NCBI RefSeq assembly: GCF_030973515.1
Contig: NZ_JARGZA010000023.1
Location: 1 to 47,033, forward strand
Length of the DNA stretch: 47,033 nt
From: Jannaschia maritima
GTDB taxonomy: Bacteria > Pseudomonadota > Alphaproteobacteria > Rhodobacterales > Rhodobacteraceae
Reading direction: 5' to 3'
Shown here: piece after piece, positions 1-47,033 of the stretch
Layout: the number at the start of each line of letters is the position of its first letter
Position numbering within the stretch: position 1 is the stretch's first letter
Made by a program: the position numbers and the translations under genes
The notes under the pieces: generated by a model
The model's input: the letters and a program-made list of their open reading frames with translations, nothing else
Database searches by the model: none
What the model was told of the DNA's origin: nothing

Positions 1-174
1 GTGCTGGACCTCGATGCGCTGGAGGCGGCGGACCGCGCGCGCTTCGACGCGCTCGACCTGGGGCCCGCCACCTTGTCGCCGGAGGAACTGGGCCCCGTCC
101 TGCCGGAGCCGCATCCCTCCTGGGCCACGCGCCTGGCCGACGACTGGGTGGAACGCTACGGCGTCTCGCCCTGA
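1..174 (+). CDS. C-terminal end of a YnjB-like ABC solute-binding protein (5' end outside window)
   Basis: The window opens inside a frame that reads through to a TGA at 172-174 and gives 57 residues. The sequence SPEELGPVLPEPHPSWATRL near the end resembles the C-terminus of YnjB-type periplasmic solute-binding proteins, where a conserved EPHxSW motif precedes the last helix. The permease starts 13 bases downstream and the ATPase follows, which is the ynjB-ynjC-ynjD order and supports the call. In the cell this protein would bind the substrate in the periplasm and deliver it to the permease; the substrate of YnjBCD systems is not established. The N-terminus and signal peptide lie outside the window, so completeness cannot be judged. 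Confidence 0.7.
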   Translation: MLDLDALEAADRARFDALDLGPATLSPEELGPVLPEPHPSWATRLADDWVERYGVSP

Positions 175-187
175 TCCCGCCGCGCGG

Positions 188-1838
188 ATGCTGCGCCCCC
201 TGCCGCTGCTGACCGCGCTCGTCCTCGCGGGCCCCGTGGGGTTCGGCCTGCTGGGAACCGTGCTGCCGGCCTTCGGCCTCCTGGTGCCGGGCGACGGCAC
301 CGCATGGGGCCGCGCGCTCGACTGGCCCGGCCTGCCCCGCGCGCTGGGCGCGGCCGTCCTGTCGGGCGTCCTGTCCACGCTGGGCGCGCTGGCGATCGCG
401 ACGCTGGTCCTGGCGGGCTGGCACGGCACGCGCGCCTTCGCCTGGCTCGAACGCGCGCTGTCGCCGCTCCTGGCCGTGCCCCACGCGGCGGCGGCCCTGG
501 GGCTGGCCTTCCTCGTGGCGCCGTCGGGCTGGATCGCGCGCATCCCCGCCACGCTCCTGGGTTGGGACCGCGCGCCCGATCTCCTGATCCTGGGCGATCC
601 CTGGGGCCTGTCGCTCGCCGCGGGGCTCGTCGCCAAGGAGATGCCGTTCCTCCTGCTGATGATGCTGGCGGCCCTGCCGCAGGCGCAGGCGGGACCGCGC
701 CTGCGGGTCGCCCGGTCCCTGGGCCAGGGGCGCGTGGCGGGCTGGCTGAAGGCCGTGTTCCCCGCGATCCATGCCCAGGTGCGGCTGCCGGTCCTGGTGG
801 TGCTGGTCTATGGCATGACCAACGTGGACGTGGCCGTCATCCTGGGGCCGAACACGCCGCCCACCCTTGCGGTGCAGGTCGCGCGCTGGATGGCCGACCC
901 AGACCTGTCGCAGCGCGCCGCCGGCGCGGCGGGCGGGCTGATCCTGGCGGGCGCGACGGCGGCGGTCGTGGGGGCCTGGTTCGCCGCCGAACGCGGGGTC
1001 GCCCGCCTGGGCCGCCTGTGGGTCGAAGGGGGCCGCGGCCTGCCCGAACGCCCCGCCCGCGTCCTGGGCCCGATCCTGGCCGGGGGCGCGGGCGCGGCCG
1101 TGGGGGCCGGCATCGCCGCCCTGGCGGTCTGGTCGGTCGCCGCGCGCTGGTCCTTTCCCGCCCTCCTGCCCGACGCGCCGACGACCCGGAACTGGGACCG
1201 GTTCGGCCCGGACATGCTGGCCGTGGCGGGCGACACGATGGCCCTGGCGCTCGGGGCCACGGCCCTGTCGCTCGTCCTCGTGATCGGCTGCCTGGAAGCG
1301 GAGCACCGCTGGCGCCTCGACGTCGGGCAGCGCGCGCTGTGGCTGCTCTACCTGCCGCTCCTGGTGCCGCAGGTCGCGTTCCTGCCCGGCCTGCAGCTCC
1401 TGCCCCTGATGCTGGGGGTGGGCCCGTCCTGGGGACTGGTGCTGGCGGGCCACGTCGTCTTCGTGCTGCCTTACGTGTTCCTGTCCTTGTCGGGACCGTT
1501 CCGCGCCTGGGATCCGCGCATCGCCCGGGTGGCGGCGGGCCTGGGCGCCTCGCCCGACCGGATCCTGTGGCGGCTGCGTCTGCCGATGCTCCTGGGGCCG
1601 GTCCTGACCGCGGCCGCCATCGGGATCGCGGTGTCGGTGGGCCAGTACCTGCCGACGCTGCTGCTGGGCGGGGGCCGCACCGCCACCCTGGTGACGGAGG
1701 CCGTGGCCCTGTCCTCCGGCGGGGACCGGCGGGCGATCGGCGTGTGGGGCCTGGGCCAGACGGCCGCCGCGCTGGCGCCCTTCGTGCTGGCCCTCCTCGT
1801 GCCCACGCTGGTCTTCCGCCGCCGGGGGGGGATGCGCG

Positions 1839-1846
<8 letters not shown>
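188..1846 (+). CDS. YnjC-like ABC transporter permease, double-length (552 aa)
   Basis: Integral membrane permease with two fused permease halves, each with several hydrophobic helices, as in YnjC and other Fe3+/thiamine-type permeases of about 500-550 residues. Each half carries an EAA-like cytoplasmic loop that contacts the ATPase: one around LRVARSLGQGRVAGW (about residue 180) and one around RVAAGLGASPDRILWRL (about residue 445). The ATG at 188 is chosen because it follows the upstream stop at 174 closely and begins a hydrophobic segment; the upstream extension is only out-of-frame solute-binding-protein DNA. The 3' end overlaps the ATPase start by 8 bases, indicating translational coupling. 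An 8-G run (1824-1831) sits just before the stop. Substrate unknown. Confidence 0.85.
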
Positions 1847-4797
<2,951 letters not shown>

Positions 4798-4821
4798 AGG
4801 GCGGACATTTGCGAAGACATG

Positions 4822-4851
4822 GGGCCGGTCTCGCGGGGGGCCGGCCCTTTT
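4822..4851 (+). terminator. Rho-independent terminator after katG
   Basis: GGGCCGG (4822-4828) pairs with CCGGCCC (4841-4847), followed directly by a T run at 4848-4851. It begins 24 bases after the katG stop, the right place for its transcript end. The next genes are on the other strand. Confidence 0.85.
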
Positions 4852-4920
4852 CTTGTCGGATCCCGGATGGGCGGCGTCCCACACGGACATACCTGACGAG
4901 ACGTTCCGTGCCGGTAGTGC

Positions 4921-5181
4921 TTACGCGGTTCGCCGTCCGATCCACCAAGCGATCGCGGCGGGCACGGCGAACGTCACGAGGAAGACGGGCGCCTCCTGCA
5001 TAACGGTGTAGCCTGCCGAGACGACGCCGACGCCGACGTTCGTGAGGGCTAGGACGAACCAGACCGGGATGAACCACTTCGCCGCCTGGGCGCGACCAGC
5101 GACGCCGCCTCGCAGATGGCCCACACCTATGAACAGCGCGAGCAGGATCAGGCCGGCGGTGAGGATCATGATGGTGTGCAT
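4921..5181 (-). CDS. Small three-helix membrane protein of unknown function (86 aa)
   Basis: Very hydrophobic 86-residue protein with three likely membrane helices: about residues 3-22, 36-58 and 65-82, ending in the basic WWIGRRTA. I do not recognise the family. ATG 5181 lies 10 bases after the stop of the upstream channel gene, with an AAGG at about 9 bases spacing, so it is probably the last gene of an operon with the channel and LtrA-like genes. A membrane-associated role linked to the channel is inference from position only. Confidence 0.6.
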   Translation of the reverse strand: MHTIMILTAGLILLALFIGVGHLRGGVAGRAQAAKWFIPVWFVLALTNVGVGVVSAGYTVMQEAPVFLVTFAVPAAIAWWIGRRTA

Positions 5182-5191
5182 GGGCGGGCCT

Positions 5192-5869
5192 TCAGGTCTT
5201 AGGCGGGGTGGCGGTGTGCAGCCCCACGAGGCGGGCGAGTAGGATGACGGTGTAGAGGACGCCGACGATGGCCTCGGCCACGGCGGTGGCCTGCGCCAGC
5301 GGGCGGCGGGGTAGGATGTCGCCGTAGCCCGCCGAGGTGAGGGTCACGTAGGAGAAGTAGAGGTGCTCCTGCCAGGACGCGACAGGCCCGTCGGGGCCAA
5401 CGAAGCTGCCGGGCTGGAGCCATTCGACGGTGGCGAAGACGGCCGCGAAGGCCGAGCCGATCACGAGGTAGAGCGCGGTGGCGGCGAGGATCGTCTCGGT
5501 CATGACCTGGCGCGCGCCGAAGGTGTAGCGCGCGAGGACCACGAGGAAGACCGCGTGGTACGCGATGGAGGTGAGGAACACCGCTGGCGACCGCCCCGGC
5601 CCGTCCGCCAGCCCCGCCCAGACGCCCGCCATGAACACCGCCGCTCCGGTGGCGAGGGTAGCCAGTCGCAGCGTCCAGTCATGGGACAGCCACCACGTGC
5701 CTACCACGAAGATCGACCCGTAGAAGGCGTAGAACGCGACCGTGCCGAGGATGCCCGTCGTGGCGATGGGATAGACGAGATTGTGGGCCACGATGGCCGC
5801 GATCAGCCAGCCGGTCTTGGCGACCTCCGACAGGCCGCACACGGGCCGGGTCGCGGCGGCATCGCTCAC
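5192..5869 (-). CDS. Two-pore-helix K+ channel-like protein (225 aa)
   Basis: Membrane protein with about four hydrophobic segments in its N-terminal 150 residues. A C-terminal ion-channel module follows: helix ETILAATALYLVIGSAFAAV, pore loop with the selectivity-filter motif TLTSAGYGDILP, then helix VAEAIVGVLYTVILLARLVG. TxxGYGD is the diagnostic K+ filter, here T-S-A-G-Y-G-D. There is no cytoplasmic RCK/TrkA domain, so gating is not indicated. GTG 5869 is used because no in-frame ATG occurs between it and the preceding gene; the Shine-Dalgarno signal is weak. It lies 14 bases after the LtrA-like gene and 10 bases before the small membrane protein, so co-transcription is likely. Ion selectivity is inferred from the motif. 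Confidence 0.8.
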   Translation of the reverse strand: MSDAAATRPVCGLSEVAKTGWLIAAIVAHNLVYPIATTGILGTVAFYAFYGSIFVVGTWWLSHDWTLRLATLATGAAVFMAGVWAGLADGPGRSPAVFLTSIAYHAVFLVVLARYTFGARQVMTETILAATALYLVIGSAFAAVFATVEWLQPGSFVGPDGPVASWQEHLYFSYVTLTSAGYGDILPRRPLAQATAVAEAIVGVLYTVILLARLVGLHTATPPKT

Positions 5870-5883
5870 TCTGCCGGGTCCGC

Positions 5884-7140
5884 TTAGGGCGCACGGGCCT
5901 CGCCACGGTCGGGGTTCAAGAGCGCCACCGGCAGCACGACCGCGAGCATCCCCAGCCCCAGCACGATCCCGTTCGCATGTGCCGCGTGGACGGCCCAGCC
6001 GATCAGCGGCATCGCGACGATCGGGATGGCGTAGGTCCATGGCACCCGCCGCTCCAGCGTGCGGCGGAACAGGATCACGCCGGCCATGAAGATCATCGGC
6101 CCCGCGCAGGCGATCAGGATCGAGGACAGGTAGATCGCGTCCGTCGGGTGTGCGACGATCACTTCGATGGCCACCGCCACCACGATGGCCCCGCAGACCA
6201 TGATCCCGTGCGCGTAGGCGAGGCCCGCGCGCGCCAGCCGCGTCTGCTCCTCGGCCGAGTGGAACGCCTCCTCCCCCGCCTCGCCGGAATGGACGAAGTA
6301 GGTCCACCACATGCCCACGATCAGCGCGAAGCCGATCAGCGCGGTGAGGAACAGCGGCGCCGTCAGGTCCGCGCCGACCATCGTGCCGCCGAGCAGTAGG
6401 ATGCTCTCGCCGAGTGCGATTATGAAGATCAGCTGGTTGCGCTCAAGCAGGTGCAGGCCCTTCAGCGTCCACGTCTCCATCGGCGTTGGCCTGTGACGGC
6501 CCGGCACGCGGAAGCCCGCATAGGGTCCGGCGTAGTCGATAACGACGGCGGCGATCCAGAGCGGCAGGCGCATCGACTCGACGAGCGCCCCGGCGATCCA
6601 GAACACTCCGGAGAAGGCTGACCACAGACCGAGCTGCCAGTAGTTCTGCCCCATGGGCGTGCCGCGCATGACGCGGGCCATGTAGAACGCCCGGATCAGC
6701 GCCATCGCCACGTAGGCCAGCGCGAAGAGCCAAGCGCGATACCCGAACGCGTAATGGATCGACGCGGCCATCAAGAGCGCGCAGGCCATCAGCACCAGCA
6801 TCAGGACGCGCCCGTGGACCTTCTCGGGGTCGATCCAATTCGCCGACCACGCCGTGTAGTTCCATGCCCACCACACGCCCGCGAAGAGCGTGGCCGCCTC
6901 CAGCGCGCCCAGCCACGTCTGATGCTCCAGCAAGTAGTGGCTCAGCTGGATGATGGTGAAGACGTAGACGAGGTCGAAGAACAGCTCGACCGTCGTCACC
7001 TTCAGGTGCGTGCCGCCGGAGCGGTCGCGCAGGGCAGCAGATGGGGCGAGGCGGTCGAGTAGATTGAGCAAGGGGTGGGTCTCCGGTCGGCCTGTTAGAT
7101 CCAACCTACGCAAAGAGGGAAACTTGGGGAAACGGTTCAT
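5884..7140 (-). CDS. Low temperature requirement protein A (LtrA) family membrane protein (418 aa)
   Basis: Polytopic membrane protein with the LtrA family hallmark near the N-terminus: a TTVELFFDLVYVFTIIQLSHYL stretch (here about residues 49-70). It is followed by many hydrophobic helices and the conserved segment LERNQLIFIIALGESIL in the middle. The family was named from a Listeria cold-growth mutant; its biochemical role is not known. ATG 7140 is preferred; an in-frame GTG at 7170 would add ten residues without better ribosome-binding support. The dyad at 7152-7179 lies right in front of the gene. It appears to head an operon with the channel and small membrane protein. Confidence 0.85.
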   Translation of the reverse strand: MNRFPKFPSLRRLDLTGRPETHPLLNLLDRLAPSAALRDRSGGTHLKVTTVELFFDLVYVFTIIQLSHYLLEHQTWLGALEAATLFAGVWWAWNYTAWSANWIDPEKVHGRVLMLVLMACALLMAASIHYAFGYRAWLFALAYVAMALIRAFYMARVMRGTPMGQNYWQLGLWSAFSGVFWIAGALVESMRLPLWIAAVVIDYAGPYAGFRVPGRHRPTPMETWTLKGLHLLERNQLIFIIALGESILLLGGTMVGADLTAPLFLTALIGFALIVGMWWTYFVHSGEAGEEAFHSAEEQTRLARAGLAYAHGIMVCGAIVVAVAIEVIVAHPTDAIYLSSILIACAGPMIFMAGVILFRRTLERRVPWTYAIPIVAMPLIGWAVHAAHANGIVLGLGMLAVVLPVALLNPDRGEARAP

Positions 7141-7151
7141 TTGAAGCGCAC

Positions 7152-7179
7152 TTCGGAAACGGCTCAGCACCGTTCCGAA
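7152..7179. repeat. Imperfect inverted repeat upstream of the LtrA-like gene
   Basis: TTCGGAAACGG (7152-7162) and CCGTTCCGAA (7170-7179) are inverted copies around CTCAGCA, with a single bulged A. The position just upstream of the minus-strand gene starting at 7140 would suit an operator. The TTCGGAA word recurs beyond the toxin-antitoxin pair at about 8635-8641, which also makes it a candidate end of a small inserted module. Confidence 0.4.
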
Positions 7180-7202
7180 TGGATCTCATCGGGTGACACG
7201 GT

Positions 7203-7230
7203 CGGGACCGACCCAAGCGGGACGGTCCCG
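7203..7230. repeat. Strong hairpin just downstream of the serine recombinase gene
   Basis: CGGGACCG-A-CCC (7203-7214) pairs with GGG-A-CGGTCCCG (7219-7230) around AAGC, with one A-A mismatch. It lies 8 bases past the recombinase stop. There is no T run on the minus strand after it, so it is either an atypical terminator or a recombination-related site. Confidence 0.45.
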
Positions 7231-7238
7231 GCGCTTCG

Positions 7239-7862
7239 TCAGACCGTAGGCGTCATCGTGGTTGTGGTGTCGGGTTCCGCCGGTCGGCTTACCCGCCACA
7301 CGCTCGTTCGGCTGATCCCGAGCTGTCGCGCGACCGCGCTCGGCCGGACGCCCTCGCCCAGAAGGCGTCGGACTTCCTCGACGTTGATCGACGCCTTCCG
7401 ACCTCTGTAGACACCTCGGGCCTTCGCCTTCGCGATCCCTTCCATCTGTCGCTCTCGGCGCAGATTGGTCTCGAACTCGGCGAAGACGCCAAGCATGTCG
7501 AGGAACGCTTTGCCGGCGGGCGTCGAGGTGTCGATGGGCTGCTCCGTAGCGCGGAGCGTCGCGCCCTTTGCTTTGAGTTCGCGGATGATGTCCTGAAGGT
7601 CGCCCATCGACCGGGCAAGCCGATCAACGCGGGTGACCACCAATTCGTCGCCTTGCCTGATGAAGTCGAGCAGCGTGCGTAGCTCGTCCCTGCCCCGAAC
7701 CGACGTGCCCGAGACCTTCTCGGCGCGAATCACGCGGCAGCCGGCCTTCTCCAGTGCTTCGTACTGTACATCGAGATCTTGGTCGGTGGTCGACACCCTC
7801 GCATAGCCATAGCTGCTGCCGGGCGGGACGGGGGCGTTCTCGCCATTCCATGAGATGCTCAT
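7239..7862 (-). CDS. Serine recombinase of the resolvase/invertase family (207 aa)
   Basis: Small serine recombinase. The catalytic serine is S24 in GYARVSTTDQ, with R22 just before it, and the catalytic-core motif VTRVDRLARS spans about residues 76-85. The E-helix region FAEFETNLRRERQMEGIAKAKARG leads into a C-terminal helix-turn-helix (about 158-192, ending SRTSVWRVSR), as in Tn3 resolvases and DNA invertases; the length is typical. No transposase gene and no obvious invertible segment are seen nearby, so it may be a remnant of a mobile element or a resolvase of a small genetic module. It is divergent from the toxin-antitoxin pair, sharing the 71-base region 7863-7933. Confidence 0.92.
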   Translation of the reverse strand: MSISWNGENAPVPPGSSYGYARVSTTDQDLDVQYEALEKAGCRVIRAEKVSGTSVRGRDELRTLLDFIRQGDELVVTRVDRLARSMGDLQDIIRELKAKGATLRATEQPIDTSTPAGKAFLDMLGVFAEFETNLRRERQMEGIAKAKARGVYRGRKASINVEEVRRLLGEGVRPSAVARQLGISRTSVWRVSRPAEPDTTTTMTPTV

Positions 7863-7907
7863 CGTGGGGTTCTCCTTTAAGGTTGAACCCGGATCAGCTT
7901 GCCCACT

Positions 7908-7925
7908 TATATCTGATTCGATATA
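7908..7925. promoter_or_regulatory. Probable operator between recombinase and toxin-antitoxin genes
   Basis: TATATC (7908-7913) and GATATA (7920-7925) form an exact 6-base inverted repeat with a 6-base spacer, only 8 bases ahead of the toxin start codon. Antitoxins of the HigA/XRE type repress their own operon by binding such dyads; the same site could affect the divergent recombinase. The assignment is inference from position and symmetry. Confidence 0.5.
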
Positions 7926-7933
7926 GGTCTGGT

Positions 7934-8275
7934 ATGAAGCGGATCGTGTTCCTCGGCGATGCCCTCGATCAGGTGCGGTCCTTTCCCGAGGGCGCGCGGA
8001 AGGAAGCGGGCGTGCAGCTACACAAGGTTCAGCAAGGGCTGGAGCCGAGCGATTGGAAGCCGATGAGCACGGTCGGTTCGGGCGTGCGAGAGATCCGCAT
8101 CCGCGAGGACGGCGGCGCCTTCCGCATCCTCTACGTGGCGCAGCTCACCGACGCCGTCGTCGTTCTACTTGCCTTCGAGAAGAAGGCGCAGAAGGCCCCG
8201 AAGCGGGACCTCGATCTCGCGAACGATCGGCTACGAACGTTCACCGCCATGCAGACCAAGGAGAAGAAGCGATGA
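7934..8275 (+). CDS. HigB/RelE-type toxin, phage-derived Gp49-like family (113 aa)
   Basis: Small basic protein of the RelE/HigB superfamily, mRNA interferases acting at the ribosome. It shows the Gp49-like pattern: an N-terminal MKRIVFLGDALDQVRSFP helix, a core GVREIRIREDGGAFRILYVA with conserved basic residues, then VVLLAFEKKAQKAPKRDLDLA near the end. The F-K-K-x-x-x-P segment is characteristic of these toxins. ATG 7934 fits family length; the longer open frame upstream has no support. The stop overlaps the antitoxin start by 4 bases (ATGA). Toxin-first order is typical of higBA-like loci. Confidence 0.85.
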   Translation: MKRIVFLGDALDQVRSFPEGARKEAGVQLHKVQQGLEPSDWKPMSTVGSGVREIRIREDGGAFRILYVAQLTDAVVVLLAFEKKAQKAPKRDLDLANDRLRTFTAMQTKEKKR

Positions 8276-8568
8276 CCAACGACGAGATGGAAGTGCAGTC
8301 CTTCGACTCCGTCTGGGACGCGATCGAGGACACACCCGAAGAAGCGGCCAACATGAGGCTGCGCTCCGAACTCTTGACGGCTGTCGAGCAGGAGATCCGC
8401 TCCTGGGGTCTGACGCAGGGGAAGTCCGCCGAGCGGCTTGGGGTCACCCAGCCCCGGCTGAACGATCTGCTGCGCGGGAAGATCGCCAAGTTCAGCCTCG
8501 ACGCGCTCGTCGATCTGTCAGCACGCGCCGGGCTCGCCGTGAAGCTGGGCATCGAGAAAGCCGCGTAG
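8272..8568 (+). CDS. HigA-like XRE family antitoxin (98 aa)
   Basis: Antitoxin with an acidic N-terminus and an XRE helix-turn-helix at about residues 50-90: WGLTQGKSAERLGVTQPRLN, then LLRGKIAKFSLDALVDLSARAG. This matches the short antitoxins paired with Gp49-like toxins. It would neutralise the upstream toxin by binding it, and repress transcription through the dyad at 7908-7925. Its start overlaps the toxin stop (ATGA at 8272-8275), so the pair is translationally coupled. Confidence 0.88.
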   Translation: MTNDEMEVQSFDSVWDAIEDTPEEAANMRLRSELLTAVEQEIRSWGLTQGKSAERLGVTQPRLNDLLRGKIAKFSLDALVDLSARAGLAVKLGIEKAA

Positions 8569-8809
8569 GCGTCGCGGCGGCATGCTCGTAAGACTGTTCC
8601 TTGTCCTAGATCACGAGCTAAGAACCACGAGCATTTCGGAACACTCAGTCGCTCGCGTGTCACCCGGCGATCGGATCGATGGGGCGCCTTGCGCGTCGCG
8701 GCGCTCAACCTGATCCCGCGCCGTTCGCTACAAAGGATACGTTTTAGGAAATCCACTGAACATACCGTTCTTCCACAAAAGCGCAGCCATGACAGCCGAA
8801 GGATTAATC

Positions 8810-9445
8810 ATGCTACGCGCACTCATTTTCGGGACCACGATCTTCGGAGCTACCGCGGTTCAAGCCAGCACGATCATCACGCGCACCTTCGGTGGCGAAA
8901 TCGTCTCGTCGTCGAATGCAGGAGGATTGCTGGCCGTTGGCGGCGATGCCACGGTCAACTTCAGCTACCGTGACGACGGCACGACCGACGTGCCAAGTGT
9001 CGGTATAGTCCTCGACGGGATCACGGTCAGCGCGCAAGATGCGGTCTACGAGTTCAAGAATAGCCTGCCTGGCGAGGACAATGACTTGTACCGCGTCGAC
9101 AATGTTGAGGGTCAGACGATCATGTCGACCTCGCAATCGGACTGGACCGTTTCGTCCTTCCTGATCTTCTTCATCGACCAAGACGGCATCGCCTTCGACG
9201 AAAGCGGCGATATCGGCCCGTTCGGCACCTGGCCGGAATTGGATGTCTTCTCGGACGATCAGGAGGCCAGCGTTGCGGGCGTGTTCTTTGCCGACGCCAG
9301 CGGCGCGGAAGTCAGTGCCATCGTCAGATTGGACGAAGTCCTGAACCGCGTCCCCGAAGTGCCCCTGCCCGCCGGTGGAGGGCTCGTTCTGACCGGCATT
9401 GGGGCCCTGGCGGCGATGCGGCGACGGCGGCGCGCCGCGACCTGA
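8810..9445 (+). CDS. Secreted protein with VPLPA-CTERM sorting signal (211 aa)
   Basis: It begins with a signal peptide (MLRALIFGTTIFGATAVQA, then STI) and ends with a sorting signal: VPLPAGGG (about residues 184-191), a short hydrophobic helix LVLTGIGALAAM and a basic tail RRRRRAA. This tripartite end is the VPLPA variant of PEP-CTERM signals, recognised by exosortase-type enzymes in Rhodobacterales. The body is acidic and rich in Asp, Ser and Thr, consistent with an exported surface or biofilm-associated protein; its function is unknown. ATG 8810 is chosen for the AAGGA six bases upstream and because it places the signal peptide at the N-terminus. No exosortase gene is present in the window. 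Confidence 0.85.
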   Translation: MLRALIFGTTIFGATAVQASTIITRTFGGEIVSSSNAGGLLAVGGDATVNFSYRDDGTTDVPSVGIVLDGITVSAQDAVYEFKNSLPGEDNDLYRVDNVEGQTIMSTSQSDWTVSSFLIFFIDQDGIAFDESGDIGPFGTWPELDVFSDDQEASVAGVFFADASGAEVSAIVRLDEVLNRVPEVPLPAGGGLVLTGIGALAAMRRRRRAAT

Positions 9446-9467
9446 GCGGTCTTCTTCCGTTTCGACC

Positions 9468-9500
9468 AAAGGCCCCGAGTCGATGCGCGACGGGGCCTTT
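9468..9500. terminator. Bidirectional terminator between convergent genes
   Basis: AAAGGCCCC (9468-9476) pairs perfectly with GGGGCCTTT (9492-9500). The T tract of each strand is supplied by the A/T ends of the stem. It lies 22 bases after the secreted-protein stop and 14 bases past the stop of the opposing response regulator gene, so it can serve both. Confidence 0.8.
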
Positions 9501-9514
9501 GCGCATCGGTCAAT

Positions 9515-10213
9515 CTACTCGAAGGCGTAGCCGATACCGCGGACGGTGCGGATCACCTGGGGCTTCTTGGGATTCGGTTCGATCTTGCGGCGCAGGCGCG
9601 AGATGCGCAGGTCCACGGACCTGTCGAACGGCTCCCAAGTGCGGTCATGCGCGTCGTCCAAGATCTGATCGCGGTTCAGCACGCGACCCCGGTTGCGCGC
9701 GAACATGCGTAACAGGCTGAACTCCATGGGCGTGATCGGGATCTCGTCGCCCTCGGGATCGAACAGCCGCGCCCCATCCAGATCCAGGTGGCAAGGTCCG
9801 AAGGGCACGCTGCCCGCGGGCATGTTCCGTGGCGGCGGCGGCGGCGGCGGGCGGCGCAGGACGGCGCGAATCCGGGCTTCCAACTCGCGCAGATCCACAG
9901 GTTTCGCCAGGTAGTCGTCCGCGCCCATCTCCAACCCGACGACACGGTCGATCACCGCGCCGGCGGCGGTCAGCATGATCACCGGCACGCTGTCCTCGCG
10001 CCGGAGCCATCGCAGCAGCGACAGACCGTCCTCGCCGGGCATCGCCACGTCGAGCAGGATCAGGGCGGGTTTCGCGCCCTGCATCGCTGCACGCAACGAC
10101 GTCCCATCCTCGGTCAGGATCGGGGCGAAGCCGCGGCCTGTCAGATACTCGCCCAGCATGGCCCGCAGATCGGGTTCATCGTCGCAGATCAGGATCGTGG
10201 GCCCATTAAGCAT
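9515..10213 (-). CDS. OmpR-family two-component response regulator (232 aa)
   Basis: N-terminal receiver domain with acidic pocket D11-D12, phospho-acceptor D55 (LLDVAMPGEDG), T82 and K104 (DYLAKP). A seven-proline linker (122-128) follows, then an OmpR/PhoB winged-helix DNA-binding domain ending in the typical FDRSVDLRISRLRRKIEP and VRGIGYAFE. All phosphorylation residues are present. It overlaps the upstream hybrid kinase gene by 8 bases, so the kinase is almost surely its partner. The proline run is encoded by a GGC/CCG triplet repeat (about 9831-9851), so its length could vary between strains without shifting frame. Target genes are unknown. Confidence 0.93.
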   Translation of the reverse strand: MLNGPTILICDDEPDLRAMLGEYLTGRGFAPILTEDGTSLRAAMQGAKPALILLDVAMPGEDGLSLLRWLRREDSVPVIMLTAAGAVIDRVVGLEMGADDYLAKPVDLRELEARIRAVLRRPPPPPPPRNMPAGSVPFGPCHLDLDGARLFDPEGDEIPITPMEFSLLRMFARNRGRVLNRDQILDDAHDRTWEPFDRSVDLRISRLRRKIEPNPKKPQVIRTVRGIGYAFE

Positions 10214-13169
10214 TGGTCCGCTCTGACGCGATAGTGGCGAGCGCGCGCAAAACTGTGTCGGTGACCAGCGGTTTCTCCAGATGGGGCCGAGCGCGGGCCG
10301 CCAGGAACGATTGGACCCAGGGCGTGAGCGAGTCGCCCGTCATGAAGACCATCCGATCCGCCAGCGCCCGATCGGCGCGCGCGACCGCGTCGTGCAGTTC
10401 GGCCCCCGTCATGGACGGCATCTTCATGTCGCTCAGGATCGCGTCGAACCGTTCCGCCGCGATCAGCCGAAGCGCCACGGCCGGTTCGGTGGTCGAGCGG
10501 ACGACGCAATCCCGGCGCGTCAACATATCGGACAGCATCGCCACGACGTCCGGCTCGTCGTCTACGATCAGCACCCGCAGACCCGCGAGGGACGCCAGAT
10601 CGGCCTGTGGCATGGCGGGGGCCAGATCCGCGGCCGCGACGGGCAGCGTCAAGCGGAACCCCGCACCCTTGGTCCGATCGTCCAGCAGGGTCAGGCTGCC
10701 GCCATGCGCGGCGGCGATCCGATGCGCGAAGGACAGGCCGATCCCCGTGCCTTCGCCCACACCCTTGGTCGTCACGAAGGGCTCGAAGATGCGGGCCCGC
10801 AACGCGGCCGGGATGCCCGGTCCCGTATCGGTGACGTCCAGTTCCACAACCGCGCCCTTCGCGCGGGCCGTCAAGGTCACGACCTTTGGCACCGACAGCC
10901 CGCGCATGGCCTGTTCGGCATTGACCAGAAGGTTGCTCAGGACCTGTGCGATCTGGTCGGCATCGACCTCGACCGGGGGCAGGTCGGCGGGCACGTCGAC
11001 CCGCATCTCGGCCCCGGACGCGCGCAGACCGTAGCCCCCGACCTCGCACGCGGTCGCCGCGATCTCGGCCAAGGACGCGCGTTGTAATTGCTGCGGTCGC
11101 TGGCGGGCCATGGCCAGGAACATCCGCACGATCCGCCCGCAGCGCTCGGCCGCGGCCTCGATCCGCCGCGCCTTGTCCGAGACGCCGCCATCGGCTTCCT
11201 CGGCTAGCATCATCGAATAGCCCGACACGACCGACAGCGGGTTGTTCAACTCGTGCGCGACGCCCGCCAGCAACTCGCCCAGGGCGGACATCTTTTCCGA
11301 CTGGTGGGCCAGGTCGCGTTGGCGCCGAAGCTCCGCTTCCATCTCCAGCCGGGCGGTGATCTCGCGGAAGGTGAACATGTAGCCCCCCTGCGGGGTCCGC
11401 AGGGCCGACGCGAGCACCGTGCGCCCATCCGTAAACCGCATCTCGTAGTCGGTTTCGAGGTCTTGTCCCTGCTTCAAGACGGCCGCGACCGCCCCGCCGG
11501 GATGCCGGGTCAATTCCGGCGGCAGGATGTAGTGGTCGGCGTCAATCAGCCGCTGCACCGTCACCGCCGCGGACTCGCCCGGCTCGGGATAGGGGATGGA
11601 TCGGCAGAACAGTTCGCGCCACCGCCGATTCGCTAGGACGAAGCGGAAGTCGGCGTCGTACATCGCGATGCCTTCGTCCAGCGATTGGATCGCGCCCTCC
11701 AAGATCGCGCGGGCGTTCTCTTCGGCGTTCAGCCGTTCGGTGACGTCGGCGAAGGTCAGCAGGTAACCGCCCGACGGCGTGGGCCAGCGATTGGCATGAA
11801 GGCGGCGGCCGTCGGTCAGCGGGATCTCGACCGGTCCGGCGGAGTCCTCCGCCGCGTCGAAAAGCCGGACCACCAAGCCGTCCAGCGCGTCCCCGCCCGC
11901 GTCGTAGAACCCCGCCGCCTTCAACCGCTCCGCGATGGCCTGCGCCCGTTCGCCCGGCAGTTGCGGTCCGGAGAAGGGCGTGAAGATGTCCCGATAGGCC
12001 TTGTTCGTGCGGATCAGCCGCCACTCGGCGTCGAAGAGGCACAGGCCGTAATCCACCGACTCCACGAAGTCGTCCAGCACATCCGACACCCAGGCCCGGG
12101 CCGTGACGTCGTGCAGCGTCAGCAGATGGCCGCCATTCTCCGCCGCCTCACAATCGCCTTGGAACGTTCGGCCGTCGAACAGGGCCAACTCGATGCCCTT
12201 CGCGTTCTCCCGCACCAGGTCAACCAAGCGATCCACATAGTCAGACCGGGACAAGCCATCAGGCAGGACCACCCGTTCGCCCTCAACCAAGCGCGTCAGA
12301 AGGGCGGGCAGGCTTTCGGGGCCGTCATTCGTCGCGGCGGGGCTGACGACTTGCGCGAAAGCACGATTGGCCGAAACGAGCTTTAGATTGCTATCGTATT
12401 GGGCGAACGCGGTCGCCATGCGATCTGCCGTCCGCTCGAACGTGATGTCCCGATAGGTGACGAGGTAGCCACCCAATTCGGTCCGTGCGGAAGTGCATAA
12501 GAAGACGCGGCCATCCGCCATCGGAATTTCTACATCCTTGACGCAGGCGCGAATCATCCCGACGAAGCTCTCCGCTACGTCGTGCTCCGTTCCGCCTTTC
12601 GGGGACGCAAGAACCCCATTGGCAATGTTGCGTGCGATATGCGTAGCGAGTGGCTCGCCCGGCTTGGGCTCGAAACTCGGATAGAGTTCCTTGTAGGACG
12701 CGTTCGCCGTCACGAAGCACAGGTTCTCGTCCCACAGGATGACCCCGACCTCCATCGACTGGAACATCGCGTCCATGATCCGCAACGTCCGCGCCTCCGC
12801 GCGGCGGCGGTCGGTCACGTCGGACCACACGATGGTGCAACCGCCTTCGGCCGTAGGGGATCGGGAAAGGGTGAAGAGCCGTCCGTCACGGTGGGTCACG
12901 TCGGTCCGCTTGCGCGAATTGGCATCGCCCGCGGCGCGTTCGGCCTCAAGGATCGTTGGCCAATCCTCGACCCCTTCGAACGCGTCCGCTGCGACGATCG
13001 CGGCCGTCACCTCGGCCCTGGAGGTGCCGGGCGTCATCGCGTGGGCCGCGCCTTCGTTGATCTGCCGGTAGCGTTCGTTCGCCGTCACCAGGCGGTCGTC
13101 CGCGTCGAAGAGGACGAAACCCTCGTCCAGCGTCGCGATGGCGTCTTCCAGCAGGGTCAGCGTCGTCAT
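10206..13169 (-). CDS. Cytoplasmic multi-PAS hybrid sensor histidine kinase (987 aa)
   Basis: Sensor kinase with about five PAS-like modules in the first 600 residues, each opening with a variant of SLDEGIAMYDADFRFVLANR. Next come a dimerisation/phospho-acceptor domain with His at about 638 (VAHELNNPLSVVSGYS), an HATPase domain (VTDTGPGIP, GTGIGLSFAHRIAAAHGG), and a C-terminal receiver domain (LRVLIVDDEPDVV; phospho-Asp near 914 in LSDMKMPS). No membrane helices or signal peptide are seen, so it senses an intracellular cue. ATG 13169 has a GGAGGT four bases upstream; the in-frame GTG at 13175 overlaps that site. There is no Hpt domain, yet a separate OmpR regulator is encoded next, so the phosphate route is not obvious. 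Confidence 0.93.
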   Translation of the reverse strand: MTTLTLLEDAIATLDEGFVLFDADDRLVTANERYRQINEGAAHAMTPGTSRAEVTAAIVAADAFEGVEDWPTILEAERAAGDANSRKRTDVTHRDGRLFTLSRSPTAEGGCTIVWSDVTDRRRAEARTLRIMDAMFQSMEVGVILWDENLCFVTANASYKELYPSFEPKPGEPLATHIARNIANGVLASPKGGTEHDVAESFVGMIRACVKDVEIPMADGRVFLCTSARTELGGYLVTYRDITFERTADRMATAFAQYDSNLKLVSANRAFAQVVSPAATNDGPESLPALLTRLVEGERVVLPDGLSRSDYVDRLVDLVRENAKGIELALFDGRTFQGDCEAAENGGHLLTLHDVTARAWVSDVLDDFVESVDYGLCLFDAEWRLIRTNKAYRDIFTPFSGPQLPGERAQAIAERLKAAGFYDAGGDALDGLVVRLFDAAEDSAGPVEIPLTDGRRLHANRWPTPSGGYLLTFADVTERLNAEENARAILEGAIQSLDEGIAMYDADFRFVLANRRWRELFCRSIPYPEPGESAAVTVQRLIDADHYILPPELTRHPGGAVAAVLKQGQDLETDYEMRFTDGRTVLASALRTPQGGYMFTFREITARLEMEAELRRQRDLAHQSEKMSALGELLAGVAHELNNPLSVVSGYSMMLAEEADGGVSDKARRIEAAAERCGRIVRMFLAMARQRPQQLQRASLAEIAATACEVGGYGLRASGAEMRVDVPADLPPVEVDADQIAQVLSNLLVNAEQAMRGLSVPKVVTLTARAKGAVVELDVTDTGPGIPAALRARIFEPFVTTKGVGEGTGIGLSFAHRIAAAHGGSLTLLDDRTKGAGFRLTLPVAAADLAPAMPQADLASLAGLRVLIVDDEPDVVAMLSDMLTRRDCVVRSTTEPAVALRLIAAERFDAILSDMKMPSMTGAELHDAVARADRALADRMVFMTGDSLTPWVQSFLAARARPHLEKPLVTDTVLRALATIASERTNA

Positions 13170-13295
13170 CCGCACCTCCGGGCCCCGGCCTGACGTAGCG
13201 TCGCATCGTATCCGCTCGGTGTCACGCGGGCAGGTCGATTGTATCGATTGTGTCGGCCGCCCGGTCCCGGCCCGGAACCGGGCGGCCGCAAGCCA

Positions 13296-13799
13296 TCAGC
13301 AGAAGTCGGTCAACAGGACAAGGTCGTAATTCGGGCCGGTCCCGTCATCCGGGGGTTGGGGCGCATCGTCCAGTTCGTGCCCAAACGGCATGTGGTGGGA
13401 CACCCCCTGCTCCGGCTCGAACGATGCTTTGTCGCCCGGTATTTCGATCCCCGTGGGCGTCCGGTTGGGCAGTTCGTCCGTCTCGGCAGGCGACCGGAAC
13501 TCGAACTCCTCGGCGTTGGGGTCGATCTTGTGGGTCTCGAACTGGGGTGCCAGCGGCGGCTCGGGACGCCCCTCCTCCTCGGTCGGTGCGTTCTGGTAGT
13601 CGTTCGCGGCCATTCCCTGGCTGAACGGCGAATAGACCCAGCCGGGTGGCAGGTCACCGCTATCGGCTTCCTCGGTCTGCGGTGCCTCGACGTTCGTCGG
13701 CACGCGGCCGAGCGTGGGGTGATAGGTCCAGCCCTCGGGCAGTTCCCCATTTAGTCGCGACTCGCCGTCGATACCGTCCATCTTTATGAAAGCAGGCAT
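13296..13799 (-). CDS. Acidic protein of unknown function with two GWxYxP repeats (167 aa)
   Basis: I do not recognise a full-length family. The N-terminus MPAFIKMDGIDGESR resembles the first strand of Hcp-like proteins (FIKxDGIxGES), but the rest does not follow that fold. The central part has two related motifs, ELPEGWTYHPTLGRVP and DLPPGWVYSPFSQGMA, followed by a low-complexity, proline- and glutamate-rich stretch that is likely disordered, ending in LLTDFC. ATG 13799 has an AGAAGGA seven bases upstream, a good ribosome-binding site, which supports this as a real gene. It stands alone, with its own upstream region and no operon partner. Confidence 0.65.
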   Translation of the reverse strand: MPAFIKMDGIDGESRLNGELPEGWTYHPTLGRVPTNVEAPQTEEADSGDLPPGWVYSPFSQGMAANDYQNAPTEEEGRPEPPLAPQFETHKIDPNAEEFEFRSPAETDELPNRTPTGIEIPGDKASFEPEQGVSHHMPFGHELDDAPQPPDDGTGPNYDLVLLTDFC

Positions 13800-14143
13800 A
13801 GTGCAGTCCTTCTCATTCAATCTGATTGTTTCCCGATCTTCGTTCGGGTGGCGGCGTAATCGACCGTCCACGTATCGGTGCGACGTCCGCGAAGGTCTCG
13901 ATTGTAAGGATTGGCAGATACGTTTGTTACGGACTCACGCCTCGTCGACACGCTGCAACGTTTGACGCCTAGCGTCGCCTAAAGGTCTAATTTTTCGAAC
14001 CGGGCCCGCACGTCACCTTGGAGCAGGTCCATACCGCCATTCAAGCATGCCCAACCGGAACGTTTTGGCAGCAACGCTGCAAATGCGGTTGAGGCAGGCT
14101 GCCGTATAGTGTTGCTCCGGCTCCGATCTCTCCAATTCGCTGG
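13800..14143. other. Intergenic stretch without recognised gene
   Basis: These 344 bases separate the acidic protein start from the TctA stop. They should contain the promoter of the minus-strand gene starting at 13799. I see no convincing tRNA, repeat or strong T-tailed hairpin in it. Confidence 0.5.
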
Positions 14144-15640
14144 CTACTCAACAGCCGATCTATTCGAATGCCGGCGGACCCATGGGAGAACCAGCGGCAT
14201 GACGAACAGCAAGCCGGCGATGACGACGAAGACTGCCGAGACGGGCCTTTGGAGGAAACTCAACCACGATCCATCCGCGGAGATCAGCGCGGCGCGCAGG
14301 TTGAATTCCGCGAGCGGCGTCAGCACCAACGCGATCACGAACGGACCGATGGGCAGCCGCATCACGCGAAACAGGATCCCGAACAGGCCGAAGGCGAACA
14401 TCACCCAGACGTCGAAGACGCGGTTATTCCCGGCGTAGGCCCCGATCACGCAGAAGAGCAGGATGATCGGGATCAGATACGTCTTGGGCACCGTCATTAG
14501 CCGCGCCAATCCGCGCAGCGAAACGAGCATGACGATCAGCATGACGACATTGGCCACGAGCAGCGTGCTCATGAAGCCGTAGACGATCTCGGGGTTGTCC
14601 TGCAGCAGAAGGGGACCGACGCGGATGTTGTTGATCGTCAGCGCCGCGATCAGGAAGACGTCGATGATCGAACCGGGGATGCCCATCGTCACCATGGGGA
14701 TGATGGCACCGCCGACGGTAGCGTTGTTCGCGGTCTCGGAAGCGATGACGCCTTCTTCGCAGCCGGTGCCGTAGCGTTCCGGTGTCTTGGACAGCGTCTT
14801 CGCCGCCCCGTAGGCCAGGATTGAGCCGATGGATCCTCCGACGCCGGGCAGGATGCCGACCCAGGTGCCGATCAAGGCCGACCGGATCAAATTAACCCAG
14901 TGGCGCGTGACCGCCCCCAGCGACAACACGAGACGGGACGATTGCAGGCGGATGACTTCCGCCTTGGCACCCGGTGCCGCGTCGGCCAGTAATTGCGAGA
15001 CTGCGAAAACGCCGATCAGCACCGCCAGCAGGTCGAAGCCGCCGAGCATCCGGTCGAAGCCGAAGGTCAGGCGCGGTTGCGCGGTGACGGGGTCGAGGCC
15101 GGGCAGGGCAACCAGCACGCCTAGCATGGCGGCGATCAGCCCGCGCGTCATGGATCCCTCGCTCAACGACGAAATTAGGACGAGCGCGGAGAAGATGATC
15201 GCGAAGTATTCGTGCGGCCCGAAGGTCAGCGCGAAGGCCACAAGCGGCGGGGCCAGCAGCACCAGCGCCATCCACGAGACGACACCGCCGAAGAAGGAGG
15301 CGATGATCCCCAATTGGAGCGCGCGCGCCGCCTCGCCCCGGCGGGCCATCGGCATGGCGTCCAAGGTAGTCATCAGGTTCGACGGCGAGCCGGGAATGTT
15401 GAGCAGCGAGGCGGAGATTAATCCGCCTGAGATCGAGCCGACATACATGCCCACGAGCAGTGCTATGGCGTCGAGGGGGTTCCACCCGAAGGTCAGCGGA
15501 AGCGACAGGGCGATCAGCATTCCGCCGTTCAGGCCTGGGATCGCGCCGGCTACGATTCCCAGCACCGTACCTAGTACGATCAACGCGAACGGATAAGGTG
15601 CGAGCATCGTCGCGAAGGAGGCGGCCAGTTCCCCGATCAT
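14144..15640 (-). CDS. Tripartite tricarboxylate transporter large permease, TctA family (498 aa)
   Basis: Large membrane subunit of a TTT importer with 10-12 hydrophobic segments. Family hallmarks include the early GAIPGLNGGMLIALSLPLTFGW and the segment GILPGVGGSIGSILAYGAAK in the second half, a duplicated GxxPGxGG-type motif, plus ASETANNATVGGAIIPMVTMGIPG. The length of about 500 residues is normal. Its start overlaps the TctB-like stop by 4 bases (ATGA). It is the last gene of the unit that begins with the enolase-like gene at 19400. The substrate is probably a carboxylate or sugar acid, inferred from the neighbours. Confidence 0.93.
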   Translation of the reverse strand: MIGELAASFATMLAPYPFALIVLGTVLGIVAGAIPGLNGGMLIALSLPLTFGWNPLDAIALLVGMYVGSISGGLISASLLNIPGSPSNLMTTLDAMPMARRGEAARALQLGIIASFFGGVVSWMALVLLAPPLVAFALTFGPHEYFAIIFSALVLISSLSEGSMTRGLIAAMLGVLVALPGLDPVTAQPRLTFGFDRMLGGFDLLAVLIGVFAVSQLLADAAPGAKAEVIRLQSSRLVLSLGAVTRHWVNLIRSALIGTWVGILPGVGGSIGSILAYGAAKTLSKTPERYGTGCEEGVIASETANNATVGGAIIPMVTMGIPGSIIDVFLIAALTINNIRVGPLLLQDNPEIVYGFMSTLLVANVVMLIVMLVSLRGLARLMTVPKTYLIPIILLFCVIGAYAGNNRVFDVWVMFAFGLFGILFRVMRLPIGPFVIALVLTPLAEFNLRAALISADGSWLSFLQRPVSAVFVVIAGLLFVMPLVLPWVRRHSNRSAVE

Positions 15641-16098
15641 CCGATCAGCACCACGAAGACTTGGGTGAAGACGACCCAGGCCGCGGCTGTCGCGGCGAGG
15701 GCCGCAGCGGCCGCGATTGCCACGGCGCGGGGGGCCCGCTCCCCCAGGCCGAGCGCGATCGCGAAGATCATCGCCGCCGCGCTGGGATAGAACGGCACCA
15801 GGCCGAAGGTGAGGTTGAGCACGAACAGGGCTAGGATCGACGCGGTAAGGGCCGGACGGGCGAGACGTGCGTCGAAGGTCAGTTGCCCCGCCGTCCGCCC
15901 GCCTCTCACCGCTTCCAAGATCAGAAAGCAGGCCAGGACGGACAGGGCCCCGCCCGCCAGCATAACGAGATAGCCCGTTCCGAAGGCCGTATCGAGGAAG
16001 GAGGGCGGGATGGCGGCCCCCTCCCGCCAGACGAAAGCGCCCAGCAGCAGGAGGACCACGCCCGCCGCGACATCAAAGCCGCGCCGCGACAGCTGCAT
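15637..16098 (-). CDS. Tripartite tricarboxylate transporter small permease, TctB family (153 aa)
   Basis: Small membrane protein with four predicted helices, the first from residue 9 (FDVAAGVVLLLLGAFVWREG), as in TctB proteins of about 150 residues. It sits between the TctC-like binding protein (4 bases upstream) and TctA (4-base overlap). Sequence conservation in this family is low, so the identification rests largely on size, topology and order. ATG 16098 matches the family start MxLSRRGFD. Confidence 0.88.
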   Translation of the reverse strand: MQLSRRGFDVAAGVVLLLLGAFVWREGAAIPPSFLDTAFGTGYLVMLAGGALSVLACFLILEAVRGGRTAGQLTFDARLARPALTASILALFVLNLTFGLVPFYPSAAAMIFAIALGLGERAPRAVAIAAAAALAATAAAWVVFTQVFVVLIG

Positions 16099-16102
16099 GA
16101 CG

Positions 16103-17074
16103 CTACCGGATCGACGCGGCGACGGACTGGATCGTCTCCCACCGCTCGGCCAGCGTCGCCTCCAAGGCATCGCCGCGCAGGAAGTTGGGCAGGATGGCCC
16201 GCTCGGTCAGGGTCGTGCGGATCGTCTCGTCCGCCATCGTCGTCTCCAGCGCGTCAGCCAACGTAGCGATGCGGTCCGTGGGTGTGTCCTTCGGCGCATA
16301 CCAGACGTAGTCGAGCCCGATCTCGATCGGGAAGCCCGCTTCGGTCGCCGTGGCCACATCGGGCAGGGCAGGGTCGCGTTCGGCGGCGAAGACGGTGACG
16401 GCCCGGACCTCCCCCGCGGCGACCTGGTCCAGGACTTCGGATACAGTGAAGGTGCCGACGTCGATATTGCCGCCCAGAAGCGCCGTCATCGACGGTCCGC
16501 CCCCGCCCACGGGGACGAAGTTCACGTCGTAGTCCGGTACGTTCATTAACATCTGGAGGAACGCGAAATGGTTCCCTGCGCCCGCCGAGATCCCCAGCTT
16601 GGGCCGACTGTCATCGGCGACCGCGTCGAAGAAGTCGCCGGCGGAGGCCATGGGGCTGTCGGCCCGCACCGCGATCACCTGCGTTTCGGAGGCCAGTTGG
16701 GCGATGGGCGTCAAGCTGTCCGGACCCATCTGATTGGCGCCCATCGCCGACGAGGTCAGCAGCGCCACATGGGTGGACAGCAGCGTGTAGCCGTCCGGGT
16801 CGCTGCGGGCGACTTCCTGCGCGCCGATGGCGGTGCCCCCGCCGGTGACGTTGACGACGGCGATGCTGGCACCCAGCGTTTCCGCGGTGGGTGCGGCGAT
16901 CAGGCGGCTGAAGACGTCGGTGCCGCCGCCGGCCCCGTGCGGCACGACGAGGCGGATAGGCTCCTCCGGGTACGCTTGGGCGAGGGCGGGGCCCGTCAAC
17001 GCCGCCAGGCCGAGCGGCGCGGCGAGGATCGCGCGGATCATCGCGCGGCGTGTCTTCGTCGGGATAAGGGTCAT
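16103..17074 (-). CDS. Tripartite tricarboxylate transporter substrate-binding protein, TctC/Bug family (323 aa)
   Basis: Periplasmic binding protein. A signal peptide (residues about 1-33, basic KTRRAMIRA, then a hydrophobic stretch to ALA-QA) precedes the Bug-family opening YPEEPIRLVVPHGAGGGTDVF with its GGGTD ligand loop. Further family segments are GDFFDAVADDSRPKLGISAG and FVPVGGGGPSMTALLGGNID. The ATG at 17074 has GGAGGAAA upstream and yields the proper signal peptide. It would capture a carboxylate and hand it to TctB/TctA downstream. Gap to the upstream solute-binding-like gene is 17 bases. Confidence 0.93.
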   Translation of the reverse strand: MTLIPTKTRRAMIRAILAAPLGLAALTGPALAQAYPEEPIRLVVPHGAGGGTDVFSRLIAAPTAETLGASIAVVNVTGGGTAIGAQEVARSDPDGYTLLSTHVALLTSSAMGANQMGPDSLTPIAQLASETQVIAVRADSPMASAGDFFDAVADDSRPKLGISAGAGNHFAFLQMLMNVPDYDVNFVPVGGGGPSMTALLGGNIDVGTFTVSEVLDQVAAGEVRAVTVFAAERDPALPDVATATEAGFPIEIGLDYVWYAPKDTPTDRIATLADALETTMADETIRTTLTERAILPNFLRGDALEATLAERWETIQSVAASIR

Positions 17075-17091
17075 CGTGGTTTCCTCCGTTG

Positions 17092-18282
17092 TCACGATAG
17101 ATCGGTGCCGGGCCGCGGGGGTTCTTCGGTCCCGGTGGCCCGCCGCCATTGATGTGCGATGTCGGATGCCAGAGCGGCGTCCGTGACGTCCCCTGCCAGC
17201 CAGCGGGCCGTCGCCAATCCGCAGGCATGCTGGAACGGGATGTATCCGGGGAACCGCGGCCGCAGCGACGCGCGCGTCATGCTTCGCCGGGTCGCTTCGC
17301 GGGCACCCCCATAGGGCGCGTCGCTCGGCCCGTCGTCCCACGCGCCGACAGCGGCCGGTTGGCCGTGATGGTCGCAGACAAGCGCGACCTGTGACGGACC
17401 CGACACCAGCGTGCGTAGGAAAGCGGTCGCCGCCTCGACGTCCCGGCAACGCTGCGTGATCCCCAGGCCGGCCCCACCCAGCACCGTCCCGGCGGCGGGA
17501 TCAGCACCGGGCCCCGCGAAATCGGCGAAGCGCAAGCGCCGTGGCGTATCGTCCTCGGCATAGGTCAGATAATGATATGCGAGCGGCGCATAGGCGATGG
17601 GGGCCGGGTCGTCGGCGCGGGACATCGCTTCGTGCAGGTCGATCGCGTCCCAGTCGATCCCCCGCCCGTCGCTAAGGTTCCAGATCGCGCGCAAGCGGTC
17701 CATCGCCTCGCGCAGGACCGTTTCGTCGATTGGAATGTCGACGGACGGGGACTCGGCGAGCGGGGCGCCCAGATTGGCGCACAGCGCCAGGAGGGCCAGA
17801 AAGCCGTGGGGCGCCTTTGCCGCGAAGCCCAGGGCGCGGCCGGCCGCCCGTTCGCGCGCGCCGCAGGCCAGGACGGCGTCCCAGCCATCGGGCGGGGCGT
17901 CGATCAGATCGGGCCGCCAGATCGCCGTTTGGGTGGCCCCGTCCATCGGAAGGCCCCATAGCCATCCGTCGTGGCGGTAGCTTTCCAAGGATCGCCCGAT
18001 GAACCCGTCGTCCCGCAGGCCGCCCGGCGCCAACGCGTCCGGATCGAGCGGACGCAGCAGCCCGTCGCGAGCGATGGCCCCGCAGAAGGGGTGATCGAAC
18101 ACGACCAGATCATAGCGGGCGGCCAGATCGGGGCCGAGCGCGCTTTCGAAGCCCGATAGGGGCTGCACGTCCCATTCGACGCGGACGCCGTGGTCCGTCG
18201 CGAAGGCACGGGCTGCCGCATCCATTGGCGCGGTGGCCCGGCGGTGGCCCCAGCCCAGACCGCGAAGGACGCGTTCGCTCAT
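17092..18282 (-). CDS. ABC-type extracellular solute-binding-like protein without signal peptide (396 aa)
   Basis: Resembles family 1 (sugar-type) ABC solute-binding proteins: WDVQPLSGFESALGPDLAARYDLVVFD near the start, GLPMDGATQTAIWRPDLI about residue 105, and GTVLGGAGLGITQRCRDVEAATAFLRTLV in the C-terminal half. Unusually, it starts MSERVLRGLGWGHRRATAPM with no signal peptide, and there are no ABC permease or ATPase genes nearby, only TTT transporter genes. ATG 18282 overlaps the enolase-like stop by 4 bases. A cytoplasmic ligand-binding or chaperone-like role is possible, but I do not know the function. An N-terminal start error is unlikely because the upstream DNA codes for the enolase-like protein. 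Confidence 0.75.
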   Translation of the reverse strand: MSERVLRGLGWGHRRATAPMDAAARAFATDHGVRVEWDVQPLSGFESALGPDLAARYDLVVFDHPFCGAIARDGLLRPLDPDALAPGGLRDDGFIGRSLESYRHDGWLWGLPMDGATQTAIWRPDLIDAPPDGWDAVLACGARERAAGRALGFAAKAPHGFLALLALCANLGAPLAESPSVDIPIDETVLREAMDRLRAIWNLSDGRGIDWDAIDLHEAMSRADDPAPIAYAPLAYHYLTYAEDDTPRRLRFADFAGPGADPAAGTVLGGAGLGITQRCRDVEAATAFLRTLVSGPSQVALVCDHHGQPAAVGAWDDGPSDAPYGGAREATRRSMTRASLRPRFPGYIPFQHACGLATARWLAGDVTDAALASDIAHQWRRATGTEEPPRPGTDLS

Positions 18283-19400
18283 GCCCGCTCCTCCGCCGCC
18301 AGGATGTCGTGCAGCGAGAGGGGGATGCCGAGACCCGGCCGGTCCGGTGCGACGATGGCACCGCCGCTTCGCTTCCAGCCCGACGCCCACAGGTGTTCGT
18401 GAAGCCCCTGGTGCAGGATGTGGTGCTCGACGCCATCGCAATTGGGGATCGCGCCGCCGAGATGTACGCTGGCGGCCAGGCCGACCGCAGAGGTCGCGCA
18501 GTGCAGGCTGACCTGGCGGTGGTGGGCGCGGGCCATCGCGGCGAGATCACGCCCCCGGCTCAGCCCGCCGGCCAGGGTCACGTCGTATTGCAGGAACTGC
18601 ACCACGTCCCGTTCTAGGATGTCCCGCATCAACTTGACACTCGATTGCAGCTCGGGACCGGCCAAGGGGATGCCGACCGCGTCTCGGATACGGGACCAGC
18701 CTGCAAGATCCAGCGCGGCGGTCGGCGCTTCGAGGAAGTGCAGGTCGAACGGCACCAGGGCCCGGGCCAACCGGATCGCCTGACCCAGCGTCGGCGCAAA
18801 CATGGCGTCCACCATCAGCGGCACATCCGGGCCGATAGCCTCGCGGATCGCGGCGACCCGCGCTACGTCCTCCGCAAGCGGGGCGGCGCCAGCCTTGATC
18901 TTGATCCCATTATTGCCTTCCGCCACCGCGGCGGCCATCTCGCGCGCCAGGCTTTCCGGCGTGATCGCGTCGCCGTACATGCCACCGCTGGCATAGGTTC
19001 GCACCCTGTCGGAATGCCCGCCCAGCAATCGCCAGAGCGGTTGGTTCACGATCTTGCCGAACAGATCCCACAGGGCGATGTCGATGCCGGCCAGTATGGG
19101 GCCGAATCCGTCGGCGCGCCCGCTCAGCGTCTGGCGGTCTTCCAGCGAGGCGATCAGCGCACCGATGGCCCGGGGATCGTGTCCGATCAGGTGCGGGGCG
19201 ACGTCGCGGGCGACCGTCAGTTCCAGAACGTCCGTCGAATTGTGCCCGTCGGTGTAGATCTCGCCCAAACCCGACAGCCCGGTATCCGTTTCGACGGAAA
19301 CGAGGACGTATCGCCGTTCCGACCAGACATGATGGGTGTTGCGCGGGGCGTCGGCATATTCCCGTCGGATGGTCGCGGCTTTGACATCGGTGATCTTCAC
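18279..19400 (-). CDS. Enolase superfamily sugar-acid dehydratase (mandelate racemase/muconate lactonizing group, 373 aa)
   Basis: Two-domain enolase-superfamily enzyme that abstracts the proton next to a carboxylate. Residues readable from the sequence: KxK at K167/K169 (GIKIKAG), metal ligands D198 (MVDAMFAP), E224 (FLEAP) and E250 (AGPEL), then D273 (QYDVT) and H300 (VSLHCATS). This is the mandelate racemase type pattern with a His-Asp dyad, common in dehydratases of gluconate- or galactarate-like acids. The exact substrate cannot be read. It is the first gene of the unit containing TctCBA and lies directly behind the LacI operator at 19419-19438, so it is probably repressed by the divergent regulator. 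Confidence 0.88.
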   Translation of the reverse strand: MKITDVKAATIRREYADAPRNTHHVWSERRYVLVSVETDTGLSGLGEIYTDGHNSTDVLELTVARDVAPHLIGHDPRAIGALIASLEDRQTLSGRADGFGPILAGIDIALWDLFGKIVNQPLWRLLGGHSDRVRTYASGGMYGDAITPESLAREMAAAVAEGNNGIKIKAGAAPLAEDVARVAAIREAIGPDVPLMVDAMFAPTLGQAIRLARALVPFDLHFLEAPTAALDLAGWSRIRDAVGIPLAGPELQSSVKLMRDILERDVVQFLQYDVTLAGGLSRGRDLAAMARAHHRQVSLHCATSAVGLAASVHLGGAIPNCDGVEHHILHQGLHEHLWASGWKRSGGAIVAPDRPGLGIPLSLHDILAAEERA

Positions 19401-19418
19401 GGCCTGCGTCCTTCGACG

Positions 19419-19438
19419 AATGATAAGCGTTTATCATT
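19419..19438. promoter_or_regulatory. LacI-type operator in the divergent promoter region
   Basis: AATGATAAGCGTTTATCATT is a 20-base palindrome with exact 8-base arms (AATGATAA/TTATCATT) and a central CG, the layout of LacI-family operators. It lies 19 bases upstream of the enolase-like start and 70 bases upstream of the LacI-type regulator, so it can control both directions. The regulator/operator pairing is inferred from adjacency. Confidence 0.8.
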
Positions 19439-19507
19439 ATGGTCGTCGCTATGCCGCTTCGTCAAGTTATCTCATATACCGGCCTGATCGGGGCACAGGA
19501 GGGCCGA

Positions 19508-20524
19508 ATGGCACGACGCGATATCCCCAACATACGAAGGGCCCGTCTGCAGGACGTCGCGACGGCCGCGGGCGTGTCGGTCGTCACGGTGTCACGGGCA
19601 TTGAATGCGCCAGCGACGGTCTCCGCCCGGACGCGCGAGCGGATCGACGCGGCGATGCAGGCCGTCGACTACGTGCCCGACTTGGCCGCGCGTGGAATGG
19701 CGAAGCAACGGTCGGACATCGTCGCGGTCCTGGTTCCGACGCTTCTGGACCCGATCTTCGTGGACATGGTGCGGGGTTTGGAGGGCGTTCTCGCCGCGCA
19801 TGGGATGCACCTCCTGATTGGCGATACCGGCTACGACCCCGACCGGGAGGAGGCCTTCGTCGCCGCCGCGCTGGGTCGACGACCCGACGGTCTGGTCTTG
19901 ACCGGGACACAGCACACGCCACGGGCCCGTCGGCTCGCTGCCGGGTCGGGCGTGCCGGTCGTGGAGACATGGGGGATCGAAGGTGAGCCGATAGACCGCG
20001 CGGTCGGATACGACCAAAGGGCTGCAGCCCTTGCGCTGACCCGCCACGTCCTAGATCGAGGCTACGAACGGGTCGCCTATGTCGGTCGCCCGGTAAGCGG
20101 CAACGGCCGTGCGGCGGCAAAGCGCGACGGCTATCTGGCCGCGCTGCGGGCGGCGGGAATGGCGGTCGTTCCCGAATTGCTGATGGAATGCGTGACCAGC
20201 ATGGAGGCTGGGAAAGACGCGATCAAGCGTCTCGTTCGACGCGGCGGTGCCGACGCCATCGTCTTCTCGGGCGATCGCATCGCGGCTGGGGCGTTCCTTC
20301 ACTGCTTGGATACGGGGCTTCGCGTGCCCGACGACGTCGCCGTATGCGGCTTCGGCGACCACGACATCGCGCGCTTGCTTCCAGGCGGTCTCACGTCGGT
20401 TCGCGCCGATTCGGTCCAAATCGGACGCCTCGCCGGCGAGGCGATCGTCGACGGGCGTGTCGACGATGGTGGCCCCCGCTCGGTGGATATCGGATTCGAG
20501 GTCGTAGTGAGGGGCAGCACGTAG
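19508..20524 (+). CDS. LacI-family transcriptional regulator (338 aa)
   Basis: N-terminal LacI helix-turn-helix (RLQDVATAAGVSVVTVSRAL, about residues 12-31) with the hinge helix region YVPDLAARGMAKQRS, followed by a periplasmic-binding-protein-like sensor domain (SDIVAVLVPTLLDPIFVDMV; later VAVCGFGDHDIARLLPGGL). ATG 19508 is chosen for the GGAGGG seven bases upstream; the longer frame from 19439 would start inside the operator region. It is divergent from the enolase/TTT unit and probably represses it until a sugar acid or derivative binds. It converges on the SDR gene with a 32-base gap. Confidence 0.92.
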   Translation: MARRDIPNIRRARLQDVATAAGVSVVTVSRALNAPATVSARTRERIDAAMQAVDYVPDLAARGMAKQRSDIVAVLVPTLLDPIFVDMVRGLEGVLAAHGMHLLIGDTGYDPDREEAFVAAALGRRPDGLVLTGTQHTPRARRLAAGSGVPVVETWGIEGEPIDRAVGYDQRAAALALTRHVLDRGYERVAYVGRPVSGNGRAAAKRDGYLAALRAAGMAVVPELLMECVTSMEAGKDAIKRLVRRGGADAIVFSGDRIAAGAFLHCLDTGLRVPDDVAVCGFGDHDIARLLPGGLTSVRADSVQIGRLAGEAIVDGRVDDGGPRSVDIGFEVVVRGST

Positions 20525-20556
20525 ATCTTGATCGAAGCGGTCGGTGCAGCGTTCTT

Positions 20557-21339
20557 TTACTGGAGGCTTAGACCGCCGTCGATCACGATGGTCGACCCGG
20601 TCACGTAGGACGACCCGGACCCGGCCAGATAGATGGCCGCTTCCGCGATGTCCGAAGGTTGCCCCAGCCGCCGCATGGGGACCGGACCGATGCGCCTTTC
20701 ATGGAACGCGGGATCGGCCAGCAGGTGACGGTTCAGATCGGTGACGACCGTACCCGGTGCGATCATGTTGACGGTGATGCCCGTCCCCGCAAGTTCGAGC
20801 GCGAGTACCTTGGCCATCTGCATCACCCCGCCCTTGGAGGCGCAGTAGGCGATCTGGTCGGGTACCGCGAGCGCTTGGTTCACCGAAGTGACCATCACGA
20901 TGCGGCCATCCTTGACGCCCTTGTCGATCATGAGGCGCGCGGCCTCCTGCGCGCAGGCGAACTGGGCGATGAGATTCACCTGAAGGATATGCAGGAACTC
21001 GTCATCACTGGTCTCGAGCGCGGGCTTGCGTAGCGTGGTTGCGGCGTTGTTCACAAGAATGTCGAGCCCGCCGAGCGCAAGCTCCGCCTCGTGGACGGTG
21101 CCGCGTGCGGCGGCGGGGTCGGAGAAGTCCGCCGTGAGAAGCAGAGCCTTTCGACCCTCCCTTCGGACGGCGTCGAGCGCGGCCTCGGCCGCCTCGTCGT
21201 GCGCGAGCGAATGGATCGCAACGTCTGCGCCCGCCCGTGCGAACCCCACGGCGATCGCGAGCCCGATACCGTCCGATCCCGCCCCGGTCACGAGCGCCCG
21301 GCGCCCGGCAAGCGACTTCTCGTTCGACTGTCCGCTCAT
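20557..21339 (-). CDS. Short-chain dehydrogenase/reductase, Rossmann oxidoreductase (260 aa)
   Basis: Classical SDR: cofactor motif TGAGSDGIG (18-26), NNAA (97-100), catalytic S152, Y165 and K169 (YCASK), and the C-terminal GSSYVTGSTIVIDGGLSLQ. Length is typical for the cytoplasmic NAD(P)-dependent family. Its start overlaps the SMP-30 like lactonase stop by 4 bases (ATGA), so the two form a unit. Oxidising a sugar to a lactone, which the lactonase would open, is a common pairing and the likely role here; substrate and cofactor preference are not readable with certainty. Confidence 0.92.
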   Translation of the reverse strand: MSGQSNEKSLAGRRALVTGAGSDGIGLAIAVGFARAGADVAIHSLAHDEAAEAALDAVRREGRKALLLTADFSDPAAARGTVHEAELALGGLDILVNNAATTLRKPALETSDDEFLHILQVNLIAQFACAQEAARLMIDKGVKDGRIVMVTSVNQALAVPDQIAYCASKGGVMQMAKVLALELAGTGITVNMIAPGTVVTDLNRHLLADPAFHERRIGPVPMRRLGQPSDIAEAAIYLAGSGSSYVTGSTIVIDGGLSLQ

Positions 21340-22220
21340 CCGCCGTATCCAACCTCGCGCTGACCGGCGACATCCACGTCGATTTGCAAAAGGCATCCGG
21401 CGAGGGGTTCGCGCTGCAGCGCCTCCTCCGAGAGGCCCTGGCGTGACGTGGTGATGAAAAGCGACCGGCGATCCGGTCCCCCGAACGCGCAGCAGCTCGG
21501 CTGTGACACCGGCAGGTCGATCCGGCGAAGGATCTCTCCTTCCGGGGACAGGCATACCACCGCGCCGCCGCCGTAGCGGGCGTTCCAGACGCATCCTTCG
21601 GAGTCGCACGCGCTGCCGTCTGGATTTCCCGGAAGGCCCGCCGGGGCCCCGAAGTCCCGCCAACGGCCGATGGCACCATCCGCGGCGATCTTGGCCGATT
21701 CCATGCGTCCCGTGGGCGTGTCCGCAAAGTAGGCCCGGTCGCCTTCGGGACCGAAGCACAGTCCATTCGGGATCGTGATGTCGGCGCGCAACGTCTCGTT
21801 GGCTCCGTCGGGCCGGAGCCGATAGAGGGATCCGGTCGTTCGTGAGCCGAAATCCCACATGGTCGACCACCAGATCGCGCCTTTGCGGTCCACCTTGCAA
21901 TCGTTGACCCGGTTGCCTTCGTGCGGCTCGCCGATTGCCCGAAGGAGATCGAGCGTCTCGCTTTCAGGATCGAATGCGTACAGTCCCGACTTGAGCCCGA
22001 CGACCAGCCCACCCGCCGCGCGCAGCATCACCGATGCGATCACCTCCGGCATCGCCCGACTCTGCACCGCGCCGGTGTGGGGATCGAGGCTACGCAAGGC
22101 GGGTGCGCGCACGTCGACCCAATAAAGCCGCGCGGCGCGTTCGTCCCAGATCGGGCTCTCACCCAGGATGTCCGGCGACGACACGGCAGGACGGACCTGG
22201 TCGGTGATCGACGTGTTCAT
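21336..22220 (-). CDS. SMP-30/gluconolactonase/LRE family lactonase (294 aa)
   Basis: Six-bladed propeller hydrolase that opens sugar lactones using a divalent metal. Family motifs are LGESPIWDE with metal-ligand Glu21, GNRVNDCKVDRKGAIW (ligand Asn), ITIPNGLCFGPEGDRAYFADT, and NPDGSACDSEGCVWNARYGGG (ligand Asp). ATG 22220 is chosen for GAGGTG upstream and because the family begins near this point; the longer frame lacks support. Co-transcribed with the SDR, and opposite to nothing: the LysR gene upstream runs the same way. The three enzymes (SDR, lactonase, enolase-type dehydratase) suggest a non-phosphorylating sugar-acid route. Confidence 0.92.
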   Translation of the reverse strand: MNTSITDQVRPAVSSPDILGESPIWDERAARLYWVDVRAPALRSLDPHTGAVQSRAMPEVIASVMLRAAGGLVVGLKSGLYAFDPESETLDLLRAIGEPHEGNRVNDCKVDRKGAIWWSTMWDFGSRTTGSLYRLRPDGANETLRADITIPNGLCFGPEGDRAYFADTPTGRMESAKIAADGAIGRWRDFGAPAGLPGNPDGSACDSEGCVWNARYGGGAVVCLSPEGEILRRIDLPVSQPSCCAFGGPDRRSLFITTSRQGLSEEALQREPLAGCLLQIDVDVAGQREVGYGG

Positions 22221-22308
22221 GGCCGGCACCTCAACGTTCTTTGCCGAGGTCAGGCTATGGGTTCGGTCAGCATTGCAAAAATGAATTCTTGTCTTCGCCG
22301 CCATAGAA

Positions 22309-23232
22309 TTAGGGAATGTCCGCCGCTGGTGTGTCGGTGCCGCCTTGTTCTATCGCATCGCGCATCAACTCGATGGTCCGGCGCACGACCGGGTACTCGT
22401 ATGCCGAGGCGCGAAGATGGGCACCGGCCGGCAGGATGCCGAAGGACGGCGTCACGCGCACGACGACGAGACCATGCCGCGAGAGGACGGGCGCCATCTG
22501 GATGGGAAGCACCATCGCGGCGTCGGTCGTGGCCACGGTTTCGAACGCGAGTGACAGCGATGTGGTCTGGAGAAGAATGTCCGGTGGCGGTAGCGCCTGG
22601 GCGGCCAGGTAGGCCGCGACGAGATCCTCCATCTCGTCCGTGTTCGAGAAGGCGACCCAGCCCAAACCCCGCATCTCGCGCGCGGCGGCGAGTCTGCGTT
22701 GTGCCGCGGGATGACCCTTGCGAACGACGAGACCGCGTTCGACGTCCATAAGGTGGTGGAATGCGAGACCGCCCCGTTCCGCATCGGGTGAACGCGTGCC
22801 GAAGGATAGATCGAGACGCCCATCGAGCAGGCGAGGGACGATGCGCGAATTGAAGTCCGCGAAGAGCCGCGGTGTGGTTTCGGGATGATCGGCGCGCAAA
22901 TGCGCGAAAACCCAGGAAAGATAGCGGGAATGGAATAGGGGCCCCGCGCCGATCCGCAGATCGGCGAGCTGGCCGGACCGGACCGCACGTACCGCTTCCA
23001 GGCCCTGGAAATGTTCGTGCTGCATGCGTCGTGCATGCGGAAGAAGGCCTTCGCCTTCCGCCGTGAGACGGATGCCTCTGGGAAGCCTCTGGAAGAGCTT
23101 GCAACCTAGCGACCCCTCGAGCAGCTGGAGCCGTTTGGTCAGGGTCGGCTGCGTGATGTTCAGCGTCCGCGCTGCCTCCGTGATGCTGCCCGTCCGGGCG
23201 ACCGCCAGGAAGGTCGCGAATTTCTTATCCAT
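22309..23232 (-). CDS. LysR-family transcriptional regulator (307 aa)
   Basis: N-terminal winged helix-turn-helix: FLAVARTGSITEAARTLNIT then QPTLTKRLQLLEGSLGCKLF (about residues 8-47), followed by the LysR substrate-binding domain (LRIGAGPLFHSRYLSWVFAHL onwards). Full family length. It is divergent from the TctC-TctB-TctA set starting at 23369 and reads toward the lactonase/SDR genes, so it is well placed to activate the transporter in response to its substrate. The 136-base divergent region is AT-richer than its surroundings; I could not define a single T-N11-A site with confidence. Confidence 0.93.
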   Translation of the reverse strand: MDKKFATFLAVARTGSITEAARTLNITQPTLTKRLQLLEGSLGCKLFQRLPRGIRLTAEGEGLLPHARRMQHEHFQGLEAVRAVRSGQLADLRIGAGPLFHSRYLSWVFAHLRADHPETTPRLFADFNSRIVPRLLDGRLDLSFGTRSPDAERGGLAFHHLMDVERGLVVRKGHPAAQRRLAAAREMRGLGWVAFSNTDEMEDLVAAYLAAQALPPPDILLQTTSLSLAFETVATTDAAMVLPIQMAPVLSRHGLVVVRVTPSFGILPAGAHLRASAYEYPVVRRTIELMRDAIEQGGTDTPAADIP

Positions 23233-23368
23233 TCGTTTTCTCTATATTCACACGTCGCAGATTTCATTTTCACTATTTGTCGGACGGCGGCTAGAGTGGA
23301 TTTGTCGGCGATGTGGCTGCCTCCTTAGGGAACGGCCGCCGGCGAAGCTGGATCGAGGGAGGATCACC

Positions 23369-24355
23369 ATGCTTATTCGCGCGCTTGCCACGACCGCCGT
23401 GGCCTGGGGCCTCTCGGCCTCCATGGCGACAGCCGACTATCCCGAACGGACGATCGAGAACATCTTCCCTTGGACCCAAGGCGCTGCGATGGCCGCGAGC
23501 CAGATCGTCGCCAAAGCCATGAGCGAGGAACTGGGCGAAACCATCACGATCGTCTCCACCCCCGGTGCGGGGGGCACCAAATCGTTCATCACCGCGATGG
23601 GTCGGCCGGCCGACGGCTACACGCTCATCGACGGCTGGGTCGCGCCACTCGTCCTTCAGCCCGTGTTGGGCAATGCCGACTGGTCCCACGAGGATTTCAA
23701 GCCGCTCCACGCCGCCCATTCGGTGCCGTTCTCGATCGGCATGCGCGCGGGCGACGACAGGTTCGAGGGCATCGAAGAATTAATGGCCTATTGTGCCGAG
23801 AACCCGGGCGAGTTGCGCTACTCGACCGATGCGCGGAACAACCTTCCGCATATGGTGACGGCGCGCGTTCTGCAGGCGTACGAATGCGTCGCGCAGAATA
23901 TCCCCTACGGGACCGACGGCGACGCCATCAAGGACCTGAAAGCCGGCGTCCTCGATTTCGCCTACGTCAACCCGCGCGCCTACATCCAGGAGCCCGATGC
24001 CTTCGACATCGTGCTGGTCCTTTCCGACGATCCCGGGGCGGCGGCGACCTATGGGGGCGCACCGACCTTCGTCGATCTCGACATCGACCTCGGCATCTCC
24101 GGCCTGGCACCGATGGGCTGGACTTGGTGGCTGGTCCACCCCGACACGCCCGATGCCGAGACCGAGACATTGCGCCAGGCAATGGGCACGACCATGGCGC
24201 GGGAGGACGTGCGGGAGCAGCTTCGCGGCATCGGCTTCAACCCGCTATCCTATGGCCCGGAGCAATACGACGACGTCGTGGGCCCGGTCCGCGCCCAACT
24301 CGAGTCGATGCGAAATGCGATTGCCTGGGAAGAGGAGCGGATGGGCGGTCTATGA
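23369..24355 (+). CDS. TctC/Bug-type substrate-binding protein, second TTT system (328 aa)
   Basis: Signal peptide at residues about 1-22 (MLIRALATTAVAWGLSASMA then TA), followed by the Bug-family opening DYPERTIENIFPWTQGAAMAA. The usual GGGTD ligand loop is replaced by TQGAAMA. Other family segments are VSTPGAGGTKSFITAMGRPADGYTL and FEGIEELMAYCAENPGELRYS. The ATG has a GAGGGAGGA site upstream. The altered ligand loop suggests a different substrate class from the first TctC in this window. It heads the operon with TctB and TctA and is divergent from LysR. Confidence 0.88.
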   Translation: MLIRALATTAVAWGLSASMATADYPERTIENIFPWTQGAAMAASQIVAKAMSEELGETITIVSTPGAGGTKSFITAMGRPADGYTLIDGWVAPLVLQPVLGNADWSHEDFKPLHAAHSVPFSIGMRAGDDRFEGIEELMAYCAENPGELRYSTDARNNLPHMVTARVLQAYECVAQNIPYGTDGDAIKDLKAGVLDFAYVNPRAYIQEPDAFDIVLVLSDDPGAAATYGGAPTFVDLDIDLGISGLAPMGWTWWLVHPDTPDAETETLRQAMGTTMAREDVREQLRGIGFNPLSYGPEQYDDVVGPVRAQLESMRNAIAWEEERMGGL

Positions 24356-24389
24356 CCACATCCGTGATCTGGGGGTGCGGGGAAGACCG

Positions 24390-24884
24390 TTGAAGCGGCT
24401 TCCCTTCGCCGACCTTCTCGCCGCCTTGTTCCTCGTGGCGATCTGCGGGACCGTGTTCCAGCAGATCGCCACATCCTTCGTCGATCAGGGGATGGCGGGC
24501 GGCACGCCTTACGACGATGCGGCCTCCTATCCCCGCGCTGTCGCTATCGTCGTCCTGGTGCTCTTGGTGGTGGCACTGACGCAGACGGCCCTACGGAGGG
24601 ACGTCGACGCTGGGCGTCATGTGCCCTGGACGACGTTGGTCCGTCCGGCCGCGCTCGTCGGCGCCTTCGGGCACTACCTCCTCGGCCTCGGCCTGGTCGG
24701 GTATTCGCTGGCGACGCCACCGGCGGTCTTTGCCATGATGAAGATTGCGGGCGCGCGCCGCAACGGACGCGCTGCGCTGATCTCCATCGCGGCGATGCTC
24801 GTGACCGCGATCCTGTTCGAGGAAAGGCTGAACGTCGTGCTGCCCGGCGGGGCGATCAACTGGAACCTCTTCTGGCTTTGGTGA
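24390..24884 (+). CDS. TctB-like small permease, second TTT system (164 aa)
   Basis: Four hydrophobic segments: residues about 8-25, 49-66, 86-107 and 118-136, typical of TctB. It is placed between TctC and TctA. No ATG is in a suitable position: TTG 24390 (LKRLPFADLLAAL) is chosen for the GGGGAAGA upstream; GTG 24375 is the alternative and would add five residues. The end FWLW is 6 bases ahead of the TctA start. Identification rests on size, topology and gene order. Confidence 0.8.
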   Translation: MKRLPFADLLAALFLVAICGTVFQQIATSFVDQGMAGGTPYDDAASYPRAVAIVVLVLLVVALTQTALRRDVDAGRHVPWTTLVRPAALVGAFGHYLLGLGLVGYSLATPPAVFAMMKIAGARRNGRAALISIAAMLVTAILFEERLNVVLPGGAINWNLFWLW

Positions 24885-24890
24885 CGCGGT

Positions 24891-26396
24891 ATGTTCGATG
24901 CCGTCCTAGCGGGGCTACCGCTCTTCCTGACCGTGCAGACGGTCGTCCTCGTGGCGCTCGGCGTCGCCTTCGGCCTCGTCGTGGGGGCCCTGCCCGGCCT
25001 CGGGCCGCTCATGGGCATGATCCTCGTGCTGCCCTTCGCCATCGGCCAGCCGCCCATCGCGGCGATCGGGCTGTTGACGGCGATCTTCGTGGCCGGCTCT
25101 TGTGGCGGATCGGTCTCGGCTATCCTGCTCGGCATCCCCGGGACGCCCCTGGCCGCCGCGACGCTCTTCGATGGCTACCCGATGGCGCAGGCCGGACGCG
25201 GCGCCGACGCCATCGGCATCGCCATAAGCGCCTCGGCCCTGGGCGGCCTGTTCGGTGGGGCCGTGCTGATCGTCGCGACACCCATGCTGGCGGAGTTCGC
25301 CGGCGGCTTCACCGCCCCCGAATACACCGCCCTGGCAATCACGGGCCTCGTGACGGTCGCGGTGATCTCCGAGGGCTCGCTGGTGAAGGGTCTGCTTGCC
25401 GGCTGCTTCGGGCTCCTGATCGCCACGATCGGCACAGACCAGTTCTCCACGGGCTTTCGCTTCACCTTCGGGTCCTACCATCTCCTCGACGGCTTCCACA
25501 TCGTGGCCATCGTCGTGGGCCTCTTCGCGATCCCCGAGATGGTCTGGCAGGTGATGCGGCCGAGCCTCGACGACAAGGTCGCGCTGCCCCCCGTCCGCGT
25601 CGGACTGCGCGCGGTCGGCCTCACGCTGCTGCATTGGGCGAACCTGCTGCGCTCCTCGGCGCTCGGCGCCTTCTTCGGCGCGATCCCCGGGGCGAGCGGC
25701 GTGGCGAGCTCCTTCGTGGCCTACGCCGCGGCCAAGGCTCTCGCGAAGCCCGATGAACGCTACGGCGAGGGGGCGGAGGGCGGCGTCGTCGCGACGGAAG
25801 CGTCGAACAACGCGACCGTGGGCGGTACGTTCGTGCCGACCCTCGCCCTGGGCATACCGGGCGACGCGGGCGCGGCCGTGCTCTTGGGCGCGCTGATCAT
25901 CCTCGGCGTCTTCCCGGGCCCTGCCCTGTTTGCCAACAGTCCCGAGATCGTCGGCGGCATCTTCCTCGTCTACCTGCTCGCCAACGCGCTGCTGCTGGTC
26001 CTCGGCATCCTGATGACGCCGCTCTTCGCCTACGTGCTGTGCATCCGCGGCTCTAACCTCATTCCGATCGTGCTGCTTCTTTGCGCGGTCGGCGCCTTCG
26101 CGCTGCAGGCGTCGATCTTCGATCTCTGGGCAATGCTGGGCTTTGGCCTCGTCGGGATCCTCTTCAAGGCCGCCCGCTATCCGCTCGCCCCCGTGGTGAT
26201 CGGCGTTATCCTCGGCCCGCTCCTAGAGAACAACTACCGCCGGTCGCTCCTGATCTCGCGCGACGGCCATTGGATCTTCTGGGATCGACCAATTTCGGCC
26301 ACGCTGCTCGTGATCGATGCGCTCTTGATTGTTGGTGTGATCCTTTACGGTATTCGCCAAGCTAGGCGTCGCGCACGTTGTACGGAGGTCGCTTAG
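24891..26396 (+). CDS. TctA-type large permease, second TTT system (501 aa)
   Basis: TctA-family integral membrane protein with repeated glycine-proline motifs: GALPGLGPLMGMILVLPFAIG near residue 33 and GAIPGASGVASSFVAYAAAKA near residue 263, then ATEASNNATVGGTFVPTLALGIPG. It is about as long as the first TctA in the window (498 residues) but clearly diverged from it, so this is a separate transporter rather than a recent duplication. Last gene of the TctC-TctB-TctA operon; followed by an 0.8-kb non-coding stretch. Confidence 0.93.
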   Translation: MFDAVLAGLPLFLTVQTVVLVALGVAFGLVVGALPGLGPLMGMILVLPFAIGQPPIAAIGLLTAIFVAGSCGGSVSAILLGIPGTPLAAATLFDGYPMAQAGRGADAIGIAISASALGGLFGGAVLIVATPMLAEFAGGFTAPEYTALAITGLVTVAVISEGSLVKGLLAGCFGLLIATIGTDQFSTGFRFTFGSYHLLDGFHIVAIVVGLFAIPEMVWQVMRPSLDDKVALPPVRVGLRAVGLTLLHWANLLRSSALGAFFGAIPGASGVASSFVAYAAAKALAKPDERYGEGAEGGVVATEASNNATVGGTFVPTLALGIPGDAGAAVLLGALIILGVFPGPALFANSPEIVGGIFLVYLLANALLLVLGILMTPLFAYVLCIRGSNLIPIVLLLCAVGAFALQASIFDLWAMLGFGLVGILFKAARYPLAPVVIGVILGPLLENNYRRSLLISRDGHWIFWDRPISATLLVIDALLIVGVILYGIRQARRRARCTEVA

Positions 26397-26747
26397 ATTT
26401 GTTCTTCAAGTGCATGACAACGGGACAGTTTTTTAAACGCCGATCGGGATGCAGAAGGGTCGCTCGAAGCTCGTGGAACGTCCGAAGGGGTAGGTCCAGA
26501 CCTTTACGGAACGCTTGAACGGGGCGAACCGTCCCGCCAGCCGCATAACTCGGCGACGTGTCTTCCGGCACGCCGGACGAAGCCGACCGGGCCACGCGAG
26601 GGCGGTGGAATCCAGACACCGAGGAGTTCGATACGCGGGGCACCACATGCTGTGGTCCGGCTCCCTTCGTTCGCGCACCCCGCGAGGAACGTTGTCGCAA
26701 GACGATATCGCCTCCACGCATGGTCCCCATCTGCCGCCGCATCTGCT

Positions 26748-26898
26748 CGGGGGCGAAGGGCGGGTCCCGCAGGGACGGAACGATCCGGGGGATCGTTTCG
26801 ACGCCCGAAGCGCGGACCGCCTGAGCGGTCCGCCGGATCACCCCCCGCACGGCACCCCCCCTGCCCCGCACGACCCCCCGTCTGCCCGCGCGTATGTA
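26748..26898. repeat. Structured direct repeat, copy 1
   Basis: The unit opens with CGGGGGCGAAGG and contains CGCAGGGACGGAACGATCC. It has two stem-loops: AACGATCC/GGATCGTT around GGG (26779-26797) and GCGGACCGC/GCGGTCCGC around CTGA (26812-26833). The same order recurs in copy 2, 151-169 bases downstream depending on the landmark, so the copies differ by indels. Confidence 0.8.
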
Positions 26899-27085
26899 CG
26901 GGGGCGAAGGTCCGGTCCCCCCGCAGGGACGGAACGATCCGGGGGATCGTTTCGACGCCCGGAGTGCGGACCGCCCGAGCGGTTCGCCGGACCACTCCCC
27001 GCATGGAACGCCACCGCACGGCAACCCCCTCGCCCCAGGCAACCCCCCGTCTGCCCGCGCGTATGCACGGGGGGTGTACGGGGGG
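26899..27085. repeat. Structured direct repeat, copy 2, with a partial third start
   Basis: Repeats CGGGGGCGAAGG, CGCAGGGACGGAACGATCC and the two stem-loops (26933-26951; 26966-26987). The second stem has changed from GCGGTCCGC to GCGGTTCGC, which keeps pairing through a G-U pair. CCCCCCGTCTGCCCGCGCG followed by TATG(T/C)ACGGGG occurs at the end of both units (26875-26903 and 27044-27072). After it, GGGGTGTACGGGGGGTGCATGG looks like short further slippage. Confidence 0.75.
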
Positions 27086-27149
27086 TGCATGGGACGACGG
27101 GCCGCAGGTCGCGGTGCGTCGCATTCGACGGACCCGTGCAACACGGTTG

Positions 27150-27163
27150 ATATCGCTCGATAT
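27150..27163. promoter_or_regulatory. 14-base palindrome behind the LacI-type gene
   Basis: ATATCG-CT-CGATAT, exact 6-base arms, 57 bases past the stop of the LacI-type regulator. It could be a regulator binding site, but no promoter for a neighbouring gene is evident there, so the role is open. Confidence 0.25.
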
Positions 27164-27219
27164 TCTCCCGGCGCGAGCAATTCGAGGCATTTCGCGGACC
27201 ACCGGCGGCCCGTTCGCCC

Positions 27220-28269
27220 CTATAAGCCGTGTCTGTCCCGCAACGTGTCGCCGGGCAGGAAGGTCGGCACCAATTCCACCCGCCGGTCGGGCGACGTGAA
27301 CTCGTGCGTGCCCGCGATGATCCGCGCCGCGATCCGCCCTGCCTGCCGCCTGCGGGAATCCACCGTGGCCAGCTTGCGCGGCAGCCCGTCGAGCAGGGTG
27401 AATCCGTTGAACCCCACCAGCCCAAGCGCGCCGCCCACGTCCAGCCCCCGCTCCAGGCACAGCAGCAGCCCCCCCGCCGCCGTCAGGTCGTTGGTGTAGA
27501 ACAGGACATCCAGGTCCGGCGTCCGGTCCAGCATCGCGGCCGTCATCTCGCGTCCCCGCGCGAAGCCCGACCCCCCATCGTAATCGGCCCGGTCCGCGAT
27601 GGCGATCCCCGCCTCGCCCAGCGCCCGCTCGAACCCCTCCACCCTCTTGCGCGCGCGGTGGTCGCCCGCGACCTTCGTGCCCAGCACGCCCACCCGGCGA
27701 TAGCCCCGCGCCGCGACCTCCTGGCCCACGGTATAGCCCGCGCGCCAATGGCTTATGCCCACCGCCGCGTCCACGGGATCGCCGTCGACGTCCATCACCT
27801 CCACCACCGGACAGCCCGCGTTGGCCAGCATCGCCCGGCTGGCATCCGTGTGCTCCAACCCCGCCACCACCACGCCGGACGGACGCCACGACAGCATCTC
27901 GAACAGCGTCGTCTCCTCCTTGCGGGGGTCGTAGTCGGTGGAGCCCACGACGGGCTGCAGGCCCGTCCCGTCCAGCACCTCCTGCACGCCGACCAGCATC
28001 TCGGGGAACACCAGGTTCGACAGGCTGGGAACGACGACGGCGACCAGGTTCACCCGCTGCGAGGCCAGCGCGCCCGCGATCTTGTTGGGCACGTAGCCCA
28101 GCATCCGGGCCGCCGCCTCCACCTTGCGCCGCGTCTTGTCGCTGACGTCGCCCTGCTGGCGCAGGACGCGGCTGACCGTCATCTCGGATACGCCCGCCGC
28201 CTCGGACACGTCGCGCAGGGTCAGATGGGTCCGTCTGCCACGCTCCGCCACGGCGACCTCCGGCTGCAA
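27220..28269 (-). CDS. LacI-family transcriptional regulator, GntR(gluconate)-like (349 aa)
   Basis: LacI helix-turn-helix at residues about 17-36 (TLRDVSEAAGVSEMTVSRVL), hinge region MLGYVPNKIAGALASQRVN, then the sensor domain: VAVVVPSLSNLVFPEMLVGV and later LGLVGFNGFTLLDGLPRKLA with the C-terminal RRRQAGRIAARII. The pattern is close to gluconate-utilisation repressors of the LacI family. It converges on the second TTT operon rather than being divergent from one, so its target is not obvious; control of a transporter elsewhere or of the sugar-acid genes here are both possible. Upstream lies tRNA-Arg on the opposite strand. Confidence 0.92.
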   Translation of the reverse strand: MQPEVAVAERGRRTHLTLRDVSEAAGVSEMTVSRVLRQQGDVSDKTRRKVEAAARMLGYVPNKIAGALASQRVNLVAVVVPSLSNLVFPEMLVGVQEVLDGTGLQPVVGSTDYDPRKEETTLFEMLSWRPSGVVVAGLEHTDASRAMLANAGCPVVEVMDVDGDPVDAAVGISHWRAGYTVGQEVAARGYRRVGVLGTKVAGDHRARKRVEGFERALGEAGIAIADRADYDGGSGFARGREMTAAMLDRTPDLDVLFYTNDLTAAGGLLLCLERGLDVGGALGLVGFNGFTLLDGLPRKLATVDSRRRQAGRIAARIIAGTHEFTSPDRRVELVPTFLPGDTLRDRHGL

Positions 28270-28342
28270 GGGGTCGGAACAGGCTATGCCCGCCGGATGC
28301 CATGGACAAGCGACCCCGCTCCCCCTTAACGAGGGACCGCGC

Positions 28343-28419
28343 GACCCCGTGGCTCAACTGGATAGAGCAGCCCCCTCCTAAGGGGCAGGTTGCAGGTTCG
28401 AATCCTGCCGGGGTCGCCA
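28343..28419 (+). tRNA. tRNA-Arg (anticodon CCU)
   Basis: Complete cloverleaf of 77 bases with encoded CCA. Acceptor GACCCCG (28343-28349) pairs with CGGGGTC (28409-28415); D-stem GCTC/GAGC; anticodon stem GCCCC/GGGGC with loop CTCCTAA giving anticodon CCU (reads AGG); T-stem GCAGG/CCTGC with loop TTCGAAT. It lies just ahead of the methyltransferase-helicase-nuclease operon, a usual location for inserted accessory DNA. Confidence 0.96.
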
Positions 28420-28529
28420 GCTGCGATCCGACACGCGACGCACGGCGCCGGAGGGGTCGGACGGGGCGGGACCTGGCCGGACGGGCGGCGACCGCGGGGG
28501 CGGTCCGGCCGAGGGGACGGAGGACGACC

Positions 28530-31280
28530 ATGAACGCCGTCGAGATCGAGCAGGCCATCACCAAGTTGGCTGAGCGGGACTTCGACGCGGACGAGTTCCC
28601 GTTCGCGTTCCTCGAAGCCTTCGGGAACAAGCCGACCGGCAGCGTGATGAAGCGTTTGCGCAAGGGCACGGCGAACAAGTCCGACCTGAGCGGCGTCCTT
28701 CAGACGAACAACATCCACATGCTGGTCGCCGAGCCGGGCCACGTGGCCGAGGCGCTGACCGCCCTGCGAGACAGCCCAGCGACCGCGAACAAGCGCAACA
28801 AGGTGAAGTTCATCCTCGCCACCGACGGCGAGACGCTGGAGGCCGAGGACCTGGCCAGCGGAGAGACGGTCGCCTGCGCCTACCCCGACTTCCCGAACCA
28901 CTTCGGCTTCTTCCTCCCCCTCGCCGGCATCAGCACCGTCGAGAAGATCCGGGAGAACGCGTTCGACATCCGCGCCACGTCGCGGCTTAATAAGCTCTAC
29001 GTCAAGCTGCTGGAGGAGAACCCCGACTGGGGCTCCGCCGCGCGGCGGCACGATATGAACCACTTCATGGCGCGGCTGATCTTCTGCTTCTTCGCCGAGG
29101 ACACCGACATCTTCGGCGGCGACGACAAGTTCACCGCGACGGTCGAGCAGATGTCGGACGACACCAACACCGACTGGGTGATCGCGGAGGTGTTCCGGGC
29201 GATGAACACCAAGCCGTCCGACCGCAAGGCCGCCGGGCTGCGCAACTGGGCCGACGTGTTTCCTTACGTGAACGGGGAGATGTTCTCCGGCTCCGTCGAG
29301 GTGCCGAAGTTCTCCCGCCTCGCCCGGCGCTACCTGCTGCATATCGGGCATCTCGACTGGACGCGGATCAACCCGGACATCTTCGGCTCCATGATCCAGG
29401 CCGTCGCCGATGCCGGCGAGCGGTCGGCCCTGGGGATGCACTACACCTCCGTGCCGAACATCCTGAAGGTGCTGAACCCGCTCTTCCTCGACGATCTTCG
29501 GCGGCAGTTGGAGGAGGCGGGCGAGAACGGACGGAAGCTGCTGAACCTGCGCAAGCGGATGGCCCGCATCCGGGTGTTCGACCCGGCCTGCGGGTCCGGC
29601 AACTTCCTGGTGATCGCCTACAAGCAGATGCGGGAGATCGAGGCGGAGGTGAACCGGCGGCGGGGCGAGGCGGACGCGCCCTCGGTGATCCCGCTGACCA
29701 ACTTTCGGGGCATCGAGATCAGGGACTTCTCGGCCGAGATCGCCCGTCTGGCGCTGATCATCGCGGAGTATCAGTGCGACGTGCTCTACCGGGGCCAGAA
29801 GGAGGCGCTGGCCGAGTTCCTACCTCTCGACGCCCGCAACTGGATCACCTGCGGCAACGCGCTGCGGATCGACTGGCTGGAGGTCTGCCCGCCCACGGGG
29901 ACGGGGGCGAAGGTGCGCTCGGGCGACCTCTTCGGGGTCGAGCCGGACCAGGCGGAGATCGACTTCGAGAACGAGGGCGGGGAGACGTATATTTGTGGGA
30001 ATCCGCCTTATGTTGGCGATAAGAAGCAGGATACCGGTCAAAAGCAAGACATGGAGCGCCTCTTTCGAGATAGCACACCAAAATGGAGATCACTCGACTA
30101 CGTTTGCGGATGGCTCCTCCTAGCCTCTCGATATCTCAAGGAAAGTCGTGGTGGATCAGCGTTTGTTACAACAAACTCCATATGCCAGGGCCAGCAGGTT
30201 CCAGTTTTTTGGCCCATCATTTTCCACTTGGGCGCGCGCATATCATTCGCCCATCTTAGCTTTCTCTGGCGCAACCTCGCAAAAAATAATGCTGGCGTGA
30301 CGGTAATCGTCATCGGCCTGTCACATGATGAACTTTCAGAGCCTCGAATCTTTTCGCTCAGTTGCCAAGGTGTGATGGAAGAGCGTCGAGTTGAACAGGT
30401 AAATCCGTATCTGTTGGCAGCGCCGACGGTTTTCGTTGAGCCGACTGCAAGGCCGCAGAGCAATTTACCGAACATGCTTCTCGGGAACTTCGCGAAGGAT
30501 GGTGGCCACCTTATAATTTCGGAAAGCGAGGCAGCAACTTTCTCCGCCGACGGCCAGGCATTCCTACGCCCAATGTTCGGCGGACAGGAGATCGTGAAGG
30601 GAACACGAAGGCTCTGCATATGGGTTGAGAGCGACCAGTCAGCGGATGCTGAAAGAGTCTCGGAGTTGCAAATTAGGTTCCAGAAAGTTGCAGAGAGCAG
30701 GTTGAAAAGCCCCAAGAAAGCTACCAGGGAATGGGCAGATCGCCCTTATCGATTTGTCGAGATTCGGTCGCCAAAATATCGGACAGCGTTTGGAATACCT
30801 ATCGTGAGTTCGGAGAGACGAGAATGGTTTCCCGTTGACTTGCTGCCGGAGAATGCGATCGTAAACTACGCGTTTGGTTTGTATGATGCACCCTTATGGT
30901 CGTTGTCAGTTCTTTGCTCGCGCCTGCATCTTGCTTGGATCGCCACCGTCTGCGGCAAAATGAAGACCGATTTCCGCTACTCCAACACCCTCGGCTGGAA
31001 CACCTTCCCCGTCCCCACCCTGACCCAGAAGAACCGCGACGACCTCACCGCCTGCGCGGAGCGCATCCTGCTGACCCGCGAGGCGCATTTCCCCGCCACC
31101 ATCGCCGACCTCTACGACCCCGAGAAGATGCCGGGCGACCTCCGCGCCGCCCACGACGCCAACGACGAGACCCTGGAGCGCATCTACATCGGCCGCCGCT
31201 TCAGGAACGACACCGAGCGCCTGGAGCATCTCTTCGCCCGCTACACCAAGATGACCGCGAAGGAGGGCGCCCGTGCCTAA
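28530..31280 (+). CDS. MmeI-like DNA methyltransferase without nuclease domain (916 aa)
   Basis: Class I S-adenosylmethionine-dependent DNA methyltransferase. SAM-binding motif I FDPACGSGNFLVIAY is at about 350-364 and catalytic motif IV NPPYVG at 491-496, the N6-adenine type. The order resembles MmeI-type enzymes: N-terminal domain and helical spacer (1-330), methyltransferase (340-600), target recognition domain (about 600-800) and the conserved closing segment FRYSNTLGWNTFPVP (815-829). The PD-ExK nuclease that MmeI proper carries at its N-terminus is not seen, so cutting would have to come from a partner. ATG 28530 follows GGAGGACGACC. The stop overlaps the helicase start by 8 bases. From about 29985 to 30955 base composition drops (hand counts near 50% GC against about 65% in flanks). 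Confidence 0.9.
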   Translation: MNAVEIEQAITKLAERDFDADEFPFAFLEAFGNKPTGSVMKRLRKGTANKSDLSGVLQTNNIHMLVAEPGHVAEALTALRDSPATANKRNKVKFILATDGETLEAEDLASGETVACAYPDFPNHFGFFLPLAGISTVEKIRENAFDIRATSRLNKLYVKLLEENPDWGSAARRHDMNHFMARLIFCFFAEDTDIFGGDDKFTATVEQMSDDTNTDWVIAEVFRAMNTKPSDRKAAGLRNWADVFPYVNGEMFSGSVEVPKFSRLARRYLLHIGHLDWTRINPDIFGSMIQAVADAGERSALGMHYTSVPNILKVLNPLFLDDLRRQLEEAGENGRKLLNLRKRMARIRVFDPACGSGNFLVIAYKQMREIEAEVNRRRGEADAPSVIPLTNFRGIEIRDFSAEIARLALIIAEYQCDVLYRGQKEALAEFLPLDARNWITCGNALRIDWLEVCPPTGTGAKVRSGDLFGVEPDQAEIDFENEGGETYICGNPPYVGDKKQDTGQKQDMERLFRDSTPKWRSLDYVCGWLLLASRYLKESRGGSAFVTTNSICQGQQVPVFWPIIFHLGARISFAHLSFLWRNLAKNNAGVTVIVIGLSHDELSEPRIFSLSCQGVMEERRVEQVNPYLLAAPTVFVEPTARPQSNLPNMLLGNFAKDGGHLIISESEAATFSADGQAFLRPMFGGQEIVKGTRRLCIWVESDQSADAERVSELQIRFQKVAESRLKSPKKATREWADRPYRFVEIRSPKYRTAFGIPIVSSERREWFPVDLLPENAIVNYAFGLYDAPLWSLSVLCSRLHLAWIATVCGKMKTDFRYSNTLGWNTFPVPTLTQKNRDDLTACAERILLTREAHFPATIADLYDPEKMPGDLRAAHDANDETLERIYIGRRFRNDTERLEHLFARYTKMTAKEGARA

Positions 31281-33336
31281 CGCCGTCCCCACCGTCTCCG
31301 TCACCTACGCCCGCACCGGCGCGACCCACGCCTCCAATGAGCTCGGCATGCGCCCGATGCAGGAGCGGGCCTACGAGAAGCGGGGAGAGCAATACCTGCT
31401 TATCAAGTCGCCCCCGGCCTCCGGCAAGTCCCGCGCGCTGATGTTCATCGCGCTCGACAAGCTGGCCAACCAGGGGATGAAACAGGCCCTCGTCGTCGTG
31501 CCCGAACGGTCCATCGGATCGTCCTTCGCCGACGAGGTGCTGACCGATCATGGCTTCTGGGCCGACTGGACCGTCGCGCCCCAATGGAACCTGTGCAACG
31601 CGCCGGGCGGGGACGACGGCAAGGTCGGGGCCGTGGGGAGGTTCCTGGGATCCGAAGACCAAATCCTCATCTGCACCCACGCCACCTTCCGCTTCGCCGT
31701 GGACCGGTTCGGGATCGAGACGTTCGACGACCGGTTGATCGCGGTGGACGAGTTCCACCACGTCTCGGCCAACCCCGACAACAAGCTGGGCGCGCATCTG
31801 GGCCAGTTGATCGAGCGCGACCGTGCCCACATCGTCGCGATGACGGGCAGCTACTTTCGGGGCGACGCCGAGGCCGTGCTGTCGCCGGAGGACGAGCAGC
31901 GGTTCGATACGGTGGTCTATACCTACTACGAGCAGTTGAACGGCTACCGCTGGCTCAAGCAGCTCGACATCGGGTATTTCTTCTACACCGGGTCCTATGC
32001 CGACGACATCCTGAAGGTGCTCGACCCGACCGAGAAGACGATCCTCCACATCCCCTCCGTCAACTCGCGCGAAAGCACGAAGGACAAGCACAAGGAAGTC
32101 GGCCACATCATCGACGCCCTGGGCGAGTGGAAGCATGCCGACCCCGTGACCGGGTTCCAGATCGTCGAGACCCCGGACGGCCGGATGCTGAAGATCGCCG
32201 ACCTCGTGGACGACACGGATCCGGCCCGCCGCAACAAGGTGCTCGCCGCCCTCAAGGACCCCGCCCACAAGGACGACCGCGACCACGTGGACATCATCGT
32301 TGCGCTGGGGATGGCGAAGGAGGGGTTCGACTGGATCTGGTGCGAGCACGCCTTGACGGTGGGCTATCGGGCCTCGCTGACCGAGATCGTCCAGATCATC
32401 GGCCGGGCGACCCGAGACGCGCCGGGCAAGACCCGCGCCCGGTTCACGAACCTGATCGCCGAGCCCTCCGCCTCCGACGAGGCCGTGACCGAGGCGGTGA
32501 ACGACACGCTGAAGGCCATCGCGGCGAGCCTTCTGATGGAGCAGGTGCTGGCCCCGAAGTTCGAGTTCGTCCCTAAGACGGCGGCCAGCGGTCCGCAGGA
32601 GGGCGTGGATTACGGCCCCGATGGGTACGACCCGTCGAAGTCGAACATAGGCTTCTCGGATGGTCCCCAGGCGGCGTTCCAGATCGAGATCAAGGGACTG
32701 AAGCAACCGACGACCGAGAAGGGCCGCGCGGCCTGCGAGGATGACATCAACGACATCATCGCGGGCTTCGTGCAGGACCGGCACAATGTCGAGAAGGGCC
32801 TGTTCACCGAGAAGGAGGACCTCGTTCCCGAGGAGTTGACGCAGGTTCGGATGGGGAAGGTCATCAAGGATCGCTACCCGGAACTGCCCGAAGCGGACCG
32901 GGAGGCGATCCGTCAGAGGGCCGTCGCCGCCCTGAATCTGACCCAAAAGGCGTCGGAGGAGGTGCGGAAGGCGAAGGACGATCCAGAAGAGCCATCGCCC
33001 AACACCGCGTTGATCGACGGCGTCCGGAAGTTCGCGATGGATGTGCGGGACCTCGACATCGACCTGATCGACTCCATCAACCCCTTCGGCGAAGCCTATT
33101 CCATCCTGTCCAAGACGATGGATGCCGATGCGCTGAAGGCCGTCCAAGCGATCATCGCCGGGAAGAAGGTGAGCCTCACCATCGAGGAAGCTCGCGAACT
33201 CGCCCTGCGGGCAAAGCAGTTCAAGGCCGAGAGGGGGCGATTGCCGTCGGCGACCTCTCAGGACCCCTGGGAGCGGCGCATGGCGGAGGGGATCGCGTTC
33301 CTGAGCCGCAAGGTCGCGGAGGCGAAGCATGGCTGA
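31273..33336 (+). CDS. DEAD/DEAH-type superfamily 2 helicase of the methyltransferase system (687 aa)
   Basis: ATP-dependent DNA helicase or translocase: Walker A SPPASGKS (46-53), motif II DEFH (159-162, VDEFHH), motif III MTGSY (190-194) and motif VI QIIGRATR (374-381). A C-terminal region of about 280 residues follows. It ends with FKAERGRLPSATSQDPWERR (650-669), a motif also seen at the start of the next protein. GTG start at 31273 with AGGAGGG upstream; overlaps the methyltransferase by 8 bases and the nuclease by 8 bases, so the three are tightly coupled. In restriction systems such motors translocate on unmodified DNA before cleavage; that role here is inference. Confidence 0.9.
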   Translation: MPNAVPTVSVTYARTGATHASNELGMRPMQERAYEKRGEQYLLIKSPPASGKSRALMFIALDKLANQGMKQALVVVPERSIGSSFADEVLTDHGFWADWTVAPQWNLCNAPGGDDGKVGAVGRFLGSEDQILICTHATFRFAVDRFGIETFDDRLIAVDEFHHVSANPDNKLGAHLGQLIERDRAHIVAMTGSYFRGDAEAVLSPEDEQRFDTVVYTYYEQLNGYRWLKQLDIGYFFYTGSYADDILKVLDPTEKTILHIPSVNSRESTKDKHKEVGHIIDALGEWKHADPVTGFQIVETPDGRMLKIADLVDDTDPARRNKVLAALKDPAHKDDRDHVDIIVALGMAKEGFDWIWCEHALTVGYRASLTEIVQIIGRATRDAPGKTRARFTNLIAEPSASDEAVTEAVNDTLKAIAASLLMEQVLAPKFEFVPKTAASGPQEGVDYGPDGYDPSKSNIGFSDGPQAAFQIEIKGLKQPTTEKGRAACEDDINDIIAGFVQDRHNVEKGLFTEKEDLVPEELTQVRMGKVIKDRYPELPEADREAIRQRAVAALNLTQKASEEVRKAKDDPEEPSPNTALIDGVRKFAMDVRDLDIDLIDSINPFGEAYSILSKTMDADALKAVQAIIAGKKVSLTIEEARELALRAKQFKAERGRLPSATSQDPWERRMAEGIAFLSRKVAEAKHG

Positions 33337-34507
33337 TCAGACCGACGAGGACCTGCTGGCCGAACTCGGCGTCGAAATCGAGGTCGAGAAGTCGCGTGCC
33401 CGAACCCCGCAGGAGGAACGGGTCCTGGCCGGCTTCGAGGACATCCAGCGGTTCGTCGCTGAGAGGGATCGCATCCCCAGTCACTCGACCGACGGGGACA
33501 TCTTCGAACGTCTCTACGCCTTGCGCCTTGCCCGGCTGCAAGCGTTGACCGAATGGCACGATCTTCTGAAGCCGACAGACCATCAAGGACTCCTGTCTGC
33601 TCCCCCATTGCCACCAGACACTAATGGCAAGCTGGAAGATGACGAGGACATACTCGCCTCGCTCGGAGTCGAAGCCGAAGGGACAGACCTGACGACCCTT
33701 CGTCATGTCCGCTCGGCATCTGAAAAAAAGGCTGCGGAAGAGATCGCTCAACGCGATCCGTGCCCGGACTTCGAGAAGTTCCGCCCCCTTTTCGAGACCG
33801 TCCAATCCGAGATGGACACCGGCGTCCGAGAGACGATCCGCTTCAAAGGTGAGATGGGCATCAAGGCCGGGCGCTTCTTCGTCCTGAACGGTCAGAAGGT
33901 CTACGTCGCCGATATGGAGGAGCCCTTCCGCCAGGAGTATGGCGATTGGGACGCTCGGCTGAGGCTGGTCTACGACAACGGCACGCAGAGCAACCTGCTG
34001 ATGCGGTCCCTCCAACGGGCGCTTACGAAGGACGACACGGGGCGGCGCATCACCGACCCGAGCGCCGGGCCGCTGTTCGGAACCGCCGAGGAGGCCGGCG
34101 ACCGGCGAACGGGCACGATCTACGTTCTCAGCAGCCTGTCCGACGATCCTTGGATCGCCGAACGGCGCGACCTGTTCCATAAGGTCGGCGTGACCGGGGG
34201 AACGGTCGAACGTCGGATCGCGGATGCCGAGAACCAGCCGACCTTCCTGATGGCCGGCGTGAAGGTCGAACGAACTTACGAACTCATGAATATCAGTCGG
34301 TCGAAGTTCGAGACCCTCCTCCATCGCGTTCTGGAACCGGCTCGGGCCGACATCGAGATCACCGACCGGTTCGGTAAGCCGATCTCGCCTCGGGAGTGGT
34401 TCGTCGTGCCGCTATTGGTGATCGATGAGGCAGTCGAAGCGATCACCGCAGGCGACATCACTGGGCTTCGGTATGACCCGCAGACTGCGAGGTTGGTCAG
34501 AAGGTAG
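33329..34507 (+). CDS. T5orf172/GIY-YIG nuclease family protein (392 aa)
   Basis: C-terminal GIY-YIG-type nuclease domain of the T5orf172 group: TIYVLSSL (263-270, the GIY strand), HKVGVTGGTVERRI (284-297, the YIG strand and catalytic Arg295/296), and Glu328 in FETLLHRVL. The N-terminal half carries two copies of an LAxLGVE motif (about 10-18 and 109-116) and the segment FVAERDRIPSHSTDGDIFER (42-61) that resembles the helicase C-terminus. ATG 33329 overlaps the helicase stop. It is the obvious candidate for the cutting enzyme of the system, since the methyltransferase lacks a nuclease. Transcription likely ends in the following non-coding stretch. Confidence 0.88.
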   Translation: MADQTDEDLLAELGVEIEVEKSRARTPQEERVLAGFEDIQRFVAERDRIPSHSTDGDIFERLYALRLARLQALTEWHDLLKPTDHQGLLSAPPLPPDTNGKLEDDEDILASLGVEAEGTDLTTLRHVRSASEKKAAEEIAQRDPCPDFEKFRPLFETVQSEMDTGVRETIRFKGEMGIKAGRFFVLNGQKVYVADMEEPFRQEYGDWDARLRLVYDNGTQSNLLMRSLQRALTKDDTGRRITDPSAGPLFGTAEEAGDRRTGTIYVLSSLSDDPWIAERRDLFHKVGVTGGTVERRIADAENQPTFLMAGVKVERTYELMNISRSKFETLLHRVLEPARADIEITDRFGKPISPREWFVVPLLVIDEAVEAITAGDITGLRYDPQTARLVRR

Positions 34508-35080
34508 CCGTGCGAAGCGGGAGACTCGGTGTGGGCGAACAGATTGCCTATCGCGAGCATCTGCGGACGGGGGGACGGGCGACCTGGGATGGTGGACACC
34601 GATACCTCGGGAGTATTCACACCCTCTGAAGTCCAGACCCGCCACCTTGCGCGGTTGGCGGTTCCCCCGGGACATCGCGAGAGCAACGCAGAACTCCCGG
34701 TCTGTGTAACCCCCCGAACGCGAAGCGAGCGTCCTTAAGATCGCCCCAAGTACCGATTTCCCGATGCCGGTCTGGCGCAACTAGGCGTTCGCCGACCCCG
34801 AGCTGACCGACCCTCGTAGTCCGGCCAACCGCGCCTTCAGAGACCTTAACGCTTACGTTCGACCGGTTCCGGGCTCAGTTCCGATCCCGGTTCGCCGGGA
34901 TTGCGCGACCCCGACACCGGGACCGGTTCGCATTGATGCCCCATCGCGCCATCAGAATGCCTGCCCACCGCTCGCGCAGCACATTGGCGGCCCGGAATGA
35001 TGGGAACGACCACAATCTCCGCGACAGGACCGTGTCCGTCGCAGCAGCGGGCCTGACGGGACCCAGCGTACCAAGCAAAA
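34508..35080. other. Non-coding stretch after the methyltransferase-helicase-nuclease operon
   Basis: 573 bases with only short, unconvincing open frames on both strands and no recognisable protein motif, tRNA or repeat. Several near-repeats of CCGGTTC/GACCGG words occur around 34860-34925. It may be decayed or untranslated DNA. Confidence 0.5.
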
Positions 35081-35341
35081 TCACTCGTCCGTTCCGTCGG
35101 CGACCCGACCTTTAAGTTCGATCCCCCGGTCGGGTCGATCCCTACCTTTGCGACGGGGACCGGACCGAGCACACAGGGAGAGAACGGCGACGATGCCGAC
35201 ACCGAGGGCGGGCCCGAATACGAAGAAGGCCAAGAGTACCCACACGATACCGAAACCGAGGAACCAAGTTATCAGCCCGATCACCAAGCCGATGACCGGG
35301 ACGGCGATCGCCCCCGACGGCAGATCCGGTTCGGGCCTCAT
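35081..35341 (-). CDS. Possible small membrane protein (86 aa)
   Basis: Open frame with two strongly hydrophobic segments, AIAVPVIGLVIGLITWFLGF and IVWVLLAFFVFGPALGVGIV (residues about 12-31 and 33-52), and a basic, polar tail. This is a plausible two-helix membrane protein. ATG 35341 lacks a clear Shine-Dalgarno site, and the gene stands alone in otherwise non-coding DNA, so it is a tentative call. Family not recognised. Confidence 0.4.
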   Translation of the reverse strand: MRPEPDLPSGAIAVPVIGLVIGLITWFLGFGIVWVLLAFFVFGPALGVGIVAVLSLCARSGPRRKGRDRPDRGIELKGRVADGTDE

Positions 35342-35646
35342 GGCGCTAGCATCTGCTGCAAATCGCGCCGTCCTTCCAAAGGACGGCATCTCTGGGACCC
35401 GACCGCTCTACCCTGACCTGTTCCAAACGGGACCACCCTTCCGAAGGCTGTCCTGAGACAGTACGCGCCAGAACGACACGATGCATACGAGCGTAACCCA
35501 TTCCTGCTTTCGGTAAGCAAAGGCCTGCCTATGCCCAAGATCGATACCGCCAGTCCAAGATCTGTTCGACGCATGCTTCGCTTCGGTGACGCTGTTGTGA
35601 TGTCCACGGCATGATCACGTACGCGTTGGTGATCTGTGCAAACCGA

Positions 35647-35660
35647 AAACCCCGGGGTTT
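35647..35660. promoter_or_regulatory. AAACCCCGGGGTTT palindrome
   Basis: Exact 14-base palindrome, immediately followed by GTTAACG, the same word found in the arms of the larger repeat at 35760-35782. Likely part of the control region of the polysaccharide operon; the binding protein is unknown. Confidence 0.4.
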
Positions 35661-35759
35661 GTTAACGCATCAGGGGTCGGTGTAGGTTCCACCCCGCCTT
35701 GGAAATGTGATCGCGGTGGCGCTTTTGCCTCGACATATGGCCATGGATGCTACAGACCA

Positions 35760-35782
35760 TAGGTTAACGAAACGTTAACCTA
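35760..35782. promoter_or_regulatory. Perfect 10-base inverted repeat ahead of the sugar transferase gene
   Basis: TAGGTTAACG (35760-35769) and CGTTAACCTA (35773-35782) are exact inverted copies around AAA, ending 25 bases before the ATG at 35808. The arms are AT-rich, without a T run on the coding side, so an operator is more likely than a terminator. A GTTAACG half-site occurs about 100 bases upstream. Confidence 0.65.
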
Positions 35783-35807
35783 TCCGTCATTGCAGTTGGT
35801 CATTTTT

Positions 35808-36797
35808 ATGCGCGCTATTGGATTCCGTCCCGTCTATCCCCGAACTTACCGGGCTTACAACGTCGTCGTCAGCGTTCTGCTGTTGGCCGTCTCGCTGCCT
35901 ACAATGGTCGTGATCGCGTTGGCAATGCTCGCCACACAGGGCCCTGGCGTCCTCTATCGGGGCGATCGGATTGGGCGGGGACATCGTCCTTTCAAAATAC
36001 TGAAATTCCGCACATTGTGTAGTGGCCGCGCCGCCAATCTGACGAAGGATCGCACCCTACCTGCGGACGCGGACATCTTCACGCCCCTAGGTCGTTTCCT
36101 CCGCGACACCCGCTTGGACGAGTTGCCGCAGTTGGTGAACGTGATCCGCGGCGACATGAACATCTGCGGCCCCCGTCCCGTGCGGGCTGTGATCCGCAAC
36201 CTCCACGTCTCGGCGATTCCAGGCTACGATGACCGCTTCCAAGTTCGCCCTGGTCTTCTTGGTCCAACGCAGGCTTATTTTGGTCACGGCGCTAGCAAGC
36301 GTCTGCGGGCGAAGATGAATAGCATCGCGGTGCGTCGCCCTGTCGACATGATTGCCGAACTCAGCTTTGTGGTCTGCGTAATCGGAGCCATGGTGAGCAA
36401 ACTCGTGGCTTCTCTTGTACCGGGACGACTGATGTCGGCGTTCGGCGTGACCCGGTCCCGTGACATCTGGCTGGGTGGAAACCAGCTTGCCGCTTCGGTT
36501 GCAGTCCATTGGATCTCTTCGCAAGAACTCAGGATCGTAGGTTCCGGAGTTGTTCCAGGTCTCTATGCAATCGCTATCCGTATGCGGTCGGGTGGCCTTC
36601 GGGTGGCGCAGGTCGAACTCTGGCCTGGCGACGAACACGATACCTATCGGTTCGAGGCCGCGAACGATTACGGCGCTTACGTGATCGAGAGGTACGCGCT
36701 GGGCAAGGCAGTCCTGCCCCCCCCAGTGAACGTCGTGCAAAGCAGGACCATGTCGTCCTACACCCTCACGATGCCCGAATCGGGTGCCAGAGCGTAA
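35808..36797 (+). CDS. Undecaprenyl-phosphate sugar transferase-like protein with C-terminal extension (329 aa)
   Basis: Bacterial sugar transferase (initiating phosphoglycosyltransferase, WbaP/ExoY type): membrane-associated helix at about 18-42, then FKILKFRTL (62-70), FTPLGRFLRDTRLDELPQLV (91-110) with the catalytic DE-type pair, and GDMNICGPRP (115-124). It would start polysaccharide repeat synthesis on undecaprenyl phosphate. It lacks the four-helix N-terminal part of long family members. Beyond the catalytic core (about 205) it has an unusual extra region of about 120 residues (RSRDIWLGGNQLAASVAVHW to the end), predicted strand-rich, whose role I do not know. ATG 35808 is chosen over the upstream TTG. 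Confidence 0.87.
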   Translation: MRAIGFRPVYPRTYRAYNVVVSVLLLAVSLPTMVVIALAMLATQGPGVLYRGDRIGRGHRPFKILKFRTLCSGRAANLTKDRTLPADADIFTPLGRFLRDTRLDELPQLVNVIRGDMNICGPRPVRAVIRNLHVSAIPGYDDRFQVRPGLLGPTQAYFGHGASKRLRAKMNSIAVRRPVDMIAELSFVVCVIGAMVSKLVASLVPGRLMSAFGVTRSRDIWLGGNQLAASVAVHWISSQELRIVGSGVVPGLYAIAIRMRSGGLRVAQVELWPGDEHDTYRFEAANDYGAYVIERYALGKAVLPPPVNVVQSRTMSSYTLTMPESGARA

Positions 36798-36852
36798 GGG
36801 CCGACCCGTCGAACTTCGACGTCCAGAACAGACTGGCCCACGACGGCGAACG

Positions 36853-38388
36853 ATGTTCCGCAAGGGGGCCGCGCAGTTCGGGGGTCAGTTCCTCGGCATC
36901 GTCCTCGCGCTGCTCGTCTCGCATCTAATCGCGCGACGTATGGGGATCGGCCCTGAGGCGGACGCGTTGCTCCTCGGGCGACGTCTCATAACCGCAGTTT
37001 CGGAGATGCTGAACCAGGTTCTGGTCCTCGTCTTCATCCCCGTTGTTGCTGCGCAGATTGCCGGTGGGGCTCGCCTTGGGCGGATCGTCCTCAGGTCGGC
37101 AGGCCCGGCCTTCCTTCTGGGCGTGGTCCTTGCTACGACACTCTTCCTCGCCACGCCCGCTGTCATCGGCCTTGTAGCGCCCACCCTTCCAAACACAACG
37201 CAAGCGCTCGCTACCGATGTGATTGCACTGTTCGTGTGGACGCTCCCTCCGATGATCGCGACGATTGCGGTCTCCGCCTACTGCAACGTGCATGGTGTGT
37301 TCGGCCCGACCGCGGCCATCCGACAGGTGCCAAGGATGGCCATTATCCTAGCCCTCGCCCTGGGCAGCGCTGGTGCGATCGCAGTGACGGCGGCCTGGGC
37401 ATACGCATTGGCCACATGGCTCGTCCTCATCGGGACGCTGGGGATCGCCGTGATCGCGCATCGCGGATCATCGGACGTGGATGAGGCGCCTGGTCAGGTC
37501 CCGGAGCCACCCGCAAAGGCGGGCCTCGGACGTAGGGGAACGGCTGCGATCGTCCTGGCCATCGGAGCGCTGGTCGCGATCTGGTTGGAAACAGCCGTCG
37601 CGGCGACTCGGGGAACCGGCGCGATCACGCTTCTGGACTTCGCGCAGCGAATCGGCGCGCTCCTAGGAAACACGCTGGCAACGGCGCTGGGCTTGGTCGT
37701 CTTCGCCGACATGTCCCGCCGTTTCGCGCAGGGACGGATCGACACTTTGGGGCCGTCCTTCCGCCGGGCTGTGACGATCGGTTTTGCCGCCATCGTTCCC
37801 GTTACCACTGCCGTCATTCTCAACGCCGGCGCCATCGTGGAATTGCTACTTGGTTACGGGCGCTTCGCTCATTCTGACGGTCGCGAGGACATCGTCCTTC
37901 TAATCCAACTCATGGCCGTCGCGCCAATCGGGGCTCTGATACTGCGAATGATGCTCGCAAGGATCATCGCCGAGGACGGCTTGCCGGTCGTTCGCCTGAT
38001 CGGCAGCGTTGTCGTCGTGGACCTCCTTGGTCGGATTGGCCTCTTCGCAACGCTCGTCCCATCCGTGGGGCTGATCGGCATCCCGATCGCCCTGATCCTT
38101 TCACCGATTCTTCCCATCGTCATGCTGGGAACCTGGCTAAGCGCGCGCGGCACGTTCTCCGGTTCGATCCATAAGGGCCAACTGGGTCCGGTCGCGGCTT
38201 TGTCCGGCTTGACGGCGCTAAGCATTTCCGTGGGCGTGGCGACGGCCTCGGCGGTCTCAGGCGGGATCGCGGGCAAAACGCTCGCAGCGCTGCAGCTGAC
38301 GATGTCGGGGGGGTTCGGATTGCTGACCCTGGCGGTCAGCGCATTCGTCCTGCGCGCTCGGCTCCGGTCGGCCCTGACGGCGTGGTGA
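36853..38388 (+). CDS. Polysaccharide flippase, MurJ/MVF-like (511 aa)
   Basis: About 14 hydrophobic helices and the MVF-type opening FRKGAAQFGGQFLGIVLALL, with ADALLLGRRLITAVSEMLNQ characteristic of MurJ/Wzx exporters of lipid-linked sugars. It would flip the repeat unit started by the upstream sugar transferase. ATG 36853 lies 55 bases after that gene. Its 3' end overlaps the convergent sulfotransferase gene by 53 bases, an unusual but possible arrangement. Whether it moves the exopolysaccharide unit or lipid II cannot be decided from sequence; the neighbours favour polysaccharide. Confidence 0.83.
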   Translation: MFRKGAAQFGGQFLGIVLALLVSHLIARRMGIGPEADALLLGRRLITAVSEMLNQVLVLVFIPVVAAQIAGGARLGRIVLRSAGPAFLLGVVLATTLFLATPAVIGLVAPTLPNTTQALATDVIALFVWTLPPMIATIAVSAYCNVHGVFGPTAAIRQVPRMAIILALALGSAGAIAVTAAWAYALATWLVLIGTLGIAVIAHRGSSDVDEAPGQVPEPPAKAGLGRRGTAAIVLAIGALVAIWLETAVAATRGTGAITLLDFAQRIGALLGNTLATALGLVVFADMSRRFAQGRIDTLGPSFRRAVTIGFAAIVPVTTAVILNAGAIVELLLGYGRFAHSDGREDIVLLIQLMAVAPIGALILRMMLARIIAEDGLPVVRLIGSVVVVDLLGRIGLFATLVPSVGLIGIPIALILSPILPIVMLGTWLSARGTFSGSIHKGQLGPVAALSGLTALSISVGVATASAVSGGIAGKTLAALQLTMSGGFGLLTLAVSAFVLRARLRSALTAW

Positions 38389-39304
38389 TCGCGACCGCCG
38401 CCGGGCTCCAACCGCTGCGACGCCACACCCAGTCCGGCCAGTCGACCCCCCGCCGCGACCGCCTCCGATCCTCGACCGCCTGCAGGATCCGCATCGGCAG
38501 GATCGCCCCGAGAGCATCCCCTGCCACGATGGCGCCCCTGTCCAACGACGAGAGCCGTCGCGTGCCGTGACCGCCGGCGTGGCTAGTATTCGGGGTGAAG
38601 TCGCTGACGAGGGTGTCCGGATCGATGTTGAGGTCCAGGAACCGGACCAATGCGGCGCGGGTGCTCTTCGGATCGTCCAGGGCGTCTTCGTAGCGCAGCA
38701 GCAGGACACGGTCGCACGTGCCCGCAAAGCGCCGAAGCCGCCGCGAGGTGAGGGCGTTCGCGATTGCCCCGCGCACGATGTCCTTCATGCGGGCGACACC
38801 CGTTGCCGGCACCCGACCGTAGGCGGCGAGCCGCGAGGCGGTCAGGGTCCGGCTCCCGCGCGTGATACCGACGAACCGCGCCTTCGGAAATCGGGTGGCG
38901 AGGTCTTCCGCCATACGGGTGTGGTGCGGCGACTTCTCCAGCCAATGATGGCGCCCGCGCTGCTTTGCGGTTTCCGACATAACGGCCTCGAAGACGTCGG
39001 CATGATCGCGGGCTGACACGAGAACCTGGTCCAGGAATGCATCGTCGAGCCCGCTAAGGATGTAGTAGTCGGAGTTCAGGAAAGCCGCTCGAAACGCATG
39101 TCGAGCGCCTGGGTCCGACAAGGGGCCGAAGGCGGTCGCGAAATGCGAGAAGAAGATGCTTTCATGTACCCCGCGGTGATCCCCCGCGGTGATCGCTGCG
39201 ATGGCTCCGGATCCAGCCAGCAGGTTCGCGATCCAGGTCGTACCCGACCTTTGAAGGCCGAGGATGAAGATCCCGCCCTCGCCAGCCGCGTGGTGATCCG
39301 GCAT
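38336..39304 (-). CDS. PAPS-dependent sulfotransferase family protein (322 aa)
   Basis: Sulfotransferase-3 type enzyme: 5'-phosphosulfate loop GIFILGLQRSGTTWIANLL near residues 11-29 and 3'-phosphate region KARFVGITRGSRTLTASRLA near 150. It would add sulfate to the polysaccharide in the cytoplasm or at the membrane. ATG 39304 has GGAGG nine bases upstream; an in-frame ATG at 39337, 3 bases after the upstream stop, would add 11 residues. Its last 53 bases overlap the convergent flippase gene. It ends the minus-strand polysaccharide operon. Confidence 0.82.
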   Translation of the reverse strand: MPDHHAAGEGGIFILGLQRSGTTWIANLLAGSGAIAAITAGDHRGVHESIFFSHFATAFGPLSDPGARHAFRAAFLNSDYYILSGLDDAFLDQVLVSARDHADVFEAVMSETAKQRGRHHWLEKSPHHTRMAEDLATRFPKARFVGITRGSRTLTASRLAAYGRVPATGVARMKDIVRGAIANALTSRRLRRFAGTCDRVLLLRYEDALDDPKSTRAALVRFLDLNIDPDTLVSDFTPNTSHAGGHGTRRLSSLDRGAIVAGDALGAILPMRILQAVEDRRRSRRGVDWPDWVWRRSGWSPAAVAITTPSGPTGAERAGRMR

Positions 39305-39340
39305 GTCGACTGGCCTCCGTCCCGCGCCTGGTCCCATGCC

Positions 39341-40492
39341 TCAGCTTGCCTCGCGCGCGGGGGTCCACACGGTGCTGCGCTTGCCCCTGATGGCGTTGAG
39401 GATTCCCCAGCCCAAGGCGACATGGGTGAAGGTAAAGAAGCTGGCAAGGGCCACGATCTTGTTCCGCCGGAGACGCGGGCTCCAGATCCCGGCGAGGGCG
39501 AGGGCGTAGAACGTGATCTGCCCGATGCCCGTCATCGCGTAGAACCAACCGTCGTCGATCAGAGTGACGTTCGACACGAAGAGCACCACCAGGAACAGCG
39601 GATTGAGGCGACGCATCAATTTGTGGGAGACGAGTTGCCATGCATAGACACCGTGTCGAAAGGGGTTCATGAGCGAAGCGTTCATCATCAGGCTGCGCCA
39701 CCCACGCTCTGATGATCGAAGCCTGCGACGCATCTCGTTCCCCATGCTCTCCGTCGTCGCCTCCGTCGTCGTCGCGGCCGGCTCGAAGGTCAGGCGTCGA
39801 CCGGCATGGACGACTGCCACTGAGATGTCGAAGTCGTCCGTACATCCGGGTCGCGGCGCGCGGGCGAGCGATCGCCGGACGGAGTAGACGGACCCCTGCG
39901 CCGAAACGGTTCCACCGACGCATGCCTCGGCCATCTTGAGCGTCTGATCGTATCGCCAGAACAGGCTCTCGGACGTGCCGATCCCGCCCGCCTTTGCCGT
40001 GTCTACGGTGATCTGACCGCACACGCCGCCGATCCGCGGATCGCGGTAGTGTGTCAGCATCGCGATCAGCGTACCCGGGGCGAGCATCGCGTTGGCGTCC
40101 GAGAACACGACGACGTCGCCCGTGCACCGCTTCAGTCCTTCTGCGAGGGCGCCTGCCTTGCCCACACGCCCGAGGTCCAGGACGGTGACAGACGGATCGG
40201 CGGCGGCGGCGGCACGCGCCACCTTGGCGGTTCCGTCAGTCGAGCCGTCGTCGGCCACGATGACCTCGATGTCCATCCCCGATCGTTCGAGCGAGAGCGT
40301 ATTGCGAAGCTTCTCCGCAATGACGGGCGCTTCGTTGAAGGCGGCGATCAGCACGCTGACCTTCGAGGGTCGGGGCGCGTCCGACCGCCGTGCACGGTCG
40401 GGGACCAGACGGGCGACGGCCAGCAAGATCAGGCCGTAGCCCACCAGCGAGTAGAAGAGGGCTGCGGCGGCGGTCCAGAAGAGAAAGGTCAT
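39341..40492 (-). CDS. Family 2 glycosyltransferase, membrane-anchored (383 aa)
   Basis: GT-A fold: KVSVLIAAFNEAPVIAEKL, EVIVADDGSTDGTAKVARA, DVVVFSDANAML and the acceptor region GCTDDFDISVAV; then QLVSHKLMRRLNP, a Q/RxxRW-like region near the membrane. One N-terminal helix and about three C-terminal helices make it an integral membrane transferase, as in cellulose- or hyaluronan-type synthases with few helices. The ATG at 40492 overlaps the stop of the upstream GT4 gene (TGATG), so translation is coupled. Sugar donor unknown. Confidence 0.9.
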   Translation of the reverse strand: MTFLFWTAAAALFYSLVGYGLILLAVARLVPDRARRSDAPRPSKVSVLIAAFNEAPVIAEKLRNTLSLERSGMDIEVIVADDGSTDGTAKVARAAAAADPSVTVLDLGRVGKAGALAEGLKRCTGDVVVFSDANAMLAPGTLIAMLTHYRDPRIGGVCGQITVDTAKAGGIGTSESLFWRYDQTLKMAEACVGGTVSAQGSVYSVRRSLARAPRPGCTDDFDISVAVVHAGRRLTFEPAATTTEATTESMGNEMRRRLRSSERGWRSLMMNASLMNPFRHGVYAWQLVSHKLMRRLNPLFLVVLFVSNVTLIDDGWFYAMTGIGQITFYALALAGIWSPRLRRNKIVALASFFTFTHVALGWGILNAIRGKRSTVWTPAREAS

Positions 40493-41706
40493 CACGTCGC
40501 TTCCCCTCGCATGGCGGCCACGAGTTCCGCGGCGTTGCGCGAGACTTCGTATTCCGCGCGGATACGATCCTGTCCCCTAAGGGCGATGCGCCGCGCCTTC
40601 GGCCAGTCGCCGGAGATCCCCTCCAGGGCTCGTGCGATGGCCTCGTGATCCCCGGGTCGGACGAGCCAACCCGTCACGCCATCCTCCACCAGTTCCGGAA
40701 TGCCCGACAGGTCGCTCGCGATTACGGCGCGTCCGCGGGCCATCGCCTCCATCAAGACCACCGGAATGCCCTCGACACGTCCCGCCGTCCCCACCACCGA
40801 CGGAACGACCAGCACGTGCGCCCATCGGTGGTGGACGGCGACGTGAGCGGCGGTTTGCGGCCCCTCGAATCGCACGCGATCCGCGAGGCCGAGATACGCC
40901 GCGCGCCGCGCTAGATCGTTCGCTAGGTCGCCGCCGCCGACGATCCGCGCGGTCCAGTCCATGTCCGACGGCAAGTGAGATAGCGCATCCAGAAGATGCC
41001 AGACACCCTTCTTCTCGATGAGGGAACCGACGTAGAGGATGCGCAGTCCATCGGTCTCCAGCCTTTCGGGGGGGACGGCATCGATCTCGTCCGCGTTCAC
41101 GCCGCAACGGATCAGCCGCAGCTTGCCTTCCGGAAAGCCGGGCAGCCGGGACAGGTAGCGAATGTTGAACCGGCTAATCGACCGGACGAACCGCGCGCGG
41201 GCGGCCTTCTCCACCAGCATCGCCTGACTGATGAAGATGTCGTTGGCATGGGCGGTGAAGCTGTAAGGAAGGCCTGCGACCCGGGATGCGATCATCGCCG
41301 AGGTGGCGGGGTGACCTGCGAACTCCCCGTGGATGTGATCGACGCCGGTCCGCCGGCACCACCGACCCAAGGCGACGGATTTCGGGAACAACGCGGCGAC
41401 CGCCAACCCGCGTTTGGGTTCGCGCCAATGGGCCCTCGCGAGTTGCCCGATCAGGGTTGCCATTGCGAGGGGTGCCCGGGCGCATTCCCCCAATAGGGCC
41501 GCCAACGCCGTGGATCCCAGCCAGGCGTAGCCAAAGGCCTTGGGTTCGAGGGGGCGGAAGAACTCATGGACGTCCATGTCCCGGCGTCGCGTCTTGACGT
41601 GGAAGAGCCAGGGGTCGTGGCCGAGCCGACCGTAGGCGACCAGGTTTCGATACGCGAAGGTCTCTGTGACCTTCGGGAACTCGCTGACGACGACGAGGAT
41701 CTTCAA
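40492..41706 (-). CDS. Family 4 glycosyltransferase (404 aa)
   Basis: GT-B fold retaining glycosyltransferase: N-terminal MKILVVVSEFPKVTETFAYR, mid-protein RLIRCGVNADEIDAVPPE, donor-domain ILYVGSLIEKKGVWHLLDAL, and the EX7E motif region EGIPVVLMEAMARGRAVIAS. Length typical of exopolysaccharide transferases. Start overlaps the ligase-like stop by 4 bases (ATGA, 41703-41706). Cytoplasmic or membrane-associated. Linkage and sugar cannot be inferred. Confidence 0.93.
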   Translation of the reverse strand: MKILVVVSEFPKVTETFAYRNLVAYGRLGHDPWLFHVKTRRRDMDVHEFFRPLEPKAFGYAWLGSTALAALLGECARAPLAMATLIGQLARAHWREPKRGLAVAALFPKSVALGRWCRRTGVDHIHGEFAGHPATSAMIASRVAGLPYSFTAHANDIFISQAMLVEKAARARFVRSISRFNIRYLSRLPGFPEGKLRLIRCGVNADEIDAVPPERLETDGLRILYVGSLIEKKGVWHLLDALSHLPSDMDWTARIVGGGDLANDLARRAAYLGLADRVRFEGPQTAAHVAVHHRWAHVLVVPSVVGTAGRVEGIPVVLMEAMARGRAVIASDLSGIPELVEDGVTGWLVRPGDHEAIARALEGISGDWPKARRIALRGQDRIRAEYEVSRNAAELVAAMRGEAT

Positions 41707-43118
41707 GGCGCGCCTCCCGGGCCGGCCATGCGCTCAGCCTCGTTGACGTGGTAGAGGGCCGCGCAAAGGGCCGGCAGGGCCCATGTGTACTTCGTGTACT
41801 CGTTCGGGAGGAACAGGCTGGCGACCAGGTAGGCCGCGAACCCGTAGCCGAGCGCGAGTGCGAGGGTTCGGAACGCGTCGCCGGCTGGAGCACGGGCGAC
41901 CGCGCGCAGCCGCGCAAAGGCGTAGCCGAAGATCGCGAAGAACCAGAGCGCGCCGAGGCCGAGTTGCACGATGACCGAAAGGTACATGTTGTGCAGCTCC
42001 CGCCCGAGCAGAGTGCGTCCCGGCAGGAAGCGATACGCCGGATCGACGAAGTGATGCACGAAGTTGCCCGGGCCCACACCCAAAAGGGGGTTCTGGGCGA
42101 TCAGATCCAAACCGATCAGGTTGTAGGTCAGGCGTCGGCCGAGCGTCCAGTCCCGCCCTGTGCCACCGCCGAAGATCGAACCCAGACGCTCCCAGTACTC
42201 CGCCGGAATGAACGGTAGGAACCCAACGATGCCGATCGCGGCCACCACGAGGCCTAGGGGAACGAACCGTTCCCTTCGGTAGCGCCAGACCAGAAGCAGC
42301 GCTATCAGCGCATAGGCGACGACGGCGGATCGCGCGAACGACAGGATTATCGCCAACGTGCCGACGATCACGATGGCCGCCATGATCCGCCGATACCGCG
42401 CACTTTCCAGCATGTGCACCAGGGCGAAGACGACGCCCGCCAGGAGCATCGAGGCCGCGGTGGTCGGGTTGTAGTCCGATCCGCCCGAGGATCGGTCGAA
42501 CCCTTCGGCCGTCCGCGCGGTGGTCGCGGCCTCCGACTGAGCGACCAGGGTGGCCCCCGTCGCGGTCTCCAACAGCAGGATCGCCGCGGAAACCAGGGAC
42601 GTCGCGGCGACGGCATAGATCAGGATCGCGACCCGTGTCCGTGTATCCGCCGTCACCACGATCAGGACCATGAGCATCAGCAGGCTCGCGAAGGTCCGCA
42701 GCGCGTCGAGCGCGAGGCCACGATCATCGGCGAACACGGCGGAGATCTGAGCGGCGCAAAGCGTCAGCAGCCCGCAAACGACCACCGGTTCGCGCAGCGC
42801 GAGCGTCATCCGATCCTTCGTCTGCATGCCCTTGAGCGCGATGATCACGGCCGTACCCGCCGCGATCAGTTTGAAGGCGGAAACGGGCAGGAAGCCGAAG
42901 ACGAGCTTTTCGACGGCGTCGAGGTGGGAGAACACAACCAGCGCCAGGACGCCAAGGAAGGGCTGCGCGAACAGAACGACCGCCCCGATCAACGCGACCG
43001 GCAGCGCCAGGGCGGCGATCGATGGACCGACCGCGCCCGCGGCGACGGCGGCGGCGCCACCCAGGCCGCCCGCCCCCAGCCAGATCGGCGCGACGCGGAG
43101 GGGATGCACCCCTCTCAC
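41703..43118 (-). CDS. O-antigen ligase/Wzy-polymerase-like membrane protein (471 aa)
   Basis: Polytopic protein with about 10-12 helices and the Wzy_C (O-antigen ligase) domain: FARSAVVAYALIALLLVWRY, NPLLGVGPGNFVHHFVDP and the diagnostic ELHNMYLSVIVQLGLGAL with its HN pair. It either polymerises repeat units or ligates the chain to an acceptor; gene context with a flippase and chain-length protein favours a polymerase. GTG 43118 overlaps the deacetylase stop (GTGA), consistent with coupling; a GTG at 43109 is the alternative. Coding upstream belongs to another gene. Confidence 0.85.
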   Translation of the reverse strand: MRGVHPLRVAPIWLGAGGLGGAAAVAAGAVGPSIAALALPVALIGAVVLFAQPFLGVLALVVFSHLDAVEKLVFGFLPVSAFKLIAAGTAVIIALKGMQTKDRMTLALREPVVVCGLLTLCAAQISAVFADDRGLALDALRTFASLLMLMVLIVVTADTRTRVAILIYAVAATSLVSAAILLLETATGATLVAQSEAATTARTAEGFDRSSGGSDYNPTTAASMLLAGVVFALVHMLESARYRRIMAAIVIVGTLAIILSFARSAVVAYALIALLLVWRYRRERFVPLGLVVAAIGIVGFLPFIPAEYWERLGSIFGGGTGRDWTLGRRLTYNLIGLDLIAQNPLLGVGPGNFVHHFVDPAYRFLPGRTLLGRELHNMYLSVIVQLGLGALWFFAIFGYAFARLRAVARAPAGDAFRTLALALGYGFAAYLVASLFLPNEYTKYTWALPALCAALYHVNEAERMAGPGGAP

Positions 43119-44341
43119 GAGACGGCGTAGCCCGGCTTGCCGAAGCGCCGTCGGCGCATCCGCGCCGCGATGGCGGTCAGCATGTGCCACGGCAGGCGGC
43201 CGGCCGCGCCATTGGCCCGGGCCCTGGCGGCGAGCGTCTCCAGCTGCGGCGGGCCGCCGCCGAAGGCATAGTCCTGCATGTGGACGCGGCTGAGGATGTC
43301 GGGCGCCTCGCCTGGACGGTTCTCGCCCCGGCCGCCGGTGACGGCCTCGAAACCGACCCGCCGCGCCGCCTGGATCGAGATCGCGCAGCACCTGTCGAAT
43401 GGCCAAGCCATGACCTTCGGAGGGCGTCCAAGGATCGCGGCCAAGCCGTCATGCGCCGTCACGAGCATCTGCTCCACCCGCGCATGGAAGGCGGCCTCTC
43501 CCTCGACCACACCGTTTCGCCACCACCGCCCGGAGAACGCGGAGTCGTTCTCGAGTATCGCGGCACCTTCGGACAAGACCGCGGGCGGGTCGACCGCGCG
43601 GTACCACATGGACTTGTCCCCTTCGATCCTCGCCCAGGAGAGCGGCGCGTACTTGCGCCAGTTCTGTCCCGTCGCGATGTCGATTCGCCGTCCCGACACC
43701 GGGACACACGCATGGTTCGTCCCATGCGCCTCCACGTCGAAGAGCGGGTCGGCGTCCATCTCGCGCAGCTCGGCGGCATTCATGTAGCCGCGCCAATCGA
43801 CGGGATCATTGGATAGGGGTCGGGGAGCTTGGCCCGGCGTGACGAAATCGGTGGAGGCGAAGAAGGTCGCGGGCGCATCGAACTCCCGAAGGATCGGTGC
43901 GGCGAAGAGGTAGTTGTCCAGATAGGCATCGTCGAAGTGCAGGACGAGGGACCGCGGCCGCACCGGACGCCCGCGTCGTCGTGCCTGCACGAGTTCGGAG
44001 GTCGAAATGATTGTCCATCCCCCAATCCGAAACGCCTGCAGATGGCGGCGAAGGGTTTCGGGTCGGATGGACGTGTTCGCCGCCCAAGGAAGCCAGGACG
44101 CGTTCGGGGATACGCTGTGGTAGACAAGGATCGGAACGCCGCCTGGGTGATAAAGCATGCGGAAACCTGCCGCCGCACCAGCGCCGATGGATAGCAGCGC
44201 CGCGAACGGGGGCGCACCGGCGAACGTCATCGCCCCGCCCAGGGCGAACCCGGACCCGACCATGGCAGCCGCACCCCCGAACGCGCGCCGCCGTGTGCGG
44301 CGCCGGTCGCCCGATCCGTCGATGGTAGCGGGCGCCGTCAC
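43115..44341 (-). CDS. Polysaccharide deacetylase family protein (408 aa)
   Basis: NodB-type carbohydrate esterase: SLVLHFDDAYLDN (about 131-143) contains the metal-binding FDD motif, and VEAHGTNHACVP provides the HxxxH metal ligands. An N-terminal hydrophobic stretch (about 21-65) anchors it to the membrane. It may remove acetyl groups from the exported polysaccharide. GTG 44341 overlaps the chain-length gene stop (GTGA). The second half (from about 250) carries further barrel segments such as PPKVMAWPFDRCCAISIQAA. Substrate unknown. Confidence 0.87.
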   Translation of the reverse strand: MTAPATIDGSGDRRRTRRRAFGGAAAMVGSGFALGGAMTFAGAPPFAALLSIGAGAAAGFRMLYHPGGVPILVYHSVSPNASWLPWAANTSIRPETLRRHLQAFRIGGWTIISTSELVQARRRGRPVRPRSLVLHFDDAYLDNYLFAAPILREFDAPATFFASTDFVTPGQAPRPLSNDPVDWRGYMNAAELREMDADPLFDVEAHGTNHACVPVSGRRIDIATGQNWRKYAPLSWARIEGDKSMWYRAVDPPAVLSEGAAILENDSAFSGRWWRNGVVEGEAAFHARVEQMLVTAHDGLAAILGRPPKVMAWPFDRCCAISIQAARRVGFEAVTGGRGENRPGEAPDILSRVHMQDYAFGGGPPQLETLAARARANGAAGRLPWHMLTAIAARMRRRRFGKPGYAVS

Positions 44342-46017
44342 GACATCAACGCGGCGAAGGTGGCCGGCGGCTGATCCCCCAATGCGTTCGCGACGCTTCG
44401 GACCTCCGTGCGGGTGGCCTCGCCGGGCGGGATCCCGATGACGACGTGCTGCCCGGCGCGTGCGCCCCAATCTCGGATGTGAGGCAGAGGCGGCAGCATC
44501 TCCACCTCTATCCGTGCGCCGTCCGCCCCACGGCGATCGAGAATGCCGACAGCGGCGCGCAGTACGGCTTCGGTGTCTTCCACCTCTCGCGTCGATCCAA
44601 GGGCGGTCACGTGAACCGCGCGGTCGGGCCAACGGCGCGGGCCCGTCGTGGCGAACAGGAGGCCTAGTTGCTCCGCGAAGCGGCGCAGTCGTCGTGGCGG
44701 GCGCCCACCACGCCTCAGGAAACGCCGGGCGCTTCGGACCAGCTTAGGTCGGATCGGCGGCAGCACTCGGGACGAAAAGCCGCCCCGAAGGTCTTCGGAT
44801 GTCCGGATCCGATCGCCCAACACGTCCATTGCCAGGATCGGCACGGTCGCCAGTACGGCGCCGACGATGAACCCAACGATCGTGTTGAAGAGCACCTTCG
44901 GAGATGTCGGATAGATCGGCACCTGAGCTTCGGAGATCGTCCGCACCTGCGAAAGACGCGCCTCTCGCGCCAGATCGGTGCGGACACGCCGCTGTTGGAG
45001 TTCCGCGAGTTCCGCTTCCATCGAAGCGATCCGTTGCTCGACGTCGGCCAGGGTGTTCTGAGCCGCATCCAGTTCCCGAAGGGCGTCCTGGGCGGCGCGA
45101 AGGTTGGCCTCGCGCTCCGCGAAACGGACCTCGGCCGTGGCGATGGACGCGCGTGCCGTGACGAGTGCTTGGCGAAACTGACGGGCCAAATCCCCATCGC
45201 TCTCGTTTTCGACGCTATCCTCCAACCCGGAGATCGTCGCGCGCGCCTCCGCCATGTCGATCCGTGCGTCCTGCAGAGCTTCAAGCGCCGCCGCGCGGCC
45301 GGCCAGGAGGTTCTCCCGCTCCGCGGCGACGTCGACCACGCCCAGCGCCGATCCGATTGCCTGCCGTTCGTCCATCAGTTCCGACAGCAGCGCCTCGTTG
45401 CGGTCCACGATGACGTCGAGGCTTCGGTCTACCTCCGCCGCATCGTTCCGCAGGTCTGTTTGCGCCAGCTCGACATAGGCGGCCGCGAGCGCGTTCGCGG
45501 CCCGCGCCGCGATGACGGGTTCGGTATGGCTGACCGTGACGAGGAGGATGTAGGACCCTTCCACGATCTCGACGCTCGTCGCACCCCGCAGGTCGTTGAT
45601 GTAGGCTTCGATCTCCGTGGGGGGGACGAAGAAGCCCGAGTTCAGGATGCGGAGCCACCGAAAGACGTCGGTCCGAAGACGGTCGAACGCATCGGGCGGC
45701 GCGGAAAGGCCCCCCCCACCACTCTGCTCAATCACAATATCGACCGCCCGCTCCATCACCGGACGCGAAAGAATCCGTTCGATATGGGTTTGGGCGATGA
45801 TCGTCGCCGGATTGAACTGGCTCACGCCAAGGAATGCGCTATTGAACTGGAGGTCCTCCGCCGAGGGCTGCATGTTCAGCGTAACGGACGATTCGTAGAT
45901 CGGCATCGTCCGAAGCAGGACCATGCTGATCGCCAGCGCGCCGAGGCCCCCGACCACGGCGGCCCCCAGAATCGTCCAGCGGAATTGGCGGAACAATTCT
46001 CGGTAATGGGCTAGCAT
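44338..46017 (-). CDS. Wzz/GumC-type polysaccharide chain-length protein with degenerate kinase-like tail (559 aa)
   Basis: Polysaccharide co-polymerase: inner-membrane helix at about 13-35, a Wzz-type periplasmic domain beginning MPIYESSVTLNMQ, a long coiled coil (about 215-350, rich in AERENLLAGRAAAL-like heptads), the proline-containing region QVPIYPTSPKVLF and a second helix at about 375-400. The cytoplasmic tail (about 420-559) has a Rossmann-like pattern, RAVHVTALGSTREVEDTEAV and QHVVIGIPPGEATRTEV, resembling BY-kinases but without Walker A or tyrosine cluster. It overlaps the deacetylase by 4 bases and starts 7 bases after the upstream gene. Confidence 0.87.
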   Translation of the reverse strand: MLAHYRELFRQFRWTILGAAVVGGLGALAISMVLLRTMPIYESSVTLNMQPSAEDLQFNSAFLGVSQFNPATIIAQTHIERILSRPVMERAVDIVIEQSGGGGLSAPPDAFDRLRTDVFRWLRILNSGFFVPPTEIEAYINDLRGATSVEIVEGSYILLVTVSHTEPVIAARAANALAAAYVELAQTDLRNDAAEVDRSLDVIVDRNEALLSELMDERQAIGSALGVVDVAAERENLLAGRAAALEALQDARIDMAEARATISGLEDSVENESDGDLARQFRQALVTARASIATAEVRFAEREANLRAAQDALRELDAAQNTLADVEQRIASMEAELAELQQRRVRTDLAREARLSQVRTISEAQVPIYPTSPKVLFNTIVGFIVGAVLATVPILAMDVLGDRIRTSEDLRGGFSSRVLPPIRPKLVRSARRFLRRGGRPPRRLRRFAEQLGLLFATTGPRRWPDRAVHVTALGSTREVEDTEAVLRAAVGILDRRGADGARIEVEMLPPLPHIRDWGARAGQHVVIGIPPGEATRTEVRSVANALGDQPPATFAALMS

Positions 46018-46024
46018 CGTGCCG

Positions 46025-47033
46025 TCACCGTGTCGCCAGAAGGGCGGGCACGTCCGGGCCGGCGAACGTCATGGCACCGTCCGGGCAGGCCCCCGGATCG
46101 GCCGACAGCCGGCCGCGGGCGGCATCGGCAAGGCAGAGCGCGCCGTCCGCGCCGCGCAGGGCCCCGGCCGCGTTGCCCCATGCGATCGTCACCCGCCCAT
46201 CACCTTCGCCGCGAAGCTCGTAATGCCCCGGACCGACGACCGCGACGCGCGTCCGCTGGCCGATAAGGCGGGCCAGCGCACGGTAGGCATAGACGCCGGG
46301 CTTGGCCTTCGCATCGGGCGTATAGAGCGCCGTCCGGCGGTTCCCGTAGCTCGCGCCGCCCGACTCGCCCAGGCGGAACCACAGGCAGAACCGCGCCCCG
46401 GCGGCCAGGACGTTGAGGTTGCGCTCGATCACGGCCCGGAAGTGATCCGCCTCCGTGTAGCGACCGCCGTAGTCCAGCGTCGGCCCCCCGCATTCGGAGG
46501 AAAGGACCGGCTTGCCGGACAGGCGCTCGATCAGCGCGATCCGCGCCGCGTCGCGGGCTTCGGGGCCATAGAGGTGGACCGACGCCATGTCGAACGGGGC
46601 GCGCCGCAGCACCGGCAGGACGCGGCCGTCGATAATGCCCGCGATCTGCGCCCCGCGCATGTCGGCCCGCGTCAGCACCGTTTCCGATGTGGCGCTCCAG
46701 CTCTGGCGCACGGGGATGTCTCGACCGTCCCGCGCCACAAGCAGCACGTCGAGGTTGAACGCTGCAATCCCACCCATCACGAACGTCGCAGCCGCATCCT
46801 CCGCCTTTACCGCATCGTGCGCCGGCCGCACGTAGTCGACGAGCTGCTCGGCGCTGCCGGCCCCGCCGCCCGGCCCGCGCGTGGACAGGCCCCCCTCGCG
46901 CGCGAAGGCGAAGGCGGACTGGATGCCGGGCGTTTCCAGAACGATGCGCCCCGCGCGGGTCAGCAGGTCGTCCTTCTGCTGCAAGGACAGGTTGCCGCGG
47001 GCGCGCACGAACACGTTCGCGGCCTCGAGCTCC
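46025..47033 (-). CDS. Partial open frame joining an RND-efflux-like segment to a glycosidase-like domain
   Basis: Read from the window edge, the first about 55 residues (ELEAANVFVRARGNLSLQQK to GGLSTRGPGG) look like the porter domain of RND efflux permeases, where xVFVRARGNLSxxEKD is conserved. From about residue 60 (EQLVDYVRPAHDAVKAEDAA) the sequence changes to a soluble enzyme-like region: FDMASVHLYGPEARD, KPVLSSECGGPTLDYGGRYT and ARFCLWFRLGESG, a pattern of clan-A type glycoside hydrolases. The join falls near 46845-46880 in a GC-rich repeat-like tract. The glycosidase part is in the right place for the polysaccharide operon (7 bases ahead of the chain-length gene). The 5' end is outside the window. 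Confidence 0.6.
   Translation of the reverse strand, partial: ELEAANVFVRARGNLSLQQKDDLLTRAGRIVLETPGIQSAFAFAREGGLSTRGPGGGAGSAEQLVDYVRPAHDAVKAEDAAATFVMGGIAAFNLDVLLVARDGRDIPVRQSWSATSETVLTRADMRGAQIAGIIDGRVLPVLRRAPFDMASVHLYGPEARDAARIALIERLSGKPVLSSECGGPTLDYGGRYTEADHFRAVIERNLNVLAAGARFCLWFRLGESGGASYGNRRTALYTPDAKAKPGVYAYRALARLIGQRTRVAVVGPGHYELRGEGDGRVTIAWGNAAGALRGADGALCLADAARGRLSADPGACPDGAMTFAGPDVPALLATR

Follow-up and report, generated by a model that had tools for sequence, protein, structure and literature searches.

A tRNA gene on contig NZ_JARGZA010000023.1 of Jannaschia maritima is followed by genes for a methyltransferase (MTase), an SF2 helicase, and a T5orf172/GIY-YIG protein, in that order and on one strand, within the 47,033-nucleotide stretch analyzed here (the window). 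The locus raises the question of whether these genes are an undescribed defense system or a known one, and whether they would restrict DNA. As judged from their sequences, the genes constitute an intact DnmA-YeeB-YeeC (YeeABC) operon, a widespread system that is already described and little understood (Table 1).

Table 1. Features of the YeeABC locus and its upstream border; positions are those of the window
Feature	Position	Strand	Basis
tRNA-Arg(CCT), edge of genus-variable region, outside the system itself	28343..28419	+	tRNA call, congener comparison
YeeA/DnmA-type MmeI-family adenine MTase, fused target recognition domain, 916 aa	28530..31280	+	domain profiles, 5hr4 match, PADLOC REase_MTase_IIG
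MmeI_N domain, without conserved D...(D/E)xK	28530..29015	+	profile, alignment
MmeI_Mtase domain; motif I DPACGSGNF, motif IV NPPY	29508..30353	+	profile, motifs
Swappable specificity cassette, residues ~481-780	29970..30869	+	approximate bounds, taken from family
MmeI_TRD target recognition domain; K812, D814	30420..31022	+	profile, alignment to MmeI
MTase-helicase junction, the family's cargo slot, empty here (8-bp overlap)	31273..31280	+	
SF2 helicase of YeeB type (687 aa, GTG start), probable translocase	31273..33336	+	DEAD/ResIII profiles, motifs
YeeC-type protein, GIY-YIG/T5orf172 domain at C-terminus, 392 aa	33329..34507	+	profiles, motifs
First acidic motif of YeeC (residues 6-16), DEDLLAELGVE	33344..33376	+	
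Second acidic motif of YeeC (residues 105-115), DEDILASLGVE	33641..33673	+	
YeeC middle region (about residues 164-245), possible SH3/KOW-like barrel, weak	33833..34057	+	fold search
T5orf172/GIY-YIG domain; Y265, K285, G287, R296, E328	34112..34444	+	profile, conservation

Identity of the operon

The ORF reading of the window gives three plus-strand genes, and both junctions are 8-bp overlaps (the second at 33329–33336), as the initial annotation had stated. The mechanical call for the first gene opens at 28302, so that the tRNA falls inside that ORF; when the frame is read from 28527, the match to MmeI_N opens at residue 2, so the MTase probably starts with the ATG at 28530. Domain profiles confirm the three activities first proposed: protein 1 contains MmeI_N, MmeI_hel, MmeI_Mtase (1.7e-111), MmeI_TRD (2e-70), and MmeI_C; protein 2 matches DEAD/ResIII profiles; and protein 3 matches T5orf172 (2.6e-9) and MUG113. 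A plasmid helicase 66% identical to that of the window carries the annotation YeeB, and in a profile search of 14 control genomes Bacillus subtilis gives an MmeI_Mtase match. The same layout is described for B. subtilis DnmA(YeeA)-YeeB-YeeC in excerpts of PMC9973331 and PMC7261158, which both credit the arrangement to Morgan 2009 (PMC9973331 also cites Makarova 2011 for defense islands), so the initial view that the triad matches no named system was wrong. Likened by description, the B. subtilis and window systems share gene order, an MmeI-family MTase without nuclease motif, an SF2 helicase, and a T5orf172 protein; they differ in that the window retains the family's helicase and GIY-YIG residues, whereas YeeB and YeeC of B. 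subtilis miss C-terminal stretches, according to excerpts of PMC9973331. The triad in Vibrio crassostreae, known from the same source, is likewise likened by description.

The MTase has the whole domain series of the type IIL enzyme MmeI and matches its structure (PDB 5hr4) with an E of 3.3e-127. MmeI_N, the nuclease-bearing domain in MmeI, is retained, but residues 1–170 contain no conserved D...(D/E)xK (a loose pattern occurs in 18 of 98 alignment rows); the proposed loss of any visible nuclease domain thus holds for the motif and not for the domain. A search for PDB relatives with this domain alone returned three matches, all with E > 0.3. In excerpts of PMC7261158 the MmeI N-terminus is described as nuclease-bearing, and DnmA is likewise reported to be without the N-domain nuclease motif. 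Protein 1 also differs from type IIL enzymes in that no PD-(D/E)xK nuclease lies in the MTase chain, the helicase and nuclease being separate genes. As the initial annotation observed, a separate specificity subunit is absent, because the recognition domain, a single MmeI_TRD, is fused to the MTase. In the alignment to MmeI, residues K812 and D814 stand opposite E806 and R808; in the MmeI residue-to-base code for position 6, E/R specify C and K/D specify G.

The helicase motifs are PPASGKS (residues 47–53), DEFHH (159–163), and QIIGRATR (374–381). The acidic motif, of which YeeC has two copies (Table 1), was counted with a loose pattern. Sequence searches gave no relative of solved structure for YeeB or YeeC. 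The predicted structure of YeeB is poor (pLDDT 58.7) and was left unused. The fold search with YeeC, which placed no GIY-YIG entry among the matches listed (50 per program, two programs), is uninformative on GIY-YIG identity.

Other named systems fit less well. None of the three proteins matches an NCBIfam model over its cut-off, and PADLOC 2.0.0 gives no match for YeeC and weak ones only for YeeB; hits other than REase_MTase_IIG, all set aside, are partial or weak matches to PglX, DrmMI, mad2, PbeA, SngC, and Dnd, the partial PglX similarity being that of protein 1 (25 of 31 PADLOC rows listed). Neither the PglZ and BrxC-type ATPase of BREX nor the DrmA, DrmB, and DrmC of DISARM was found by PADLOC in proteins 2 and 3 or the ten neighboring ORFs (22.3–43.4 kb), among which no other defense gene was seen, one weak mad1 match falling on a LacI-type gene. 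Type ISP enzymes (LlaGI-like) couple a one-strand MTase to a translocating motor, as the window may, but do so in one polypeptide with an Mrr-like nuclease, whereas the window has three chains and a GIY-YIG domain. Type I restriction-modification (RM; HsdMSR) shares the modify, translocate, and cut logic and the swappable specificity. It has a separate HsdS with two target recognition domains (TRDs) and a bipartite site, and HsdR joins the motor to a PD-(D/E)xK nuclease; in the window a single MmeI-type protein combines M and S, the motor and the GIY-YIG nuclease are encoded by separate genes, and no HsdS occurs among the ten neighbors. A further likeness is that type I operons embed accessory defense genes before the motor gene, as reported in excerpts of PMC12255303 and PMC11411939.

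Genomic setting, distribution, and conservation

The tRNA ends 110 bp upstream of the MTase start. In 14 of 19 congeners a single match spans both the LacI-type gene and the tRNA. Past the tRNA, none of the ten congener stretches fetched is related to the window, which bears out the suggestion of an accessory-type site. Integration into the tRNA leaving a direct repeat was set aside, as a search allowing up to 3 mismatches found no second copy of the tRNA 3' end in the window. In 11 of 19 congeners the right-hand neighboring region is matched, but only in part; since it is not syntenic in congeners, an empty site is not demonstrated.

The helicase occurs in at least 22 of 398 genomes of the phylum sample and at least 17 of 385 of the class sample, the window's own included in each; these are lower bounds because first-look candidates alone were scored. 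At 1e-50 the Bacillota sample yielded one of 398 genomes, the anchor genome itself. In every further locus of the class (17/17) and phylum (21/21) samples, the helicase is preceded by the MTase and followed by the nuclease, so homologs do not rarely co-occur, an outcome on which the initial proposal would have foundered.

Among genes not cut by the end of a stretch, 97 of 100 MTases, 116 of 117 helicases, and 114 of 115 nucleases are open over 90% of their length; the broken ones include the MTase of L122 and the nuclease of L095. Conservation was read from alignments of 98 MTases, 118 helicases, and 113 nucleases, window included, after removal of short rows and of sequences with stops (MTases of L054 and L100, helicase of L105). 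The YeeA CGSG (98/98), the YeeB ASGKS, DEFHH, TG, and tested motif VI residues (118/118), and the five YeeC residues listed in Table 1 (113/113) are invariant.

Specificity varies against this background. In 41 of 47 pairs whose helicases are at least 95% identical, the TRDs are less than 65% identical, indicating that a cassette comprising the back of the MTase domain and most of the TRD has been swapped. Median MTase identity in these 41 pairs is 89–100% over residues 1–480, 25–70% over 481–780, intermediate (83%) over 781–840, and 93–100% over 841–916. In the window, GC content dips over this cassette, to about 50–58% versus 63–71% in the rest of the MTase gene.

A cargo slot at the MTase-helicase junction

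The MTase-helicase junction is filled in 56 of 78 close-relative loci (from the best 80 of at least 571 matches, a set biased to the window's relatives in which the near-identical loci L006, L015, and L017, and L016, L020, and L022, were kept), in 9 of 17 class-sample loci, and in 9 of 21 phylum-sample loci; L107 (266 bp, low complexity) and L123 (778 bp) were scored occupied on length alone. No such slot was seen at the helicase-nuclease junction. Scars of the flanking genes occur in 11 of 74 slots and in none of the 209 control stretches. Raw counts of slot-state changes on a quickly built FastTree tree of 114 tips, set aside as evidence, are at least 29 between occupied and empty and 59 of gene set; L088 and L093 were omitted from this tree as the same contigs, by length, as L032 and L077.

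Profile scans of slot ORFs, called mechanically on the plus strand only, often identify nuclease, toxin, or defense-candidate genes. Several match PADLOC models PDC-S02, S05, S11, S26, S67, or a HEC-05 model, and one is a GmrSD_N protein; for families of 138, 290, 277, 324, and 264 aa, the scanned representative has no Pfam or PADLOC match. Sharing of the YeeC acidic motif with slot proteins as a docking tag was set aside, the motif occurring 0 times there versus 0.36 expected after shuffling. Embedded genes in type I RM operons include DarTG2, TgvAB, and PrrC in the literature excerpts available, and the PADLOC models matched by several slot genes are of the kind nominated through guilt-by-embedding by Payne et al. 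(2024 preprint, as cited in excerpts of PMC12988326 and PMC12255303). The triad was not found among the literature matches listed on embedded genes and V. crassostreae.

These patterns would suit a doubly modular immune platform, a reading that we hold to be possible though doubtful. Homologous recombination would swap the recognition cassette, and guard genes, perhaps including the five families without matches, would enter between the conserved yeeA 3' end and yeeB 5' end; kept in check by the intact complex, they would fire when a phage disables YeeABC, as PrrC does for EcoprrI. If so, YeeABC would have come to be regarded as an RM relic because a single model copy had decayed. The slot supplies a short list of candidate defense genes not yet described, and through it one could study how guard genes accumulate in RM operons.

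Predicted activity and alternatives

The operon is probably an intact YeeABC with the predicted activity of a type I-like RM system split over three chains, in keeping with the modify, translocate, and cut logic and operon layout that the initial annotation had rightly recognized. YeeA would combine modification and specificity in one chain, methylating a single adenine of a short, asymmetric recognition sequence that probably ends in AG. At unmodified sites it would load YeeB, a putative ATP-driven DNA translocase, while YeeC may be tethered through its two acidic motifs, with its GIY-YIG domain making the predicted cut. As one-strand marking by an MmeI-type enzyme leaves unmarked sites on one daughter after replication, cutting should need two opposed sites; in types III and ISP, cutting needs two sites in opposite orientation.

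Near-invariant catalytic residues, the swapped cassette, and the filled junction slot favor a live system, yet the B. subtilis copy is judged an RM relic in excerpts of PMC9973331 and PMC7261158. There, deletions of dnmA, yeeB, and yeeC left the plaquing of three phages unchanged, a dnmA deletion left plasmid uptake by transformation unchanged, the DnmA site is not depleted in phage genomes, and m6A alters expression of some genes. An orphan MTase that sets an epigenetic mark while helicase and nuclease stand idle is nevertheless unlikely for the family at large, in which the genes are mostly intact with invariant catalytic residues and a cassette swapped under near-constant partners would be unexpected of a conserved regulatory mark. 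Excerpts of PMC9973331 moreover note the truncated YeeB and YeeC of B. subtilis and cite V. crassostreae deletions of the homologs that raised sensitivity to some phage subclades. The one well-studied copy is considered dead RM, yet about 1 in 20 sampled phylum genomes carry the helicase, with signs of selection for activity. Because its genes are intact and nothing fills its slot, the minimal window copy lends itself to a clean test of whether YeeABC restricts DNA.

Two further accounts would retain defense without type I-like RM. Partial similarity to PglX/BrxX and DrmMI in the motif region of the MTase would suit a BREX-like exclusion in which the MTase marks self, helicase and YeeC block phage replication without cutting, and the GIY-YIG domain is structural or regulatory; we consider this quite unlikely, as no other BREX or DISARM model was found in proteins 2 and 3 or the ten neighbors and the invariance of the GIY-YIG residues is that expected of a working nuclease. 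Alternatively, helicase and nuclease might target foreign-modified DNA, the MTase serving just to mark self or working apart from them, given that the GmrSD_N slot protein is a relative of modification-dependent enzymes and that translocation with a nuclease occurs in such systems too. This account is very improbable: MTase, helicase, and nuclease stand together in every sampled locus with room to see them, and it is the MTase that holds the variable specificity cassette.

Identity and setting of the triad

Three co-directional genes following tRNA-Arg(CCT), which encode a methyltransferase (MTase), an SF2 helicase, and a GIY-YIG nuclease, were confirmed by ORF and tRNA calls, with an 8-base overlap at both junctions. 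The initial annotation could match them to no described system, which is not borne out: the layout is that of the published B. subtilis operon dnmA(yeeA)-yeeB-yeeC, and a helicase 66% identical to protein 2, found by plasmid search and annotated as YeeB, is preceded by a DNA methyltransferase and followed by a GIY-YIG protein. The triad is therefore already known, and that of the window is a new, intact member of a described family (YeeABC).

Genes of the triad and the adjacent tRNA in the window
Feature	Position	Strand	Product or context	Basis
MTase gene	28530-31280	+	protein 1, 916 aa	ORF call
SF2 helicase gene	31273-33336	+	protein 2, 687 aa	ORF call, Pfam domains
Nuclease gene	33329-34507	+	protein 3, 392 aa, C-terminal T5orf172/GIY-YIG domain	ORF call, Pfam domains
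tRNA-Arg(CCT)	28343-28419		upstream of triad	

In the passages available from two B. subtilis papers (PMC7261158, PMC9973331), which refer to Morgan 2009 and Makarova 2011, DnmA is an MmeI homologue without an endonuclease motif that forms m6A within GACGAG, and dnmA is followed, in other species likewise, by a helicase gene at +1 and a T5orf172/GIY-YIG gene at +2. The same passages judge the B. subtilis cluster to be no active restriction-modification (RM) system and cite a study in which V. crassostreae deletions raised phage sensitivity. No second name for the triad emerged from the passages returned by a full-text literature search. YeeB is also matched by 74 Acinetobacter plasmid records, which align partially where they are among the matches listed, and a passage of PMC9258068 names yeeA/yeeB/yeeC genes inside Tn2006 and Tn2009; these may be fragments of the YeeABC family.

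Protein 1 carries the complete MmeI domain series, including the target recognition domain (TRD), in a Pfam domain scan, and aligns with the MmeI structure 5hr4 at E 3.3e-127. Its description as an MTase without a visible nuclease domain holds in part: an MmeI_N domain is present, but among 98 family members it has no conserved D...(D/E)xK, a loose pattern occurring in 18.

A LacI-type regulator lies upstream of the tRNA. Of 19 congeners, 14 match this flank and the tRNA in a single stretch, and the remaining five match the two separately. From beyond the tRNA, ten stretches of 1.1-10 kb were fetched from the 19 congeners: none is similar to the window at E 1e-5, nor do any two have 200 bp in common at E 1e-20. 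Because the flank is kept while the DNA beyond is unlike, the tRNA sits at the border of a variable region. Its 3' side differs in each of the ten congeners (L124-L133) and may be a genus-wide integration hotspot; no direct repeat of the tRNA integration type is visible in the window. To the left of the triad is a tripartite tricarboxylate transporter and to the right a polysaccharide-type cluster (sugar transferase, MurJ-like protein, sulfotransferase, glycosyltransferases, O-antigen ligase). As PADLOC found no defence-system genes among ten neighbouring ORFs save one weak mad1 match, the triad's surroundings in the window are no defence island; of the proposed tRNA-side accessory defence locus, the variable region beginning at the tRNA stands. 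Downstream of the LacI-type gene, at 26725-27088, lie imperfect direct repeats with a spacing of 151-169 bp; the members of one 96-nt pair are 90% identical.

Linkage and integrity in relatives

At E 1e-50 the helicase occurs in at least 17 of 385 genomes sampled from the class and at least 22 of 398 from the phylum, the window's own included in each, and in one of 398 from Bacillota, the anchor genome; at E 0.001 it occurs in 3 of 40 relatives. It also matches 264 plasmid records (153 with at least 80% coverage) and 23 loci in a viral collection. The possibility that homologues rarely co-occur fails: with the window left out, an upstream MTase and a downstream nuclease flank the helicase in 17/17 class and 21/21 phylum loci, two sets with three loci in common and with some flanking genes seen partially where the fetched stretch or contig ends. 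Among the best 80 of at least 571 loci, MTase and nuclease are each present in 78, the misses falling at contig ends, and viral-collection loci contain the MTase in 18/23, the five misses having less than 1 kb upstream, and the nuclease in 23/23.

Gene and motif integrity give signs of function. Of the genes uncut by a stretch end, 97/100 MTase, 116/117 helicase, and 114/115 nuclease genes are intact, with 90% or more of the length open. The exceptions are MTase genes apparently interrupted in L054, L100, and L122, a helicase gene apparently broken in L105 (G014), where the frame is interrupted around residue 483, and an apparently short nuclease gene in L095. Helicase ASGKS, DEFHH, TG, and the motif VI residues tested show no variation across 118/118 aligned rows, and nuclease Y265, K285, G287, R296, and E328 show none across 113/113; MTase CGSG is found in 98/98 and NPP(Y/F), at its third position, in 96/98.

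A swapped recognition cassette

TRD identity is below 65% in 119 of the 126 locus pairs with helicase identity of at least 88%, and in 41 of 47 at 95% or more. In these 41 pairs, which are drawn from 26 loci and are thus not independent, median MTase identity is 89-100% at residues 1-480, 25-70% at 481-780, 83% at 781-840, and 93-100% at 841-916. The GC content of the window's MTase gene is ~50-58% at 29.9-30.9 kb vs 63-71% elsewhere; TRD GC is more than 5 points under the flanks in 58/98 family members and over them in none, although low GC by itself could be an effect of amino-acid content. In the 5hr4 alignment, K812/D814 of the window's MTase correspond to MmeI E806/R808, and under the MmeI residue code they predict G at position 6. 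Of 98 family members, 37 have K/D, 34 have E/R, and 23 have R/D at these positions.

The cargo slot

Many relatives carry extra genes at the MTase-helicase junction (the slot), which we scored as occupied at gaps of at least 150 bp. It is occupied in 56/78 best-match, 9/17 class, and 9/21 phylum loci; helicase-nuclease gaps in these sets are at most 164 bp. Occupied slots fall mainly within the subfamily to which the window belongs (8/12 phylum-sample loci at helicase identity of at least 64% vs 1/9 more distant). The window's slot is empty, and both triad-bearing congeners (L104, L105) have filled slots. In 61/68 slots the first gene of at least 100 aa overlaps the MTase stop or starts within 15 bp of it, 50 of the 61 by a 4-base overlap; 4/72 slots have no gene of that length. 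By RefSeq annotation, this arrangement recurs on a Paracoccus plasmid, whose slot gene (5582-5995) overlaps both neighbours, and a Klebsiella plasmid slot is empty. The passages available from published accounts mention neither slot nor cassette swapping.

Parts, intactness, linkage, cassette swapping, and slot are established for the family, and the closest working analogy is a type I RM system with fused M and S. YeeA would methylate one strand and load YeeB onto DNA, YeeB would translocate, and YeeC would cut, probably requiring two sites. According to passages of the respective papers, type I RM operons have embedded DarTG2 (PMC12255303), TgvAB (PMC11411939), and PrrC, which fires upon EcoprrI inhibition (PMC12707154); by analogy, some slot genes may guard YeeABC.

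Mechanical calling gave 138 slot ORFs. Among 30 representatives scanned, 18 had a Pfam match at E 0.01: Virulence_RhuM, SLFN_AlbA_2 with HATPase_c_4, BrnT, DUF1016/YhcG, PDDEXK_4, GmrSD_N, CoiA, Zeta toxin, HEPN, HTH with peptidase M78, HicB, pentapeptide repeats, RelB, YafQ, CcdA, and YobI-ATPase, with PLDc_2 and NucS_C under the cut-off. PADLOC matched 10 of 20: PDC-S05, S02, S26, S11, S67, one PDC-M55C/HEC-05 protein, and four further weak matches. Representatives of recurrent 138-, 290-, 277-, 324-, and 264-aa families had no match to either.

Copies of flanking-gene ends (MTase C-terminus in 3, helicase N-terminus in 9) occur in 11 distinct slots of 74 at E 0.01, an L007 match (E 0.015) being left out, and in 0/209 flanking control stretches (881 kb vs 109 kb of slot; best control E 0.07). 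All 11 scarred slots are multi-gene; eight share an AlbA module and six of these form one near-identical group, so there were perhaps four independent events. We infer that the scars fit module exchange by homologous recombination through the conserved yeeA end and yeeB start. An apparent junction scar, a small ORF fusing a helicase N-terminal to an MTase C-terminal fragment (L096:2544-2771), sits between RhuM-group and YhcG-group genes.

One slot protein, usually 137-147 aa long, is found in 13 loci (L010:7579-7992, L013, L066, L157:5582-5995, and others); its L010 representative lacks Pfam and PADLOC matches, and its consensus, LNSRQkEnyNF...DDWqGADFiA...FlkvQLKGR, could by eye be a nuclease core. 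Another, of 287-294 aa (FNrmTivAA...; 12 loci, including L005:7127-7996, L006, L016, L044, L050, L063, and L082), whose L005 representative likewise matched neither, is a candidate defence gene. The slot can expand to a small island: those of L110 and L112 reach ~7 kb with some nine genes each and share seven gene groups, an HTH/M78 peptidase gene among them.
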